64,000 nt of DNA from Caldanaerobacter subterraneus. Lineage in GTDB: Bacteria > Bacillota > Thermoanaerobacteria > Thermoanaerobacterales > Thermoanaerobacteraceae. The translations under genes and the position numbers were made by a program. Below are positions 1 to 64,000 of this stretch, piece after piece. Where the stretch lies: assembly GCF_004345675.1 (NCBI RefSeq), contig NZ_SLWU01000003.1:62001-126000 (forward strand). The letters are read 5' to 3'. Within the stretch, counting starts at the first letter, position 1; each line of letters opens with the position of its first letter. The notes below the pieces were generated by a model that was not told where the DNA came from, searched no databases, and was given only the letters and a program-made list of their open reading frames with translations.

Positions 1-18
1 AAGATTCCAAAGAGTATT

Positions 19-1263
19 TTAATATTGCGCTTCAAATTGGACATCTTCTTCCTCCTCCCCGACGGAAATGCCGTTTAGCATTCCCAGTGTAAAAAAGCTC
101 ATCACCATTGAACTTCCCCCGTAGCTCACAAAAGGTAGAGTAACTCCTGTAAGAGGTATGAACTTTATAACCCCTCCTATGATAGTAAAAACTTGAAGGC
201 TAAACATGGAAATAAGACCTGCCGCCAGCAAAGCGCCAAACTCATCTCTTGCCTCCAAAGCCACCTTAATTCCTCTGTACATTATAACAAAATACACCAG
301 TATTATGGCAATTCCTCCTAAAATACCAAATTCCTCACAGATAGCAGAGAATATGAAGTCGCTGGCAACAACGGGTATATATTCAGGATGCCCCATTCCC
401 AGCCCCGTTCCAAAAAAGCCTCCCGCAGCAATTGCGAAAAGGGACTGCACGATTTGATACGTCTTCCCCGGAACATCCATCCAGGGATTTAGCCAAGCTT
501 CAATCCTCACTCTTACGTGCCAGAAGAGAAAATAGGCCAAAATGCCGCCAATTGCCATAAGTCCAAATCCTGAGGCTACATAAAAAAGGTTAGAAGTCAC
601 TAAAAAAACCATGAGAACTGTGGTAGTGTAAAACAAAAAAGCCATTCCAAGGTCTTTTTCTAAAGCGAAAATTCCAGCAATTCCTATCGTTATAGCTCCC
701 AGTATAAGGATATTTTTCAAATCTCTTTTGTCTTTCAAATACCTGGCAAGGAAAATTATATATATGACTTTTGCAGCTTCTGCAGGCTGCACGTATATCC
801 CATCGAAAGTAAGCCAGTTCTTCGCTCCTCCTATTTCTTTTCCAAAAAAGAGAGTAGAAATTATAAGCCCTACTGCCAAAAAAATATAGATGTACTCTCC
901 GTACTTTAAATTGTAAAGCCATCCGTAATGTTTAAAAAGATATGAAGCTATAAAATAAAGGCCAAAACCTATAGCGATCCAGATTATCTGCTTTACAAGA
1001 AGTTCTGGAGCAACTCTATATATCATTATGAGCCCCATTTCAGTTAAAAAGGCTGTGAGGATTACAAATTGTATTTCTCCCAATGGGAAAAGCCTCACAT
1101 GCAAGTAATAGACAATAAAAATTAAGACAGGAAAAGCAAGTGTATAGTATATTGTGTTAGCCTCCTCCGGTCTTCTGTGCATAAATAAAAGTGCAAAGGC
1201 TATTACAAATATCCAGAAAACGTCCTTTAAAGCCTTAGAACCCGTTTTTACATATTCATCCAT
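19..1263 (-). CDS. FtsW/RodA/SpoVE-family SEDS protein
   Basis: A 414-residue polytopic membrane protein of the SEDS family, the peptidoglycan glycan-strand polymerases that work with class B penicillin-binding proteins in division, elongation or sporulation. About ten membrane helices are visible. Family signatures include GGAKNWL (near residue 145), the QPAE motif in the following loop, and the C-terminal GVTLPFVSYGGSS motif. It is the last gene of a minus-strand run after a FHA gene, 11 bp away, an arrangement also known for FtsW-like genes next to FHA and penicillin-binding proteins. The family is certain. Which paralogue (FtsW, RodA or SpoVE) cannot be decided without the neighbour beyond the left edge. 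Confidence 0.93.
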   Translation of the reverse strand: MDEYVKTGSKALKDVFWIFVIAFALLFMHRRPEEANTIYYTLAFPVLIFIVYYLHVRLFPLGEIQFVILTAFLTEMGLIMIYRVAPELLVKQIIWIAIGFGLYFIASYLFKHYGWLYNLKYGEYIYIFLAVGLIISTLFFGKEIGGAKNWLTFDGIYVQPAEAAKVIYIIFLARYLKDKRDLKNILILGAITIGIAGIFALEKDLGMAFLFYTTTVLMVFLVTSNLFYVASGFGLMAIGGILAYFLFWHVRVRIEAWLNPWMDVPGKTYQIVQSLFAIAAGGFFGTGLGMGHPEYIPVVASDFIFSAICEEFGILGGIAIILVYFVIMYRGIKVALEARDEFGALLAAGLISMFSLQVFTIIGGVIKFIPLTGVTLPFVSYGGSSMVMSFFTLGMLNGISVGEEEEDVQFEAQY

Positions 1264-1274
1264 ATCATTTCACC

Positions 1275-1673
1275 CTAAGCTATAAACTTTAAATCAACAT
1301 CCCCAAGGGTGATTATGTCGCCATTTTTAATCCTAGCGACCTTCACCCTCTTGCCATTCACAAAAGTACCATTTGTGCTATTTAAATCCTCTATATAAAA
1401 CCTCTTTCCCCTTTTTTTGATCAAGGCATGTCTGGCAGAGACATAAGGACTTTCTATAACTATATCGCACTCGTCAGACCTTCCAATAGAGGTAACCTCA
1501 AAAAGAGTAAAAGTCCTTTCTCCGGTCAAAAAGGAAAGCTTGGCAGAGGTCAGCTGTCTTTCCCTTCTGACCCCCTTTATGTCCATGTATATTATCTTAA
1601 AAACCCTGTACAAAAAAAGGTAAATCAAAAAAATGAGCACATATTTTAAAATTTGGGATAAAATGTAATACAT
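1275..1673 (-). CDS. FHA-domain protein with N-terminal membrane anchor
   Basis: 132 residues. One hydrophobic segment (about residues 4-25) is followed by a short basic stretch and a forkhead-associated domain at about 55-130. The FHA hallmarks are visible: GRSDECDIVI, the SARH motif, and LNSTNGTFVNG. FHA domains bind phosphothreonine peptides, so this is probably a membrane-tethered reader of Ser/Thr kinase signalling. It sits between uvrA and the SEDS gene, which suggests a role in envelope growth control. The kinase is not in the window. Confidence 0.9.
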   Translation of the reverse strand: MYYILSQILKYVLIFLIYLFLYRVFKIIYMDIKGVRRERQLTSAKLSFLTGERTFTLFEVTSIGRSDECDIVIESPYVSARHALIKKRGKRFYIEDLNSTNGTFVNGKRVKVARIKNGDIITLGDVDLKFIA

Positions 1674-1682
1674 AAATTCACC

Positions 1683-4466
1683 TCAATTTCGAGAAAGGAC
1701 TTTCCTTAAAAACCATCCTGTATAAGAATTCTCATTGGCTGCAACCTCTTCAGGAGTTCCCGTAGCTATGACCATTCCCCCTCTGTCTCCACCTTCTGGC
1801 CCTAAGTCTATGATGTAATCTGCGCTTTTTATCACATCTAGATTGTGCTCTATAACTATCACAGTATTCCCTGCATCTGTCAATTTGTTTAGGACATTTA
1901 GCAGTCTGTGTATATCAGCAAAGTGAAGCCCTGTCGTAGGCTCATCTAAAATATACAAAGTCCTTCCTGTAGGCCTCTTTGAAAGTTCTGTAGCGAGTTT
2001 TACTCTCTGAGCCTCTCCGCCGGACAGCTGAGTGGAAGGTTGGCCAAGCTTTATATACCCCAGTCCTACCTCGTAGAGCGTCATGAGTTTATTCTTTATT
2101 CGAGGGATATTTTCAAAGAGCTCCAAAGCCTCCTCAACAGTCATGTCCAGCACGTCAGCTATGCTCTTTCCTTTGTATTTTACTTCTAAAGTTTCCCTGT
2201 TATACCTTTTGCCCTTGCACACCTCACAAGGCACATAGACGTCTGGCAGAAAATTCATCTCAATTTTTATTATGCCGTCTCCGCCACAGGCCTCACATCT
2301 CCCACCTTTTACGTTAAAGCTAAATCTTCCCGGCTTGTAGCCTCTCATCCTGGCTTCGGGAGTATTGGCAAATACTTCCCTTATATAGTCAAACACTCCA
2401 GTGTAAGTCGCCGGGTTTGAGCGAGGTGTCCTCCCTATGGGAGACTGGTCGATATTTATCACTTTGTCTATGTGCTCTATGCCTTCTATTCTGTCGTGCT
2501 TTCCGGGTTTGTCCTTTGATTTGTAAATTTTCTGTGCCAAGGCTTTATAAAGTATTTCGTTGACAAGAGTGCTCTTCCCTGAGCCTGATACCCCTGTCAC
2601 ACATATAAAAACTCCCAAAGGAAATTCCACATCTATGTTTTTCAAATTGTTTTCCTTAGCTCCTCTCACTATAATAGCCTTTCCATTGGGCTTTCTCCTC
2701 TTCTCAGGCACTTCTATCTTTATTTTACCACTCAAATACTGGCCGGTAAGAGACCTCTCGCACTTTAGTACATCTTCTATAGTTCCCGCCACCACCACTT
2801 CTCCGCCGTGCTCTCCAGCTCCCGGACCTATGTCTATTATATAGTCTGCAGCGTATATGGTCTCCTCGTCGTGCTCCACCACTATAACCGTATTGCCCTG
2901 GTCCCTTAACCTTTTGAGAGAATTTATAAGCCTTTGATTGTCTCTCTGGTGAAGTCCAATGCTTGGCTCATCCAGTATATAGGTAACCCCCACAAGCCCT
3001 GAACCTATCTGGCTTGCAAGCCTTATCCTCTGGGCTTCACCACCAGAGAGTGTAGATGCCGGCCTCGAAAGTGTGAGGTAGTCAAGCCCTACGTCCACAA
3101 GAAAGTTTAGCCTTGCCTTTATTTCCTTCAAAATAGGGCGAGCTATCATCTCCTGCTTTTCTGAAAATTTAAGGTTGTCTATGAATTTCAAGAGTTCCCC
3201 TATAGTGAGGTCTGTCATCTCTTTTATAGAAAGGCCTCCAACTGTAACAGCAAGAGCTTCTGGCTTTAGCCTGGCACCATTGCAAGCAGGACACGTGACA
3301 GGCCTCATGTATTTTTCTATTTCTTCCTTTATGAAATCAGATGTGCTGCTTTCATACCTTCTCTCTAAATTGTTAATTATCCCTTCAAAGCCGTAAGATT
3401 TTCCTTTCGTATCTTTTCCGTATAGGAGTACGCTCTTTAAATCTTCACTGAACTCCTCATAGGGAGTGTACTCGGTATATCCAAAGTACTCTATCACTCT
3501 CAACATATTATAATAGGCGTAACTTCCCTGGGACGCTACAATTCCCGGAAAAACTCCTGTCGCAAGAGATTTCTTCGGGTCCTGTATTAAAAGCTCTGGG
3601 TCCACCTTCATGAACTCTCCCAATCCCATGCAAACAGGGCAAGCTCCATAAGGGCTGTTAAATGAAAACATCCTGGGAGACAGCTCTTCAATGCTGACAT
3701 TGCACGCGGGACAAGCGTATTTTTCAGACAGAGTAAAGCTCTCTCCGTCTATGACATCAATTGTCACAAGGCCATCTGCCAGTTTCAAAGCGGTCTCTAT
3801 TGAATCTGTAAGCCTCATGTCAATTCCAGGCTTCATTATTATCCTGTCTACCACGACTTCTATTGTATGCTTTTTATTTTTGTCAAGTTTTATCTCCTCA
3901 TTTACATCGTACATTATGCCATCAATCTTCACTCTCACATAACCGCTCTTTTTTATGTCTGCCAAAAGCTTTGAATACTCCCCTTTTCTCCCTCTCACCA
4001 CGGGAGCTAGGATTTGAATCCTCGTTCCCTCCGGCAGCTCTTTTACTTTGTCTACCATCTGGTCAATTGTCTGCATTGTTATCTCGCGGCCGCATATAGG
4101 GCAGTGGGGAGTTCCAACTCTGGCATATAAAAGGCGGAGATAATCGTAAATTTCTGTTATGGTGCCCACTGTAGATCGAGGATTTTTAGTAGTAGTTTTT
4201 TGGTCTATAGAAATCGCAGGAGACAACCCTTCTATATAATCCACATCAGGCTTATCCATTTGCCCCAGAAATTGCCTTGCATAGGCAGAAAGGGACTCCA
4301 CATATCTCCTCTGTCCCTCTGCGTAAATCGTGTCAAAAGCCAAAGAAGATTTGCCAGACCCTGATAATCCAGTTATAACTGTGAGTTTGTCCCTTGGAAT
4401 TTCTACATCTATGTTTTTCAAATTGTGGACCCTTGCTCCTTTTATCACGATCTTATCTTTTGCCAT
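1683..4466 (-). CDS. uvrA: UvrA, excinuclease ABC damage-recognition ATPase
   Basis: 927 residues, close to the usual length. Two ABC ATPase modules are visible: Walker [13 protein letters not shown] near the N-terminus and [11 protein letters not shown] in the second half. Signature motifs [13 protein letters not shown] and [13 protein letters not shown] are present. Zinc-binding cysteines include CPICGRE, CPAC and CEACGGDG. UvrA dimers scan DNA for bulky lesions and load UvrB for nucleotide excision repair. The gene follows uvrB by 6 bp, the classical co-transcribed order. Start chosen at [10 protein letters not shown], preceded by a GAGGTG ribosome site. Confidence 0.98.
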
Positions 4467-4472
4467 ATATTT

Positions 4473-6461
4473 TCACCTCAAGCTGACTTCCTCCAGTTGT
4501 TTCCTAAGTTCAAATATCATGTCTCTCAATTTTGCGGCTTTTTCAAACTGAAGCTCTATTGCCGCCTGCCTCATCTCTTTTTCAAGCTGTTCTATGGTAG
4601 ACTTTATCACATCGGGATCGTAAGAATTGGCTGTCTTTTCGTACTTTTCCTCCTCTTCAGCCACCTGTGTTGCCTGTATGACATCCCTTACTCCTTTGAC
4701 CACTGTCTTTGGCACTATGCCGTGCTTCTCATTGTACTCCATTTGAATTTTTCTTCTCCTATTTGTTTCATCTATAGCTCTTCTCATAGAATTTGTTATT
4801 GTATCAGCGTACATTATAACTCTTCCTTCAGCGTTTCTCGCTGCACGGCCTATCGTCTGTATCAGAGAAGTCTCTGACCTCAAGAATCCTTCTTTATCCG
4901 CATCCAAAATAGCCACCAGTGCAACCTCCGGAATATCAAGCCCTTCTCTCAAGAGATTTATGCCTATTAAAACGTCAAATTTACCCAGCCTCAAATCCCT
5001 TATAATTTCTACCCTCTCAATTGTCTCTATATCTGAATGCAAGTACCTCACTCTTATTCCCATTTCTTTTAAGTAGTCTGACAAATCCTCCGCCATCTTT
5101 TTAGTCAAAGTTGTAACCAAAACCCTGTACCCTTTTGCAACAGTCTTCCTTATCTCCGCTATTAAATCGTCCACCTGCCCTTTCACAGGCCTCACAATCA
5201 CTTCTGGGTCTACAAGCCCTGTCGGCCTTATGAGCTGTTCTACCACCTGTTCAGAATGTTCCATCTCATAAGGTCCAGGGGTTGCTGATACAAAGATGAC
5301 CTGATTTACCCTTTGTTCAAACTCTTCAAATGTAAGGGGCCTGTTGTCATAAGCAGAAGGAAGCCTAAAGCCGTATTCCACCAATGCCTCTTTTCTGGAC
5401 CTGTCTCCGTTGTACATTCCCCTCAGCTGAGGAATAGTAACATGAGACTCATCTATGAATATGAGGAAATCCTCAGGAAAGTAATCAAGCAGTGTATAAG
5501 GAGGACTTCCCGGAGGCCTCCCAGATATGTGCCGCGAATAATTTTCTATCCCCTTACAGTAGCCCATCTCTTGTAACATCTCAAGGTCGTAATTAGTCCT
5601 CTGCCATAGCCTCTCCGCTTCTACAATTTTCCCCATTTCTTTTAACTCTTTATACCTCTCTTCAAGCTCTTCCCTTATGCTTTTTATAGCCCTTTCCAGC
5701 TTGTCCCTTGATGTGGCATAGTGGGAAGCAGGAAAAATAGCCACATGCTTTCTGTACCCTAAAACTTCTCCTGTTAGGACGTCTATTTCTGCTATCCTGT
5801 CTATTTCATCCCCAAAAAGCTCTATCCTTATAGCTTTATTTGAGAAGGAAGCAGGAAATACCTCTATCACATCGCCTCTTACTCTGAATTTCCCTCTTGT
5901 GAAGTTTATATCATTCCTTTCGTACTGAATCTCCACCAGTTTTCTTATTATCTCATCTCTGTCTTTTACCATTCCAGGCCTTAGTGAAAGCATCAAATTC
6001 TCATAATCTATAGGATCGCCTAAGCCGTATATACAAGAGACACTGGCAACAATTATCACATCTCTTCTTTCAAAGAGCGCAGCTGTCGCCGAGTGCCTCA
6101 ACTTGTCAATCTCTTCATTTATAGAAGCGTCTTTTTCAATGTAAGTGTCAGTCTCAGGAACATAAGCTTCTGGCTGGTAATAGTCGTAATAGCTCACAAA
6201 ATACTCTACAGCATTTTCTGGAAAGAATTCCTTAAACTCGCTGTAAAGCTGTGCCGCAAGAGTTTTGTTGTGAGCGATCACCAGGGTAGGCCTATTCAAG
6301 CGGGCTATGATGTTGGCCATAGTAAAAGTTTTGCCTGAACCTGTAACTCCTAACAACGTCTGGTACCTATATCCCCGTCTTACCCCTTCCACCAGTTTTT
6401 CAATCGCCTGAGGCTGGTCTCCTGTAGGCTTGAAATTTGAAACCAGCTTAAAACCTCCCAT
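4473..6461 (-). CDS. uvrB: UvrB, excinuclease ABC helicase-like subunit
   Basis: 662 residues. Walker [13 protein letters not shown] is near residue 40, the damage-probing beta-hairpin with [10 protein letters not shown] is near 95, a DEAD-like FIDESH motif is present, and there is a C-terminal UVR domain (about residues 620-655) that contacts UvrC. UvrB receives damage from UvrA and recruits UvrC for dual incision. It is the first gene of the uvrBA unit. A TATAAT-like -10 lies just upstream at about 6495-6500. uvrC is not in the window. Confidence 0.98.
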
Positions 6462-6508
6462 ACCAATACCCTCTTTGCAATTTGGTCTATTGTAATATTA
6501 TAACACAA

Positions 6509-6549
6509 AGGACCTCTCAGCACAAATTTTAAAAGTCCTGTGAGGTCCT
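6509..6549 (-). terminator. Hairpin ending comB
   Basis: A perfect 8-bp inverted repeat, AGGACCTC (6509-6516) with GAGGTCCT (6542-6549), spans the comB stop codon. The U-tract on the minus strand is weak (TTTGTGTT), so termination may be partial. Confidence 0.5.
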
Positions 6550-7254
6550 CACTATCCCGTTTTTGAGCTTCGGCACTATATCAAATTTGTCTACTGTCAA
6601 GCAAAATTTAATATCTTCAGTGTAACCCAGCTCTTCCAATCTCCTCAAATGATATCCGTACTTCATTATGTCGTAAAGGTTGTTTTCATAGGGCTTGTAA
6701 AGGAAATAACTGGCTTTTGACAGGTCATCACTCTCAAAATCTGTAAGGCTTTTTAGCTTTTCGTATATAGCACCGGCAGTGAGAATGTCGTCAAAAGAAA
6801 ATTTTCCTTCAGTTCCGGCACACACAATCACTGTATCCTTGTTGCTCTTGTATATATACCTTGCAACCGCCGAGACATTCAAAAGACAGCCTAAAATCAC
6901 TTCTTCAGCAGAAGCGACTTTCTTTAAAGCCCTCGTTCCGTTTGTAGTAGTAAAGATTATGGTCTTCCCCTTAACTTTTTCTGGCACATATTCTAGAGGA
7001 GAATTTGAGAGGTCAAACCCTTCTATCTTCTGAGAATTCCTCTCTCCTGCCAGCAAAAACGTATCCCTGTCAAAGTTTTTGGAAAGCTCTATCGCCTCTT
7101 CCACCTCTGAAACAGGTATGACTTCCTTTGCCCCGTTGAATAAAGCAGTAGTTATGACACTTGTCGCTCTCAACGTATCTATAACGACGACATTTTTTTC
7201 TTTTAAATCTCTGTCGTTTATAGAATTGTACGTCTCATAAGTTTGCAAAAACAC
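6529..7254 (-). CDS. comB: ComB-like 2-phosphosulfolactate phosphatase family protein
   Basis: 241 residues matching the ComB family in length and motifs: VVIDTLRATSVITTAL near the N-terminus and FTTTNGTRAL near residue 105. Characterised ComB hydrolyses 2-phosphosulfolactate in coenzyme M synthesis. In Firmicutes without coenzyme M the homologue's substrate is unknown, so the family call is firm and the substrate is not. The start is a GTG preceded by an AGGGGG site 8 nt upstream. It follows the PDZ membrane protein gene by 13 bp. Confidence 0.85.
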   Translation of the reverse strand: MFLQTYETYNSINDRDLKEKNVVVIDTLRATSVITTALFNGAKEVIPVSEVEEAIELSKNFDRDTFLLAGERNSQKIEGFDLSNSPLEYVPEKVKGKTIIFTTTNGTRALKKVASAEEVILGCLLNVSAVARYIYKSNKDTVIVCAGTEGKFSFDDILTAGAIYEKLKSLTDFESDDLSKASYFLYKPYENNLYDIMKYGYHLRRLEELGYTEDIKFCLTVDKFDIVPKLKNGIVRTSQDF

Positions 7255-7267
7255 TCTAAAGACCCCC

Positions 7268-8512
7268 TTATTCTCCCTTTTTGAAGATATTTCTAAAGAT
7301 GCTTTTAAGCTTTTTTAGAATGATCCCATCTTCATTTATGTCGTACACAATTCCCACTGTTTTAGGCACCACCAAAACCCCTAAACTGTATACCCCTTCT
7401 GGATCTCTATACTCGTAACTGGTGTAATGGCCCTTCAGGTCTTTCACAGTAATCCATAGCATTGTCGGCCTATCCTCTATAACCCTTATTATGTCTTCAG
7501 GCTCATTCACAGGAGCACCATTTACACTTAAAATAACGTCTCCTGGCCTTATACCCATTTGTCTTGCTGGAGAGCCCTTTGCAGTGGTCAAAACCATAAG
7601 CCCAGTATCAGGAGCCACGAATATAGGAGGTTTTTCTCTCTCTTCCCTCTGCCCTATTATTATCAAAAGTTCATGGGCAATAGGTGCAAACAGCGCAGCT
7701 ATATATTGAAAAACCTTCTCATAAATTCCAAGAACAGCAAAAAGTATGAGCGTCCCACTAAAGAGAAACAACCGCTTAGAGGACAGTTTTGTCTTTTCTT
7801 CAGGAAGCTTAGAAAGCGCTAAATCCCCATACCCCAGCGCCGCCACAGCAGGTATTATCAAAAAAACTGCCGTAGCAGGGTCTATGCCTTCCGGCTTTAA
7901 CACGGGCCACCAGTCTGGCATGTGGATTAACTCTCCTGTCATATTAGTAGCCGTCACTACTGTTAAGGCCGCAAAAGGTATGGGCCAAAACTTCTGCATT
8001 GTAAAACCGCCAGCAATCCTTCCATCCTTGAGCCTTATAAAAATGGGGGTGGGAGTCCTCCACCCATCTATGTATATTAGAAGGCTTTCCATGAGATGGA
8101 GAATCCCCACAATAGCCATTAGAGCAGGAACGCTTATCTTAGTGACTCCAAAAATGAGGCTTATAAGGGACACAATTCCTCCAGAGTAGGAAAAGCAAAT
8201 GTATCTCGGGCTTATAAACATGAGAAGTATAGCTAAAGGCCAAACGTATTGAAGGCCTATGTTCTCAATTGTTATCCCTAAAAACACCATTATGAAGCTT
8301 CCTATAGTCGCAGCTATCACTCCGTAGAAGACGGAATCGAGCACAAGCTCTTTTATCGGTTCCTGCTCTATCCCCATTATTTCTCTCTCTATGGCTATTT
8401 TGTTTCTGTACTGCATTATTACAAGTATTATAACAATCCAGAAAAAAGGAGAAAAAACAGAAAGAGCAATTGTCTCTATAACAATCCAAGCGACCTGAAA
8501 AAGTGTATTCAT
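7268..8512 (-). CDS. Polytopic membrane protein with C-terminal PDZ domain (MinJ-like)
   Basis: 414 residues with about eight membrane helices followed by a PDZ domain at roughly 305-375 (GSPARQMGIRPGDVILSVNG). Architecture and neighbourhood match Bacillus MinJ (YvjD), which lies near ftsEX and ctpB and tethers DivIVA to MinCD. The order ftsE-ftsX-M23 hydrolase-ctpB-this gene is conserved in many Firmicutes. A division or topology-factor role is inferred from architecture and context only. RBS AGGGTG is followed by ATG. Confidence 0.8.
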   Translation of the reverse strand: MNTLFQVAWIVIETIALSVFSPFFWIVIILVIMQYRNKIAIEREIMGIEQEPIKELVLDSVFYGVIAATIGSFIMVFLGITIENIGLQYVWPLAILLMFISPRYICFSYSGGIVSLISLIFGVTKISVPALMAIVGILHLMESLLIYIDGWRTPTPIFIRLKDGRIAGGFTMQKFWPIPFAALTVVTATNMTGELIHMPDWWPVLKPEGIDPATAVFLIIPAVAALGYGDLALSKLPEEKTKLSSKRLFLFSGTLILFAVLGIYEKVFQYIAALFAPIAHELLIIIGQREEREKPPIFVAPDTGLMVLTTAKGSPARQMGIRPGDVILSVNGAPVNEPEDIIRVIEDRPTMLWITVKDLKGHYTSYEYRDPEGVYSLGVLVVPKTVGIVYDINEDGIILKKLKSIFRNIFKKGE

Positions 8513-8521
8513 CTTAACACC

Positions 8522-9718
8522 CTACTTTATCTCAGACTTTATTATCTCATAAGCTTTTATAAGCTGAGTATCTCCTTTTAGGTCAGGAGTGTCCTTTAAA
8601 GTGTAGTCTTTAGGCAGTTCTACCACATAGTTTGGCTCAATGCCTTTTCCTTGTATATCTGTCCCATTTGGAGTGTAGTACCTTGCTATAGTGTATTTAA
8701 GCCCTGTTCCATCTCCAAAGTTGACAACAGTCTGCACAAGGCCTTTTCCAAAAGTAGTTGTCCCTACTAACACTCCTGCTTTTCTATCCTTAATGGCGCC
8801 TGCCAGAATCTCGGAAGCACTAGCACTTCCCTTGTTTACAAGGACGACTAAAGGCATGCCAAGCCCCGTACCTTTTGAATAAAATTCCTGACTTTCTGCC
8901 CTACCTTTTGTAGTGACTATTACTCCTTTCGGCAAAAGCATATCAGCTATATTTACGCACTCTTCTAAAAGCCCGCCAGGATTATCCCTTAAATCAATTA
9001 TGAGTCCTTTCATTCCATCTTTTTTAAGCCGCTCCAGAGCCTTTTTGAAATCAGAAGAAGTGCTCTGGTCAAAAAGGGTTATCTTAATGTATCCAATCTT
9101 GTCAGGCAACATGTAGTCAAAAACTGTTTCCAGTTTTATTATTTCCCTAGTTATGGTCTTTGTAAAAGTCTTTCCATCCCTCATTATAGTTAGAGTAACC
9201 TGCGTCCCCTTAGGCCCTCTCATCATAGACACTGCTTCATCCAGATTCTTACCACTCACTTTTTTGCCGTTCACCTCTAATATTATGTCTCCAGATTTAA
9301 TTCCTGCCCTTTCCCCAGGGGTATTCTTTATTGGAGAAACTACTACGATGTGGTCTTCCTGGTCTACAGCCACTATTATGCCTATGCCACCATAAGTTCC
9401 TGTGGTCTGCGTCATAAACTCCGCAAACTCTTTTTTATTCATGTACACTGTATATGGGTCCTGCAGAGAACCAGCCATGCCTTTTAAGGCTCCTTCTAAG
9501 AGCGTCGACGGATTTACTTTATCCACATACCTGCTCTCCAGTATTTTACCTACTTCAAAGAGCTTTTTATACTGGTTCAAAAGCCGGTAATCTTCCCTTG
9601 AAACGATAACCTTTCCTCCTGGCAGAGCCACTGACACCGTATTAGCTATGAAAAAAGTAAAAACGTTCGTTACTATCAATAAAACTGCCAGCAAGACATA
9701 AAATCTTTTCTTTGACAT
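8522..9718 (-). CDS. S41 C-terminal processing peptidase, CtpA/CtpB type
   Basis: 398 residues from the ATG at 9718, which follows a strong GGTGGGGGAAAG site; an upstream ATG at 9760 is in frame but lacks such a site. A signal/anchor helix lies at residues 5-25, a PDZ domain at about 95-180, and the S41 protease core after it. The catalytic serine lies in GSASASE and the catalytic lysine in TTFGKG. Such proteases are exported and cut regulatory or cell-wall proteins; CtpB cleaves SpoIVFA in sporulation. The location after ftsEX and an M23 hydrolase supports an envelope role. Confidence 0.93.
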   Translation of the reverse strand: MSKKRFYVLLAVLLIVTNVFTFFIANTVSVALPGGKVIVSREDYRLLNQYKKLFEVGKILESRYVDKVNPSTLLEGALKGMAGSLQDPYTVYMNKKEFAEFMTQTTGTYGGIGIIVAVDQEDHIVVVSPIKNTPGERAGIKSGDIILEVNGKKVSGKNLDEAVSMMRGPKGTQVTLTIMRDGKTFTKTITREIIKLETVFDYMLPDKIGYIKITLFDQSTSSDFKKALERLKKDGMKGLIIDLRDNPGGLLEECVNIADMLLPKGVIVTTKGRAESQEFYSKGTGLGMPLVVLVNKGSASASEILAGAIKDRKAGVLVGTTTFGKGLVQTVVNFGDGTGLKYTIARYYTPNGTDIQGKGIEPNYVVELPKDYTLKDTPDLKGDTQLIKAYEIIKSEIK

Positions 9719-9785
9719 CTTTCCCCCACCTTTTTTAGTCTCCTCTTTATTATACAACATTCTGCTAATAAAAAAAACAGACAGG

Positions 9786-10955
9786 CTATTTAAGCCAGTC
9801 CATTGGATTCACTGGAACACCATTTTTTCTCACTTCAAAGTGGAGGTGGGGTCCTGTAGAAAGGCCTGTACTCCCTATTTTCGCTATAACTTGTCCCCTT
9901 TTTACCGTATCACCTTCTTTAACTAAAAGGGCAGAACAGTGCGCATAAAGGGTAGAGATGCCGTCTCCGTGGTCAATTATAACTGCGTATCCGTAACCCC
10001 CGTAGTAACCTGAAAATATAACTTGTCCGTTTGCAGCCGCAACAATATCTGCTCCCATTTCTGCCGCTATGTCAATCCCCGTATGCATCCTGGAGGTTCC
10101 AAGAATGGGATGCAGGCGCATGCCAAAGGGAGAAGTAATAACACCACTTGAAGGAACAGGCCAGAGAAGTTTTCCACCACTGTATTTGAGCTTTGACTTC
10201 CTTTGAAGCTCCTGTATGACCTTTTCCAATTGTTTTGACTCCCTTAACAATTGGTCTTCCTGCTCTTCATAATACTTTTGCTGCCTCTCAAGGTCCCGCA
10301 TTAAGCCCTCTCTAGATGCCATCGCCACCTGAAGTTCTCTCTGCCTTGCAGCTATCTGGTTCTTGTAATCCTGAGCTTCTTTCTGCATTTGAGCCAGCTG
10401 CTTTTCCTTCTCCGCAATTATCTCCCTCTGTTTCTTGTACGTATCAAATAAATTCGCATCAAAGTCTATTATACACTTTACAATATCTAATCTGCTTATA
10501 AAATCCGCAAAGCTTGTGGCATTCAAAAGCACATCTAAATAGCCCCACTCTCCGCTTATGTACATGGCTCTTATCCGCTCTTTCATGGTGTCGTACTGCT
10601 CTTTTTCCTTCTTTTTAGCCTCTTCTAAGTCCTTCCTGGTCTTTTCAAGCTTTGCTGTGACCTCCCGAAGCCTCTTCTGAGCCTCTGCCAGTTGCTGGGA
10701 AGTCAGGTTGAGTTTTTTATCCAGCTCCTTAAGCTGCGCAGCAATGTCATTTTTCTGATTAATTATTTCTTGCTTTCTCTTTTGAGTTTCCACCAAAGTT
10801 TTCTGTATCTGGTTTAGCTTATTTTTAGCATCCTGTAACTGGTCAGCCCTCGGGTAAGATGCAAAAAGAGCCGTCACTAAGAAGACAAGAGCAAATATAA
10901 GCCATTTTAACTTGTACTTTTGCAATGTCACTTCCCCCTTGTAAATTTTAGACAT
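9786..10955 (-). CDS. Murein hydrolase (activator), EnvC-like, coiled coil plus M23
   Basis: Up to 389 residues. A signal peptide is followed by a long coiled coil (about 40-255) and a C-terminal LytM/M23 domain. The zinc ligands are present: HTGIDI (H-x3-D) and the HLH of GPHLHFEV, so it may be an active endopeptidase rather than a degenerate activator. It lies directly after ftsX, the known partner that gates such coiled-coil hydrolases across the membrane. An AGAGG site inside the end of ftsX supports the ATG at 10955; a TTG at 10925 with an AAGGGGGA site is an equally good start (379 residues). Confidence 0.92.
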   Translation of the reverse strand: MSKIYKGEVTLQKYKLKWLIFALVFLVTALFASYPRADQLQDAKNKLNQIQKTLVETQKRKQEIINQKNDIAAQLKELDKKLNLTSQQLAEAQKRLREVTAKLEKTRKDLEEAKKKEKEQYDTMKERIRAMYISGEWGYLDVLLNATSFADFISRLDIVKCIIDFDANLFDTYKKQREIIAEKEKQLAQMQKEAQDYKNQIAARQRELQVAMASREGLMRDLERQQKYYEEQEDQLLRESKQLEKVIQELQRKSKLKYSGGKLLWPVPSSGVITSPFGMRLHPILGTSRMHTGIDIAAEMGADIVAAANGQVIFSGYYGGYGYAVIIDHGDGISTLYAHCSALLVKEGDTVKRGQVIAKIGSTGLSTGPHLHFEVRKNGVPVNPMDWLK

Positions 10956-11841
10956 TTAAGAACCTCTTTATAGAAAGGCCGCTGCCAATAGCGCCAATCA
11001 AAGACCCTAAAAGCGCAAAATACAAAGCCATGTCCTTGATGACATCGGACAAAGGCAGTAAGTTAAAAACTATCAAACGGCTGTTGACATAGTCCAAAGT
11101 ATACCCGTACATCAAAGCCAGAACACCTACTGAAAGCAGTGCCCCCAGCAAACCCAAAACTATCCCTTCTATTAAAAAGGGCCACCTTATGAACCAGTCT
11201 GTCGCTCCGATGTACTTCATTATGTTTATTTCTCTTCTCCTTGCAAAAACGCCTAATTTAATTGTGTTAGAAATTATGACAATTGAGATGACAAACAAAA
11301 TGCTAATTATTGCAAGTCCTACAATTCTTATAATCCTGATTATGCCGAGAAGCTTTTCCACCACATCCTGTCCATAGCTTACTTTGTCAACACCATTTAT
11401 CCCTTTTATTTCATCGGCAATATCTTTTATAAGATTAGCGTCTTTTACTTTAACTATATAGGACTGTGGGAGGGGGTTGTCCTTTTCTAGACCTTCTAAA
11501 AGATAGCTTTTTTCCCCCAGCTGCTTTTTAAATTTCTCCAAAGCCTGCTCTTTTGATTCGAAAACTACAGAAGAAACTCCGTCTATTCCTTTGATCTCTT
11601 CTCCTATTCTTTGTATCTGTTCTCCCGAAAGGTCATCTTTTAGAAAAGCCTTAAGTTCCAACTGTGATTCAACTTGGTATGCCATATGGTTTACATTTAA
11701 GATTATCAGCAAAAACATTCCGAGTATGACAAGAGCAGCCATCACAGAGGTGACAGAAGCTACAGTCATCAATCTGTTTCTAGCCAGATTGCTAAAACCT
11801 TCTTTTATGAAGTATCTAAAATTTCTAAAGAGCATATCCAT
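10948..11841 (-). CDS. ftsX: FtsX, permease-like subunit of FtsEX
   Basis: 297 residues from the second of three clustered possible starts (GTG 11847, ATG 11841, ATG 11835). One N-terminal helix, a large extracytoplasmic domain (about 50-165) and three C-terminal helices match FtsX. It couples ATP hydrolysis by FtsE to activation of the coiled-coil M23 hydrolase encoded next. The 5' end overlaps the 3' end of ftsE and the 3' end overlaps the hydrolase gene, indicating translational coupling. Confidence 0.95.
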   Translation of the reverse strand: MDMLFRNFRYFIKEGFSNLARNRLMTVASVTSVMAALVILGMFLLIILNVNHMAYQVESQLELKAFLKDDLSGEQIQRIGEEIKGIDGVSSVVFESKEQALEKFKKQLGEKSYLLEGLEKDNPLPQSYIVKVKDANLIKDIADEIKGINGVDKVSYGQDVVEKLLGIIRIIRIVGLAIISILFVISIVIISNTIKLGVFARRREINIMKYIGATDWFIRWPFLIEGIVLGLLGALLSVGVLALMYGYTLDYVNSRLIVFNLLPLSDVIKDMALYFALLGSLIGAIGSGLSIKRFLNV

Positions 11842-12511
11842 ATACACCCCTTGCTTCGTCCCTAACTATGTTCCCTTTTTCAAGAGCTATAACTCTTTTT
11901 TTCATCGCATCAACTATGTCTTTAGCGTGGGTAGCCATCACCACGGTTGTACCTCTTTTATTAATCTCAGCCATAAGTTTTACAATCTCCCAGGAAGTAT
12001 CCGGGTCCAAATTTCCTGTAGGCTCGTCTGCAATTAAAATGGAAGGCTCATTTACAATTGCTCTGGCCAGAGCAACCCTTTGCTGCTCTCCGCCAGAAAG
12101 CTGCTGAGGGTACTGGTCCGCCTTATCGCTCAAGCCAACGAGGGAGAGAACCATTGGCACTTTTCTCCGTATTTCCTTTGGGTGTGCCCCTACTACCTCC
12201 ATTGCAAAAGCCACGTTTTCAAAAACGGTTTTGTTGGGAAGGAGCCTAAAGTCCTGAAAAACGACCCCCATGCTCCTTCTCAGATAGGGAATCTCTTTCC
12301 TCTTCATCTTTGTTATGTCCTTTTTGTTAACAATAATCGTTCCAGAAGTGGGCTCTTCCTCTTTTAACAGAAGCTTTATCAAAGTAGACTTGCCTGCGCC
12401 ACTGGGACCCACAATAAAGACAAATTCGCCGCTTTCAATTTCAAAATTGATATTTGAAAGGGCAATTATCCCTTTGTCATATTTTTTAGAAACATTTATA
12501 AACTTTATCAA
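11825..12511 (-). CDS. ftsE: FtsE, ATPase of FtsEX
   Basis: 228 residues. Walker A GPSGAGKSTL, signature LSGGEQQRVALARA and Walker B LIADEPTGNLDP are all present. FtsE binds FtsX at the membrane and drives mechanical activation of peptidoglycan hydrolases during division or sporulation. It is the first gene of the ftsE-ftsX-hydrolase-ctpB-PDZ-comB run and overlaps ftsX. Confidence 0.97.
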   Translation of the reverse strand: MIKFINVSKKYDKGIIALSNINFEIESGEFVFIVGPSGAGKSTLIKLLLKEEEPTSGTIIVNKKDITKMKRKEIPYLRRSMGVVFQDFRLLPNKTVFENVAFAMEVVGAHPKEIRRKVPMVLSLVGLSDKADQYPQQLSGGEQQRVALARAIVNEPSILIADEPTGNLDPDTSWEIVKLMAEINKRGTTVVMATHAKDIVDAMKKRVIALEKGNIVRDEARGVYGYAL

Positions 12512-12517
12512 CTCTTT

Positions 12518-13582
12518 TCACCTCGAAATATCGTATAATTTTGCCAAAGTAATCGCCAATTTGAGAAGTAAAGCCTCATCAAACTTGCGGGCATCCAAGC
12601 CCGACATCTTCAAAATCTTGTCCAGCCTGTAAACCAAAGTATTCCTATGTATGTAAAGGTCTCTTGAAGTCTCACTCAAATTCAAATTATTTCTGAAAAA
12701 AGCATTTAAAGTCTGCATGAGTTCTTCGTCTTTTAAAAGGTCTTCCCCAATGTTAACTCTCTCTAAAAACTCTTCTGCTTTTTCCTTATCCATCCCCCAT
12801 AGAATTTCTGAGTAGATATAATCCTGATACAGATATATCCCTCTTTCCCCTTCCAGTTTCTCGCCAAAGAAGAGAGCCTTTTCAGCCTCTTTATAGGCTA
12901 CATGGAGCTTCTCAAGAGGAAAAGAAGAAAAAGAACCGGCTATTTTAACATTTTTCACGTATCCTTCGGATTCTATCATATCCTTCATCGTCTTGAAAAG
13001 CTGTACTAAATTTTCGCAATATCTAGAAGGAAATATAACTGCAAATCGTTTTTTACCAATTTTTATGACATGAACAGCCTTTCTTTCAAAAATGTTTAGC
13101 ACAATTTTTACAGCGTCCTCTATTTCATTTTCAACCTCTACAATTGCCACATTATAGCTTACAGTATTATCAATCTTATACCTGTGCGCATAGTAGGAAA
13201 GCAGGCTGGAAGGCAATCTATTTTCAAGCACGTTTATAAGGTAATCTTCTTTTGACAGATTCTCATCGAAATATCTGAAAATAAGGCTTATCGCAAGTAT
13301 AAGCTTTTTCTCCTCTTCGGTCTTCCCCTTTAAAGCGATTACAAAAACTGGATTATTATCATAGAAAATGTTGTAACATGTAAATTCTCCTATGTAATAG
13401 ACATCTCTTTCTTCAATATATTCTACCATCAGGTCTAAAAATCCTGCTTTTTTTTCAAAAAAATCTTCTTTTCCGTATATTAAATTTCCTTCTGTGTCAA
13501 ATATGTAAAGAGGAACATCCAAATGTTTCTTAATATCTTCACCAATTTTTCTCAACAGATTGTAATCGACCATCATCCTCAC
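12518..13582 (-). CDS. PucR/CdaR-type transcriptional regulator
   Basis: 354 residues with a C-terminal helix-turn-helix of the PucR family (NLSETSRDLYIHRNTLVYRL, near 305-330). The N-terminal part lacks a domain I can name with confidence. Such regulators respond to small molecules such as sugar diacids or purines. It lies 6 bp upstream of ftsE in the same direction, so it might share transcription. On its other side it is separated from the MsmX-type ATPase gene by a terminator. A GTG start at 13582 is preceded by AGGAAAA. Confidence 0.8.
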   Translation of the reverse strand: MRMMVDYNLLRKIGEDIKKHLDVPLYIFDTEGNLIYGKEDFFEKKAGFLDLMVEYIEERDVYYIGEFTCYNIFYDNNPVFVIALKGKTEEEKKLILAISLIFRYFDENLSKEDYLINVLENRLPSSLLSYYAHRYKIDNTVSYNVAIVEVENEIEDAVKIVLNIFERKAVHVIKIGKKRFAVIFPSRYCENLVQLFKTMKDMIESEGYVKNVKIAGSFSSFPLEKLHVAYKEAEKALFFGEKLEGERGIYLYQDYIYSEILWGMDKEKAEEFLERVNIGEDLLKDEELMQTLNAFFRNNLNLSETSRDLYIHRNTLVYRLDKILKMSGLDARKFDEALLLKLAITLAKLYDISR

Positions 13583-13680
13583 CCATTTTCCTAGTTCTTA
13601 GTATACAATAATTATACACTATTTTCTAGAAGAAATAAGAGGCAAAAGTAAATTTATGTGGCATTTTGTCAAAAAAATTA

Positions 13681-13701
13681 AAGAGGCCTCATCGGCCTCT
13701 T
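13681..13701 (-). terminator. Terminator after the MsmX-type ATPase gene
   Basis: AAGAGGCC/GGCCTCTT stem with a 5-nt loop, followed on the minus strand by TTAATTTTTTT. Confidence 0.85.
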
Positions 13702-13707
13702 CAGATT

Positions 13708-14871
13708 TTATGAACTTGCAGTTTTATCTGCAATTATAACGGGAGACTCTTTCACTGTTCTATTCAATATTGTCATTTCCGTTTCCTTATCAAACATGTG
13801 AAGTTTATTCACATCAAAACCTATCTTAATCACATCGCCAGATTTCGCTCTGGTCCTTGGGTCTACTCTTGCAGTGAGAGAAACGCCGTTTACATCAAGA
13901 TAGAGGTACGTCTCCGCACCCATAAGCTCTGTGACTTCAACTTTCGCCTCAACAACAGCCTCTGGATAGGCTTCTAAGAACACCTCTTCATCGTGCAAAT
14001 CTTCGGGCCTTATGCCAAGCACTATTTCTTTTCCTATATAGTTCGGGTCTTTTAACCTCTTCAAGATTCCCTCGGGAACCAGTATGCTATATCCTTTGAA
14101 AGTAGCATAAACCTTTCCATCTCTATTTTCCAGTCTAGCATCTATGAAATTCATCTGCGGGCTTCCAATAAAACCAGCAACAAACAAGTTGTTCGGATAA
14201 TCGTAAATCACCTGTGGCTCATCTACCTGCTGTATAACCCCGTCTTTCATAACAACTATTCTCGTCCCCATCGTCATAGCCTCTGTCTGGTCGTGGGTGA
14301 CATAAATGAAAGTTGTCTGCAATCTCTCATGCAACTTCTTGAGCTCTGTCCTCATCTGAACTCTTAACTTTGCGTCCAAGTTTGAAAGTGGCTCATCCAT
14401 CAAGAACACCTTAGGATTTCTCACAATAGCGCGACCCAAAGCCACCCTCTGCCTCTGACCGCCAGACAAAGCTTTTGGCTTTCTGTTGAGAAGCTCCTCA
14501 AGGCCCAAAATTCTGGCTGCCTCTTTTACCTTCCTGTCAATTTCTGCTCTTGGCACTTTTCTAAGTTTTAATCCAAAAGCCATATTGTCGTACACTGTCA
14601 TGTGAGGATAAAGGGCATAGTTCTGAAAAACCATCGCAATGTCCCTGTCTTTGGGCGGCACGTCGTTTACCAATTTTCCGTCAATGTACAATTCTCCGCT
14701 TGTGATTTCCTCAAGCCCTGCTATCATTCTCAAAGTGGTGGTCTTCCCACAACCGGAAGGGCCAACCAAAACTATAAATTCTTTGTCGGCGATCTCCAAG
14801 TTAAAATCCTTAACTGCGGTTACACCGCCAGGATACACTTTGTACACATGTTTGAGCACTACTTCAGCCAT
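13708..14871 (-). CDS. MsmX/UgpC-type carbohydrate ABC transporter ATPase
   Basis: 387 residues. The ABC core shows GPSGCGKTTTLRM, LSGGQRQRVALGRA and VFLMDEPLSNLDA, followed by the long C-terminal TOBE/OB regulatory domain (about 235-370) typical of CUT1 sugar importers. No permease or binding-protein genes are adjacent and the gene ends in its own terminator. That fits the multi-task MsmX type, which powers several sugar importers encoded elsewhere. Confidence 0.93.
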   Translation of the reverse strand: MAEVVLKHVYKVYPGGVTAVKDFNLEIADKEFIVLVGPSGCGKTTTLRMIAGLEEITSGELYIDGKLVNDVPPKDRDIAMVFQNYALYPHMTVYDNMAFGLKLRKVPRAEIDRKVKEAARILGLEELLNRKPKALSGGQRQRVALGRAIVRNPKVFLMDEPLSNLDAKLRVQMRTELKKLHERLQTTFIYVTHDQTEAMTMGTRIVVMKDGVIQQVDEPQVIYDYPNNLFVAGFIGSPQMNFIDARLENRDGKVYATFKGYSILVPEGILKRLKDPNYIGKEIVLGIRPEDLHDEEVFLEAYPEAVVEAKVEVTELMGAETYLYLDVNGVSLTARVDPRTRAKSGDVIKIGFDVNKLHMFDKETEMTILNRTVKESPVIIADKTASS

Positions 14872-14989
14872 TCCTTTTCCCCCTATTCGAAAACGTTTGA
14901 TACTATTATAATACTGTTTTTTTCAATTTTCTATTGGCAGTAAATATGATATTTCAATCAAATTTTTGTACAATATACATACATGAAAA

Positions 14990-15082
14990 TTAATATTTTT
15001 GAATTTTATCCAAAAACTTGAACCAAAGGTAAACCAAAATCCCATCTATTATCATTAAAGTCCAGAACACTTTATCTTTCAT
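14990..15082 (-). CDS. 30-residue small membrane protein, coupled
   Basis: A short ORF that reads MKDKVFWTLMIIDG at its N-terminus and has a single hydrophobic helix. Its ATG at 15082 lies within the last codons of the upstream membrane-protein gene and is preceded by GGAGGAAGG, a strong ribosome site. This geometry argues for translation by coupling. The function is unknown. It might be a small partner of the protein encoded just upstream. Confidence 0.5.
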   Translation of the reverse strand: MKDKVFWTLMIIDGILVYLWFKFLDKIQKY

Positions 15083-15536
15083 TTTCCTTCCTCCGCATCC
15101 ATGGAGATAAACTGAATAAATTTATGAGATTTCCAACTGCAAGAAGAGCTCCTACATCCACAATAAGGCTGTATATGTAACTCCACTTTATATACTCAAG
15201 TGCTCCTGCATTATGAAGAGAATACTCCATAATGAAAAACAAAAGAGTGAGTATAAATACATTGGCAAGTTGCAAGTTTTTCTTACGCGGATAAGTCTGT
15301 GCATATAAAACACCTATGCAGAAAGGCGCTCCAAAAGTAAAGAAAAAGCTCGATTTAAAAACTGTAAAAACAGGGTCAGAAAAAGAGTACAAATTCAAAG
15401 TAATAGCTATCTCGTCCACTGTAAGCTGAAAAATAGCTGCCAGTATCCCTCCCCATATAGTGTATTTAATATATCTTAAATCAATCAAAGATAAAAAAAT
15501 AACCCATGAAATTACAAATGTGGCTACCCAGTACAT
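15072..15536 (-). CDS. Small polytopic membrane protein, unknown function
   Basis: 154 residues with about four or five membrane helices and a basic C-terminal tail. I do not recognise a characterised family. It stands alone between the MsmX-type gene and the divergent lysine riboswitch/lysA unit. It overlaps a 30-residue membrane ORF by 11 bp at its 3' end. Confidence 0.7.
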   Translation of the reverse strand: MYWVATFVISWVIFLSLIDLRYIKYTIWGGILAAIFQLTVDEIAITLNLYSFSDPVFTVFKSSFFFTFGAPFCIGVLYAQTYPRKKNLQLANVFILTLLFFIMEYSLHNAGALEYIKWSYIYSLIVDVGALLAVGNLINLFSLSPWMRRKENER

Positions 15537-15583
15537 TTTCTTTCACCTCTTAATTTATTCTTCCCGTTTTTTTTGAAAATATC

Positions 15584-15612
15584 TTGACAGCAATTTTCAC
15601 AAATGATATGAT
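15584..15612 (+). promoter_or_regulatory. Sigma-A promoter of lysA
   Basis: TTGACA at 15584-15589, a 17-nt spacer, then TATGAT at 15607-15612. Transcription would start near 15619, just upstream of the riboswitch. Confidence 0.8.
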
Positions 15613-15633
15613 AGTAAAAAAATCGAATAAAAA

Positions 15634-15898
15634 TACCTCATCTTCTTTGAAGGTGAGGTAGAGGCGCGGGTCATCAAGAGTAACATGCCAGAGGTGTTAA
15701 GGGCCGATGAAGGTGTGTGAAAGGGGTGCCCGCCGAAGCGCGTAAACTTCCTTAAGGTTTACGTAGCTGGGCCTATGCCGAACAGGTATAGGACTGTCAC
15801 TGAAGGCTCCCCAGGCCTTCAGTGGAGAGCTATCTCGCTACGGGGGAAGGAGGTATTGCCTATGTCTATGATGAAAATAGACAGCTAAGGTAATACTT
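15634..15898 (+). promoter_or_regulatory. Lysine riboswitch (L box) with expression platform
   Basis: The aptamer runs from about 15655 to 15836. The L-box core strings are present: TAGAGGCGCGG, GCCCGCCGAAGC, and GAGAGCTATCTCGCT. P1 pairs GAGGTAG (15655-15661) with CTATCTC (15830-15836). An upstream TACCTCA (15634-15640) can pair with TGAGGTA (15654-15660) and so compete with P1. A long downstream hairpin (15851-15861 with 15887-15898, inner stem 15863-15869 with 15877-15883) is the likely expression platform. Known lysine riboswitches turn off lysine genes when lysine binds, which matches the lysA gene 65 bp on. Confidence 0.93.
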
Positions 15899-15963
15899 GG
15901 CTGTATTTTATTTTGTCTTGCAATTTTATAATTTAAATTATTAAAGTAAATGAGGTTGAGAGT

Positions 15964-17301
15964 ATGCTACACGGAACAATGAGAATAAATTCAAAAGGAC
16001 ATCTTGAAATAGGCGGATGTGACACAGTTGCCTTAGCTAAAAAGTTTGGAACTCCTCTTTATGTAATAGATGAGGAACTTCTAAGACAAAATTGCAGAGC
16101 CTTTTACAATGGCTTTAAAAGAGATTATCCGGGAAACGAAGTAATCTATGCCAGCAAGGCTTTTATGACAATGGCCATATGCAAGATAATTGAAGAAGAA
16201 AACTTAGGCCTTGACGTAGTATCAGGTGGAGAACTTTATACAGCGCTAAAGGCAGGATTTCCTCCAGAAAAAATCTATTTTCACGGCAACAATAAGTCCC
16301 GAGAAGAACTCATAATGGCTTTAGAAAATGACATAGGAAAGATAATCGTAGATAACTGGCATGAACTCAACATGCTAAATGAACTGGCAAGGAAAATGAA
16401 CAAGGTACCCAATATTTATATAAGAGTATCACCAGGGATAGAGGCTCACACTCATCAGTACGTAAAAACCGGACAGATAGATTCAAAATTTGGATTCCCT
16501 TTGTTCAACGGAGATGCAATGAGAGCCATTGAATACGCTCTTACCCTTAAAAATGTGAATCTGGTAGGTCTTCATTCCCACATTGGCTCTCAAATTTTCG
16601 ATTCCTATTCTTACAAAGCTGAGATAGAAATAATGATGAATTTTATAAAACTCATTAAAGAGTTCCTCGGATGGGAAGTAGAAGAATTAGACCTAGGAGG
16701 AGGATTTGGAATAGCGTATACGGAGGAAGACGACCCCCAGCCTATTGAAAAAATAGCTCATGAGATGATGCAATCCGTCAAAGAATACTCTGTTTCCTTA
16801 AATGTAAAAATGCCCAAAATAATAGTAGAGCCAGGCAGGTCCATAATAGGCAATGCAGGAACAACTCTTTACACTGTTGGAGCTATAAAAGAAATACCCG
16901 GAATCAGAAAATATGTAGCAGTGGACGGAGGCATGTCTGATAATATCCGCACAGCCTTATATGGAGCAAAATACGAGGCTATTGTGGCAAACAAAGCCAG
17001 ACTCCCAAGGGTAGAAAAGGTATCTATAGCAGGAAAACTATGTGAATCGGGAGACATGCTCATATGGGACATACTACTTCCTGAAATCGAAGAAGGGGAT
17101 ATTCTAGCAGTCCTGTCAACTGGAGCTTACAACTACTCTATGGCCAGCAATTACAACAGGCTCCCAAGACCCGCAGCAGTATTAGTTTCTAACGGGCAAG
17201 CTGATGTAATAGTTGAAAGAGAGACTTATGAGGACCTTGTAAGAAAGGACGTCATTCCTGAAAGGTTATTAAGCGTAAAAAGAAAAATAGTAAATTATTA
17301 A
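15964..17301 (+). CDS. lysA: Diaminopimelate decarboxylase
   Basis: 445 residues. LysA converts meso-diaminopimelate to lysine with PLP. The PLP lysine lies in VIYASKAF near residue 63, the HSHIGSQIFD motif is near 205, the glycine-rich LDLGGGFG loop is near 243, and the substrate cysteine lies in LCESGDML near 360. The start is an ATG after GAGGTTGAGAGT. Single-gene unit controlled by the lysine riboswitch and closed by a terminator shared with the convergent L25 gene. Confidence 0.97.
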   Translation: MLHGTMRINSKGHLEIGGCDTVALAKKFGTPLYVIDEELLRQNCRAFYNGFKRDYPGNEVIYASKAFMTMAICKIIEEENLGLDVVSGGELYTALKAGFPPEKIYFHGNNKSREELIMALENDIGKIIVDNWHELNMLNELARKMNKVPNIYIRVSPGIEAHTHQYVKTGQIDSKFGFPLFNGDAMRAIEYALTLKNVNLVGLHSHIGSQIFDSYSYKAEIEIMMNFIKLIKEFLGWEVEELDLGGGFGIAYTEEDDPQPIEKIAHEMMQSVKEYSVSLNVKMPKIIVEPGRSIIGNAGTTLYTVGAIKEIPGIRKYVAVDGGMSDNIRTALYGAKYEAIVANKARLPRVEKVSIAGKLCESGDMLIWDILLPEIEEGDILAVLSTGAYNYSMASNYNRLPRPAAVLVSNGQADVIVERETYEDLVRKDVIPERLLSVKRKIVNY

Positions 17302-17330
17302 AAAAGAGAGGGGATGCCCTCTCTTTTTTA
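17301..17330. terminator. Bidirectional terminator between lysA and L25
   Basis: An AGAGAGGG/CCCTCTCT hairpin with A-tract on one side and T-tract on the other, serving both convergent genes. Confidence 0.9.
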
Positions 17331-17332
17331 TT

Positions 17333-17932
17333 TTACCCTTCAGCTGTACCCTCGCCTTCCTCTTCTTCCTCTTCACCAGCCTCTTTAGGAACAAGTATAG
17401 AAACCACTATTTCTTCAGGGTCATCCAGCACTTTCACGCCCTCAGGCACAGGTATATCTTTCACAAAAAGCGTATCTCCTATCTCCAAGTGGCTCAAATC
17501 CACTACAATCTCCTGAGGTATTTTGTCCGGCAAGCTCTCCACTGTCAACTCCCAGAGCTGATGCTGTACAATTCCGCCCTTGCTTTCAATGAGGCCAATT
17601 CCCTCAAATCTCAAAGGCACAGTAGCCTCAATCTCTTCATACATAGATACCCTCTGAAAATCCACATGTATTATTTTGCCTTTTAAAGTGTCCTCCTGTA
17701 TTTCTTTTATGAGCGCAGTATGCGTAGTGCCGTTTACTACTACATTGAGCAATACGTTTCTCCCATATTTCTGCAGAAGTTTTTGTAGCTTAGTATACTC
17801 AACAGCCAGAGGAATATTCTCTGTCATGTCTTTCCCGTACATAATAGCAGGAACATACCCTTGATTTTTCAATCGGCGAGCAGCGCTTTTACCTGTCTCC
17901 CTTTTTACAGCCTCAAGTGTAATTGCCTGCAT
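17333..17932 (-). CDS. rplY: Ribosomal protein L25/CTC (general stress protein CTC)
   Basis: 199 residues from the ATG at 17932, which follows GGAGGGAGAAG. The N-terminal L25 domain (about 1-90) binds the 5S rRNA loop; the C-terminal TL5/CTC domain (95-185) follows, and the end is acidic and glutamate-rich. In B. subtilis the CTC protein is stress-induced. A single gene with no operon partners. Longer reading frame upstream of the chosen start lacks a ribosome site. Confidence 0.95.
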   Translation of the reverse strand: MQAITLEAVKRETGKSAARRLKNQGYVPAIMYGKDMTENIPLAVEYTKLQKLLQKYGRNVLLNVVVNGTTHTALIKEIQEDTLKGKIIHVDFQRVSMYEEIEATVPLRFEGIGLIESKGGIVQHQLWELTVESLPDKIPQEIVVDLSHLEIGDTLFVKDIPVPEGVKVLDDPEEIVVSILVPKEAGEEEEEEGEGTAEG

Positions 17933-18046
17933 CTTCTCCCTCCTCTTTTTTTGGTTTTCACATACTATTTTACCACCCTGTTTTAATAATATCAAATCTG
18001 TTTGACAGTTTCACTTTTTCATAGTAAACTTTAATTTGGAAAGCGT

Positions 18047-18122
18047 GCGCCTGTAGCTCAGTGGATAGAGCGTTCGGCTCCGGACCGAAAGGTCGCAGGT
18101 TCGACTCCTGTCAGGCGCACCA
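18047..18122 (+). tRNA. tRNA-Arg (anticodon CCG)
   Basis: 76 nt cloverleaf with CCA encoded. Acceptor GCGCCTG pairs with CAGGCGC; the anticodon stem TTCGG/CCGAA encloses loop CTCCGGA with anticodon CCG, reading CGG codons; the T arm contains GGTTCGACTCC. No mobile element uses this tRNA as an attachment site here. Confidence 0.97.
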
Positions 18123-18127
18123 TTTTT

Positions 18128-18802
18128 TTATTTCAAGGCCTTCTCCTCTTCAAGCCCTGATATTATTTCTACTACTTCGTCCCCTAAATTCTTTACTATA
18201 AAATCTGCTTCTGATAAGTCCTGATTCCCAGAATTGGGGTTTACAAATCCTATAACTTTCATTCCAGCGCTTTTAGCTGCATGAACACCATTGTAAGAAT
18301 CCTCTATTACGACACATTCTTCAGGCTTGACTCTTAACTTTTCAGCTGTATATAAAAATATGTCTGGATACGGCTTGCTTCTTTTTACATAATCTCCAGA
18401 AACTAACATATCAAAAAAGTTCTTTAAGTTTAATTTTTGAACCACCAATTCTATCACATCTATTGGAGAGGAAGAAGCCACTGCCAGTTTGTATTCCCTT
18501 TCAAAAAGCTTCTTAACCAATTCCTGTATTCCTGGCACAGGAATAATTTCTCCAGTGCTCAAGACGTGGTCTAAATACCTTTTTCTGTCTCTTCTTACCA
18601 GCTCTTCTACACTTTCTTTTAAATTAAACCGCTCTTTAATTTTTTCCCACATGTAATAAGAAGAACTTCCTACAAATGTCATGTGTTCTTCTTCAGTTAT
18701 CTCAACTCCCAGTTCTCTAAATAACTCTCTCTCAAGCTTAAGATGCACAGGTTCACTGTCAATCATTACTCCATCCATGTCAAAAATAACTGCTTTAATC
18801 AT
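18128..18802 (-). CDS. HAD-superfamily phosphatase/phosphomutase (beta-PGM-like)
   Basis: 224 residues. HAD motif I is FDMDGVMIDSEP (nucleophile Asp near residue 8), motif II is ASSSP near 113, motif III lysine is in SKPYPDIF, and motif IV is CVVIEDSYNGVHAA. A helical cap sits between motifs I and II. Family members include beta-phosphoglucomutase and sugar-phosphate phosphatases. The substrate cannot be told from sequence. It is next to an IS607-type element at its 5' side. Confidence 0.88.
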   Translation of the reverse strand: MIKAVIFDMDGVMIDSEPVHLKLERELFRELGVEITEEEHMTFVGSSSYYMWEKIKERFNLKESVEELVRRDRKRYLDHVLSTGEIIPVPGIQELVKKLFEREYKLAVASSSPIDVIELVVQKLNLKNFFDMLVSGDYVKRSKPYPDIFLYTAEKLRVKPEECVVIEDSYNGVHAAKSAGMKVIGFVNPNSGNQDLSEADFIVKNLGDEVVEIISGLEEEKALK

Positions 18803-18849
18803 TTCATCACCTGGTCACCCAAACTGTACAAAAATGCACAGTTTAGATA

Positions 18850-18960
18850 GCTGGGGTATTTGTAGTCCGCCCTTCAGGCTTTCCCAGCCCCAGCAGGCGG
18901 TTTTTGGGAAAGCCATAGCCCCTGCCCCAAGAAGCAGGAACTCGCGCCCTTACGGGTCTC
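18850..18960 (-). ncRNA. Candidate omega RNA (reRNA) at the tnpB 3' end
   Basis: Just past the tnpB stop lie interleaved stems on the minus strand: CCGCC (18867-18871) with GGCGG (18896-18900), and GGCTTTCCC (18877-18885) with GGGAAAGCC (18906-18914), forming a pseudoknot. GCTGGGG (18850-18856) also pairs with CCCCAGC (18888-18894). TnpB guide RNAs are known to span the tnpB 3' end and right element end. That this stretch is such an RNA is inferred from position and structure. Confidence 0.6.
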
Positions 18961-20386
18961 TCCACTTACCCTGAATTAGTAATCCTTTCAGGGTAGAGAA
19001 GTCTCTTGGTACCTTCTCAGGAGAGAGTGGAGTCACCACCGCTACCTTGAGAACTCGCCAGAAATCATAGGTACTAAAACTTGTTCCATCCAGAGGTTCT
19101 AGCACCCTTCCTGGCTTACTCTCAAGGCTTTGTAAAATTTCTATTGCTTTATTTATTTCCCTTAAATGCTTTTTCTTTATATGCTTGTTTCTAACTGTTT
19201 TCTTTACATGCTCTTTTAATTCTTCTAATTCTTCTACAGTCAATGCGTTGAGAAACTTCATATAATTATCTGGTATCTCTTCCTGCAGTCCCAACCCTCT
19301 TCTTGCTATTACATAGGCTGCTGCTATATCTTTTGTTATCATATACTGCGGTGAATATTTTAACATGCCTATTATTGACGTATAAGAAGGGTCTACCTCT
19401 ATTACTTCTATCCCTTCTCTTTTTGCTAGTATTTTTATTTTTGAAAGAAGTGATTTATAGCTAAACCTATGTCTTATTCTCCTTGATTTTCTCCCTGAAA
19501 AGTCTCCTCTTTTGCCTTTTTCTTTTATTTCTAATCCCTCAATTACAATTGCTTTTCCTTTTTCTTTTGCTATTTTTACTATCTCATGAGCATATTGCCA
19601 TCTGAAATATTCTTTTTTGTCTTTACTGCCACTTGCAAGCTCTGGCATTGGCATATTCCCATAGCTTATTAGATTCCCTTTTTCATCTACTTCTGTCCAT
19701 GATATGTTGTCCGGATATGCGTTTATGTCTATTCCTATGACTCCTTTTTCTTTTGTTATTTTTATTTCTGGATATTCTTCTTCAATAGCAAAATAGGCGT
19801 ATATACTACCGTTTTTAAGTTTTAATTCTACAGAGTAGGGTATGTTTGATTCTCCAATTTCCTGCAGAAATTCTTCTCTTCTCTTATTCTTTTTGTAGCC
19901 TGCTTCTATTTTGGCATATACATATTTTCTTTCCCCTACATTTATCCTTAAGAAAGTGCCATTTTTTTCTACTTCTATTCTTGTGTTGAGATTTCCTTTT
20001 TTGCTTTTATCTCCTCTTGAATATAGATTTCCTTTTCTTTTCTCCTGCCACCTAATTTTTAATTTTTCATATGCCTTCCCGTTTATATGGCGCTTTTGAA
20101 GTTTTCCAAACAAGTCTCTTCCTCCAAAAATGACTTTCTTTGGATTGTTGTCTAATTGTCTAGATGACTCTAATACACCTTTTGCTTTCATTATTGCATC
20201 GTGTACATATCTTGAGTTTAAATCAAAAGGTTTCTGAAGGTCTCTTTTTAATGTTTTTCTATCATAACCTTCTAAAAGCCTTTTGTATGCAAATCTCATG
20301 CAAGAAGACCATCTTCTCATTAAGTCTAATACTATTTGCTTGTCTTCTTGATTCAGGAAAATAAGCTTAGCTTGTATTACTATCAC
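18950..20386 (-). CDS. TnpB-related RuvC protein lacking the zinc finger
   Basis: 478 residues. A helical N-terminal region and OB-like segment precede a RuvC-like nuclease core with a plausible triad: Asp220 in VIGIDIN, Glu283 in VIEGLEI, and Asp353 in MITKDIAAA. In classical TnpB, a four-cysteine zinc ribbon lies before the last Asp. Here that stretch (DPSYTSIIGMLKYSPQY) has no cysteines. TnpB proteins are RNA-guided nucleases; this subgroup's activity is less studied. GTG start. It lies 15 bp after the tnpA remnant. Confidence 0.85.
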   Translation of the reverse strand: MIVIQAKLIFLNQEDKQIVLDLMRRWSSCMRFAYKRLLEGYDRKTLKRDLQKPFDLNSRYVHDAIMKAKGVLESSRQLDNNPKKVIFGGRDLFGKLQKRHINGKAYEKLKIRWQEKRKGNLYSRGDKSKKGNLNTRIEVEKNGTFLRINVGERKYVYAKIEAGYKKNKRREEFLQEIGESNIPYSVELKLKNGSIYAYFAIEEEYPEIKITKEKGVIGIDINAYPDNISWTEVDEKGNLISYGNMPMPELASGSKDKKEYFRWQYAHEIVKIAKEKGKAIVIEGLEIKEKGKRGDFSGRKSRRIRHRFSYKSLLSKIKILAKREGIEVIEVDPSYTSIIGMLKYSPQYMITKDIAAAYVIARRGLGLQEEIPDNYMKFLNALTVEELEELKEHVKKTVRNKHIKKKHLREINKAIEILQSLESKPGRVLEPLDGTSFSTYDFWRVLKVAVVTPLSPEKVPRDFSTLKGLLIQGKWRDP

Positions 20387-20401
20387 GTTTTTACCACCCT
20401 T

Positions 20402-20790
20402 CTACCCGTAAATTCTTGCTGCGAAGGATGTTACTATTGCTATTAACTCTTCTGCTAGTTCTTTATTTCATTTACTCCACTTGCTATTTCAGATATAACT
20501 TCATACTGCTATTCTTGGAAATTAGTGTATTCTTCAAGCTTTTTAATTTGATTCTTGAGATATTCTTCCTGTTTTTTTGTAGACACTCTTGCATACAACA
20601 CCACTTTAGGTTTTGGCTTTTCTTCCAGCATACCTAATAACTTTTCTATATCTTCTTTTTTGTACCTTCTTCTCCCTTCTGATGTTCTGACTGAGGTTAT
20701 TAATCCTTTCTTTTCCCAGTTTATTAAGGTAATTCTGCTTATATCATACAGTTCTTTAGCTTTTTTATAGTTATTAACGTTCATTAACAT
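20402..20790 (-). pseudogene. IS607 tnpA serine recombinase, decayed
   Basis: The intact part encodes a MerR-like helix-turn-helix and the start of the resolvase domain, with the catalytic serine in VLYARVSTKKQ. A TAG stop (20509) interrupts it. Reading through gives YEVISEIASGVNE, a conserved resolvase segment, and a frame change then gives ELIAIVTSFAARIYG, the usual C-terminus, ended by another TAG. About the middle third of the recombinase domain is missing. The element therefore cannot move by its own tnpA. Confidence 0.8.
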
Positions 20791-20842
20791 TCAATTGAAA
20801 TTATATCATTTTTTACTAACAATTCCAACTGTTTTGACCTCC

Positions 20843-21151
20843 TCATTTTCTGAATTTCCTCTTTTCAAGCATTTCTCTTATTGCAGCGTAAAACAAAATA
20901 ACACCTATAAAAGCCGGGAATACAAAAGCTATAAGGTCTTCAGCAGAAATTTTTGAAAATAAAATACCAATTAAAGGCAGAATCATAGAAAGAGCAATTA
21001 CCATCAAAAAGATTGGCCTCTTTTTTAATCCTTTTAAAGGCCTCGGTACACGACCACTGCCTATATAATAACCTGGATTATACTGATTTTCTTGCCATTC
21101 TTCTAACTCTTTTAATTCCTTCTCAAATTCCTCTTTACCCTCTTTCACCAC
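20843..21151 (-). CDS. Small membrane protein, unknown function
   Basis: 102 residues: an acidic, probably cytoplasmic N-terminus (about 1-45) followed by two membrane helices and a basic tail. No family recognised. It is followed by the IS element and preceded by the HEPN/MNT pair, 18 bp away. Confidence 0.6.
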   Translation of the reverse strand: MVKEGKEEFEKELKELEEWQENQYNPGYYIGSGRVPRPLKGLKKRPIFLMVIALSMILPLIGILFSKISAEDLIAFVFPAFIGVILFYAAIREMLEKRKFRK

Positions 21152-21169
21152 TCATTCCTCTCTTTTTAA

Positions 21170-21577
21170 TTATTCCTTAATGTTTTCTATATTTACTCTT
21201 ATCTTTTCACTTAACTCTTCAAAACAGCTGACATATCTTCTCTTTATGTTTTCATAAATTTCCAAAGCCATTTTGCTATTGTAAATATGTGTAGTCCTAT
21301 TCCTGTCCATAAGCATATCTATCCACATTTCTCCATCCTGTATTAAACCTGCACTATAAGCGGCTTTAATTGCACTTCTTGGGCTATTTACTTCAATCCC
21401 TTCATAAGCAAGATAATCTTTCATAATCTTCCATGCCAGTTCAAAAGTAAACTCAAACCTCTGTATTACCCCATCTATAATTATTTCGTTTGTCACTTCT
21501 ATTGCCAGAGCTTCTTTTAATCGCATTAAAGCATTTTCAAAATCTTTAAATCTCTGTAACAATCTTTCTTCTGTCAT
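21170..21577 (-). CDS. HEPN-type nucleotidyltransferase substrate-binding protein (HI0074/HepT-like)
   Basis: 135 residues, all alpha-helical, matching the HI0074 family. The R-x4-H motif (RNRTTH) with a following IYN triad is the HEPN hallmark, which in HepT-type proteins is an RNase active site neutralised by the MNT partner. It overlaps the upstream MNT gene by about 32 bp. The pair is either a toxin-antitoxin system or a substrate-binding/nucleotidyltransferase complex; sequence alone does not settle which. Confidence 0.85.
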   Translation of the reverse strand: MTEERLLQRFKDFENALMRLKEALAIEVTNEIIIDGVIQRFEFTFELAWKIMKDYLAYEGIEVNSPRSAIKAAYSAGLIQDGEMWIDMLMDRNRTTHIYNSKMALEIYENIKRRYVSCFEELSEKIRVNIENIKE

Positions 21578-21902
21578 ATATCTCTACTCCATCTTTTAAA
21601 ATACTTTCTCTAAATTCTTTCCTGCAAAGAGTATCAAAATGCACCACATCAAAACTCAAGGGGGTATTCAATCCTTCTAAATCAAACTGCAAAAGATTTA
21701 ATTCTGTATGCGTTATTTTTTCCCCGAACACACATATGTCAATATCGGAAGTCCTCTTAAAATCCCCTCTGCCTCTAGACCCAAAAATTACTGCCTTTTC
21801 AACGCTCTCATACTTGCTCAACACTTTTATTATCTCACCAAGAAGAGATACAGATAGCCCTGTTTTTTCACTTACTTTTGACAAGACATATTTTTTATTC
21901 AT
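21546..21902 (-). CDS. Minimal nucleotidyltransferase (MNT/MntA-like)
   Basis: 118 residues with the nucleotidyltransferase signature IFGSRGRGDFKRTSDIDI (about 37-55) and a further Asp in FDVVHFD near residue 88. In MntA/HepT systems this protein AMPylates the HEPN partner. It is the upstream gene of the overlapping pair. Confidence 0.87.
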   Translation of the reverse strand: MNKKYVLSKVSEKTGLSVSLLGEIIKVLSKYESVEKAVIFGSRGRGDFKRTSDIDICVFGEKITHTELNLLQFDLEGLNTPLSFDVVHFDTLCRKEFRESILKDGVEIYDRRKIVTEI

Positions 21903-21921
21903 CTTAAAACCTCTCAGCTCT

Positions 21922-22428
21922 CTATTTAAAAAGCCTTCTAGGTATATACCTTCCTATCGCCTCTAACATTTTTTCATTGGGCTCAAAAAACAGCAAAGTC
22001 TTGACACCGCCATTTTCAAACACTGCGAAATAAACATCTGGAGAAGACATAGAGCTTACTGCTTCAATTCTATTTTTAATGCTTTTTATATCTTCAGTAA
22101 ATTTATCGCTATTAACTCTCGCCATGACCTCAAAATTTTTGCAATCTACAGTCAAAAGATGCTTTCTTCTCTTCTGATCTATTATCTTATCTACGTCCAA
22201 TTCGCTATTTGTAAGGGCGTATTCAAATTCAATATTGCGAGACCGAATCAAGTAATAGGCCAAGTACCCAAACAGCACTGCAAAGAAAAGCCAAAAGCTT
22301 CTAAGAAAAGGGATTAATGGTATAATCCCAAACACTAATATCAACGTTCCAACTATTATTCCTATTGTAAAAAAGACATCTTGAGAAGTTTTTTGCTTTT
22401 TAACAAGCTTTTCAATAAATATATCCAT
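21922..22428 (-). CDS. Membrane protein, DUF6106-like
   Basis: 168 residues from the ATG at 22428 after AGGTGACGGGG. Two membrane helices (about 20-60) are followed by a soluble C-terminal domain containing EFEYALTNSELDVDKIIDQ, a segment I associate with the DUF6106 family of Clostridia. The function is unknown. It is transcribed away from the FtsA-like gene. Confidence 0.65.
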   Translation of the reverse strand: MDIFIEKLVKKQKTSQDVFFTIGIIVGTLILVFGIIPLIPFLRSFWLFFAVLFGYLAYYLIRSRNIEFEYALTNSELDVDKIIDQKRRKHLLTVDCKNFEVMARVNSDKFTEDIKSIKNRIEAVSSMSSPDVYFAVFENGGVKTLLFFEPNEKMLEAIGRYIPRRLFK

Positions 22429-22568
22429 CCCCGTCACCTCTCATTAATTATATCAATAATGTCAAATCCATACAAGTAAATAAAAAGCGTTAAATTTATT
22501 TTCTGCCCTTCCGAAATAATACTTTGGTAGTGTATAATAAAATAAAAACTTAAAAAATTCGGGGGTAA

Positions 22569-24323
22569 ATGATGAATACCAATGATATTGTATTTGCCCT
22601 TGACATTGGGACAAGAGTAGTTGTGGGGATAGTCGCAACTGAAAACAATGGGAAACTAGAAATCTTGGCAAGTGAACAAATGGAACACCAGGAAAGAGCG
22701 ATGTTTGACGGCCAAGTTCACGATATAGATAAAGTAGCTCATGTGATCTTGTCAATCAAAGAAAAATTAGAAAACACCCTGAAAATAAAGCTTAGAGAAG
22801 TGGCTATCGCTGCAGCAGGAAGGTCACTTAAGACGCAATTCGCCAGAGCAGAAAAAAGTCTAGCAGAAGACCATGAAATAACCCTTGAGGATATACACAG
22901 CTTAGAGCTAGAAGCTCTGGAAATTGCCCACAAATCTATTGTATCTAAATCTGGGATAACAGACTATCACACTGTTGGCTACACCGTATCCAATTACTAT
23001 TTAAATGGCCTTCCAATAGCCAATTTAAAAGGGCACAGAGGAAAAGAAATGGCAGTAGAAATTTTGGCCACTTTTCTTCCCTTCGATGTAGTAGAGGGCC
23101 TTTACGCTTCAGTGAAAAAATCCGGGCTCGAAGTATCTTACATAACACTGGAACCCATCGCCGCTATAAATGTCTCTCTCAAGCCAGACATAAGGATGCT
23201 AAACATAGCACTAGTGGATATAGGAGCAGGCACTTCTGACATCGCAATATCGAAGGAAGGAAATATAATCGCTTATTCGATGGTGCCTTACGCAGGCGAT
23301 GAAATTTCCGAGGAAATAGCACGGCATTTTCTCACAGATTTCGCTACCGCAGAAAAAATTAAAAAATCCACTAAAAAAGAAATAAAATTTAAAGACGTTC
23401 TAGGTATTGAACACACTATTTCAAGAGAAGAGGTATTAGAAGTTATAAAGCCTTCTGTCAAAACCCTTGCCCAAAAAATATGCGAAGAAATTGTAAAATA
23501 TAACGGCAAAAGCCCTTCCGCGGTATTTTTAGTAGGGGGAAGCAGCAACCTTCCAATACTGCCAGAAGAGATAACCTCTTTTTTAAAGCTTCCTCCCAAT
23601 AGGGTTTCTGTAAGAGATATAAAGTCTGTCGAAATTTTGCACTCTCGTCCAAAAAAGCTCAAAGGTCCTGAAAGTATTACCCCTATAGGGATAGCTTATT
23701 CTGCGATGATAAATAAAAGGAAAGATTTTGTAAAGGTATATGTAGAAGATAAATTAGTTAAAATCTTTAACATAAAGAGCCCTACTGTAATGGATGCTCT
23801 TTTAGCTATAGATTACAGCTCTCAAAATCTAATTCCACAAAGCGGAAAAGACCTGACCTTCACGCTAAACGGTGAAAAAATGACCATTAAAGGAGAAGAA
23901 GGTATTCCTCCAAAAATATATGTAAACGGAACTTTAGCTAATTTAAAAACTTCAATAAAAGAAGGCGATAGAATAAGCATCATCGGCGGGAAAAAGGGAA
24001 AAGACGCTTTTATTACCGTAAGAGATCTCGTGAAAGGTGCAGAAAATAAAGAAATTTATGTAAACGGAAAGCTGGCTGATCCCGATTACTCAATAAAAGA
24101 AGGAGATGAAATAAGAGTAGAAGACAGCATAAAGAGTTTTTCTATAACGGTAAATGGAAAAGAGGTCCTTTTAAAAGGTAAGAGAGAGTACATGTTCATA
24201 GACTTATTCAATTTTATAGACATAAAATTGGACAACAACAGAGTACCCGAAATGAAAATAAATGGCAAGAAAGCCTCCTACACTGATTTGCTTCATCCCG
24301 GAGATGTGATAGAAATCATATAG
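22569..24323 (+). CDS. FtsA-like actin-fold protein with C-terminal beta-grasp-like repeats
   Basis: 584 residues. The actin-like ATPase core (about 1-370) begins with FALDIGTRVVVG and contains VDIGAGTSDIAIS and FLVGGSSNLPIL, as in FtsA/PilM/SHS2 proteins. The C-terminal 200 residues contain three similar units, each with an NG turn and EGD/PGD motif: YVNGTLANLKTSIKEGDRI, YVNGKLADPDYSIKEGDEI and MKINGKKASYTDLLHPGDVI. This extension is absent from classical FtsA. It is a single gene; ftsZ is not adjacent, so it may be a specialised paralogue rather than the main FtsA. Confidence 0.85.
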   Translation: MMNTNDIVFALDIGTRVVVGIVATENNGKLEILASEQMEHQERAMFDGQVHDIDKVAHVILSIKEKLENTLKIKLREVAIAAAGRSLKTQFARAEKSLAEDHEITLEDIHSLELEALEIAHKSIVSKSGITDYHTVGYTVSNYYLNGLPIANLKGHRGKEMAVEILATFLPFDVVEGLYASVKKSGLEVSYITLEPIAAINVSLKPDIRMLNIALVDIGAGTSDIAISKEGNIIAYSMVPYAGDEISEEIARHFLTDFATAEKIKKSTKKEIKFKDVLGIEHTISREEVLEVIKPSVKTLAQKICEEIVKYNGKSPSAVFLVGGSSNLPILPEEITSFLKLPPNRVSVRDIKSVEILHSRPKKLKGPESITPIGIAYSAMINKRKDFVKVYVEDKLVKIFNIKSPTVMDALLAIDYSSQNLIPQSGKDLTFTLNGEKMTIKGEEGIPPKIYVNGTLANLKTSIKEGDRISIIGGKKGKDAFITVRDLVKGAENKEIYVNGKLADPDYSIKEGDEIRVEDSIKSFSITVNGKEVLLKGKREYMFIDLFNFIDIKLDNNRVPEMKINGKKASYTDLLHPGDVIEII

Positions 24324-24354
24324 CCCGACACCTAATTTACAAAGGCGTCGGGCT
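24322..24354. terminator. Shared hairpin between convergent genes
   Basis: AGCCCGACACC (24322-24332) pairs with GGCGTCGGGCT (24344-24354). It overlaps both stop codons; neither side has a good U-tract. Confidence 0.6.
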
Positions 24355-25336
24355 AAACTATAGAACCTGCGTGAATTTTTTTGCTTGGACTATTAGACCA
24401 CCTTCCGCACTTATCTCCCCATCTGGAAATAACTTCATCTCCCTGTATAAATTCTACTACCTCACAGTGATTGGGACAAGCGGTGCACTCGAACCCTAAC
24501 GCTTTGTACTCCAAATCGCTTACTTCAAAGCCTTTAAATGAAGTGTAACCTTTTTCTTTGACTGCATCTTTTGCCAATATCGCTGCGCCAATCGCCCCCA
24601 TAACACCGTAGTATTTGGGAACATATACCTTCATTCCCAAAGCCTTTTCAAATGCAGCTTTTATTCCTTTGTTGGCAGCGACACCTCCCTGAAATACAAT
24701 GGGCTCCTTAATATCCTTTCCTTTTCCCACATTGTTCAGATAATTCCTCACTAAGGCGTCACACAAGCCGCTTATTATGTCAGGAAGGGCATATCCCATC
24801 TGCTGTTTGTGAATCATGTCGGACTCTGCAAATACGCTACACCTTCCTGCAATCCTTACAGGGTTTTTGGATTTTAGTGCCAAATCTCCAAATTCCTCAA
24901 TTGGTATATTTAATCTGTAAGCCTGTTGGTCTAAAAATGACCCGGTTCCAGCCGCACATACTGTATTCATTGCAAAATCCACTACAACGCCATTTCGCAA
25001 AATTATTATCTTTGAGTCCTGCCCGCCAATCTCAATCACTGTCCTTACATCCTTTACTATGCTGGAAGCAGCCACCGCATGAGCAGTAATCTCATTTTTT
25101 ACAATATCCGCTCCTACCATAAGCCCTGTTAACTGCCTGGCACTTCCAGTAGTGCCGACTCCTTTAATCTCTACATCGCCTATTTTTTCTTTTATTTCCC
25201 TCAAAGCTTCTTGAACAGCTTTTATCGGCTGCCCTCTGGTCCTTATGTAGACATAATCTATGACATTGTTCTCCTCATCAATGACAGCAATATTTGTGCT
25301 GACTGACCCCACGTCTATTCCCATGTAACCTTCCAT
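24353..25336 (-). CDS. Acyl-CoA dehydratase activase (BadF/HgdC-type ATPase)
   Basis: 327 residues of the ASKHA family. MGIDVGSVSTN binds phosphate, VIEIGGQDSK and NTVCAAGTGSFLDQQ are hallmarks, and the iron-sulfur cluster cysteines lie in CAAGTG and RCSVFAESD. Homologues use ATP to inject an electron into 2-hydroxyacyl-CoA dehydratases. A further cysteine-rich tail (CTACPNHCE, KCGRW) resembles the hinge to a dehydratase-like half found in larger fusions. Here the protein stops after it, and no dehydratase gene is nearby. RBS AGGAGG. Confidence 0.88.
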   Translation of the reverse strand: MEGYMGIDVGSVSTNIAVIDEENNVIDYVYIRTRGQPIKAVQEALREIKEKIGDVEIKGVGTTGSARQLTGLMVGADIVKNEITAHAVAASSIVKDVRTVIEIGGQDSKIIILRNGVVVDFAMNTVCAAGTGSFLDQQAYRLNIPIEEFGDLALKSKNPVRIAGRCSVFAESDMIHKQQMGYALPDIISGLCDALVRNYLNNVGKGKDIKEPIVFQGGVAANKGIKAAFEKALGMKVYVPKYYGVMGAIGAAILAKDAVKEKGYTSFKGFEVSDLEYKALGFECTACPNHCEVVEFIQGDEVISRWGDKCGRWSNSPSKKIHAGSIV

Positions 25337-25469
25337 ATTAAACCTCCTAAACAGTTCATTTATTTTACATTTTTGCCTTCAAAATCATTTTTTATACTTT
25401 TGAAGTTTTGCGAATAAATCCCATCAATAAGCAAAAACTACATTCAGAATAAAAGTGGGGGCGGAAAAC

Positions 25470-27002
25470 ATGAAGAAGAATTTGCACACAATAATCCTTG
25501 TCATGTCAATTTTTGTAAATATTCTTCTCCTGTATCTTTTTATCACAGAAGTAAATCCTAATTTGAGCTTGAACCTCACTTTTCTTTTGATTGCAGCGGC
25601 AACCGCAATAGCTTATATTCTCCTAAAGAATAAATTTTCTGAGCTCATGCCAGTTAAATACAACTCCCTTTCCGAGATAAATGAAGAAGTTACCAAAAAG
25701 AAAGGAAACATAACTTTTAAAGACGTGGCAGGATTGGATGAAGTAATAGAAGAATTAAAAGTGATAATTGACTTTATGACAAATACAGAAAAATATAACA
25801 AAATGGGAGCAAAAATACCCAAAGGGATACTCTTCTACGGCCCTCCAGGAACAGGAAAAACGCTATTGGCTACTGCTCTAGCAGGAGAGACAAATTCCAC
25901 TTTTATAAGCGCTTCCGGGTCAGAATTTGTAGAAAAATACGTGGGCGTTGGAGCAAGTAGAATAAGAGCCCTTTTTGCAAAAGCAAAGAAAAATGCTCCC
26001 AGCATCATTTTCATAGACGAAATTGACGCGGTTGGAACCAAAAGAAACACTGACAACAATTCCGAAAAAGACCAAACTTTAAACCAGCTCTTAGTAGAAA
26101 TGGATGGCTTCAACAGCAATGAAGGGATCATAGTAATAGGAGCTACTAACAGAATAGATATGCTGGATGAAGCCCTTTTAAGGCCTGGCCGCTTTGACAG
26201 AACCATACATATTGGCCCGCCAAACTTAAAAGGCCGCCTGGAAATTCTGAAAGTTCACACGAGGAATAAACCCCTAGATGAAAGCGTGTCTTTAGTAGAC
26301 CTCGCCAGAAAAACCCACGGAATGACTGGGGCTCATCTAGCCACCATGTGCAATGAAGCTGCAATATTAGCCGTAATGAGAAATAAAACGAAAATTGGAA
26401 AAGAGGAATTTGAAGAGGCACTAGAGCGCGTAATCGCAGGGCTCAAAAAGAAAAATCCCTCTGGGCTAGAAAAAGAAAGGACTATAGCAGCGTATCATGA
26501 AGCAGGCCATGCCCTCATAGGGAAAATTTTGAATGTCAATGTCATAGAAAAAATTTCTATAGTACCCCGAGGAGAAGCATTAGGCTACGTGCTTAATTTC
26601 CCTAAAGATGACTCCTTCCTCCTCACAAAGACGGAGCTAAAAAACAAAATCACAATGCTATTGGGAGGAAGAGCTTCAGAAGAAATCATATTTAACGAAA
26701 TTTCTACTGGAGCAGAAAACGACTTGAAAGAGGCTACAAAAATCGCCTACCAAATGGTGTGTAATTTCGGGATGAGCGAATTAGGCAATAGAGTTTTTGA
26801 TTTGCATTTAGTAAAATCTACAGAAATGATCGATAAAGAAGTAGACAAGATTATAAATAGCTGTTACACCTTCGCAAGAAAGATACTCCTTGAGCATAAA
26901 GATAAAGTAATAGCAATTGCAGAAAAACTGCTTGAAAAAGAGACAATAACAAAAGAGGAGCTAGAGGAAATAATTGAAGAAAAGACCTCTATGTGCGTGT
27001 AA
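25470..27002 (+). CDS. Compact FtsH-like AAA+ metalloprotease
   Basis: 510 residues from the ATG at 25470 after GGGGGCGG. Two closely spaced N-terminal helices (about 8-55) leave only about ten residues between them, so the usual FtsH extracytoplasmic domain is essentially absent. The AAA+ core has GPPGTGKTLLATA, IIFIDEIDAVG and RPGRFDR. The M41 protease has AYHEAGHA and the third zinc ligand Asp in AENDLKEA. FtsH removes misassembled membrane proteins. This is likely a second, shortened FtsH. Confidence 0.92.
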   Translation: MKKNLHTIILVMSIFVNILLLYLFITEVNPNLSLNLTFLLIAAATAIAYILLKNKFSELMPVKYNSLSEINEEVTKKKGNITFKDVAGLDEVIEELKVIIDFMTNTEKYNKMGAKIPKGILFYGPPGTGKTLLATALAGETNSTFISASGSEFVEKYVGVGASRIRALFAKAKKNAPSIIFIDEIDAVGTKRNTDNNSEKDQTLNQLLVEMDGFNSNEGIIVIGATNRIDMLDEALLRPGRFDRTIHIGPPNLKGRLEILKVHTRNKPLDESVSLVDLARKTHGMTGAHLATMCNEAAILAVMRNKTKIGKEEFEEALERVIAGLKKKNPSGLEKERTIAAYHEAGHALIGKILNVNVIEKISIVPRGEALGYVLNFPKDDSFLLTKTELKNKITMLLGGRASEEIIFNEISTGAENDLKEATKIAYQMVCNFGMSELGNRVFDLHLVKSTEMIDKEVDKIINSCYTFARKILLEHKDKVIAIAEKLLEKETITKEELEEIIEEKTSMCV

Positions 27003-27027
27003 AAGGAGCCCCTATGAGGGCTCCTTT
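27002..27027 (+). terminator. Terminator after the FtsH-like gene
   Basis: AAAGGAGCCC/GGGCTCCTTT hairpin with a 6-nt loop, symmetrical enough to serve both convergent genes. Confidence 0.85.
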
Positions 27028-27704
27028 AAAAGTTTTGAAATTGCAAAAACTCCACCTGTTATCGCCAGAATTTCTATGAGCGTATTTTTGAAAATCAAAG
27101 AGACAGCATCTTCAAAAAAATTTAGAGGAAACATCTGAATGAGCCTGTCCTTTTCTACGTCCAAAAGCCACAGGTCGTTATTAAAAAAAGCCAAATGAAA
27201 AAGTGTAAACCAATTTTCAAAATCTAAAACTATTAGTACGCCTAATATCAATAAAGCAAGTAAACTAAAACCTACACCTTTTTGTAAAAGAGAAAGGGTT
27301 TTCACAAAAGAGGTCTGCCACACTAGAAGCGCAAAAAAAGCAAGAAAAACTGCAATAGATATATCCTTAAGCCAAAAGCCCAACTTAAATAAATTTTTCA
27401 CGTCTTTCATATGAGCAAGTTCTTTATCATTGAACACTCTTACAAGGTCTCCTCCAATGTTTGCAAGTACATCCATGTCATCTGCTTTTCCCTTTAGGTA
27501 TTCATGCATTTTCTCTGTCACTTTCAAAAGCTCTCCAATCTCCATCTTTGTAACAGAGGGAACGTCGTTTTTTAAATATTCATTCTTGTAAAAATCCAAA
27601 TTGAAAGCTACATGTTCCAAATTAAATAAAAATAACCACAAAATTAATGAAAAAGCCATTACAAAAGTGACAACCCATATAAAGATTTTTTTCACTTTCC
27701 TCAT
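27012..27704 (-). CDS. TIGR01906/DUF1461 family integral membrane protein
   Basis: 230 residues from the ATG at 27704. An N-terminal helix, an extracytoplasmic segment, and further helices follow; the motif FFNNDLWLLDVEKDRLIQMF near residue 165 is typical of this lineage-specific family. The function is unknown. The gene overlaps or abuts the preceding 499-residue gene, so the two are probably co-expressed. Confidence 0.75.
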   Translation of the reverse strand: MRKVKKIFIWVVTFVMAFSLILWLFLFNLEHVAFNLDFYKNEYLKNDVPSVTKMEIGELLKVTEKMHEYLKGKADDMDVLANIGGDLVRVFNDKELAHMKDVKNLFKLGFWLKDISIAVFLAFFALLVWQTSFVKTLSLLQKGVGFSLLALLILGVLIVLDFENWFTLFHLAFFNNDLWLLDVEKDRLIQMFPLNFFEDAVSLIFKNTLIEILAITGGVFAISKLLKEPS

Positions 27705-27706
27705 AG

Positions 27707-29206
27707 TCAAATTACATCCTTTGAATTTTTTATTAAACTCTCATAAAAATTCTTCTGCTTTCTAAGTTCTCTGTAAAGATCCATTTTTTTCTTAATGGTG
27801 TGCATGTAAGAAAGCTTCCTGCTGTAAGAATTATCAAGTTCCAAAGCGTTTCTCACATAGTGAAGAAGCTCCTTGTCAAAATCCACTGGGACAGGAATTA
27901 TGCCCATTAGCCTCTTTAACCTAGCTTTCCTGTACTCATTTGTCATCTTTTTAGACAATTCCTCGATTAAATAGATCACATTTTTTATCTCGTTTTTTAT
28001 TATCATCTCATCTACAGGGTCCTCTCCAAACTTATCGCTTTCAATCACTATCTCAGTAGCGTCATTGAGCAAGTTCTCATATTCGGCTAGAATTTCTACT
28101 TCCCCAATTATGCTTTCATCCACGATCTCTATCAAATTGTGGTCAGAAGACTCTATCTCTCCTAAAAGCAAATTATACCTGTAAAGCTCAAAATACCAGC
28201 TTGAAATGATACTGTCGCACTTTTTAACACTTTTTTCAATTTCTTTACTGCTTTTTATCTCATTTCTCATAAGCCGCTTGTAAAACTCTATATACTGCTT
28301 TATAAAAGGTTCTTTTTTTATCAGAGATTGAATATCCTCTTCTCCTAAAAAAACTATTAAAAGCCTGTTGATTACACGACGTACAGAAAAAATTATTTCT
28401 CTTAATGAGTGAATCGCTTTTACAAGCTCTGAGCTCTCTTCTAAATACATTTCTATCTCTTCTTTTGAAAGAAGCTTTAAATCCAGAGATTGAAGGCTTT
28501 CAATCTTACTTGCTATAGAAGGGAAAATATCTCCATATCCTTCTACCAGTTTGCCATAGAAATTTTCTTCAATGTTTATCACGCTGGCTAAAAAGGATTC
28601 ATAGGTAGAATATTCTCTTTCTAAAGCCTTTTGCAAATAATCATAAAAACGCCTTCTAGACATAGCAAATGGAAGAGAACTCAAAATTTCTTTTATCCTT
28701 TCTTCCTTTTCTTCCTCTACCTCATTCACAAAATTAAAAACGCTTTCATAAAAACTCTCCTCGTCTATAGCCTCTGCAGCAAACGAATCCCTCAGCTTAT
28801 CACTAAAAACTTCATTCACATATTTTGCCTCAACGTAATAGCCGTATAACACCTCAATTGCGTCTTCCAAATAGTCTTTGTATTCCCTCATCGCCTTTTC
28901 TACGTTATCCCTTATCTTTTTTTCTGCAACCTGGTAATGATATACGTCGTTTACTACGTTTTTCACTACCTCTAAAATACCCCTATTTTTATCATCCATG
29001 TATTCTAAAGCCTTAACAACCTCCCTTTTTCTAAAAAGCACGTAGTTTAAATAAGTAGCTTCGTTGTAAGCTTCCAATAAACTTATAATTTGCACTATCT
29101 CTTTCTGCTTTTTTATTATCTCCTTCAGAAATTGAGAAAATTTCTCAGGGCTTTTCAAAGACTCGTGAAGTTTTTCTCTCAATTTCTTTATTTCATCCTG
29201 AGACAT
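27707..29206 (-). CDS. Large helical, coiled-coil-rich protein, unknown
   Basis: 499 residues from the ATG at 29206 after AGAGGTG. The predicted chain is almost entirely helical and highly charged, with no signal peptide or membrane segment. No enzymatic motif is recognised. It lies immediately upstream of the DUF1461 membrane protein gene, 2 bp apart, suggesting a scaffold or membrane-associated role, but this is a guess from context. Confidence 0.65.
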   Translation of the reverse strand: MSQDEIKKLREKLHESLKSPEKFSQFLKEIIKKQKEIVQIISLLEAYNEATYLNYVLFRKREVVKALEYMDDKNRGILEVVKNVVNDVYHYQVAEKKIRDNVEKAMREYKDYLEDAIEVLYGYYVEAKYVNEVFSDKLRDSFAAEAIDEESFYESVFNFVNEVEEEKEERIKEILSSLPFAMSRRRFYDYLQKALEREYSTYESFLASVINIEENFYGKLVEGYGDIFPSIASKIESLQSLDLKLLSKEEIEMYLEESSELVKAIHSLREIIFSVRRVINRLLIVFLGEEDIQSLIKKEPFIKQYIEFYKRLMRNEIKSSKEIEKSVKKCDSIISSWYFELYRYNLLLGEIESSDHNLIEIVDESIIGEVEILAEYENLLNDATEIVIESDKFGEDPVDEMIIKNEIKNVIYLIEELSKKMTNEYRKARLKRLMGIIPVPVDFDKELLHYVRNALELDNSYSRKLSYMHTIKKKMDLYRELRKQKNFYESLIKNSKDVI

Positions 29207-29273
29207 TTTTACACCTCTTTGCAATACTTTTCTATAATTTGATTATATTCTTTTTTTCATTTTAAATCAATTA

Positions 29274-29304
29274 AAAAAAGCCCGGCACAGGCCAGGCCTT
29301 TAAA
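29274..29304 (-). terminator. Terminator of the dha operon
   Basis: An imperfect AAAGGCCTGG/CCGGGCTTT stem overlaps the dhaM stop region and is followed on the minus strand by TTTTTTTAA. Confidence 0.8.
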
Positions 29305-29692
29305 GCTTATTCATCTTCTTGGCTTCTTCAGCCACAGTAAGCACTTTTTCAAAATCGCTCCCTATAGAAGCCTCTACTGCAGCTGCTACAGCCCCTTCTA
29401 CCAAAGGCGCGTCCGCAATTTTGACCTTTCCCTCATATTCTTCTCCTAAGAGCTCTACCGCTGTCTGAGCGCTCATAACAGCGCTGCCGATATCAACTAG
29501 CACCACTACTCCTTCTCCTCTGTCTACTTTTTTTACCTGCTCCACTATTTCTGCAGCATCCGTGCCCAATCTCCCATCAGGCGTGCCTCCAGCTATGCCT
29601 ATAGGTACTTTCCCCCTCGTCATTTGGTTTACCAGCTCAAACACGCCTTCAACAATTTTTCTTGAGTGAGACACTAACACTATTCCAACCAT
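29300..29692 (-). CDS. dhaM: DhaM, PTS phosphotransfer subunit of dihydroxyacetone kinase
   Basis: 130 residues from the ATG at 29692 after GGAGGG. The EIIA-Man fold has the phosphorylated His9 in IVLVSHSRKIVEG and the family motif GTDAAEI. It passes phosphate from HPr to ADP held in DhaL. Unlike E. coli DhaM it has no fused HPr or EI domain. It is third in dhaK-dhaL-dhaM. Confidence 0.94.
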   Translation of the reverse strand: MVGIVLVSHSRKIVEGVFELVNQMTRGKVPIGIAGGTPDGRLGTDAAEIVEQVKKVDRGEGVVVLVDIGSAVMSAQTAVELLGEEYEGKVKIADAPLVEGAVAAAVEASIGSDFEKVLTVAEEAKKMNKL

Positions 29693-29706
29693 TTTACCCT
29701 CCACCA

Positions 29707-30345
29707 TTACAGTAAATTAATAACATCTGCCAGGGCCTTTATCATTAGATAGGAGGAAGTAGCACCAGGGTCTATGTGCCCAATGCTTCTCTCCCCTAGA
29801 TAACTGGCTCTACCTTTTCTAGCAGATATATTTTTTGTGTATTCCATCCCCTCTTTAGCAGCGTTAACTGCTCTTTTTAAAGCTTCAGGAAGAGCTATGT
29901 TGTTCTCCAAACTCTCTTTCAAAGCCTTGTAGGCAGGCTCAATAGAGTCTATCATGGTCTTATCTCCTGCCTGGGCTTTACCTCTGTCCTTTATACCCTG
30001 AAGAGCCGCTTCGAAAATCTTTACCACGTCTTCCTCTGTAAGTTCAGTTTTCCCTTGAACTGCCTGACCTGCCCTCATAAAAGCAGTACCGTACAAAGGC
30101 CCTGAAGCCCCACCTACTGTCGACACAAGAGTCATTCCCACAGTCTTCAATATCGTCCCTATATCAGAGTTTTCAGGAATTGTCGCCAATTTCTGTTTCA
30201 CAGCTTCAAAACCTCTGTCCATGTTTATTCCATGGTCAGCGTCCCCTATCGCAGAGTCCAGTTCCGTGAGATATTCTTTATTTTCCCTTATCACTTCCAC
30301 AATTTTATCTATAACTTTTAGCACATCTTCCTTTGTAATAACCAT
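29707..30345 (-). CDS. dhaL: DhaL, nucleotide-binding subunit of dihydroxyacetone kinase
   Basis: 212 residues. The ADP-binding helical barrel shows AIGDADHGINMDRG near residue 30, GGASGPLYG near 78, and DPGATSSYLM near 195. The bound ADP is rephosphorylated by DhaM and phosphorylates dihydroxyacetone on DhaK. In enteric bacteria DhaL also signals to the sigma-54 activator DhaR. RBS GGAGG. Confidence 0.96.
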   Translation of the reverse strand: MVITKEDVLKVIDKIVEVIRENKEYLTELDSAIGDADHGINMDRGFEAVKQKLATIPENSDIGTILKTVGMTLVSTVGGASGPLYGTAFMRAGQAVQGKTELTEEDVVKIFEAALQGIKDRGKAQAGDKTMIDSIEPAYKALKESLENNIALPEALKRAVNAAKEGMEYTKNISARKGRASYLGERSIGHIDPGATSSYLMIKALADVINLL

Positions 30346-30368
30346 TTATACTTCCTACCTCCTGAAAA

Positions 30369-31367
30369 TTATAGTTGTTTAAATGCTGGCGTATCAGCCT
30401 TTGCATCCAACAATGCCTTTAACTCCTCATCCAGCTTTAACAAAGTTATAGAAAAGCCGCTCATCTCAAGAGAAGTCATAAATTCTCCCACATAAGTCTT
30501 GTAAACTTTTATATCCTTTTCTTTTAGAATTTCTGCGACTTTTCTGTTAGCGATATAAAGCTCCATCAGAGGAGTTCCACCCATTCCATTTATCATTACA
30601 GCCACTTCATCGCCTGATTTATAAGGAAGGTCATTTATTATTTTGTCCATTAAATGCTCCACTATTTCATCAACGTGTTTTATCTTCTCTCTGTGCGTAC
30701 CAGGCTCTCCGTGTATGCCTATTCCAATCTCCATCTCATCTTCTTGAAGAGTAAAACTTGGCTTACCCGCTGCAGGCACAGTACAAGGTGTTAACGCCAT
30801 TCCCATCGAACGGACATTCGCTATGACTTTTTCAGCTACCCTCTTTACCTCCTTAAGGCTAGCTCCCTCTTGAGCTTTTGCTCCGGCAATCTTATGGACA
30901 AAAACAGTTCCTGCTATACCGCGTCTGCCTTGCGTCCAAGTGCTGTTTTCCACTGCCACATCATCGTTTACTATAACCTGGTCCACCTCTATTCCCTCTG
31001 CTTGCGCCATTTCTCTTGCCATTTCAAAATTCATTACGTCTCCCGTGTAATTTTTAATGATAAGCAGCACGCCCTTCCCAGAGTTTACAGCCTTAATAGC
31101 CTCATACATCTGGTCAGGTGTCGGTGAAGTAAAGACTTCTCCAGGGCAAGCAGCGTCAAGCATTCCGTAACCCACGTATCCTGCGTGGGCAGGTTCGTGT
31201 CCACTTCCTCCACCACTGACAAGTCCTACTTTACCTTCAACTGGCGCATCTTTTCTCACAATCACATTGATATTCTCAAGCTTTCTGAGATAATTGGGAT
31301 GAGCTGCCAAAAGCCCCTCAATCATCTCCTTTACAACGCTCTCAGGATTGTTAATTAACTTTTTCAT
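30369..31367 (-). CDS. dhaK: DhaK, dihydroxyacetone-binding subunit
   Basis: 332 residues. The glycine-rich SGGGSGHEPAHAGYVG loop is near residue 52, and the substrate-binding histidine that makes a hemiaminal with dihydroxyacetone lies in GIGIHGEPG near 220. First gene of dhaKLM with a GGGGAGG site and a sigma-54 promoter about 50 bp upstream. Confidence 0.97.
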   Translation of the reverse strand: MKKLINNPESVVKEMIEGLLAAHPNYLRKLENINVIVRKDAPVEGKVGLVSGGGSGHEPAHAGYVGYGMLDAACPGEVFTSPTPDQMYEAIKAVNSGKGVLLIIKNYTGDVMNFEMAREMAQAEGIEVDQVIVNDDVAVENSTWTQGRRGIAGTVFVHKIAGAKAQEGASLKEVKRVAEKVIANVRSMGMALTPCTVPAAGKPSFTLQEDEMEIGIGIHGEPGTHREKIKHVDEIVEHLMDKIINDLPYKSGDEVAVMINGMGGTPLMELYIANRKVAEILKEKDIKVYKTYVGEFMTSLEMSGFSITLLKLDEELKALLDAKADTPAFKQL

Positions 31368-31417
31368 GAAAAGTACCTCCCCACAGTAAATTACTTTAAT
31401 TCTTTTGCTTTATTATT

Positions 31418-31434
31418 ATGCAAAAACCATGCCA
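31418..31434 (-). promoter_or_regulatory. Sigma-54 (-24/-12) promoter of dhaKLM
   Basis: Minus strand TGGCATGGTTTTTGCAT. The GG (31432-31433) and GC (31420-31421) are exactly 10 bp apart, the invariant spacing of sigma-54 promoters. It lies 50 bp before dhaK. Confidence 0.88.
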
Positions 31435-31521
31435 GTTTTTTTTTGCTTATTTTCCCCAAAAATAAAAAAGCCCATGCAGGCTATATTGGGAAAAAGTATC
31501 AAGCGACAGGGTAAGTTGGTA

Positions 31522-33156
31522 TTATCTATCAACAAGTCCGAATTTCCGGGCCTTGGAAGCGACTGTCTTATGAGTAAGGCCTAAAACTTTAGCCGCTTTG
31601 TTAAAACTCTTGTATCTATCTAAGGCCGCTTTTATTATCTTGTATTCATATTCTTCCATTGTAAGTAATTCGCTGTGCTCATCCAAATAAATCACATTGT
31701 TTTCTGAAACGATTGTATCTTCATTCCGTATGTATTGAGGTAAGTCTTCATAGTCTATATATTCACCTTCGCTTAAAGTGATACATCTTTCTATTATGTT
31801 CTCTAATTCCCTTATGTTTCCAGGCCAGTCATAGTGAATTAAAGCTTGCATGGCTTTCTTCGTAATACCTTTTATATTTTTATTGAGCTTCTTATTGAGT
31901 TTTTCTATAAAATGCTCCACAAGCAATGGTATATCGCCGCGTCTCTCCCTCAATGGCGGCAGCATTATTGGTATAACATTCAGACGGTAATACAAATCTT
32001 CTCTAAAAGTACCTTCTTTTATTGCCTTTTCAAGGTCTTTATTTGTGGCTGCAATTATCCTCACATCTACCTTTATAGTCTTTATTCCCCCAACCCTTTC
32101 AAACTCTTTTTCCTGTATAACTCTCAAAAGCTTTACCTGAATCTCCGGAGGTATTTCCCCAATCTCATCCAAAAATACGGTGCCACCGTCCGCCAGTTCA
32201 AATTTCCCTATCTTCTGCGTTACAGCCCCCGTAAAAGCTCCTCTTTCATGGCCGAAAAGCTCGCTTTCCAGCAATGTAACAGGAATAGCGGCACAGTTCA
32301 CCCTTATGAAGGGCTTATCCCTTCTTCTGCTGGCGTAGTGGATTGCCTGTGCTACCAGCTCCTTTCCCGTGCCACTCTCTCCTCTTATCAAAACAGTGGA
32401 ATCCGTTTCTGCGGCCTTTGAAGCAATAGTGAGGGCATCCCTTAACTTTCCACTATTCCCTATTATTATGTCAAAAGCTTTATCCAGCTTCCTGTTCCTT
32501 TTTAACTCGTTTTCCAGATACTCTATCTGAGGAAAATCATAAAAGACTATTACAGACCCTTCTATTTTATTGCCAGTATAAATAGGCGTTATATTGGTAA
32601 ACACAACATTATTGCCAACCTTAATCTTTTTGTTCATTTCCTCTTTCCCCGTTTTTAGTACATTCTCAATTTTTATTCCCGGGATGACCTCTTGAATTTT
32701 CTTGCCTATAGCTTCATCCATGCTTATCCCTGTAATGCCTTCTGCCAGTTTGTTAAATATTGTTATAACTCCATTTTCGTCAGTAACCACAAGTCCTGAC
32801 CCGATGGAATTAAAAATTTTCTCATAGGCTATAGAAGTATTCCTCAAAAGCTCATACGTGTCTTTTTCTTCTTTTTCCTTGCCCAGTTCAGAATTGAAAA
32901 ACTGCATAAATTCGTCAAAAGCCTTTTCAGCCTTTAACCCTTCTATTATCACTTCTATTTCTTCCCCACGAGAGGCAAAAAAGGTCACCATGGAAAGCAT
33001 GCTACCAGCAGGAACCAACCTACTCTCATTGATTTTTCTAAAAAATATGCTGACATCGTTCCTTTTGCTTATGCGGCTTACTTCTTGAACTATGTGGGCA
33101 GCAATTTGAGAATGGATGCTCACAGGTAGTCTCAACCTTTCCCTCTTTTCCACCAT
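31522..33156 (-). CDS. Sigma-54 activator with HPr-like N-terminal domain and PAS
   Basis: 544 residues from the ATG at 33156 (GGTGATAAA upstream; an ATG at 33171 is an alternative). Residues 1-85 resemble HPr: [18 protein letters not shown] with a histidine where HPr carries its phosphorylated His, then [18 protein letters not shown] and a C-terminal helix. A PAS domain follows (about 105-215). The AAA+ domain has [21 protein letters not shown] and FLDEIGEI. The end is a Fis-type helix-turn-helix. It probably activates the dhaK and glpP promoters; the HPr-like part may sense PTS state. Confidence 0.92.
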
Positions 33157-33170
33157 TTTATCACCACGCA

Positions 33171-33545
33171 TTAACTTACTTCTTTTTTATAAAGATTTCT
33201 AGTGGTAATCACGTCAACCCCCGTTCCCAATATGTTTTTAACTATCACATCTCCAATTTTAACAGGAGCTTTTACTTCAATTTTTGCCAGTTCCAGCATT
33301 ATCTCATGGATTTTCTCTTTTGGAACAGGCTCTTTTGTTCTCACAGAAAGAAGAGGCAAATGTCCGCCCTTTGCCCTCACGCTTGTGGTCACCATTCTCT
33401 TTGGCATTGTAACTTCATTTTTTGCGTACTCAAGCCCTTTAGGACAAGAATAGCCTTTTATGCTCTTTATCTCCCCTCCTTCCATTTCAACTTTTATCCT
33501 GCAGCCCAGAGGACATACTATGCAGGTAATCTCCTTTACTTCCAT
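33171..33545 (-). CDS. DUF1667 protein, glycerol-3-phosphate oxidation accessory
   Basis: 124 residues from the ATG at 33545 after GGAGGG. Four N-terminal cysteines (CIVCPLGC and CPKG) suggest an iron-sulfur or zinc site. It is the third gene in the set with the flavoprotein and the GlpA-like dehydrogenase, a conserved trio in clostridia, where it probably takes electrons from the flavoproteins. Its stop overlaps an alternative start of the sigma-54 activator. Confidence 0.82.
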   Translation of the reverse strand: MEVKEITCIVCPLGCRIKVEMEGGEIKSIKGYSCPKGLEYAKNEVTMPKRMVTTSVRAKGGHLPLLSVRTKEPVPKEKIHEIMLELAKIEVKAPVKIGDVIVKNILGTGVDVITTRNLYKKEVS

Positions 33546-33546
33546 T

Positions 33547-34806
33547 TTATCCCTCCTCCACCAAAAAGACAATACCCTCTTTTTCATCTGCATTTTTTAG
33601 TATTTCCTTACTTAAATTTACATCTATCATTTCACCAGGAGTAAGCCTTATCCTCTTCTGCCTTAAAAGGTACCTATCACCCGACTTTACTGCCAATATG
33701 GCATTATTGTACACATCTGTCGGTCTCATCCTAAATTTTATCCTTTTATCTATATTATCCACGTTTATTCTCTGTGGCACTACATAACGTATTCCTTTCC
33801 CCGCTTTAACAGAGATATTGCTCTTTTTAAACCCTCCTTCTCTTATAAACCTTATAGCCGAATTAGCTGCCATTCTGGCTTCTGCTGTCACATTGTCTAC
33901 CAAATCGTGAACCTGAAGGACATTGCCACAAGCAAAAATCCCTGGAACACTTGTCTCCAGCATCTCATTCACAACAGGTCCTCCAGTCACTGGATCAAGT
34001 TCTATCCCTGCCTGTTTGGACAATTCGTTCTCAGGAATCAATCCTACAGAGAGTATCAAAGTATCGCAGCTTATATACTGGGCAGTTTCCATTATAGGTT
34101 CTCTGTTTTCATCGACTTTTGCGATAGTAACCCCTTCCACTCTATCCTTTCCATGTATCTCTACTACAGTGTGGCTCAATAAAAGTGGAATATCAAAATC
34201 TTCAAGACATTGCACTATATTTCTAGTAAGGCCGCTTGAATAAGGCATTATCTCTACCACAGCTTTTACTTTTGCTCCTTCTAATGTAAGCCTTCTCGCC
34301 ATAATAAGCCCAACATCACCAGAACCTAATATCACTATTTCTTTCCCTGGAAGATATCCTTCCATATTTACATACCTCTGAGCAGTACCTGCTGTGAGAA
34401 TACCTGCTGGGCGAGTGCCAGGTATCATAATAGCACCTCTCGGCCTTTCCCTGCATCCCATAGCTAAAATTATAGCTCCAGCTTTTATTGTGAACACACC
34501 TTCCTTAGAATTAACAGCTTTTACAATTCTATCAGGAGTTATTTCCAAAACCATAGTTTCCAACATTACATTTATGTCATATTCTTCTACTTTATCAATG
34601 AATCTTTGTGCATATTCTGGTCCTGTCAATTCTTCTTTAAATTCCTGAAGTCCAAATCCATTGTGTATGCACTGCTCTAAAATACCCCCAAGATATTTAT
34701 CTCTTTCAATTATGACTATATTTTTTACACCCTTTTCATAGGCTTCTACAGCAGCACCCAAGCCTGCAGGGCCGCCACCTATTATGACTATATCATAGTT
34801 AAGCAT
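33547..34806 (-). CDS. FAD/NAD(P)-dependent oxidoreductase partner of glycerol-3-phosphate dehydrogenase
   Basis: 419 residues from the ATG at 34806, the better-spaced start after AGAGGTG. Rossmann motif IIGGGPAGLGAAVEA at the N-terminus, GGILEQCIHNGFG near residue 45, and a second nucleotide-binding segment (EIVILGSGDVG) near 155. It belongs to the two-dinucleotide-binding flavoproteins. Overlap with the GlpA-like gene and its position before DUF1667 indicate an electron-transfer role in anaerobic glycerol-3-phosphate oxidation. Confidence 0.85.
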   Translation of the reverse strand: MLNYDIVIIGGGPAGLGAAVEAYEKGVKNIVIIERDKYLGGILEQCIHNGFGLQEFKEELTGPEYAQRFIDKVEEYDINVMLETMVLEITPDRIVKAVNSKEGVFTIKAGAIILAMGCRERPRGAIMIPGTRPAGILTAGTAQRYVNMEGYLPGKEIVILGSGDVGLIMARRLTLEGAKVKAVVEIMPYSSGLTRNIVQCLEDFDIPLLLSHTVVEIHGKDRVEGVTIAKVDENREPIMETAQYISCDTLILSVGLIPENELSKQAGIELDPVTGGPVVNEMLETSVPGIFACGNVLQVHDLVDNVTAEARMAANSAIRFIREGGFKKSNISVKAGKGIRYVVPQRINVDNIDKRIKFRMRPTDVYNNAILAVKSGDRYLLRQKRIRLTPGEMIDVNLSKEILKNADEKEGIVFLVEEG

Positions 34807-36295
34807 TGCCATACACCTCTTTCTTCAAAAGCTCTGAAGCCTTGTCTAATAAAAACTTCTTTGTCTCACCGGCAAGAATGTAAGAATTCCTGCCATGCTT
34901 TGTAACTTCAAGAGGAGAAATGTTAAGCTCTCTTGCAAGTATCTCTACTATCCTGGGACCACAGAAACTTCCCTGACACCTGCCCATGCCTGCTCTTACG
35001 CGCCTTTTTACCCCGTCCACCGATTTCGCTCCAACAGGTCTTCTTATTGCATCTATAACTTCTCCTTCTGTCACCGTCTCACACCTGCATACTATCCTTC
35101 CATAGGCAGGATTTTCTTTAATGAGCCTATTTTTCTCTTCATCAGAAAGCTCTACAAACCTTATAACAGGTTTCCTCTTTGGGTTAAAATCGTCCTTTTC
35201 AACAAGCTCAAGACCTGCGTCTTTTAATATATCTCTCACCATTTCCGCAATTGCAGGTGCTGCTGTAAAACCAGGGGATTCTATTCCAGCCACATTTATA
35301 AATCCTTTCACATCCGATTCTCCTATGATAAAATCCTTCTCCTCCGTGTCAGGAGTAGCTCTTAAACCTGTAAACTGCGTTATTGTCTTTCGAACGTCAA
35401 ATTTATCCACACTTCTTTTAGCAACAGTAATGGCTTTATTAAGTCCTTCCCTCGTAGTCGCTTTAAATTCCTTATCCTGTATGTCTTCTGAAGTAGGTCC
35501 TATAAGCAAATTGCCGTCAATGGTGGGTGATACCAGAATACCTTTTCCCATCTTTGTCGGCACCTGGAATATCACAGTCCTGGCAAGATAGCCTTGATCT
35601 TTGTCAAGTATCAGATACTCACCTTTTCTTGGATGCACAGAGAAAGGTTTTGCTCCCACCATATTGTTTATCACATCAGAATAAACTCCAGCTGCATTGA
35701 CCACATACCTTGCATAAAACTCCTTTGAAGGCGTCTTTACGACAAATACATCCTCCTTTCTCTTAATATCTACTACCTCCGAATTAAAAGAAAACTCTAC
35801 CCCGTTTTGGGCAGCATTTTCCGCCAGAGCAATAGTGAAAACATAAGGAGAAATAATTCCAGCCTTTTTGGCGTATAGAGCAGCTATGACATTGTCATTT
35901 ATATACGGTTCAATTTCCTTTACCATGTCCTTTGTAATTATGGAGAGCTCTTTTACTCCATTCTTTATGCCTCTGTCAAATAGCTTGTAAAGCTCTTTAA
36001 TTTCCTCTTCTGAAAAAGCCACCACTAAAGAACCAGTCCTTTTCATAGGAACGTCCAGGTCTTTGCACAGTTCTTCAAACATTTCATTCCCACGGACATT
36101 GAGCTTTGCTTTCAAAGTCCCTGGAACCGGGTCATACCCTGCGTGAAGTATTGCGCTGTTAGCTTTTGATGCCCCTTCTGAAGCTGCGTCTTCTCCTTTT
36201 TCCACCACAATCACTTTTAATTTATATTTAGAAAGCTCTCTTGCAATAGAGCATCCTACCACACCGGCACCTACTATTAAAACATCGTACACCAT
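34799..36295 (-). CDS. GlpA-type glycerol-3-phosphate dehydrogenase with BFD-like domain
   Basis: 498 residues. The FAD-binding GAGVVGCSIARELS motif is at the N-terminus. The DAO-type catalytic core runs to about 380. A C-terminal BFD-like domain carries the [2Fe-2S]-type cysteines in VCRCETVT and GRCQGSFCGP. It oxidises glycerol-3-phosphate to dihydroxyacetone phosphate and passes electrons to the next two gene products. It follows a strong terminator downstream of glpK and has a GGAGG site. Confidence 0.93.
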   Translation of the reverse strand: MVYDVLIVGAGVVGCSIARELSKYKLKVIVVEKGEDAASEGASKANSAILHAGYDPVPGTLKAKLNVRGNEMFEELCKDLDVPMKRTGSLVVAFSEEEIKELYKLFDRGIKNGVKELSIITKDMVKEIEPYINDNVIAALYAKKAGIISPYVFTIALAENAAQNGVEFSFNSEVVDIKRKEDVFVVKTPSKEFYARYVVNAAGVYSDVINNMVGAKPFSVHPRKGEYLILDKDQGYLARTVIFQVPTKMGKGILVSPTIDGNLLIGPTSEDIQDKEFKATTREGLNKAITVAKRSVDKFDVRKTITQFTGLRATPDTEEKDFIIGESDVKGFINVAGIESPGFTAAPAIAEMVRDILKDAGLELVEKDDFNPKRKPVIRFVELSDEEKNRLIKENPAYGRIVCRCETVTEGEVIDAIRRPVGAKSVDGVKRRVRAGMGRCQGSFCGPRIVEILARELNISPLEVTKHGRNSYILAGETKKFLLDKASELLKKEVYGNA

Positions 36296-36323
36296 CTTTT
36301 AAAACCTCCTTAAGAAGATAAAA

Positions 36324-36361
36324 AACCATATATAACCGAGGCATCTCGGCTATATATGGTT
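36324..36361 (-). terminator. Terminator/attenuator between glpK and the GlpA-like gene
   Basis: AACCATATATA and CCGAG (36324-36340) pair with CTCGG and TATATATGGTT (36345-36361); TTTTTTAT follows on the minus strand. It lies just 29 bp before the GlpA-like start, so it can end glpFK transcripts or act as an attenuator controlled by GlpP, which is an antiterminator in Bacillus. Confidence 0.85.
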
Positions 36362-36459
36362 CTCCCAATCTCCACCATACCTATTATTTATTTTTTCCTA
36401 TATTATTAGGATATATTCTACAAAACTTTTTAAATTCCTGCTACTTTTTATCAATTTTT

Positions 36460-37965
<1,506 letters not shown>

Positions 37966-37990
37966 TCACTTGAGTTTTTATTATAATGCC

Positions 37991-38020
37991 ATATCGGCGA
38001 GAGGAACTTCTCGCCGATAT
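37991..38020 (-). repeat. Intercistronic hairpin between glpF and glpK
   Basis: A 12-bp perfect stem, ATATCGGCGAGA (37991-38002) with TCTCGCCGATAT (38009-38020), without U-tract on either strand. It more likely stabilises or processes mRNA than terminates it. Confidence 0.6.
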
Positions 38021-38028
38021 AATTCTCT

Positions 38029-38757
38029 TTAATGTACGCTCATGATAAGCTGATAAATCCAGGCTCCAATTATTCCTCCAACTATTGGTCCAAATATCGG
38101 AACTATCAAACCATACCCCCAGTCAGAATCTCTCTTGCCCGGAATTGGGAGTATAGCGTGGGCAAGTCTCGGTCCGAAGTCTCTGGCTGGATTAATAGCA
38201 TACCCTGTAGGACCACCCAAGCTTAAACCTATTGCCCATACGAGAAGTCCTACTAAAAGGGGTCCCATTCCCCCTATAGGGTTATTACTATTTGTAATGC
38301 CAAGTATACCTATTAAAAGCATGGCAGTACCAAAAGCCTCAGTTATAAAATTCTTACCTAAATTTCTTATAGCTGGAATAGTTGCAAAAGTACCAAGCTT
38401 AGCTGTGGGATCTTCAGTTGCTGCAAAATGATCTATATACATCAAATAAACAATTATAGCTCCCACAAAAGCTCCTAAAACTTGTGCTATAATGTAGCCT
38501 GGCACTAAACTCCACGAAAACTTGCCTATCGTTGCTAAGCCAATTGTCACAGCTGGATTTAAGTGAGCACCACTTAGCCAGCCAACTGTATACGCTCCTA
38601 CCATAACTGCAAATCCCCATCCTGCGGTGATTACAATCCAGCCGCTATTTTGACCTTTAGATTTATTTAAGACAACGTTTGCAACTACACCGTCACCTAG
38701 CCAAATAAGTATCATAGTACCAAAAAATTCAGCCAAATACTTTGCAAAGTCACTCAT
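38029..38757 (-). CDS. glpF: Glycerol uptake facilitator (aquaglyceroporin)
   Basis: 242 residues from the ATG at 38757 after GGAGGGGATA. Six membrane helices and two NPA boxes: HLNPAVTIGLA near residue 60 and AINPARDFGPR near 190, the latter with the Asp-Arg of glycerol channels. It conducts glycerol into the cell. Second gene after glpP and followed by glpK. Confidence 0.96.
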   Translation of the reverse strand: MSDFAKYLAEFFGTMILIWLGDGVVANVVLNKSKGQNSGWIVITAGWGFAVMVGAYTVGWLSGAHLNPAVTIGLATIGKFSWSLVPGYIIAQVLGAFVGAIIVYLMYIDHFAATEDPTAKLGTFATIPAIRNLGKNFITEAFGTAMLLIGILGITNSNNPIGGMGPLLVGLLVWAIGLSLGGPTGYAINPARDFGPRLAHAILPIPGKRDSDWGYGLIVPIFGPIVGGIIGAWIYQLIMSVH

Positions 38758-38827
38758 AAAATATCCCCTCCATAATTCCAAAATTTAACTTTTAATAAAA
38801 TTTTTTGTTTTTCATATATCCCCCCTT

Positions 38828-39397
38828 TCACTCTATAAACCAGAGGCTTTTTTCGCTGGTTGAAACAGCGATCGCCCCTGCTTTTATCGCATTTATAACT
38901 TCTTCCTTTGTCCTCACAAGGCCTCCTGCAATAACGGGCATTAAGACATCATTCGCCACTTCCTTGATTATTGAAGGCATTATTCCGGGGAGAATCTCCA
39001 CAGCATCTGGCCTTATCTGTTTTGCAGAAGAAAGCCCTGTCTTTAAAGCCTGGGAATCCAACATGAAAAGCCTCTGTATAGAGAAGAGCCCAAAATCTTT
39101 GGCATGGTCTAAAATATTATTCCGGGTAGAAATTATACCGTGAGGCTTTATCCTTTCAGCTATGTACTCAACAGCCTTTGTGTCCTTACCCAAACCTTCT
39201 ATAAGGTCAAAGTGGACAAAGGCAATTTTACCGTTTTTTTTGATAAAATCGACTAAATCGCAAATATTCATTATATCTCCTGACAGCAAAAAAATCACTT
39301 GTGTATTGGAAGAGACAGCTTCTTTTACATCCTTTATCTCCCGGACAGCCGCAATTATCGGAAATTCTGTCATTGTCTCTAAAATTTTATCTTTCAT
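38828..39397 (-). CDS. glpP: Glycerol-3-phosphate-responsive antiterminator GlpP
   Basis: 189 residues, TIM-barrel-like GlpP family: FLLSGDIMNICDL near residue 36, HFDLIEGLGKD near 60, and DAVEILPGIMP near 130. In B. subtilis GlpP with glycerol-3-phosphate prevents termination in leaders of glp genes. It is first in glpP-glpF-glpK, behind a sigma-54 promoter, and the hairpin before the GlpA-like gene is a candidate target. Confidence 0.93.
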   Translation of the reverse strand: MKDKILETMTEFPIIAAVREIKDVKEAVSSNTQVIFLLSGDIMNICDLVDFIKKNGKIAFVHFDLIEGLGKDTKAVEYIAERIKPHGIISTRNNILDHAKDFGLFSIQRLFMLDSQALKTGLSSAKQIRPDAVEILPGIMPSIIKEVANDVLMPVIAGGLVRTKEEVINAIKAGAIAVSTSEKSLWFIE

Positions 39398-39427
39398 CCT
39401 TTATACCTCCGCTCACTTTAGTATATA

Positions 39428-39444
39428 TTGCAAAAACTGTGCCA
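39428..39444 (-). promoter_or_regulatory. Sigma-54 (-24/-12) promoter of glpPFK
   Basis: Minus strand TGGCACAGTTTTTGCAA. It is a consensus match with GG (39442-39443) and GC (39430-39431) 10 bp apart. It shares AGTTTTTGCA-like spacing with the dhaK promoter. Confidence 0.9.
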
Positions 39445-39478
39445 AAAAGAAATCAAGGAAAAAGCCCATAAAAAAATA

Positions 39479-39505
39479 AACCCTTGATAAAAAATACCAA
39501 GGGTT
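39479..39505 (-). terminator. Terminator after the flippase-like gene
   Basis: AACCCTTG/CAAGGGTT stem followed on the minus strand by TATTTTTT. Confidence 0.9.
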
Positions 39506-39528
39506 GTCTATTCACATGATAATTAATA

Positions 39529-40569
39529 TCAATTTGTTATTTGATTGACAATCTCCTTTTTGGCATCCCTCACTGCTGCAAAAAATCCTAAAGCAGAAAG
39601 GCCCAGATATACGTAATAGGTAAAAAATCTCCACATGCCAATAAAAACACCCACATATGAAGTCGGCAAGATATTTGAAAAAATCGCTGCAAATCCCAAC
39701 TCTACTGTGCCAGAACCGCTTGGAATAAAGCTATAAGCCAGTACATCATAAAAGATGATTTGCCTTCCCACAACCGCCAAAAAGTCAAATGGAATTTTCA
39801 TGGCCATAAGCAAAAGAGGAGCAATGCTGTAAAAAAGCATCCAGTATATAACAGCATATAAAAACTGCCAAATAAATACCCTGTACCCTGAAAAAGAAGC
39901 AAATAAATTGCGAAAGTTCTTGTGATAAAGCAAAATTTCTTCCTTAGTCTTTTTAAAGTAATCTTCCTTTATGTATCTTTTGGCAAAAGAGATTCTTTCC
40001 AATCTTTCAACAATTTCAATAAGAAAATGAGGTCTTAAAATGATGTAAAGGAGCAAAATCAAAAGCCCTATTAAAAAGAAAGTTACAAAAATAGCTAATC
40101 TCATCAAAAAACTTCCTAATTCTAAATACCTTCCAAAAAAAATTAGAAGAAAGGGAGGGATAGTAACAAAAAATATCCCCGAAAACAAAAGTTTTGCCGT
40201 AAATACGATTAAAGCCTTATTAGCTGACACTCCCTTTTTGTTAAGCAAATAGATCATTAAAGGTAGTACTCCTGACCCAAAAGGAGTTACATAGCTTATG
40301 AAAAAAGTAGCAAGATTAAACTTAAAAAGGTAACTAAAACAGAGGTCTTCTCCTAACTTCTTCAACAAATCTTTTACTCGCAAAGTATCCACCACAAGGC
40401 TTGCTATTATCACAGCAAAAATCGTTATAATGTAAAAAAGCGGAATATCAAAGGCTTTTTCTATATTAGTTATCCCTGTAAATTTCAAAACCAATACAAT
40501 TGATATCAAGCTGATTCCAATAGCCAATCCCAAAATGTACAAGTTCTTTTTTTCTAAAATCGCATCCAA
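39529..40569 (-). CDS. Lysylphosphatidylglycerol synthetase/flippase TM-domain protein (UPF0104)
   Basis: 346 residues with about eight membrane helices. The family motif PSGSGTVELGF near residue 285 and the FNLATFFISYVTPFGSG segment near 85 match the flippase half of MprF. There is no synthetase domain, so it probably flips or transports a lipid rather than making one. It is 15 bp after the PdaA-like gene, likely the same transcript. Confidence 0.87.
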   Translation of the reverse strand: MDAILEKKNLYILGLAIGISLISIVLVLKFTGITNIEKAFDIPLFYIITIFAVIIASLVVDTLRVKDLLKKLGEDLCFSYLFKFNLATFFISYVTPFGSGVLPLMIYLLNKKGVSANKALIVFTAKLLFSGIFFVTIPPFLLIFFGRYLELGSFLMRLAIFVTFFLIGLLILLLYIILRPHFLIEIVERLERISFAKRYIKEDYFKKTKEEILLYHKNFRNLFASFSGYRVFIWQFLYAVIYWMLFYSIAPLLLMAMKIPFDFLAVVGRQIIFYDVLAYSFIPSGSGTVELGFAAIFSNILPTSYVGVFIGMWRFFTYYVYLGLSALGFFAAVRDAKKEIVNQITN

Positions 40570-40584
40570 AGCAATTCCCCTCTT

Positions 40585-41466
40585 TTACGGAATATCATCT
40601 AATGTCTTAAATTCATATCCTTCCTCTTTGATGCTTTTAATTATCCTGTCAAGTGCCTGTGCATTATCTTTTGAAACAGCGTGCAGAAGTATAACAGCTC
40701 CAGGGTGAAGCCTTTTCATAACAGTACTATAGCTTTCTTCAGGTCCTCCAGGAAGAGGCTGCCAGTCAGCCATAGCCAAACTCCAGAAAACCGTTCTGTA
40801 TCCCAAAGATTTAGTAATATAGAGCGTTCTTTCACTGTATTCTCCTCTTGGAGGTCTGAAGTATTTCATCTTTTGCCCCGTTAAATCTTCAAACATCTTT
40901 TCCAATCCAAGTATCTCCTCTTTCACTTTTTCATCAGGCAAGGTAGGAAGACTGGGATGGTTGACTGTGTGATTTCCAACAATATGTCCTTCCTCTACCA
41001 TTCTCTTCACAAGGTCCGCCTGCTGTTTAACATAAGGTCCTGTAACAAAAAAAGCTGCCTTTACTCCGTTTTCTTTGAGTACATCCAATATCCGAGGAGT
41101 ATATCCTGCTTCATATCCTTCATCAAAAGTCAAGTACACCACTTTTTTCGTCGTATCTCCAACAAAAATCGCATTGTACTTTTTGACAAGTTCCATGGCA
41201 TAAGGCGTAATCTCCGGCGTTTGGTGATTGGGCAAAACTCTTAAGCCCCATCCATAAGGAGTGTTGTCAAGATTTTCTGTCTTTTGAACCACATGATTTA
41301 CAACGTTTGAAATCTCTTCTTTAGGCGAGTTAAACGGCTCATGTAGAGCTTCCTCTTGAATTTTTGCCTTATCATTTTCATTGCTGTTTTTTTTGATTAT
41401 ACCACAGGACACAAGTGAAAAACAGAGGGCAACTCCTATTGCCAAAGAGATAATTTTCTTTGCCAT
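40585..41466 (-). CDS. PdaA-like polysaccharide deacetylase, lipoprotein
   Basis: 293 residues. A lipobox LVSC near residue 20 indicates a lipid anchor. The NodB deacetylase domain (about 95-285) has LTFDEGYEAGYT, HTVNHPS metal ligands, and RPPRGEYS. The FDEGYE variant and the YGWGLR preface match PdaA, which makes muramic delta-lactam in spore cortex. Sporulation or cell-wall modification is inferred. Confidence 0.9.
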   Translation of the reverse strand: MAKKIISLAIGVALCFSLVSCGIIKKNSNENDKAKIQEEALHEPFNSPKEEISNVVNHVVQKTENLDNTPYGWGLRVLPNHQTPEITPYAMELVKKYNAIFVGDTTKKVVYLTFDEGYEAGYTPRILDVLKENGVKAAFFVTGPYVKQQADLVKRMVEEGHIVGNHTVNHPSLPTLPDEKVKEEILGLEKMFEDLTGQKMKYFRPPRGEYSERTLYITKSLGYRTVFWSLAMADWQPLPGGPEESYSTVMKRLHPGAVILLHAVSKDNAQALDRIIKSIKEEGYEFKTLDDIP

Positions 41467-41537
41467 TTTTTCTACCCCATTTCTCTTCCTAATTTACATC
41501 TTTATTTTTTTCTTTTAAGCCCTTCAATATTCTGTAT

Positions 41538-42098
41538 TTATCTGGAATTGCCCTCGTATATCTCGCACACTGTCCCTCGACAAGGGCAGAAGCGGCAAAG
41601 AGAAAAAGAAGGAGTCACAGAAGGCATGTACACCCCTTTTTCCATCTTCCTCATTTGTTCTAAAATTTTTAAAAGTTCTTTTCTTAAATATTTCCTGTTA
41701 TAAACTTCAAACATGGCATTTCTATAAACTATCCGTCCTCTTTTTACTCTCTTTTGATACTCCTCTTCTATTATCACAAAATATGCTACAAGCTGCATCA
41801 CATCTTTAAAATAGGGCGAATCTTCTGCATCACTGCTTTTTAGCTCTATTGGGACAAGCTCGTCTCCAACCTGATAGATGTAATCAGGTTTTCCGGTCAA
41901 ACCATATTTCTCTGACTTTAGCAGCTTCCCGTAAACTACCCCTTTTCCTTTGACTTGCTGCGGCTTATCTACGTATATCAATTTGCCTCCCCTAAAGCCT
42001 ATACTCCTTCTCATCCTTCTGTAAAAAGGCCTTTGTTCAATTATCGAATAAATCAAAAGATAAAGCACAATAAGGAGAAAAACTATATTTAGAATCAT
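41538..42098 (-). CDS. Cas4-like nuclease, catalytic half, N-terminally membrane-anchored
   Basis: 186 residues. A single N-terminal helix (2-19) and a basic patch (RRMRR) are followed by a RecB/PD-(D/E)XK core: GLTGKPDYI supplies the metal Asp, VPIELKSS the E-x-K, and QLVAYF the Q-x3-Y motif. Three C-terminal cysteines (CRFCPCRGTVC) match the Cas4 iron-sulfur site. The first Cas4 cysteine and upstream His are absent here but present in the preceding gene, which overlaps by 4 bp. There is no CRISPR array or other cas gene. Confidence 0.82.
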   Translation of the reverse strand: MILNIVFLLIVLYLLIYSIIEQRPFYRRMRRSIGFRGGKLIYVDKPQQVKGKGVVYGKLLKSEKYGLTGKPDYIYQVGDELVPIELKSSDAEDSPYFKDVMQLVAYFVIIEEEYQKRVKRGRIVYRNAMFEVYNRKYLRKELLKILEQMRKMEKGVYMPSVTPSFSLCRFCPCRGTVCEIYEGNSR

Positions 42099-42382
42099 CT
42101 CACATACCTCATCACAAATAAAATCAGTAAAATCAAAAATACAATTCCAAAAGCGATAGCATACCTTTTGTATCTAAGTTTTACGATGTCTTTATAGTAC
42201 TTTTCATGATAGTCTATTCCCCTCTTAAAATTTACAAACTGCTCTTCCCTCTCTGAAGGCTCTCTCAAATTGTTGATATATTCGAGTCCGTACTTTTTTA
42301 TGTAATACCACTGATAAGGACAGTAAAGAAACTGATTTACTTCAGTAGCCGATATATACCCCTTTTTCTCCTCTTTTTTCAT
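42095..42382 (-). CDS. Cas4-like N-terminal half, C-terminally membrane-anchored
   Basis: 95 residues. The N-terminus, YISATEVNQFLYCPYQWYY, is the start of the Cas4/RecB fold with the first cluster cysteine; FKRGIDYHEKYY has the conserved Gly and His. A C-terminal helix (about 73-91) ends the chain. Together with the next gene it supplies every Cas4 motif, as if a Cas4 had been cut in two by a membrane hairpin. Translation is coupled by an ATGA overlap. Confidence 0.78.
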   Translation of the reverse strand: MKKEEKKGYISATEVNQFLYCPYQWYYIKKYGLEYINNLREPSEREEQFVNFKRGIDYHEKYYKDIVKLRYKRYAIAFGIVFLILLILFVMRYVR

Positions 42383-42420
42383 ATCGCAACCCTTCTTAAA
42401 ACTTTATAAAAAAAGGGGGA

Positions 42421-43548
42421 TTAACCCCTCGGATCAGCAACTACAAGCACATCTATAAATTTGGTCCCCTTCATTATCCTTCTCACAATTGAGCCTCTTA
42501 TTATTTCGTCTATCCTTCTTCTTACAGACTGTCCTACCACAATCTGAGTAATGGCATTCTCCTCAGCAAATTTTATTATAGCCTTTGCCGGGTCATTTGA
42601 TTTCACCATGTAAAACTTGGCTTCTAATTTATTGCACAGCATAGTAATCTCATCTAACTTTTTCAAATTTTTATGGTCTTTGAGCTCATCGTCGTTGTAG
42701 ACATGAAGCACAAACAGGTCAGCCTTAAGCATTTTAGCTAGCCTATATCCACGCCTTATCAAATATTCCGCATTAAACCTCAAATTTACACACACCAGTA
42801 TCTTTTCCTGCGCTCCCTTTAATCCCACGACTTTCTTCTTATTCCTGTACTCTAAAAGCCTATCGTCAACCTCATTGGCCACTTCCCTCAATGTCAGCTC
42901 TCTTAAAGCCGCTAAATTCCCTACTCTGAAGAAATTATTAAGAGCTGTCTCAATCTTATCAGGACTATAAATTTTGCCGTTTTTCAACCTCTCAATTAAG
43001 GTCTCTGGAGATACGTCCACCACTTCAATCTCATCAGCCAGTTCAAGAATTTTATCGGGGATGGTCTCTCTAACTTTCACATTCGTCATCCTGTTTACAT
43101 AGTCATTCAAGCTTTCAAAATGCTGTATGTTTACAGCCGTCATAACGCTTATGCCGTTGTCTATGAGTTCTAACACGTCCTGATACCTTTTCTCATTTTT
43201 TGAACCAGGAGCATTTGTGTGAGCCAATTCATCTACAACGACTACCTGAGGTTTTCTCTTAATAATTGCCTCCAAATCCATCTCCTTAAGAATTACACCT
43301 TTGTAATTTATTTCCTTCAAAGGAATAATCTCAAGGTCCCCTATCTGCTCCTCTGTGTCTTTTCTCCCATAGGTTTCTACAAAACCAATAACTACGTCTA
43401 TGCCTCTTTTCTTCATCTCATTGGCATCCTGTAACATGTGGTAGGTCTTTCCGACACCAGGAGCAGCACCAAGGTAAATCTTGAGCCTTCCTTTATTTGC
43501 CCTTTCAATTTCTCTCATGAAGTAGTCTGGGGACCTCTTCACTGCCAT
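42421..43548 (-). CDS. Short KdpD: sensor N-terminal and USP domains without kinase
   Basis: 375 residues. KdpD N-terminal domain with Walker A GAAPGVGKT and Walker B VVVVDELAHTN, then a USP-like domain (about 245-370, ILVCVNLRF...). The membrane, GAF and histidine-kinase parts are missing, and kdpE is not in the window. Such short KdpDs occur in some Firmicutes, where regulation may be through c-di-AMP or direct binding. The S-x-S motif reported for c-di-AMP binding KdpD reads NLRF here. It is last in the kdp run. Confidence 0.87.
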   Translation of the reverse strand: MAVKRSPDYFMREIERANKGRLKIYLGAAPGVGKTYHMLQDANEMKKRGIDVVIGFVETYGRKDTEEQIGDLEIIPLKEINYKGVILKEMDLEAIIKRKPQVVVVDELAHTNAPGSKNEKRYQDVLELIDNGISVMTAVNIQHFESLNDYVNRMTNVKVRETIPDKILELADEIEVVDVSPETLIERLKNGKIYSPDKIETALNNFFRVGNLAALRELTLREVANEVDDRLLEYRNKKKVVGLKGAQEKILVCVNLRFNAEYLIRRGYRLAKMLKADLFVLHVYNDDELKDHKNLKKLDEITMLCNKLEAKFYMVKSNDPAKAIIKFAEENAITQIVVGQSVRRRIDEIIRGSIVRRIMKGTKFIDVLVVADPRG

Positions 43549-43553
43549 TTACC

Positions 43554-44135
43554 TCACTTTTTATGCTTTTTAATTTCTTCCAATAAGCTCAAATTCAGTT
43601 TCAATACATTAACCCTCGGTTCACCAAAAAGGCCTAAGAATCTCCCTTCTATGTTTTTATCTACTAATTTTTTTACAACCTCTTCAGGCAAACCATTAAC
43701 CTTGGCAACTCTTTTGACCTGAAGGTAAGCAGCTTTAGGAGAAATATGAGGATCCAAACCGGAACCAGAAGAGGTCACGATATCTGCAGGAATTTCACTC
43801 CTTTTAACTCCCGGATTCTTCTTTAAAAATTCTTCAATGTTTTTCTCTAGCTCTTCGTGAAATTTGGGATTAGACAGAGCGTAGTTTGTGCCACCCGAGG
43901 AAGTAGCATCGTAGTCCACAGCAGAAGGCCTTCCCATGAACCAGCGAGGGTCAGTAAACTTCTGCCCTATAAGTTCTGAACCAACAGGTTTACCATCTAC
44001 TTTAATTATACTACCTTTTGCCTGATAAGGAAATAATAAATTTGCAATCCCAGTCATTACAAAAGGATACACCAATCCCAGCAAAACCATAAAAACCAGT
44101 GTAAATTTTATCGTCCTTTTAATCTCTTCGCCCAT
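43554..44135 (-). CDS. kdpC: KdpC, K+-transporting ATPase C subunit
   Basis: 193 residues from the ATG at 44135 after GAGGGAT. One N-terminal helix and the conserved DPRWFMGRPSAVDY and SSGSGLDPHISPKAA motifs. KdpC helps ATP binding by KdpB. Overlap of the longer reading frame with kdpB shows the genes are tightly packed. Confidence 0.96.
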   Translation of the reverse strand: MGEEIKRTIKFTLVFMVLLGLVYPFVMTGIANLLFPYQAKGSIIKVDGKPVGSELIGQKFTDPRWFMGRPSAVDYDATSSGGTNYALSNPKFHEELEKNIEEFLKKNPGVKRSEIPADIVTSSGSGLDPHISPKAAYLQVKRVAKVNGLPEEVVKKLVDKNIEGRFLGLFGEPRVNVLKLNLSLLEEIKKHKK

Positions 44136-44146
44136 ATTAAAATCCC

Positions 44147-46192
44147 TCACATCCCAAAAATAGAAGATATTATCATGTCAATAAGCTTTATACCCACAAA
44201 TGGAGCAATCAAACCACCTAATCCATAAATGAGCAAGTTCCTCATAAGCAAGGCATTGGCGCTCATGGGTCTATACTTTACTCCTCTCATAGCTATAGGA
44301 ATGAGTATAGGTATTATAATCGCATTATATATCAAGGCTGACAGTATAGCATTTGTTGGAGATGAAAGTTTCATCACGTCTAAAACTTTTATTGCCGGCA
44401 AAGTTTCAGAAATAATGGCAGGGAGAATGGCAAAATATTTTGCCACGTCATTTGCAATGCTAAAAGTAGTAAGAGCTCCTCTTGTCATGAGAAGCTGTTT
44501 CCCTATTCCTACAACCTCTATAATTTTTGTCGGGTCAGAATCCAAGTCTACCATATTGGCAGCTTCTTTAGCCGCCATAGTACCGCTGTTCATTGCAAGT
44601 CCCACATCTGCCTGTGCCAAAGCTGGAGCATCATTTGTGCCATCCCCTGTCATTGCGACAAGCCTTCCCTGAGCTTGTTCTCTCTTTATGACGTTTATCT
44701 TATCTTCAGGCTTGCTTTCCGCAATAAACTCATCGACACCGGCTTCTTCCGCTATCGTTTTGGCAGTTAATGGATTGTCTCCAGTTATCATGATGGTCTT
44801 AATTCCCATAGCTCTCAATTGTTTAAATCTTTCCTTCATTCCAGGCTTTATTGTATCCTTTAGATATATTACTCCCAGTACCTCATTATCCTTTACCACC
44901 ACAAGAGGGGTACCGCCTAATAGGGATATTTTCTCCACTTCTTTATCTAAGTCATCTGGAATACTTCCGCCTTTTTCCCCTATGTATTCCTTCACTTTAT
45001 CATAGGACCCTTTTCTCACAATAGTGCCATCTTTTAAGTTAAGGCCACTCATTCTTGTCTCCGCGCTGAATTCAACAACTTCTGCTCCTTCTAAAATATC
45101 ATCAGGAGCCTTTGCACCCATTTTTCTAGCTAAATCCACTATTGACCTTCCCTCTGGAGTGAGGTCCTTTAAAGAAGAAATAAGTGCATAATAAGTGACT
45201 TCTTCCTTTGAGTGGCCTCCCACCGGTATAAAATCAGCAGCTAATCTATTTCCAAAAGTTATGGTGCCTGTCTTATCCAAAAGTATTGTATCTATATCTC
45301 CCGCAGCTTCCACCGCTTTTCCAGACATCGCAATCACATTAAAGCGAGTGACCCTGTCCATTCCTGCAATACCTATTGCAGACAAAAGTCCTCCAATGGT
45401 AGTCGGTATCAGACATACGAGCAATGCTATCATGGTAGCAGCGCTTATCCTGACGTGTACAAACTTGGCCATCGGATAAAGCGTCATAACTACGACTATA
45501 AAAATTATTGTCAAACTGACCAGTACCGTAGTAAGAGCAATCTCATTTGGAGACTTTTGCCTCTTTGCTCCTTCTACTAGTTTGATCATTCTATCTAGGA
45601 AAGACTCTCCTTCATCAACTGTTACCCGAATTTTGATGCGATCGCTTATTACTTTAGTTCCTCCCGTGACAGAACTAAAGTCTCCTCCTGCCTCTTTTAT
45701 GACAGGAGCAGATTCTCCAGTTATGGCAGATTCGTCAATCGCAGCAAGCCCTTCAATTATCTCACCATCTGCTGGAATTATATCCCCTGCCTCACAGATA
45801 ACTATGTCCCCTTTTTTAAGCTCAGAAGACTTGACTATCTTAATGCTCCCATCGCTCTGTACAAGTTTAGCCATTGTCTCTTTTTTAGTCTTTCTCAGAG
45901 TCTCTGCCTGAGCTTTACCTCGCCCCTCTGCCAAGGATTCTGCAAAGTTAGCAAATAAAACTGTGACAAAAAGTATGAAAGTCACTAAAGCGTTATATCC
46001 TACCTCATCAGGAGTACTGCCAAAATAGGTAGGAAATATAGTAGCCAAAAGGGTGATAAAGGTTCCCACTTCCACCACAAACATCACAGGGTTTTTGTAC
46101 ATGTACAAAGGATTTAATTTTATGAAAGAATTCTTAATAGCCCCTACTACTATTTCTCTGCTCCAGGTTTTTATTTCTCTCTTTCTCTTCAT
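44147..46192 (-). CDS. kdpB: KdpB, P-type ATPase subunit
   Basis: 681 residues. Phosphorylated Asp in [16 protein letters not shown] in [10 protein letters not shown], and [15 protein letters not shown] are all present, with seven helices. ATP hydrolysis here drives potassium entry through KdpA under potassium limitation. Confidence 0.98.
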
Positions 46193-46207
46193 ATCCTTTT
46201 ACCCCCA

Positions 46208-47893
46208 TTACGTCATGCTCAAAAACTCAGAAATAGGCCCTAGTATCACCGCAGGGAAGAAGGTAAGTGCTCCAACAATTAGCACCACAGCTATAAATAT
46301 GGCGCCAAAAATCGCATTATCCGTTCTAAAAGTTCCAGGCGATGGGGGCGCAGGAATTTTCTCCGCCATAGAACCTGCAACAGCTAACATAAGAATAATG
46401 GTTATATATCTTCCAAAAAACATAACCAAGCCTGTCATTATATTCATAAACACAGTATTTCCTATAAATCCTGCAAATTCAGAACCATTATTTGCCGCTG
46501 CAGAAGAAAACTCATACAAAACTTGTGTAAGTCCATGATATAGTGGATTTGTTACAGAAGAAGCTCCCACTTTTAGCATCACTGTCAAAGCAGATGAAAA
46601 AAGTATCAAAAAAGGGTGAACCAATATTGCAAGGGCTATAAGTTTTATTTCTTTAGTTTCAATTTTTCTTCCTAAATATTCTGGAGTTCTTCCTACCATA
46701 AGCCCCGTCAAAAATACCGTCAATATTGTATACATTATTATATTCTGAAGTCCTGCTCCATCTCCTCCAAAAATGGTATTTAGCATCATGAGGATAAGCG
46801 GCACTGCTCCTCCTAAAGGTGTATAAGAATCGTGCATGCTGTCAACAGAACCTGTTGTAAAAGCAGTAGTCACAGTCGCAAATAGTGGAGATTGGGAGAC
46901 TCCAAAGCGAACTTCTTTTCCTTCATAATTTCCATAAGGCTTACCATAAATATGTAATTTCGAATAAGCCACTCCTGGATGATTTTCCGCATAAACTGCT
47001 CCAACAGCCAAAAGAATAAAAATCACAAACAAGGAAATGTATAATACCAAAGCGTGTTTTTTATTGTTTATCATTAATCCATAAGTGTAAATTAAAGATG
47101 TAGGCAAAAGCATCATAAGAAGCATCTCAATCATATTGGTAAGCCAAGTAGGATTTTCAAAGGGGTGAGAAGAATTCGCCCCAAAAAATCCACCGCCATT
47201 TGTTCCTAAGTGTTTAATTGACTCTAATACAGCTACGGGACCTGTTATAATAGTTTGCTTCCCACCCTCCAGCGTATCCACAACCACTTTTCCAGCAAAA
47301 GTTTGAGGTACTCCCTGCCACACCAATATGAGGGTTGCCAACATAGAGATTGGCAGTAAAAGCCTTACAGTTATTCTCACAAAATCAGCATAAAAATTGC
47401 CTAAATTAGTGGTCTTTTTGCTCAACCCTCTCATTATAGCAGCTGCAGTGACAAGTCCTGATGCCGCAGAAGTAAACATCAAAAATACAATTACAATCAT
47501 CTGACTTAAAAATGTAATACCATCTTCTCCAGCATAGTGCTGAAGATTGGTATTTGTCATAAAGCTTATAACAGTGTTAAAAGCCAGAGAAGATTCCATA
47601 TTTTTTGCACCGGTAGGATTTAGAGGCAGGAACTGTTGAACCCTTAAAATAAAATAGGTGATTATCATCATCACCATATTCACCAGCAGAAAAGTTAGCG
47701 CATACTTTTTCCAATCCATTTCCTCTTCTGGATTGATTCCCGTAATTTTGTATATAAAATTTTCCACAGGCAAAAAAATCTTATCTGACCTCATGGGCTT
47801 ATATTCAAAAATATTGTACATGTAAGTTCCTAAAGGCTTGGTCAGTAAGACTATGATGGCTATCATGGTAAAAAGCTCTATATTTGAGTACAT
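46208..47893 (-). CDS. kdpA: KdpA, potassium channel-like subunit
   Basis: 561 residues with about ten helices and repeated selectivity-type segments such as TNTNLQHY and LGTNGGGFFGANSSHP. It binds and translocates K+. It lies 14 bp before kdpB and 13 bp after kdpF. Confidence 0.98.
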   Translation of the reverse strand: MYSNIELFTMIAIIVLLTKPLGTYMYNIFEYKPMRSDKIFLPVENFIYKITGINPEEEMDWKKYALTFLLVNMVMMIITYFILRVQQFLPLNPTGAKNMESSLAFNTVISFMTNTNLQHYAGEDGITFLSQMIVIVFLMFTSAASGLVTAAAIMRGLSKKTTNLGNFYADFVRITVRLLLPISMLATLILVWQGVPQTFAGKVVVDTLEGGKQTIITGPVAVLESIKHLGTNGGGFFGANSSHPFENPTWLTNMIEMLLMMLLPTSLIYTYGLMINNKKHALVLYISLFVIFILLAVGAVYAENHPGVAYSKLHIYGKPYGNYEGKEVRFGVSQSPLFATVTTAFTTGSVDSMHDSYTPLGGAVPLILMMLNTIFGGDGAGLQNIIMYTILTVFLTGLMVGRTPEYLGRKIETKEIKLIALAILVHPFLILFSSALTVMLKVGASSVTNPLYHGLTQVLYEFSSAAANNGSEFAGFIGNTVFMNIMTGLVMFFGRYITIILMLAVAGSMAEKIPAPPSPGTFRTDNAIFGAIFIAVVLIVGALTFFPAVILGPISEFLSMT

Positions 47894-47906
47894 AGGGTCT
47901 CCTCCC

Positions 47907-47984
47907 TTAAAATTCTTCAGGATGTATCAAAGCGTAAAACAGATAGATCAGCAAAAGAAAAAAGACCACGTACAAAAGAACCAC
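47907..47984 (-). CDS. kdpF: KdpF, small stabilising subunit
   Basis: 25 residues with a GTG start after AGAGGTG. The single helix ends in YALIHPEEF, the family pattern (KdpF ends in Y-x-L-x-x-PE-x-F). It stabilises KdpABC. It lies just upstream of kdpA. Too short for most gene callers. Confidence 0.88.
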   Translation of the reverse strand: MVLLYVVFFLLLIYLFYALIHPEEF

Positions 47985-47985
47985 T

Positions 47986-48099
47986 TTAATACACCTCTGT
48001 TTCATAGGTATTGGCTTCTAGCAAATTGCGGCACCATTTAACTATTCCCTTTACAATGGAGTACAATGTGGCAAAACCTGCTAGAATTATAAAATCCAT
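47986..48099 (-). CDS. 37-residue small ORF upstream of kdpF
   Basis: ATG at 48099 after GAGGTGAAGGAG. The first half is hydrophobic (MDFIILAGFATLYSIVKGIV) and the second acidic/polar. Its stop precedes the kdpF GTG by 1 bp, and its last codons contain the kdpF ribosome site, so translation of the two is coupled. Function unknown; it could be a leader peptide or an additional small Kdp subunit. Confidence 0.55.
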   Translation of the reverse strand: MDFIILAGFATLYSIVKGIVKWCRNLLEANTYETEVY

Positions 48100-48152
48100 T
48101 TTCTCCTTCACCTCTTATTATTATCGTTTTTGTGACAGAATATTATAAATTC

Positions 48153-48228
48153 AAAAACATAAAAGCCTCCTCACTTGTTACAGGAGGCGGACTACATGGC
48201 AACATGTTTACATATTGCCATGTCTTCC
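48153..48228 (-). promoter_or_regulatory. Structured kdp leader with intrinsic terminator
   Basis: Between promoter and first ORF lie a 9-bp stem (48194-48202 with 48215-48223, extended by GGA/TCC across a tandem A-G mismatch) and then a terminator hairpin, GCCTCCT/AGGAGGC (48165-48171 with 48182-48188), followed by TTTTATGTTTTT. This looks like a transcriptional attenuator for kdp. It does not match the c-di-AMP riboswitch consensus I know. Confidence 0.7.
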
Positions 48229-48257
48229 AGACATTTTTGTTAATTTATTTACTAATT

Positions 48258-63708: not shown

Positions 63709-63843
63709 AAAAAGGTTACGAATAGTGTTTAAAGTATTAAAAACTATTCAAAATTTTATTAAACACTATTCTTTGTTAGGCTACATTCAGCCTAACCGGG
63801 TGTAACCCCACACCCTCTATCCCCTCTGCTAATGCTTCGGGGA

Positions 63844-63999
63844 ATACTTTTTAATTCTTAATTGGCTAACTCCCTTATGCACACCATTGTTTCGGCGTCT
63901 AACTATGCAAGACTGAAATCGGCCTTGCAGTGAGCGATTTCCACCAGGGGCTCTCAACCTTTGTGCATAAGTTCATCGTCCCTTGAATTAAAAAAGTAT
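63844..63999. other. Nested inverted-repeat / pseudoknot structure at the right edge
   Basis: An outer repeat ATACTTTTTAATTC (63844-63857) with GAATTAAAAAAGTAT (63985-63999) encloses a perfect 10-bp stem CTTATGCACA (63874-63883) with TGTGCATAAG (63962-63971). Inside are interleaved stems TGCAAG (63906-63911) with CTTGCA (63924-63929) and GAAATCG (63915-63921) with CGATTTC (63935-63941). Non-coding. It may be a structured RNA or an origin/attachment type DNA structure; it may run on past the edge. Confidence 0.6.
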
Positions 64000-64000
64000 A

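Follow-up and report, generated by a model that had tools for sequence, protein, structure and literature searches.

Cas4 is generally regarded as a CRISPR adaptation nuclease that is soluble and made of a single chain. In a stretch of 64,000 nucleotides from Caldanaerobacter subterraneus, hereinafter the window, two small genes on the minus strand, denoted A and B, jointly hold the characteristic residues of one such protein, and each of the two products carries a membrane helix. The locus thus raises the question whether A and B derive from a broken cas4 gene or encode two subunits of a single membrane-anchored enzyme and, if so, on what DNA that enzyme would act.

A Cas4-like protein divided at the membrane

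The features of the pair are as follows, with the defining residues of Cas4 taken from PMC12538437.

42095..42382, minus strand: gene A, 95 amino acids; Cas4 N-terminal half (YCPYQWYY with Cys21, and His59) followed by a C-terminal membrane helix
41538..42098, minus strand: gene B, 186 amino acids; N-terminal membrane helix, PD-(D/E)XK core and three C-terminal cysteines
42095..42098, minus strand: ATGA, overlap of the A stop and the B start (translational coupling)
42107..42110, minus strand: GAGG, Shine-Dalgarno-like site for B, inside the 3' end of A
42320..42322, minus strand: Cys21 of A, predicted first [4Fe-4S] ligand, invariant
42206..42208, minus strand: His59 of A, predicted metal ligand, invariant and aligned with the Cas4 histidine
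42113..42163, minus strand: membrane helix of A, residues about 74-90, preceded by a K/R-rich segment (6 in 15 residues)
42036..42095, minus strand: membrane helix of B, residues about 2-21, followed by a K/R-rich segment (7 in 20 residues)
41883..41885, minus strand: Asp72 of B (GKPD), predicted catalytic, invariant
41838..41846, minus strand: E85-L-K87 of B, predicted catalytic E-x-K, invariant
41781..41795, minus strand: Q102-x3-Y106 motif of B, invariant
41565..41597, minus strand: Cys168, Cys171 and Cys178 of B, predicted remaining Fe-S ligands, invariant

The coordinates, the lengths of 95 and 186 amino acids, the 4-bp overlap and all the residues named in the initial annotation of this DNA were each checked and are correct. 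Cys21 and His59 are the only cysteine and the only histidine of A, and the cysteines of B are at positions 168, 171, 173 and 178; the Cas4 set of one N-terminal and three C-terminal cysteines, predicted to hold an iron-sulfur cluster, is complete only when A and B are combined. Both proteins contain one strongly hydrophobic helix each and, given the basic residues before the helix of A and after that of B, the soluble parts of both are predicted to be cytoplasmic, an orientation that the positive-inside rule makes very likely.

Taken alone, B exceeds the Cas4 cut-offs of Pfam (PF01930, 25.9 against 22.7 bits) and NCBIfam (TIGR00372, 137 against 65), and A gives a weak match that covers only the initial third of Cas4 (cas4 model 2-66, E=0.0015) and was seen again in other genomes. 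Family profiles of A and B were also compared, using hhalign, with a profile of eight single-chain Cas4 sequences, encoded mostly in loci with other cas genes. The profile of A aligned over columns 2-58, cysteine on cysteine and histidine on histidine, with a score of 43.3 (37.8 after removal of the membrane columns), against 18.3 for the best of 100 column-shuffles and 9.0 for the reversed profile; that of B aligned over columns 42-191 with a score of 153.4, against at most 18.2 for the shuffles, which are a better yardstick here than the hhalign E-values, since these refer to single comparisons. By these alignments, A and B map to parts of CRISPR Cas4 that complement each other.

The AlphaFold2 model of B (pLDDT 81) had as its best Foldseek match a type I-C Cas4 (8d3l, E=5e-6), followed by Cas4/Cas1 complexes, human MGME1 and Argonaute-associated Cas4 proteins, with Dna2 also among the matches; the fold search with A alone, for which the model is weak (pLDDT 69, pTM 0.36), yielded no Cas4 match. 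The nuclease domains of MGME1, Dna2 and AddB/AdnAB belong to the same fold class as B but are single chains or fused to helicases, and we know of no membrane anchors of the A-B kind in these proteins. With the Cas4 family (COG1468/PF01930, TIGR00372), the pair shares the PD-(D/E)XK core, the Q-x3-Y motif, the four cysteines and the histidine but, unlike Cas4, it consists of two polypeptides with a membrane helix at the split in each and has no cas neighbours. Being encoded by two genes, with a membrane helix in each product, A-B is a divergent relative of Cas4 and not a standard Cas4.

Conservation and chromosomal neighbourhood

Among the 37 genomes of the class that were examined, A is found in the same 21 genomes as B, always directly upstream of it, and the carriers span three genera of one family (f1) and two genera of another (f2), so that the split pair is shared by two bacterial families within one order. 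Both genes are absent from families f3 (2 genomes) and f4 (13 genomes); in f1, a match is lacking only in G019, whose contig stops at pdaA. Two genes with one membrane helix apiece were found in all intact carriers examined, and the 4-bp ATGA overlap is present in most of the relatives that were read. Within the genus, the NG86 dN/dS values for both A and B are mostly about 0.04-0.16, being higher for two pairs of very close relatives, and the two genes are under purifying selection. A search for the cases that the initial annotation had named as contrary to its reading, namely, pairs lacking the D/E-x-K residues or an A gene with no B, found none among intact copies.

The ordered co-occurrence in 21 of 21 carriers, the invariance of the catalytic and cysteine residues and the mostly low dN/dS exclude chance and pseudogene formation as explanations. 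A pseudogene or a sequencing frameshift in a single cas4 gene is ruled out by the conservation of the arrangement in all 21 carriers and by the Shine-Dalgarno-like site and start codon that B has of its own. This separate start also disfavours a programmed frameshift joining A to B, and no slippery site was seen by eye. In two draft assemblies, G004 (L011) and G017 (L020), there is a frame break inside A with B intact, which may reflect either an assembly error or real decay.

A single-chain form with a membrane hairpin was not found in the 398 genomes sampled across the phylum; the other matches inspected in the phylum are single-chain Cas4 proteins without membrane helices, nearly all encoded beside cas genes. 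The phrase "one Cas4 interrupted by a hairpin", used in the initial annotation, therefore stands as a structural description of the pair but not as an observed ancestor. In family f4, open frames of 216 amino acids match the full cas4 model (G025, G028, G029, G031 and G033), and the split pair is absent there.

Taken together, A and B represent a real, conserved and apparently undescribed architecture inside the Cas4 family. It is highly probable, judging by their sequences, that they are two subunits of one composite, membrane-anchored iron-sulfur nuclease of the Cas4/AddB type, and the composite, membrane-bound nature of the predicted enzyme is strongly supported by the same data.

Along the minus strand, the genes are arranged in the order sugar-nucleotide transferase, kdpABC, KdpD-like non-kinase sensor, A, B, pdaA, flippase-like protein and glycerol genes. 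The absence of a CRISPR array or cas gene nearby, which the initial annotation had pointed out, is borne out by these neighbours, and pdaA directly follows B in all 11 neighbourhoods compared, from two families. Two features of this region are relevant here.

40585..41466, minus strand: pdaA, spore delta-lactam-biosynthetic de-N-acetylase, the next gene after B
42408..42429, minus strand: terminator-like hairpin and T run, after the KdpD-like gene and just before A

The assignment of pdaA is backed by a score of 353.6 bits, over the spore_pdaA cut-off of 298. The genes 5' of A are variable, and kdp is missing in some genomes. In family f3, the locus reads dipeptidase - glyA - pdaA, with A-B missing, so a single insertion or loss beside pdaA accounts for the adjacency, and PdaA is a conserved neighbour that is probably not part of the nuclease. 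With the terminator-like hairpin located just 5' of A, the pair probably starts its own transcript; a TATAAT box is present 5' of A in several relatives, and neither the region upstream of A nor that between B and pdaA yielded a sigma-G-like promoter. The KdpD-like gene (42421-43548 of the window) encodes a non-kinase potassium sensor (NF038185, 622.7 bits), and, within the genus, kdp genes separate A from the sugar-nucleotide gene in the window, G006 and G008 but not in G001. In family f2, both L085 (5920-7151) and L086 (1981-3212) have pdaA followed by genes for a small cory-CC-star-like protein and a Get3/ArsA ATPase.

Plasmid copies and the split clade

A protein search of plasmids gave matches on three Bacillus subtilis plasmids and on planctomycete plasmids. 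In one B. subtilis record and in the Paludisphaera and Singulisphaera plasmids, the small gene directly 5' of the plasmid "Cas4" encodes an A protein, with ISA(S/A)E, YC, G and H at the positions seen in A and then a C-terminal membrane helix, and the downstream "Cas4" genes encode a membrane helix at the N-terminus. Thus, the same split membrane pair is present on mobile plasmids from two phyla, with intact pairs coming from three plasmid lineages only, and its presence on plasmids of Bacillus subtilis and Planctomycetota is new here. The initial annotation had described a Cas4-type nuclease that is divided at a transmembrane hairpin into two coupled, membrane-anchored proteins and is unconnected with CRISPR; this arrangement proves to be not only conserved but also borne by plasmids from another class and another phylum.

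The plasmid copies had been annotated as a "Dna2/Cas4 domain-containing protein" in B. subtilis (for example, WP_144625286.1) and as a "PD-(D/E)XK nuclease family protein" in Isosphaeraceae (for example, WP_076351885.1), with the upstream gene, that is A, annotated as hypothetical. They share the split and the membrane helices with the chromosomal pair but have as neighbours either a DinG-like helicase and hfq or DNA methyltransferases, and the two genes of the B. subtilis pair are separated by a 4-bp gap instead of overlapping. The B. subtilis plasmids encode Tcp-type conjugation proteins and a replication-relaxation protein; the Paludisphaera plasmid encodes a MobF relaxase and a type IV coupling protein, and the Singulisphaera plasmid is typed as conjugative (MobF/MPF-T). 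On the B. subtilis plasmid, the pair comes after the type IV DinG-like helicase, and the helicase and the split membrane Cas4 may form one functional unit; on NRS6116_2 (L099 1333-4654), the gene run also includes a 77-aa protein and hfq. A decayed fourth copy is found on pPL62-2 (L103 3837-4336), with B in two frames, no A seen and an adjacent IS701-family transposase. No viral copies of the pair were found in phage records or in scans of viral contigs.

When the B protein of the B. subtilis plasmid was used as a query in the Caldanaerobacter genome, it matched gene B only and not the CRISPR Cas4. In a maximum-likelihood tree built with the membrane parts removed, the eight split forms grouped together with a support of 93/91, and they did so again (94/86) when the long-branch CRISPR Cas4 of this genome was left out, a support that is good but, with a limited comparison set of Cas4, not decisive. 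As the split forms group even without their membrane parts, the split arrangement looks ancient.

What the proposed membrane nuclease might do

On balance, the best overall explanation is probably that A-B is a composite membrane nuclease, which may act on DNA that enters or leaves the cell. A provides the first cysteine and the histidine, and B the aspartate, E-x-K, Q-x3-Y and the last three cysteines; under the mechanism that we propose, the two helices would pair as a hairpin in the membrane, the composite active site and the [4Fe-4S] cluster would assemble on its inner face, and neither protein would be expected to be active by itself. More tentatively, the pair might resect or degrade free-ended DNA at the membrane, probably single strands or flaps, and the substrate would most likely be DNA on its way into or out of the cell during conjugation or transformation. 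The conjugation genes of the carrier plasmids, combined with the membrane anchoring, make DNA at the membrane the likeliest substrate, through a link that is circumstantial, and we give somewhat less than an even chance to the substrate being DNA at the membrane during transfer. Natural competence is found in many species of Thermoanaerobacter and Thermoanaerobacterium (PMC4857275), and in Synechococcus, RSF1010 was transferred or maintained more readily once a Cas4-like nuclease had been lost (PMC10653904). Every one of the 37 genomes of the class encodes ComEC, whether it carries the pair or not, so a competence link through ComEC is uninformative; in Thermoanaerobacterales, the pair adjoins pdaA, not transfer genes. 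The role in DNA uptake or defence put forward in the initial annotation is accordingly still conjectural, and the pdaA neighbour does not decide it.

Conceivably, although we consider this unlikely, the pair is a general DNA-repair nuclease involved in end resection or flap removal that simply happens to be anchored in the membrane, perhaps close to the machinery of replication or segregation, and has no special connection to DNA transfer. This would accord with the vertical inheritance of the chromosomal pair among metabolic genes, the mostly low dN/dS, the TATAAT boxes, the fold shared with Dna2, MGME1 and Cas4, and the role in defence or repair proposed for solo-Cas4 (PMC5704561), but it leaves the anchoring of both halves unexplained, and the plasmid carriers suggest transfer. 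The constant proximity of pdaA and the fact that Thermoanaerobacter are spore formers (PMC3533761) bring to mind a role in sporulation together with PdaA, perhaps on DNA at the forespore membrane; we find this improbable, considering the lack of a sigma-G-like promoter at either site, the single insertion or loss that suffices to explain the adjacency, and the planctomycete plasmid copies, which are without any sporulation link.

That the pair is a Cas4 serving CRISPR adaptation in trans is very improbable, despite its homology to Cas4, the presence of CRISPR in the genome and the assistance that a Pyrococcus solo-Cas4 lends to adaptation (a finding cited in PMC12538437): a different, complete cas4 gene (C15:30861-31337) is present in the genome, some 2 kb away from an array with at least 103 repeats, the split clade stands apart from CRISPR-associated Cas4 in the tree, and membrane anchoring is unexpected in a partner of Cas1-Cas2. 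It is hardly credible, too, that B alone is the enzyme, or is inactive, with A serving only as a regulator or anchor, because, even if B passes the Cas4 cut-offs unaided, the first Fe-S cysteine and the metal-binding histidine are missing from B and invariant in A, which accompanies B in every carrier of the class.

Located outside CRISPR loci, the A-B pair belongs with the solo-Cas4 proteins, and the statement of the initial annotation that known Cas4 proteins are soluble exonucleases of spacer acquisition was too narrow, since solo-Cas4 as well as plasmid and virus Cas4 are described in PMC5704561. In that article, Hudaiberdiev et al. (2017) also recorded a solo-Cas4 in Thermoanaerobacterales, which very probably corresponds to gene B; when the main text was searched by term, neither a split nor membrane anchoring turned up. 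In the open-access literature searched, we found no description of the small partner, a membrane-split Cas4 or its membrane anchoring. Gene B by itself exceeds the cut-off of the cas4 equivalog model (TIGR00372) in each of the 21 carrier genomes of the class, and so one half of a membrane enzyme unconnected with CRISPR can be annotated as a CRISPR Cas4, with its partner left "hypothetical".

We offer, as a speculation that is rather unlikely to hold in full, that A-B exemplifies a two-subunit, inner-membrane Cas4 family, present in at least two phyla and on conjugation-related plasmids, that gates single-stranded DNA crossing the membrane and is switchable by pairing. If this is true, nuclease activity would depend on the pairing of the anchored halves in the membrane, making this a switchable nuclease. 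The split membrane form, found in Thermoanaerobacterales, Bacillus and Planctomycetota, gives the study of solo-Cas4 function a concrete and testable site, the inner membrane, with the naturally competent species of Thermoanaerobacter and Thermoanaerobacterium as tractable hosts.
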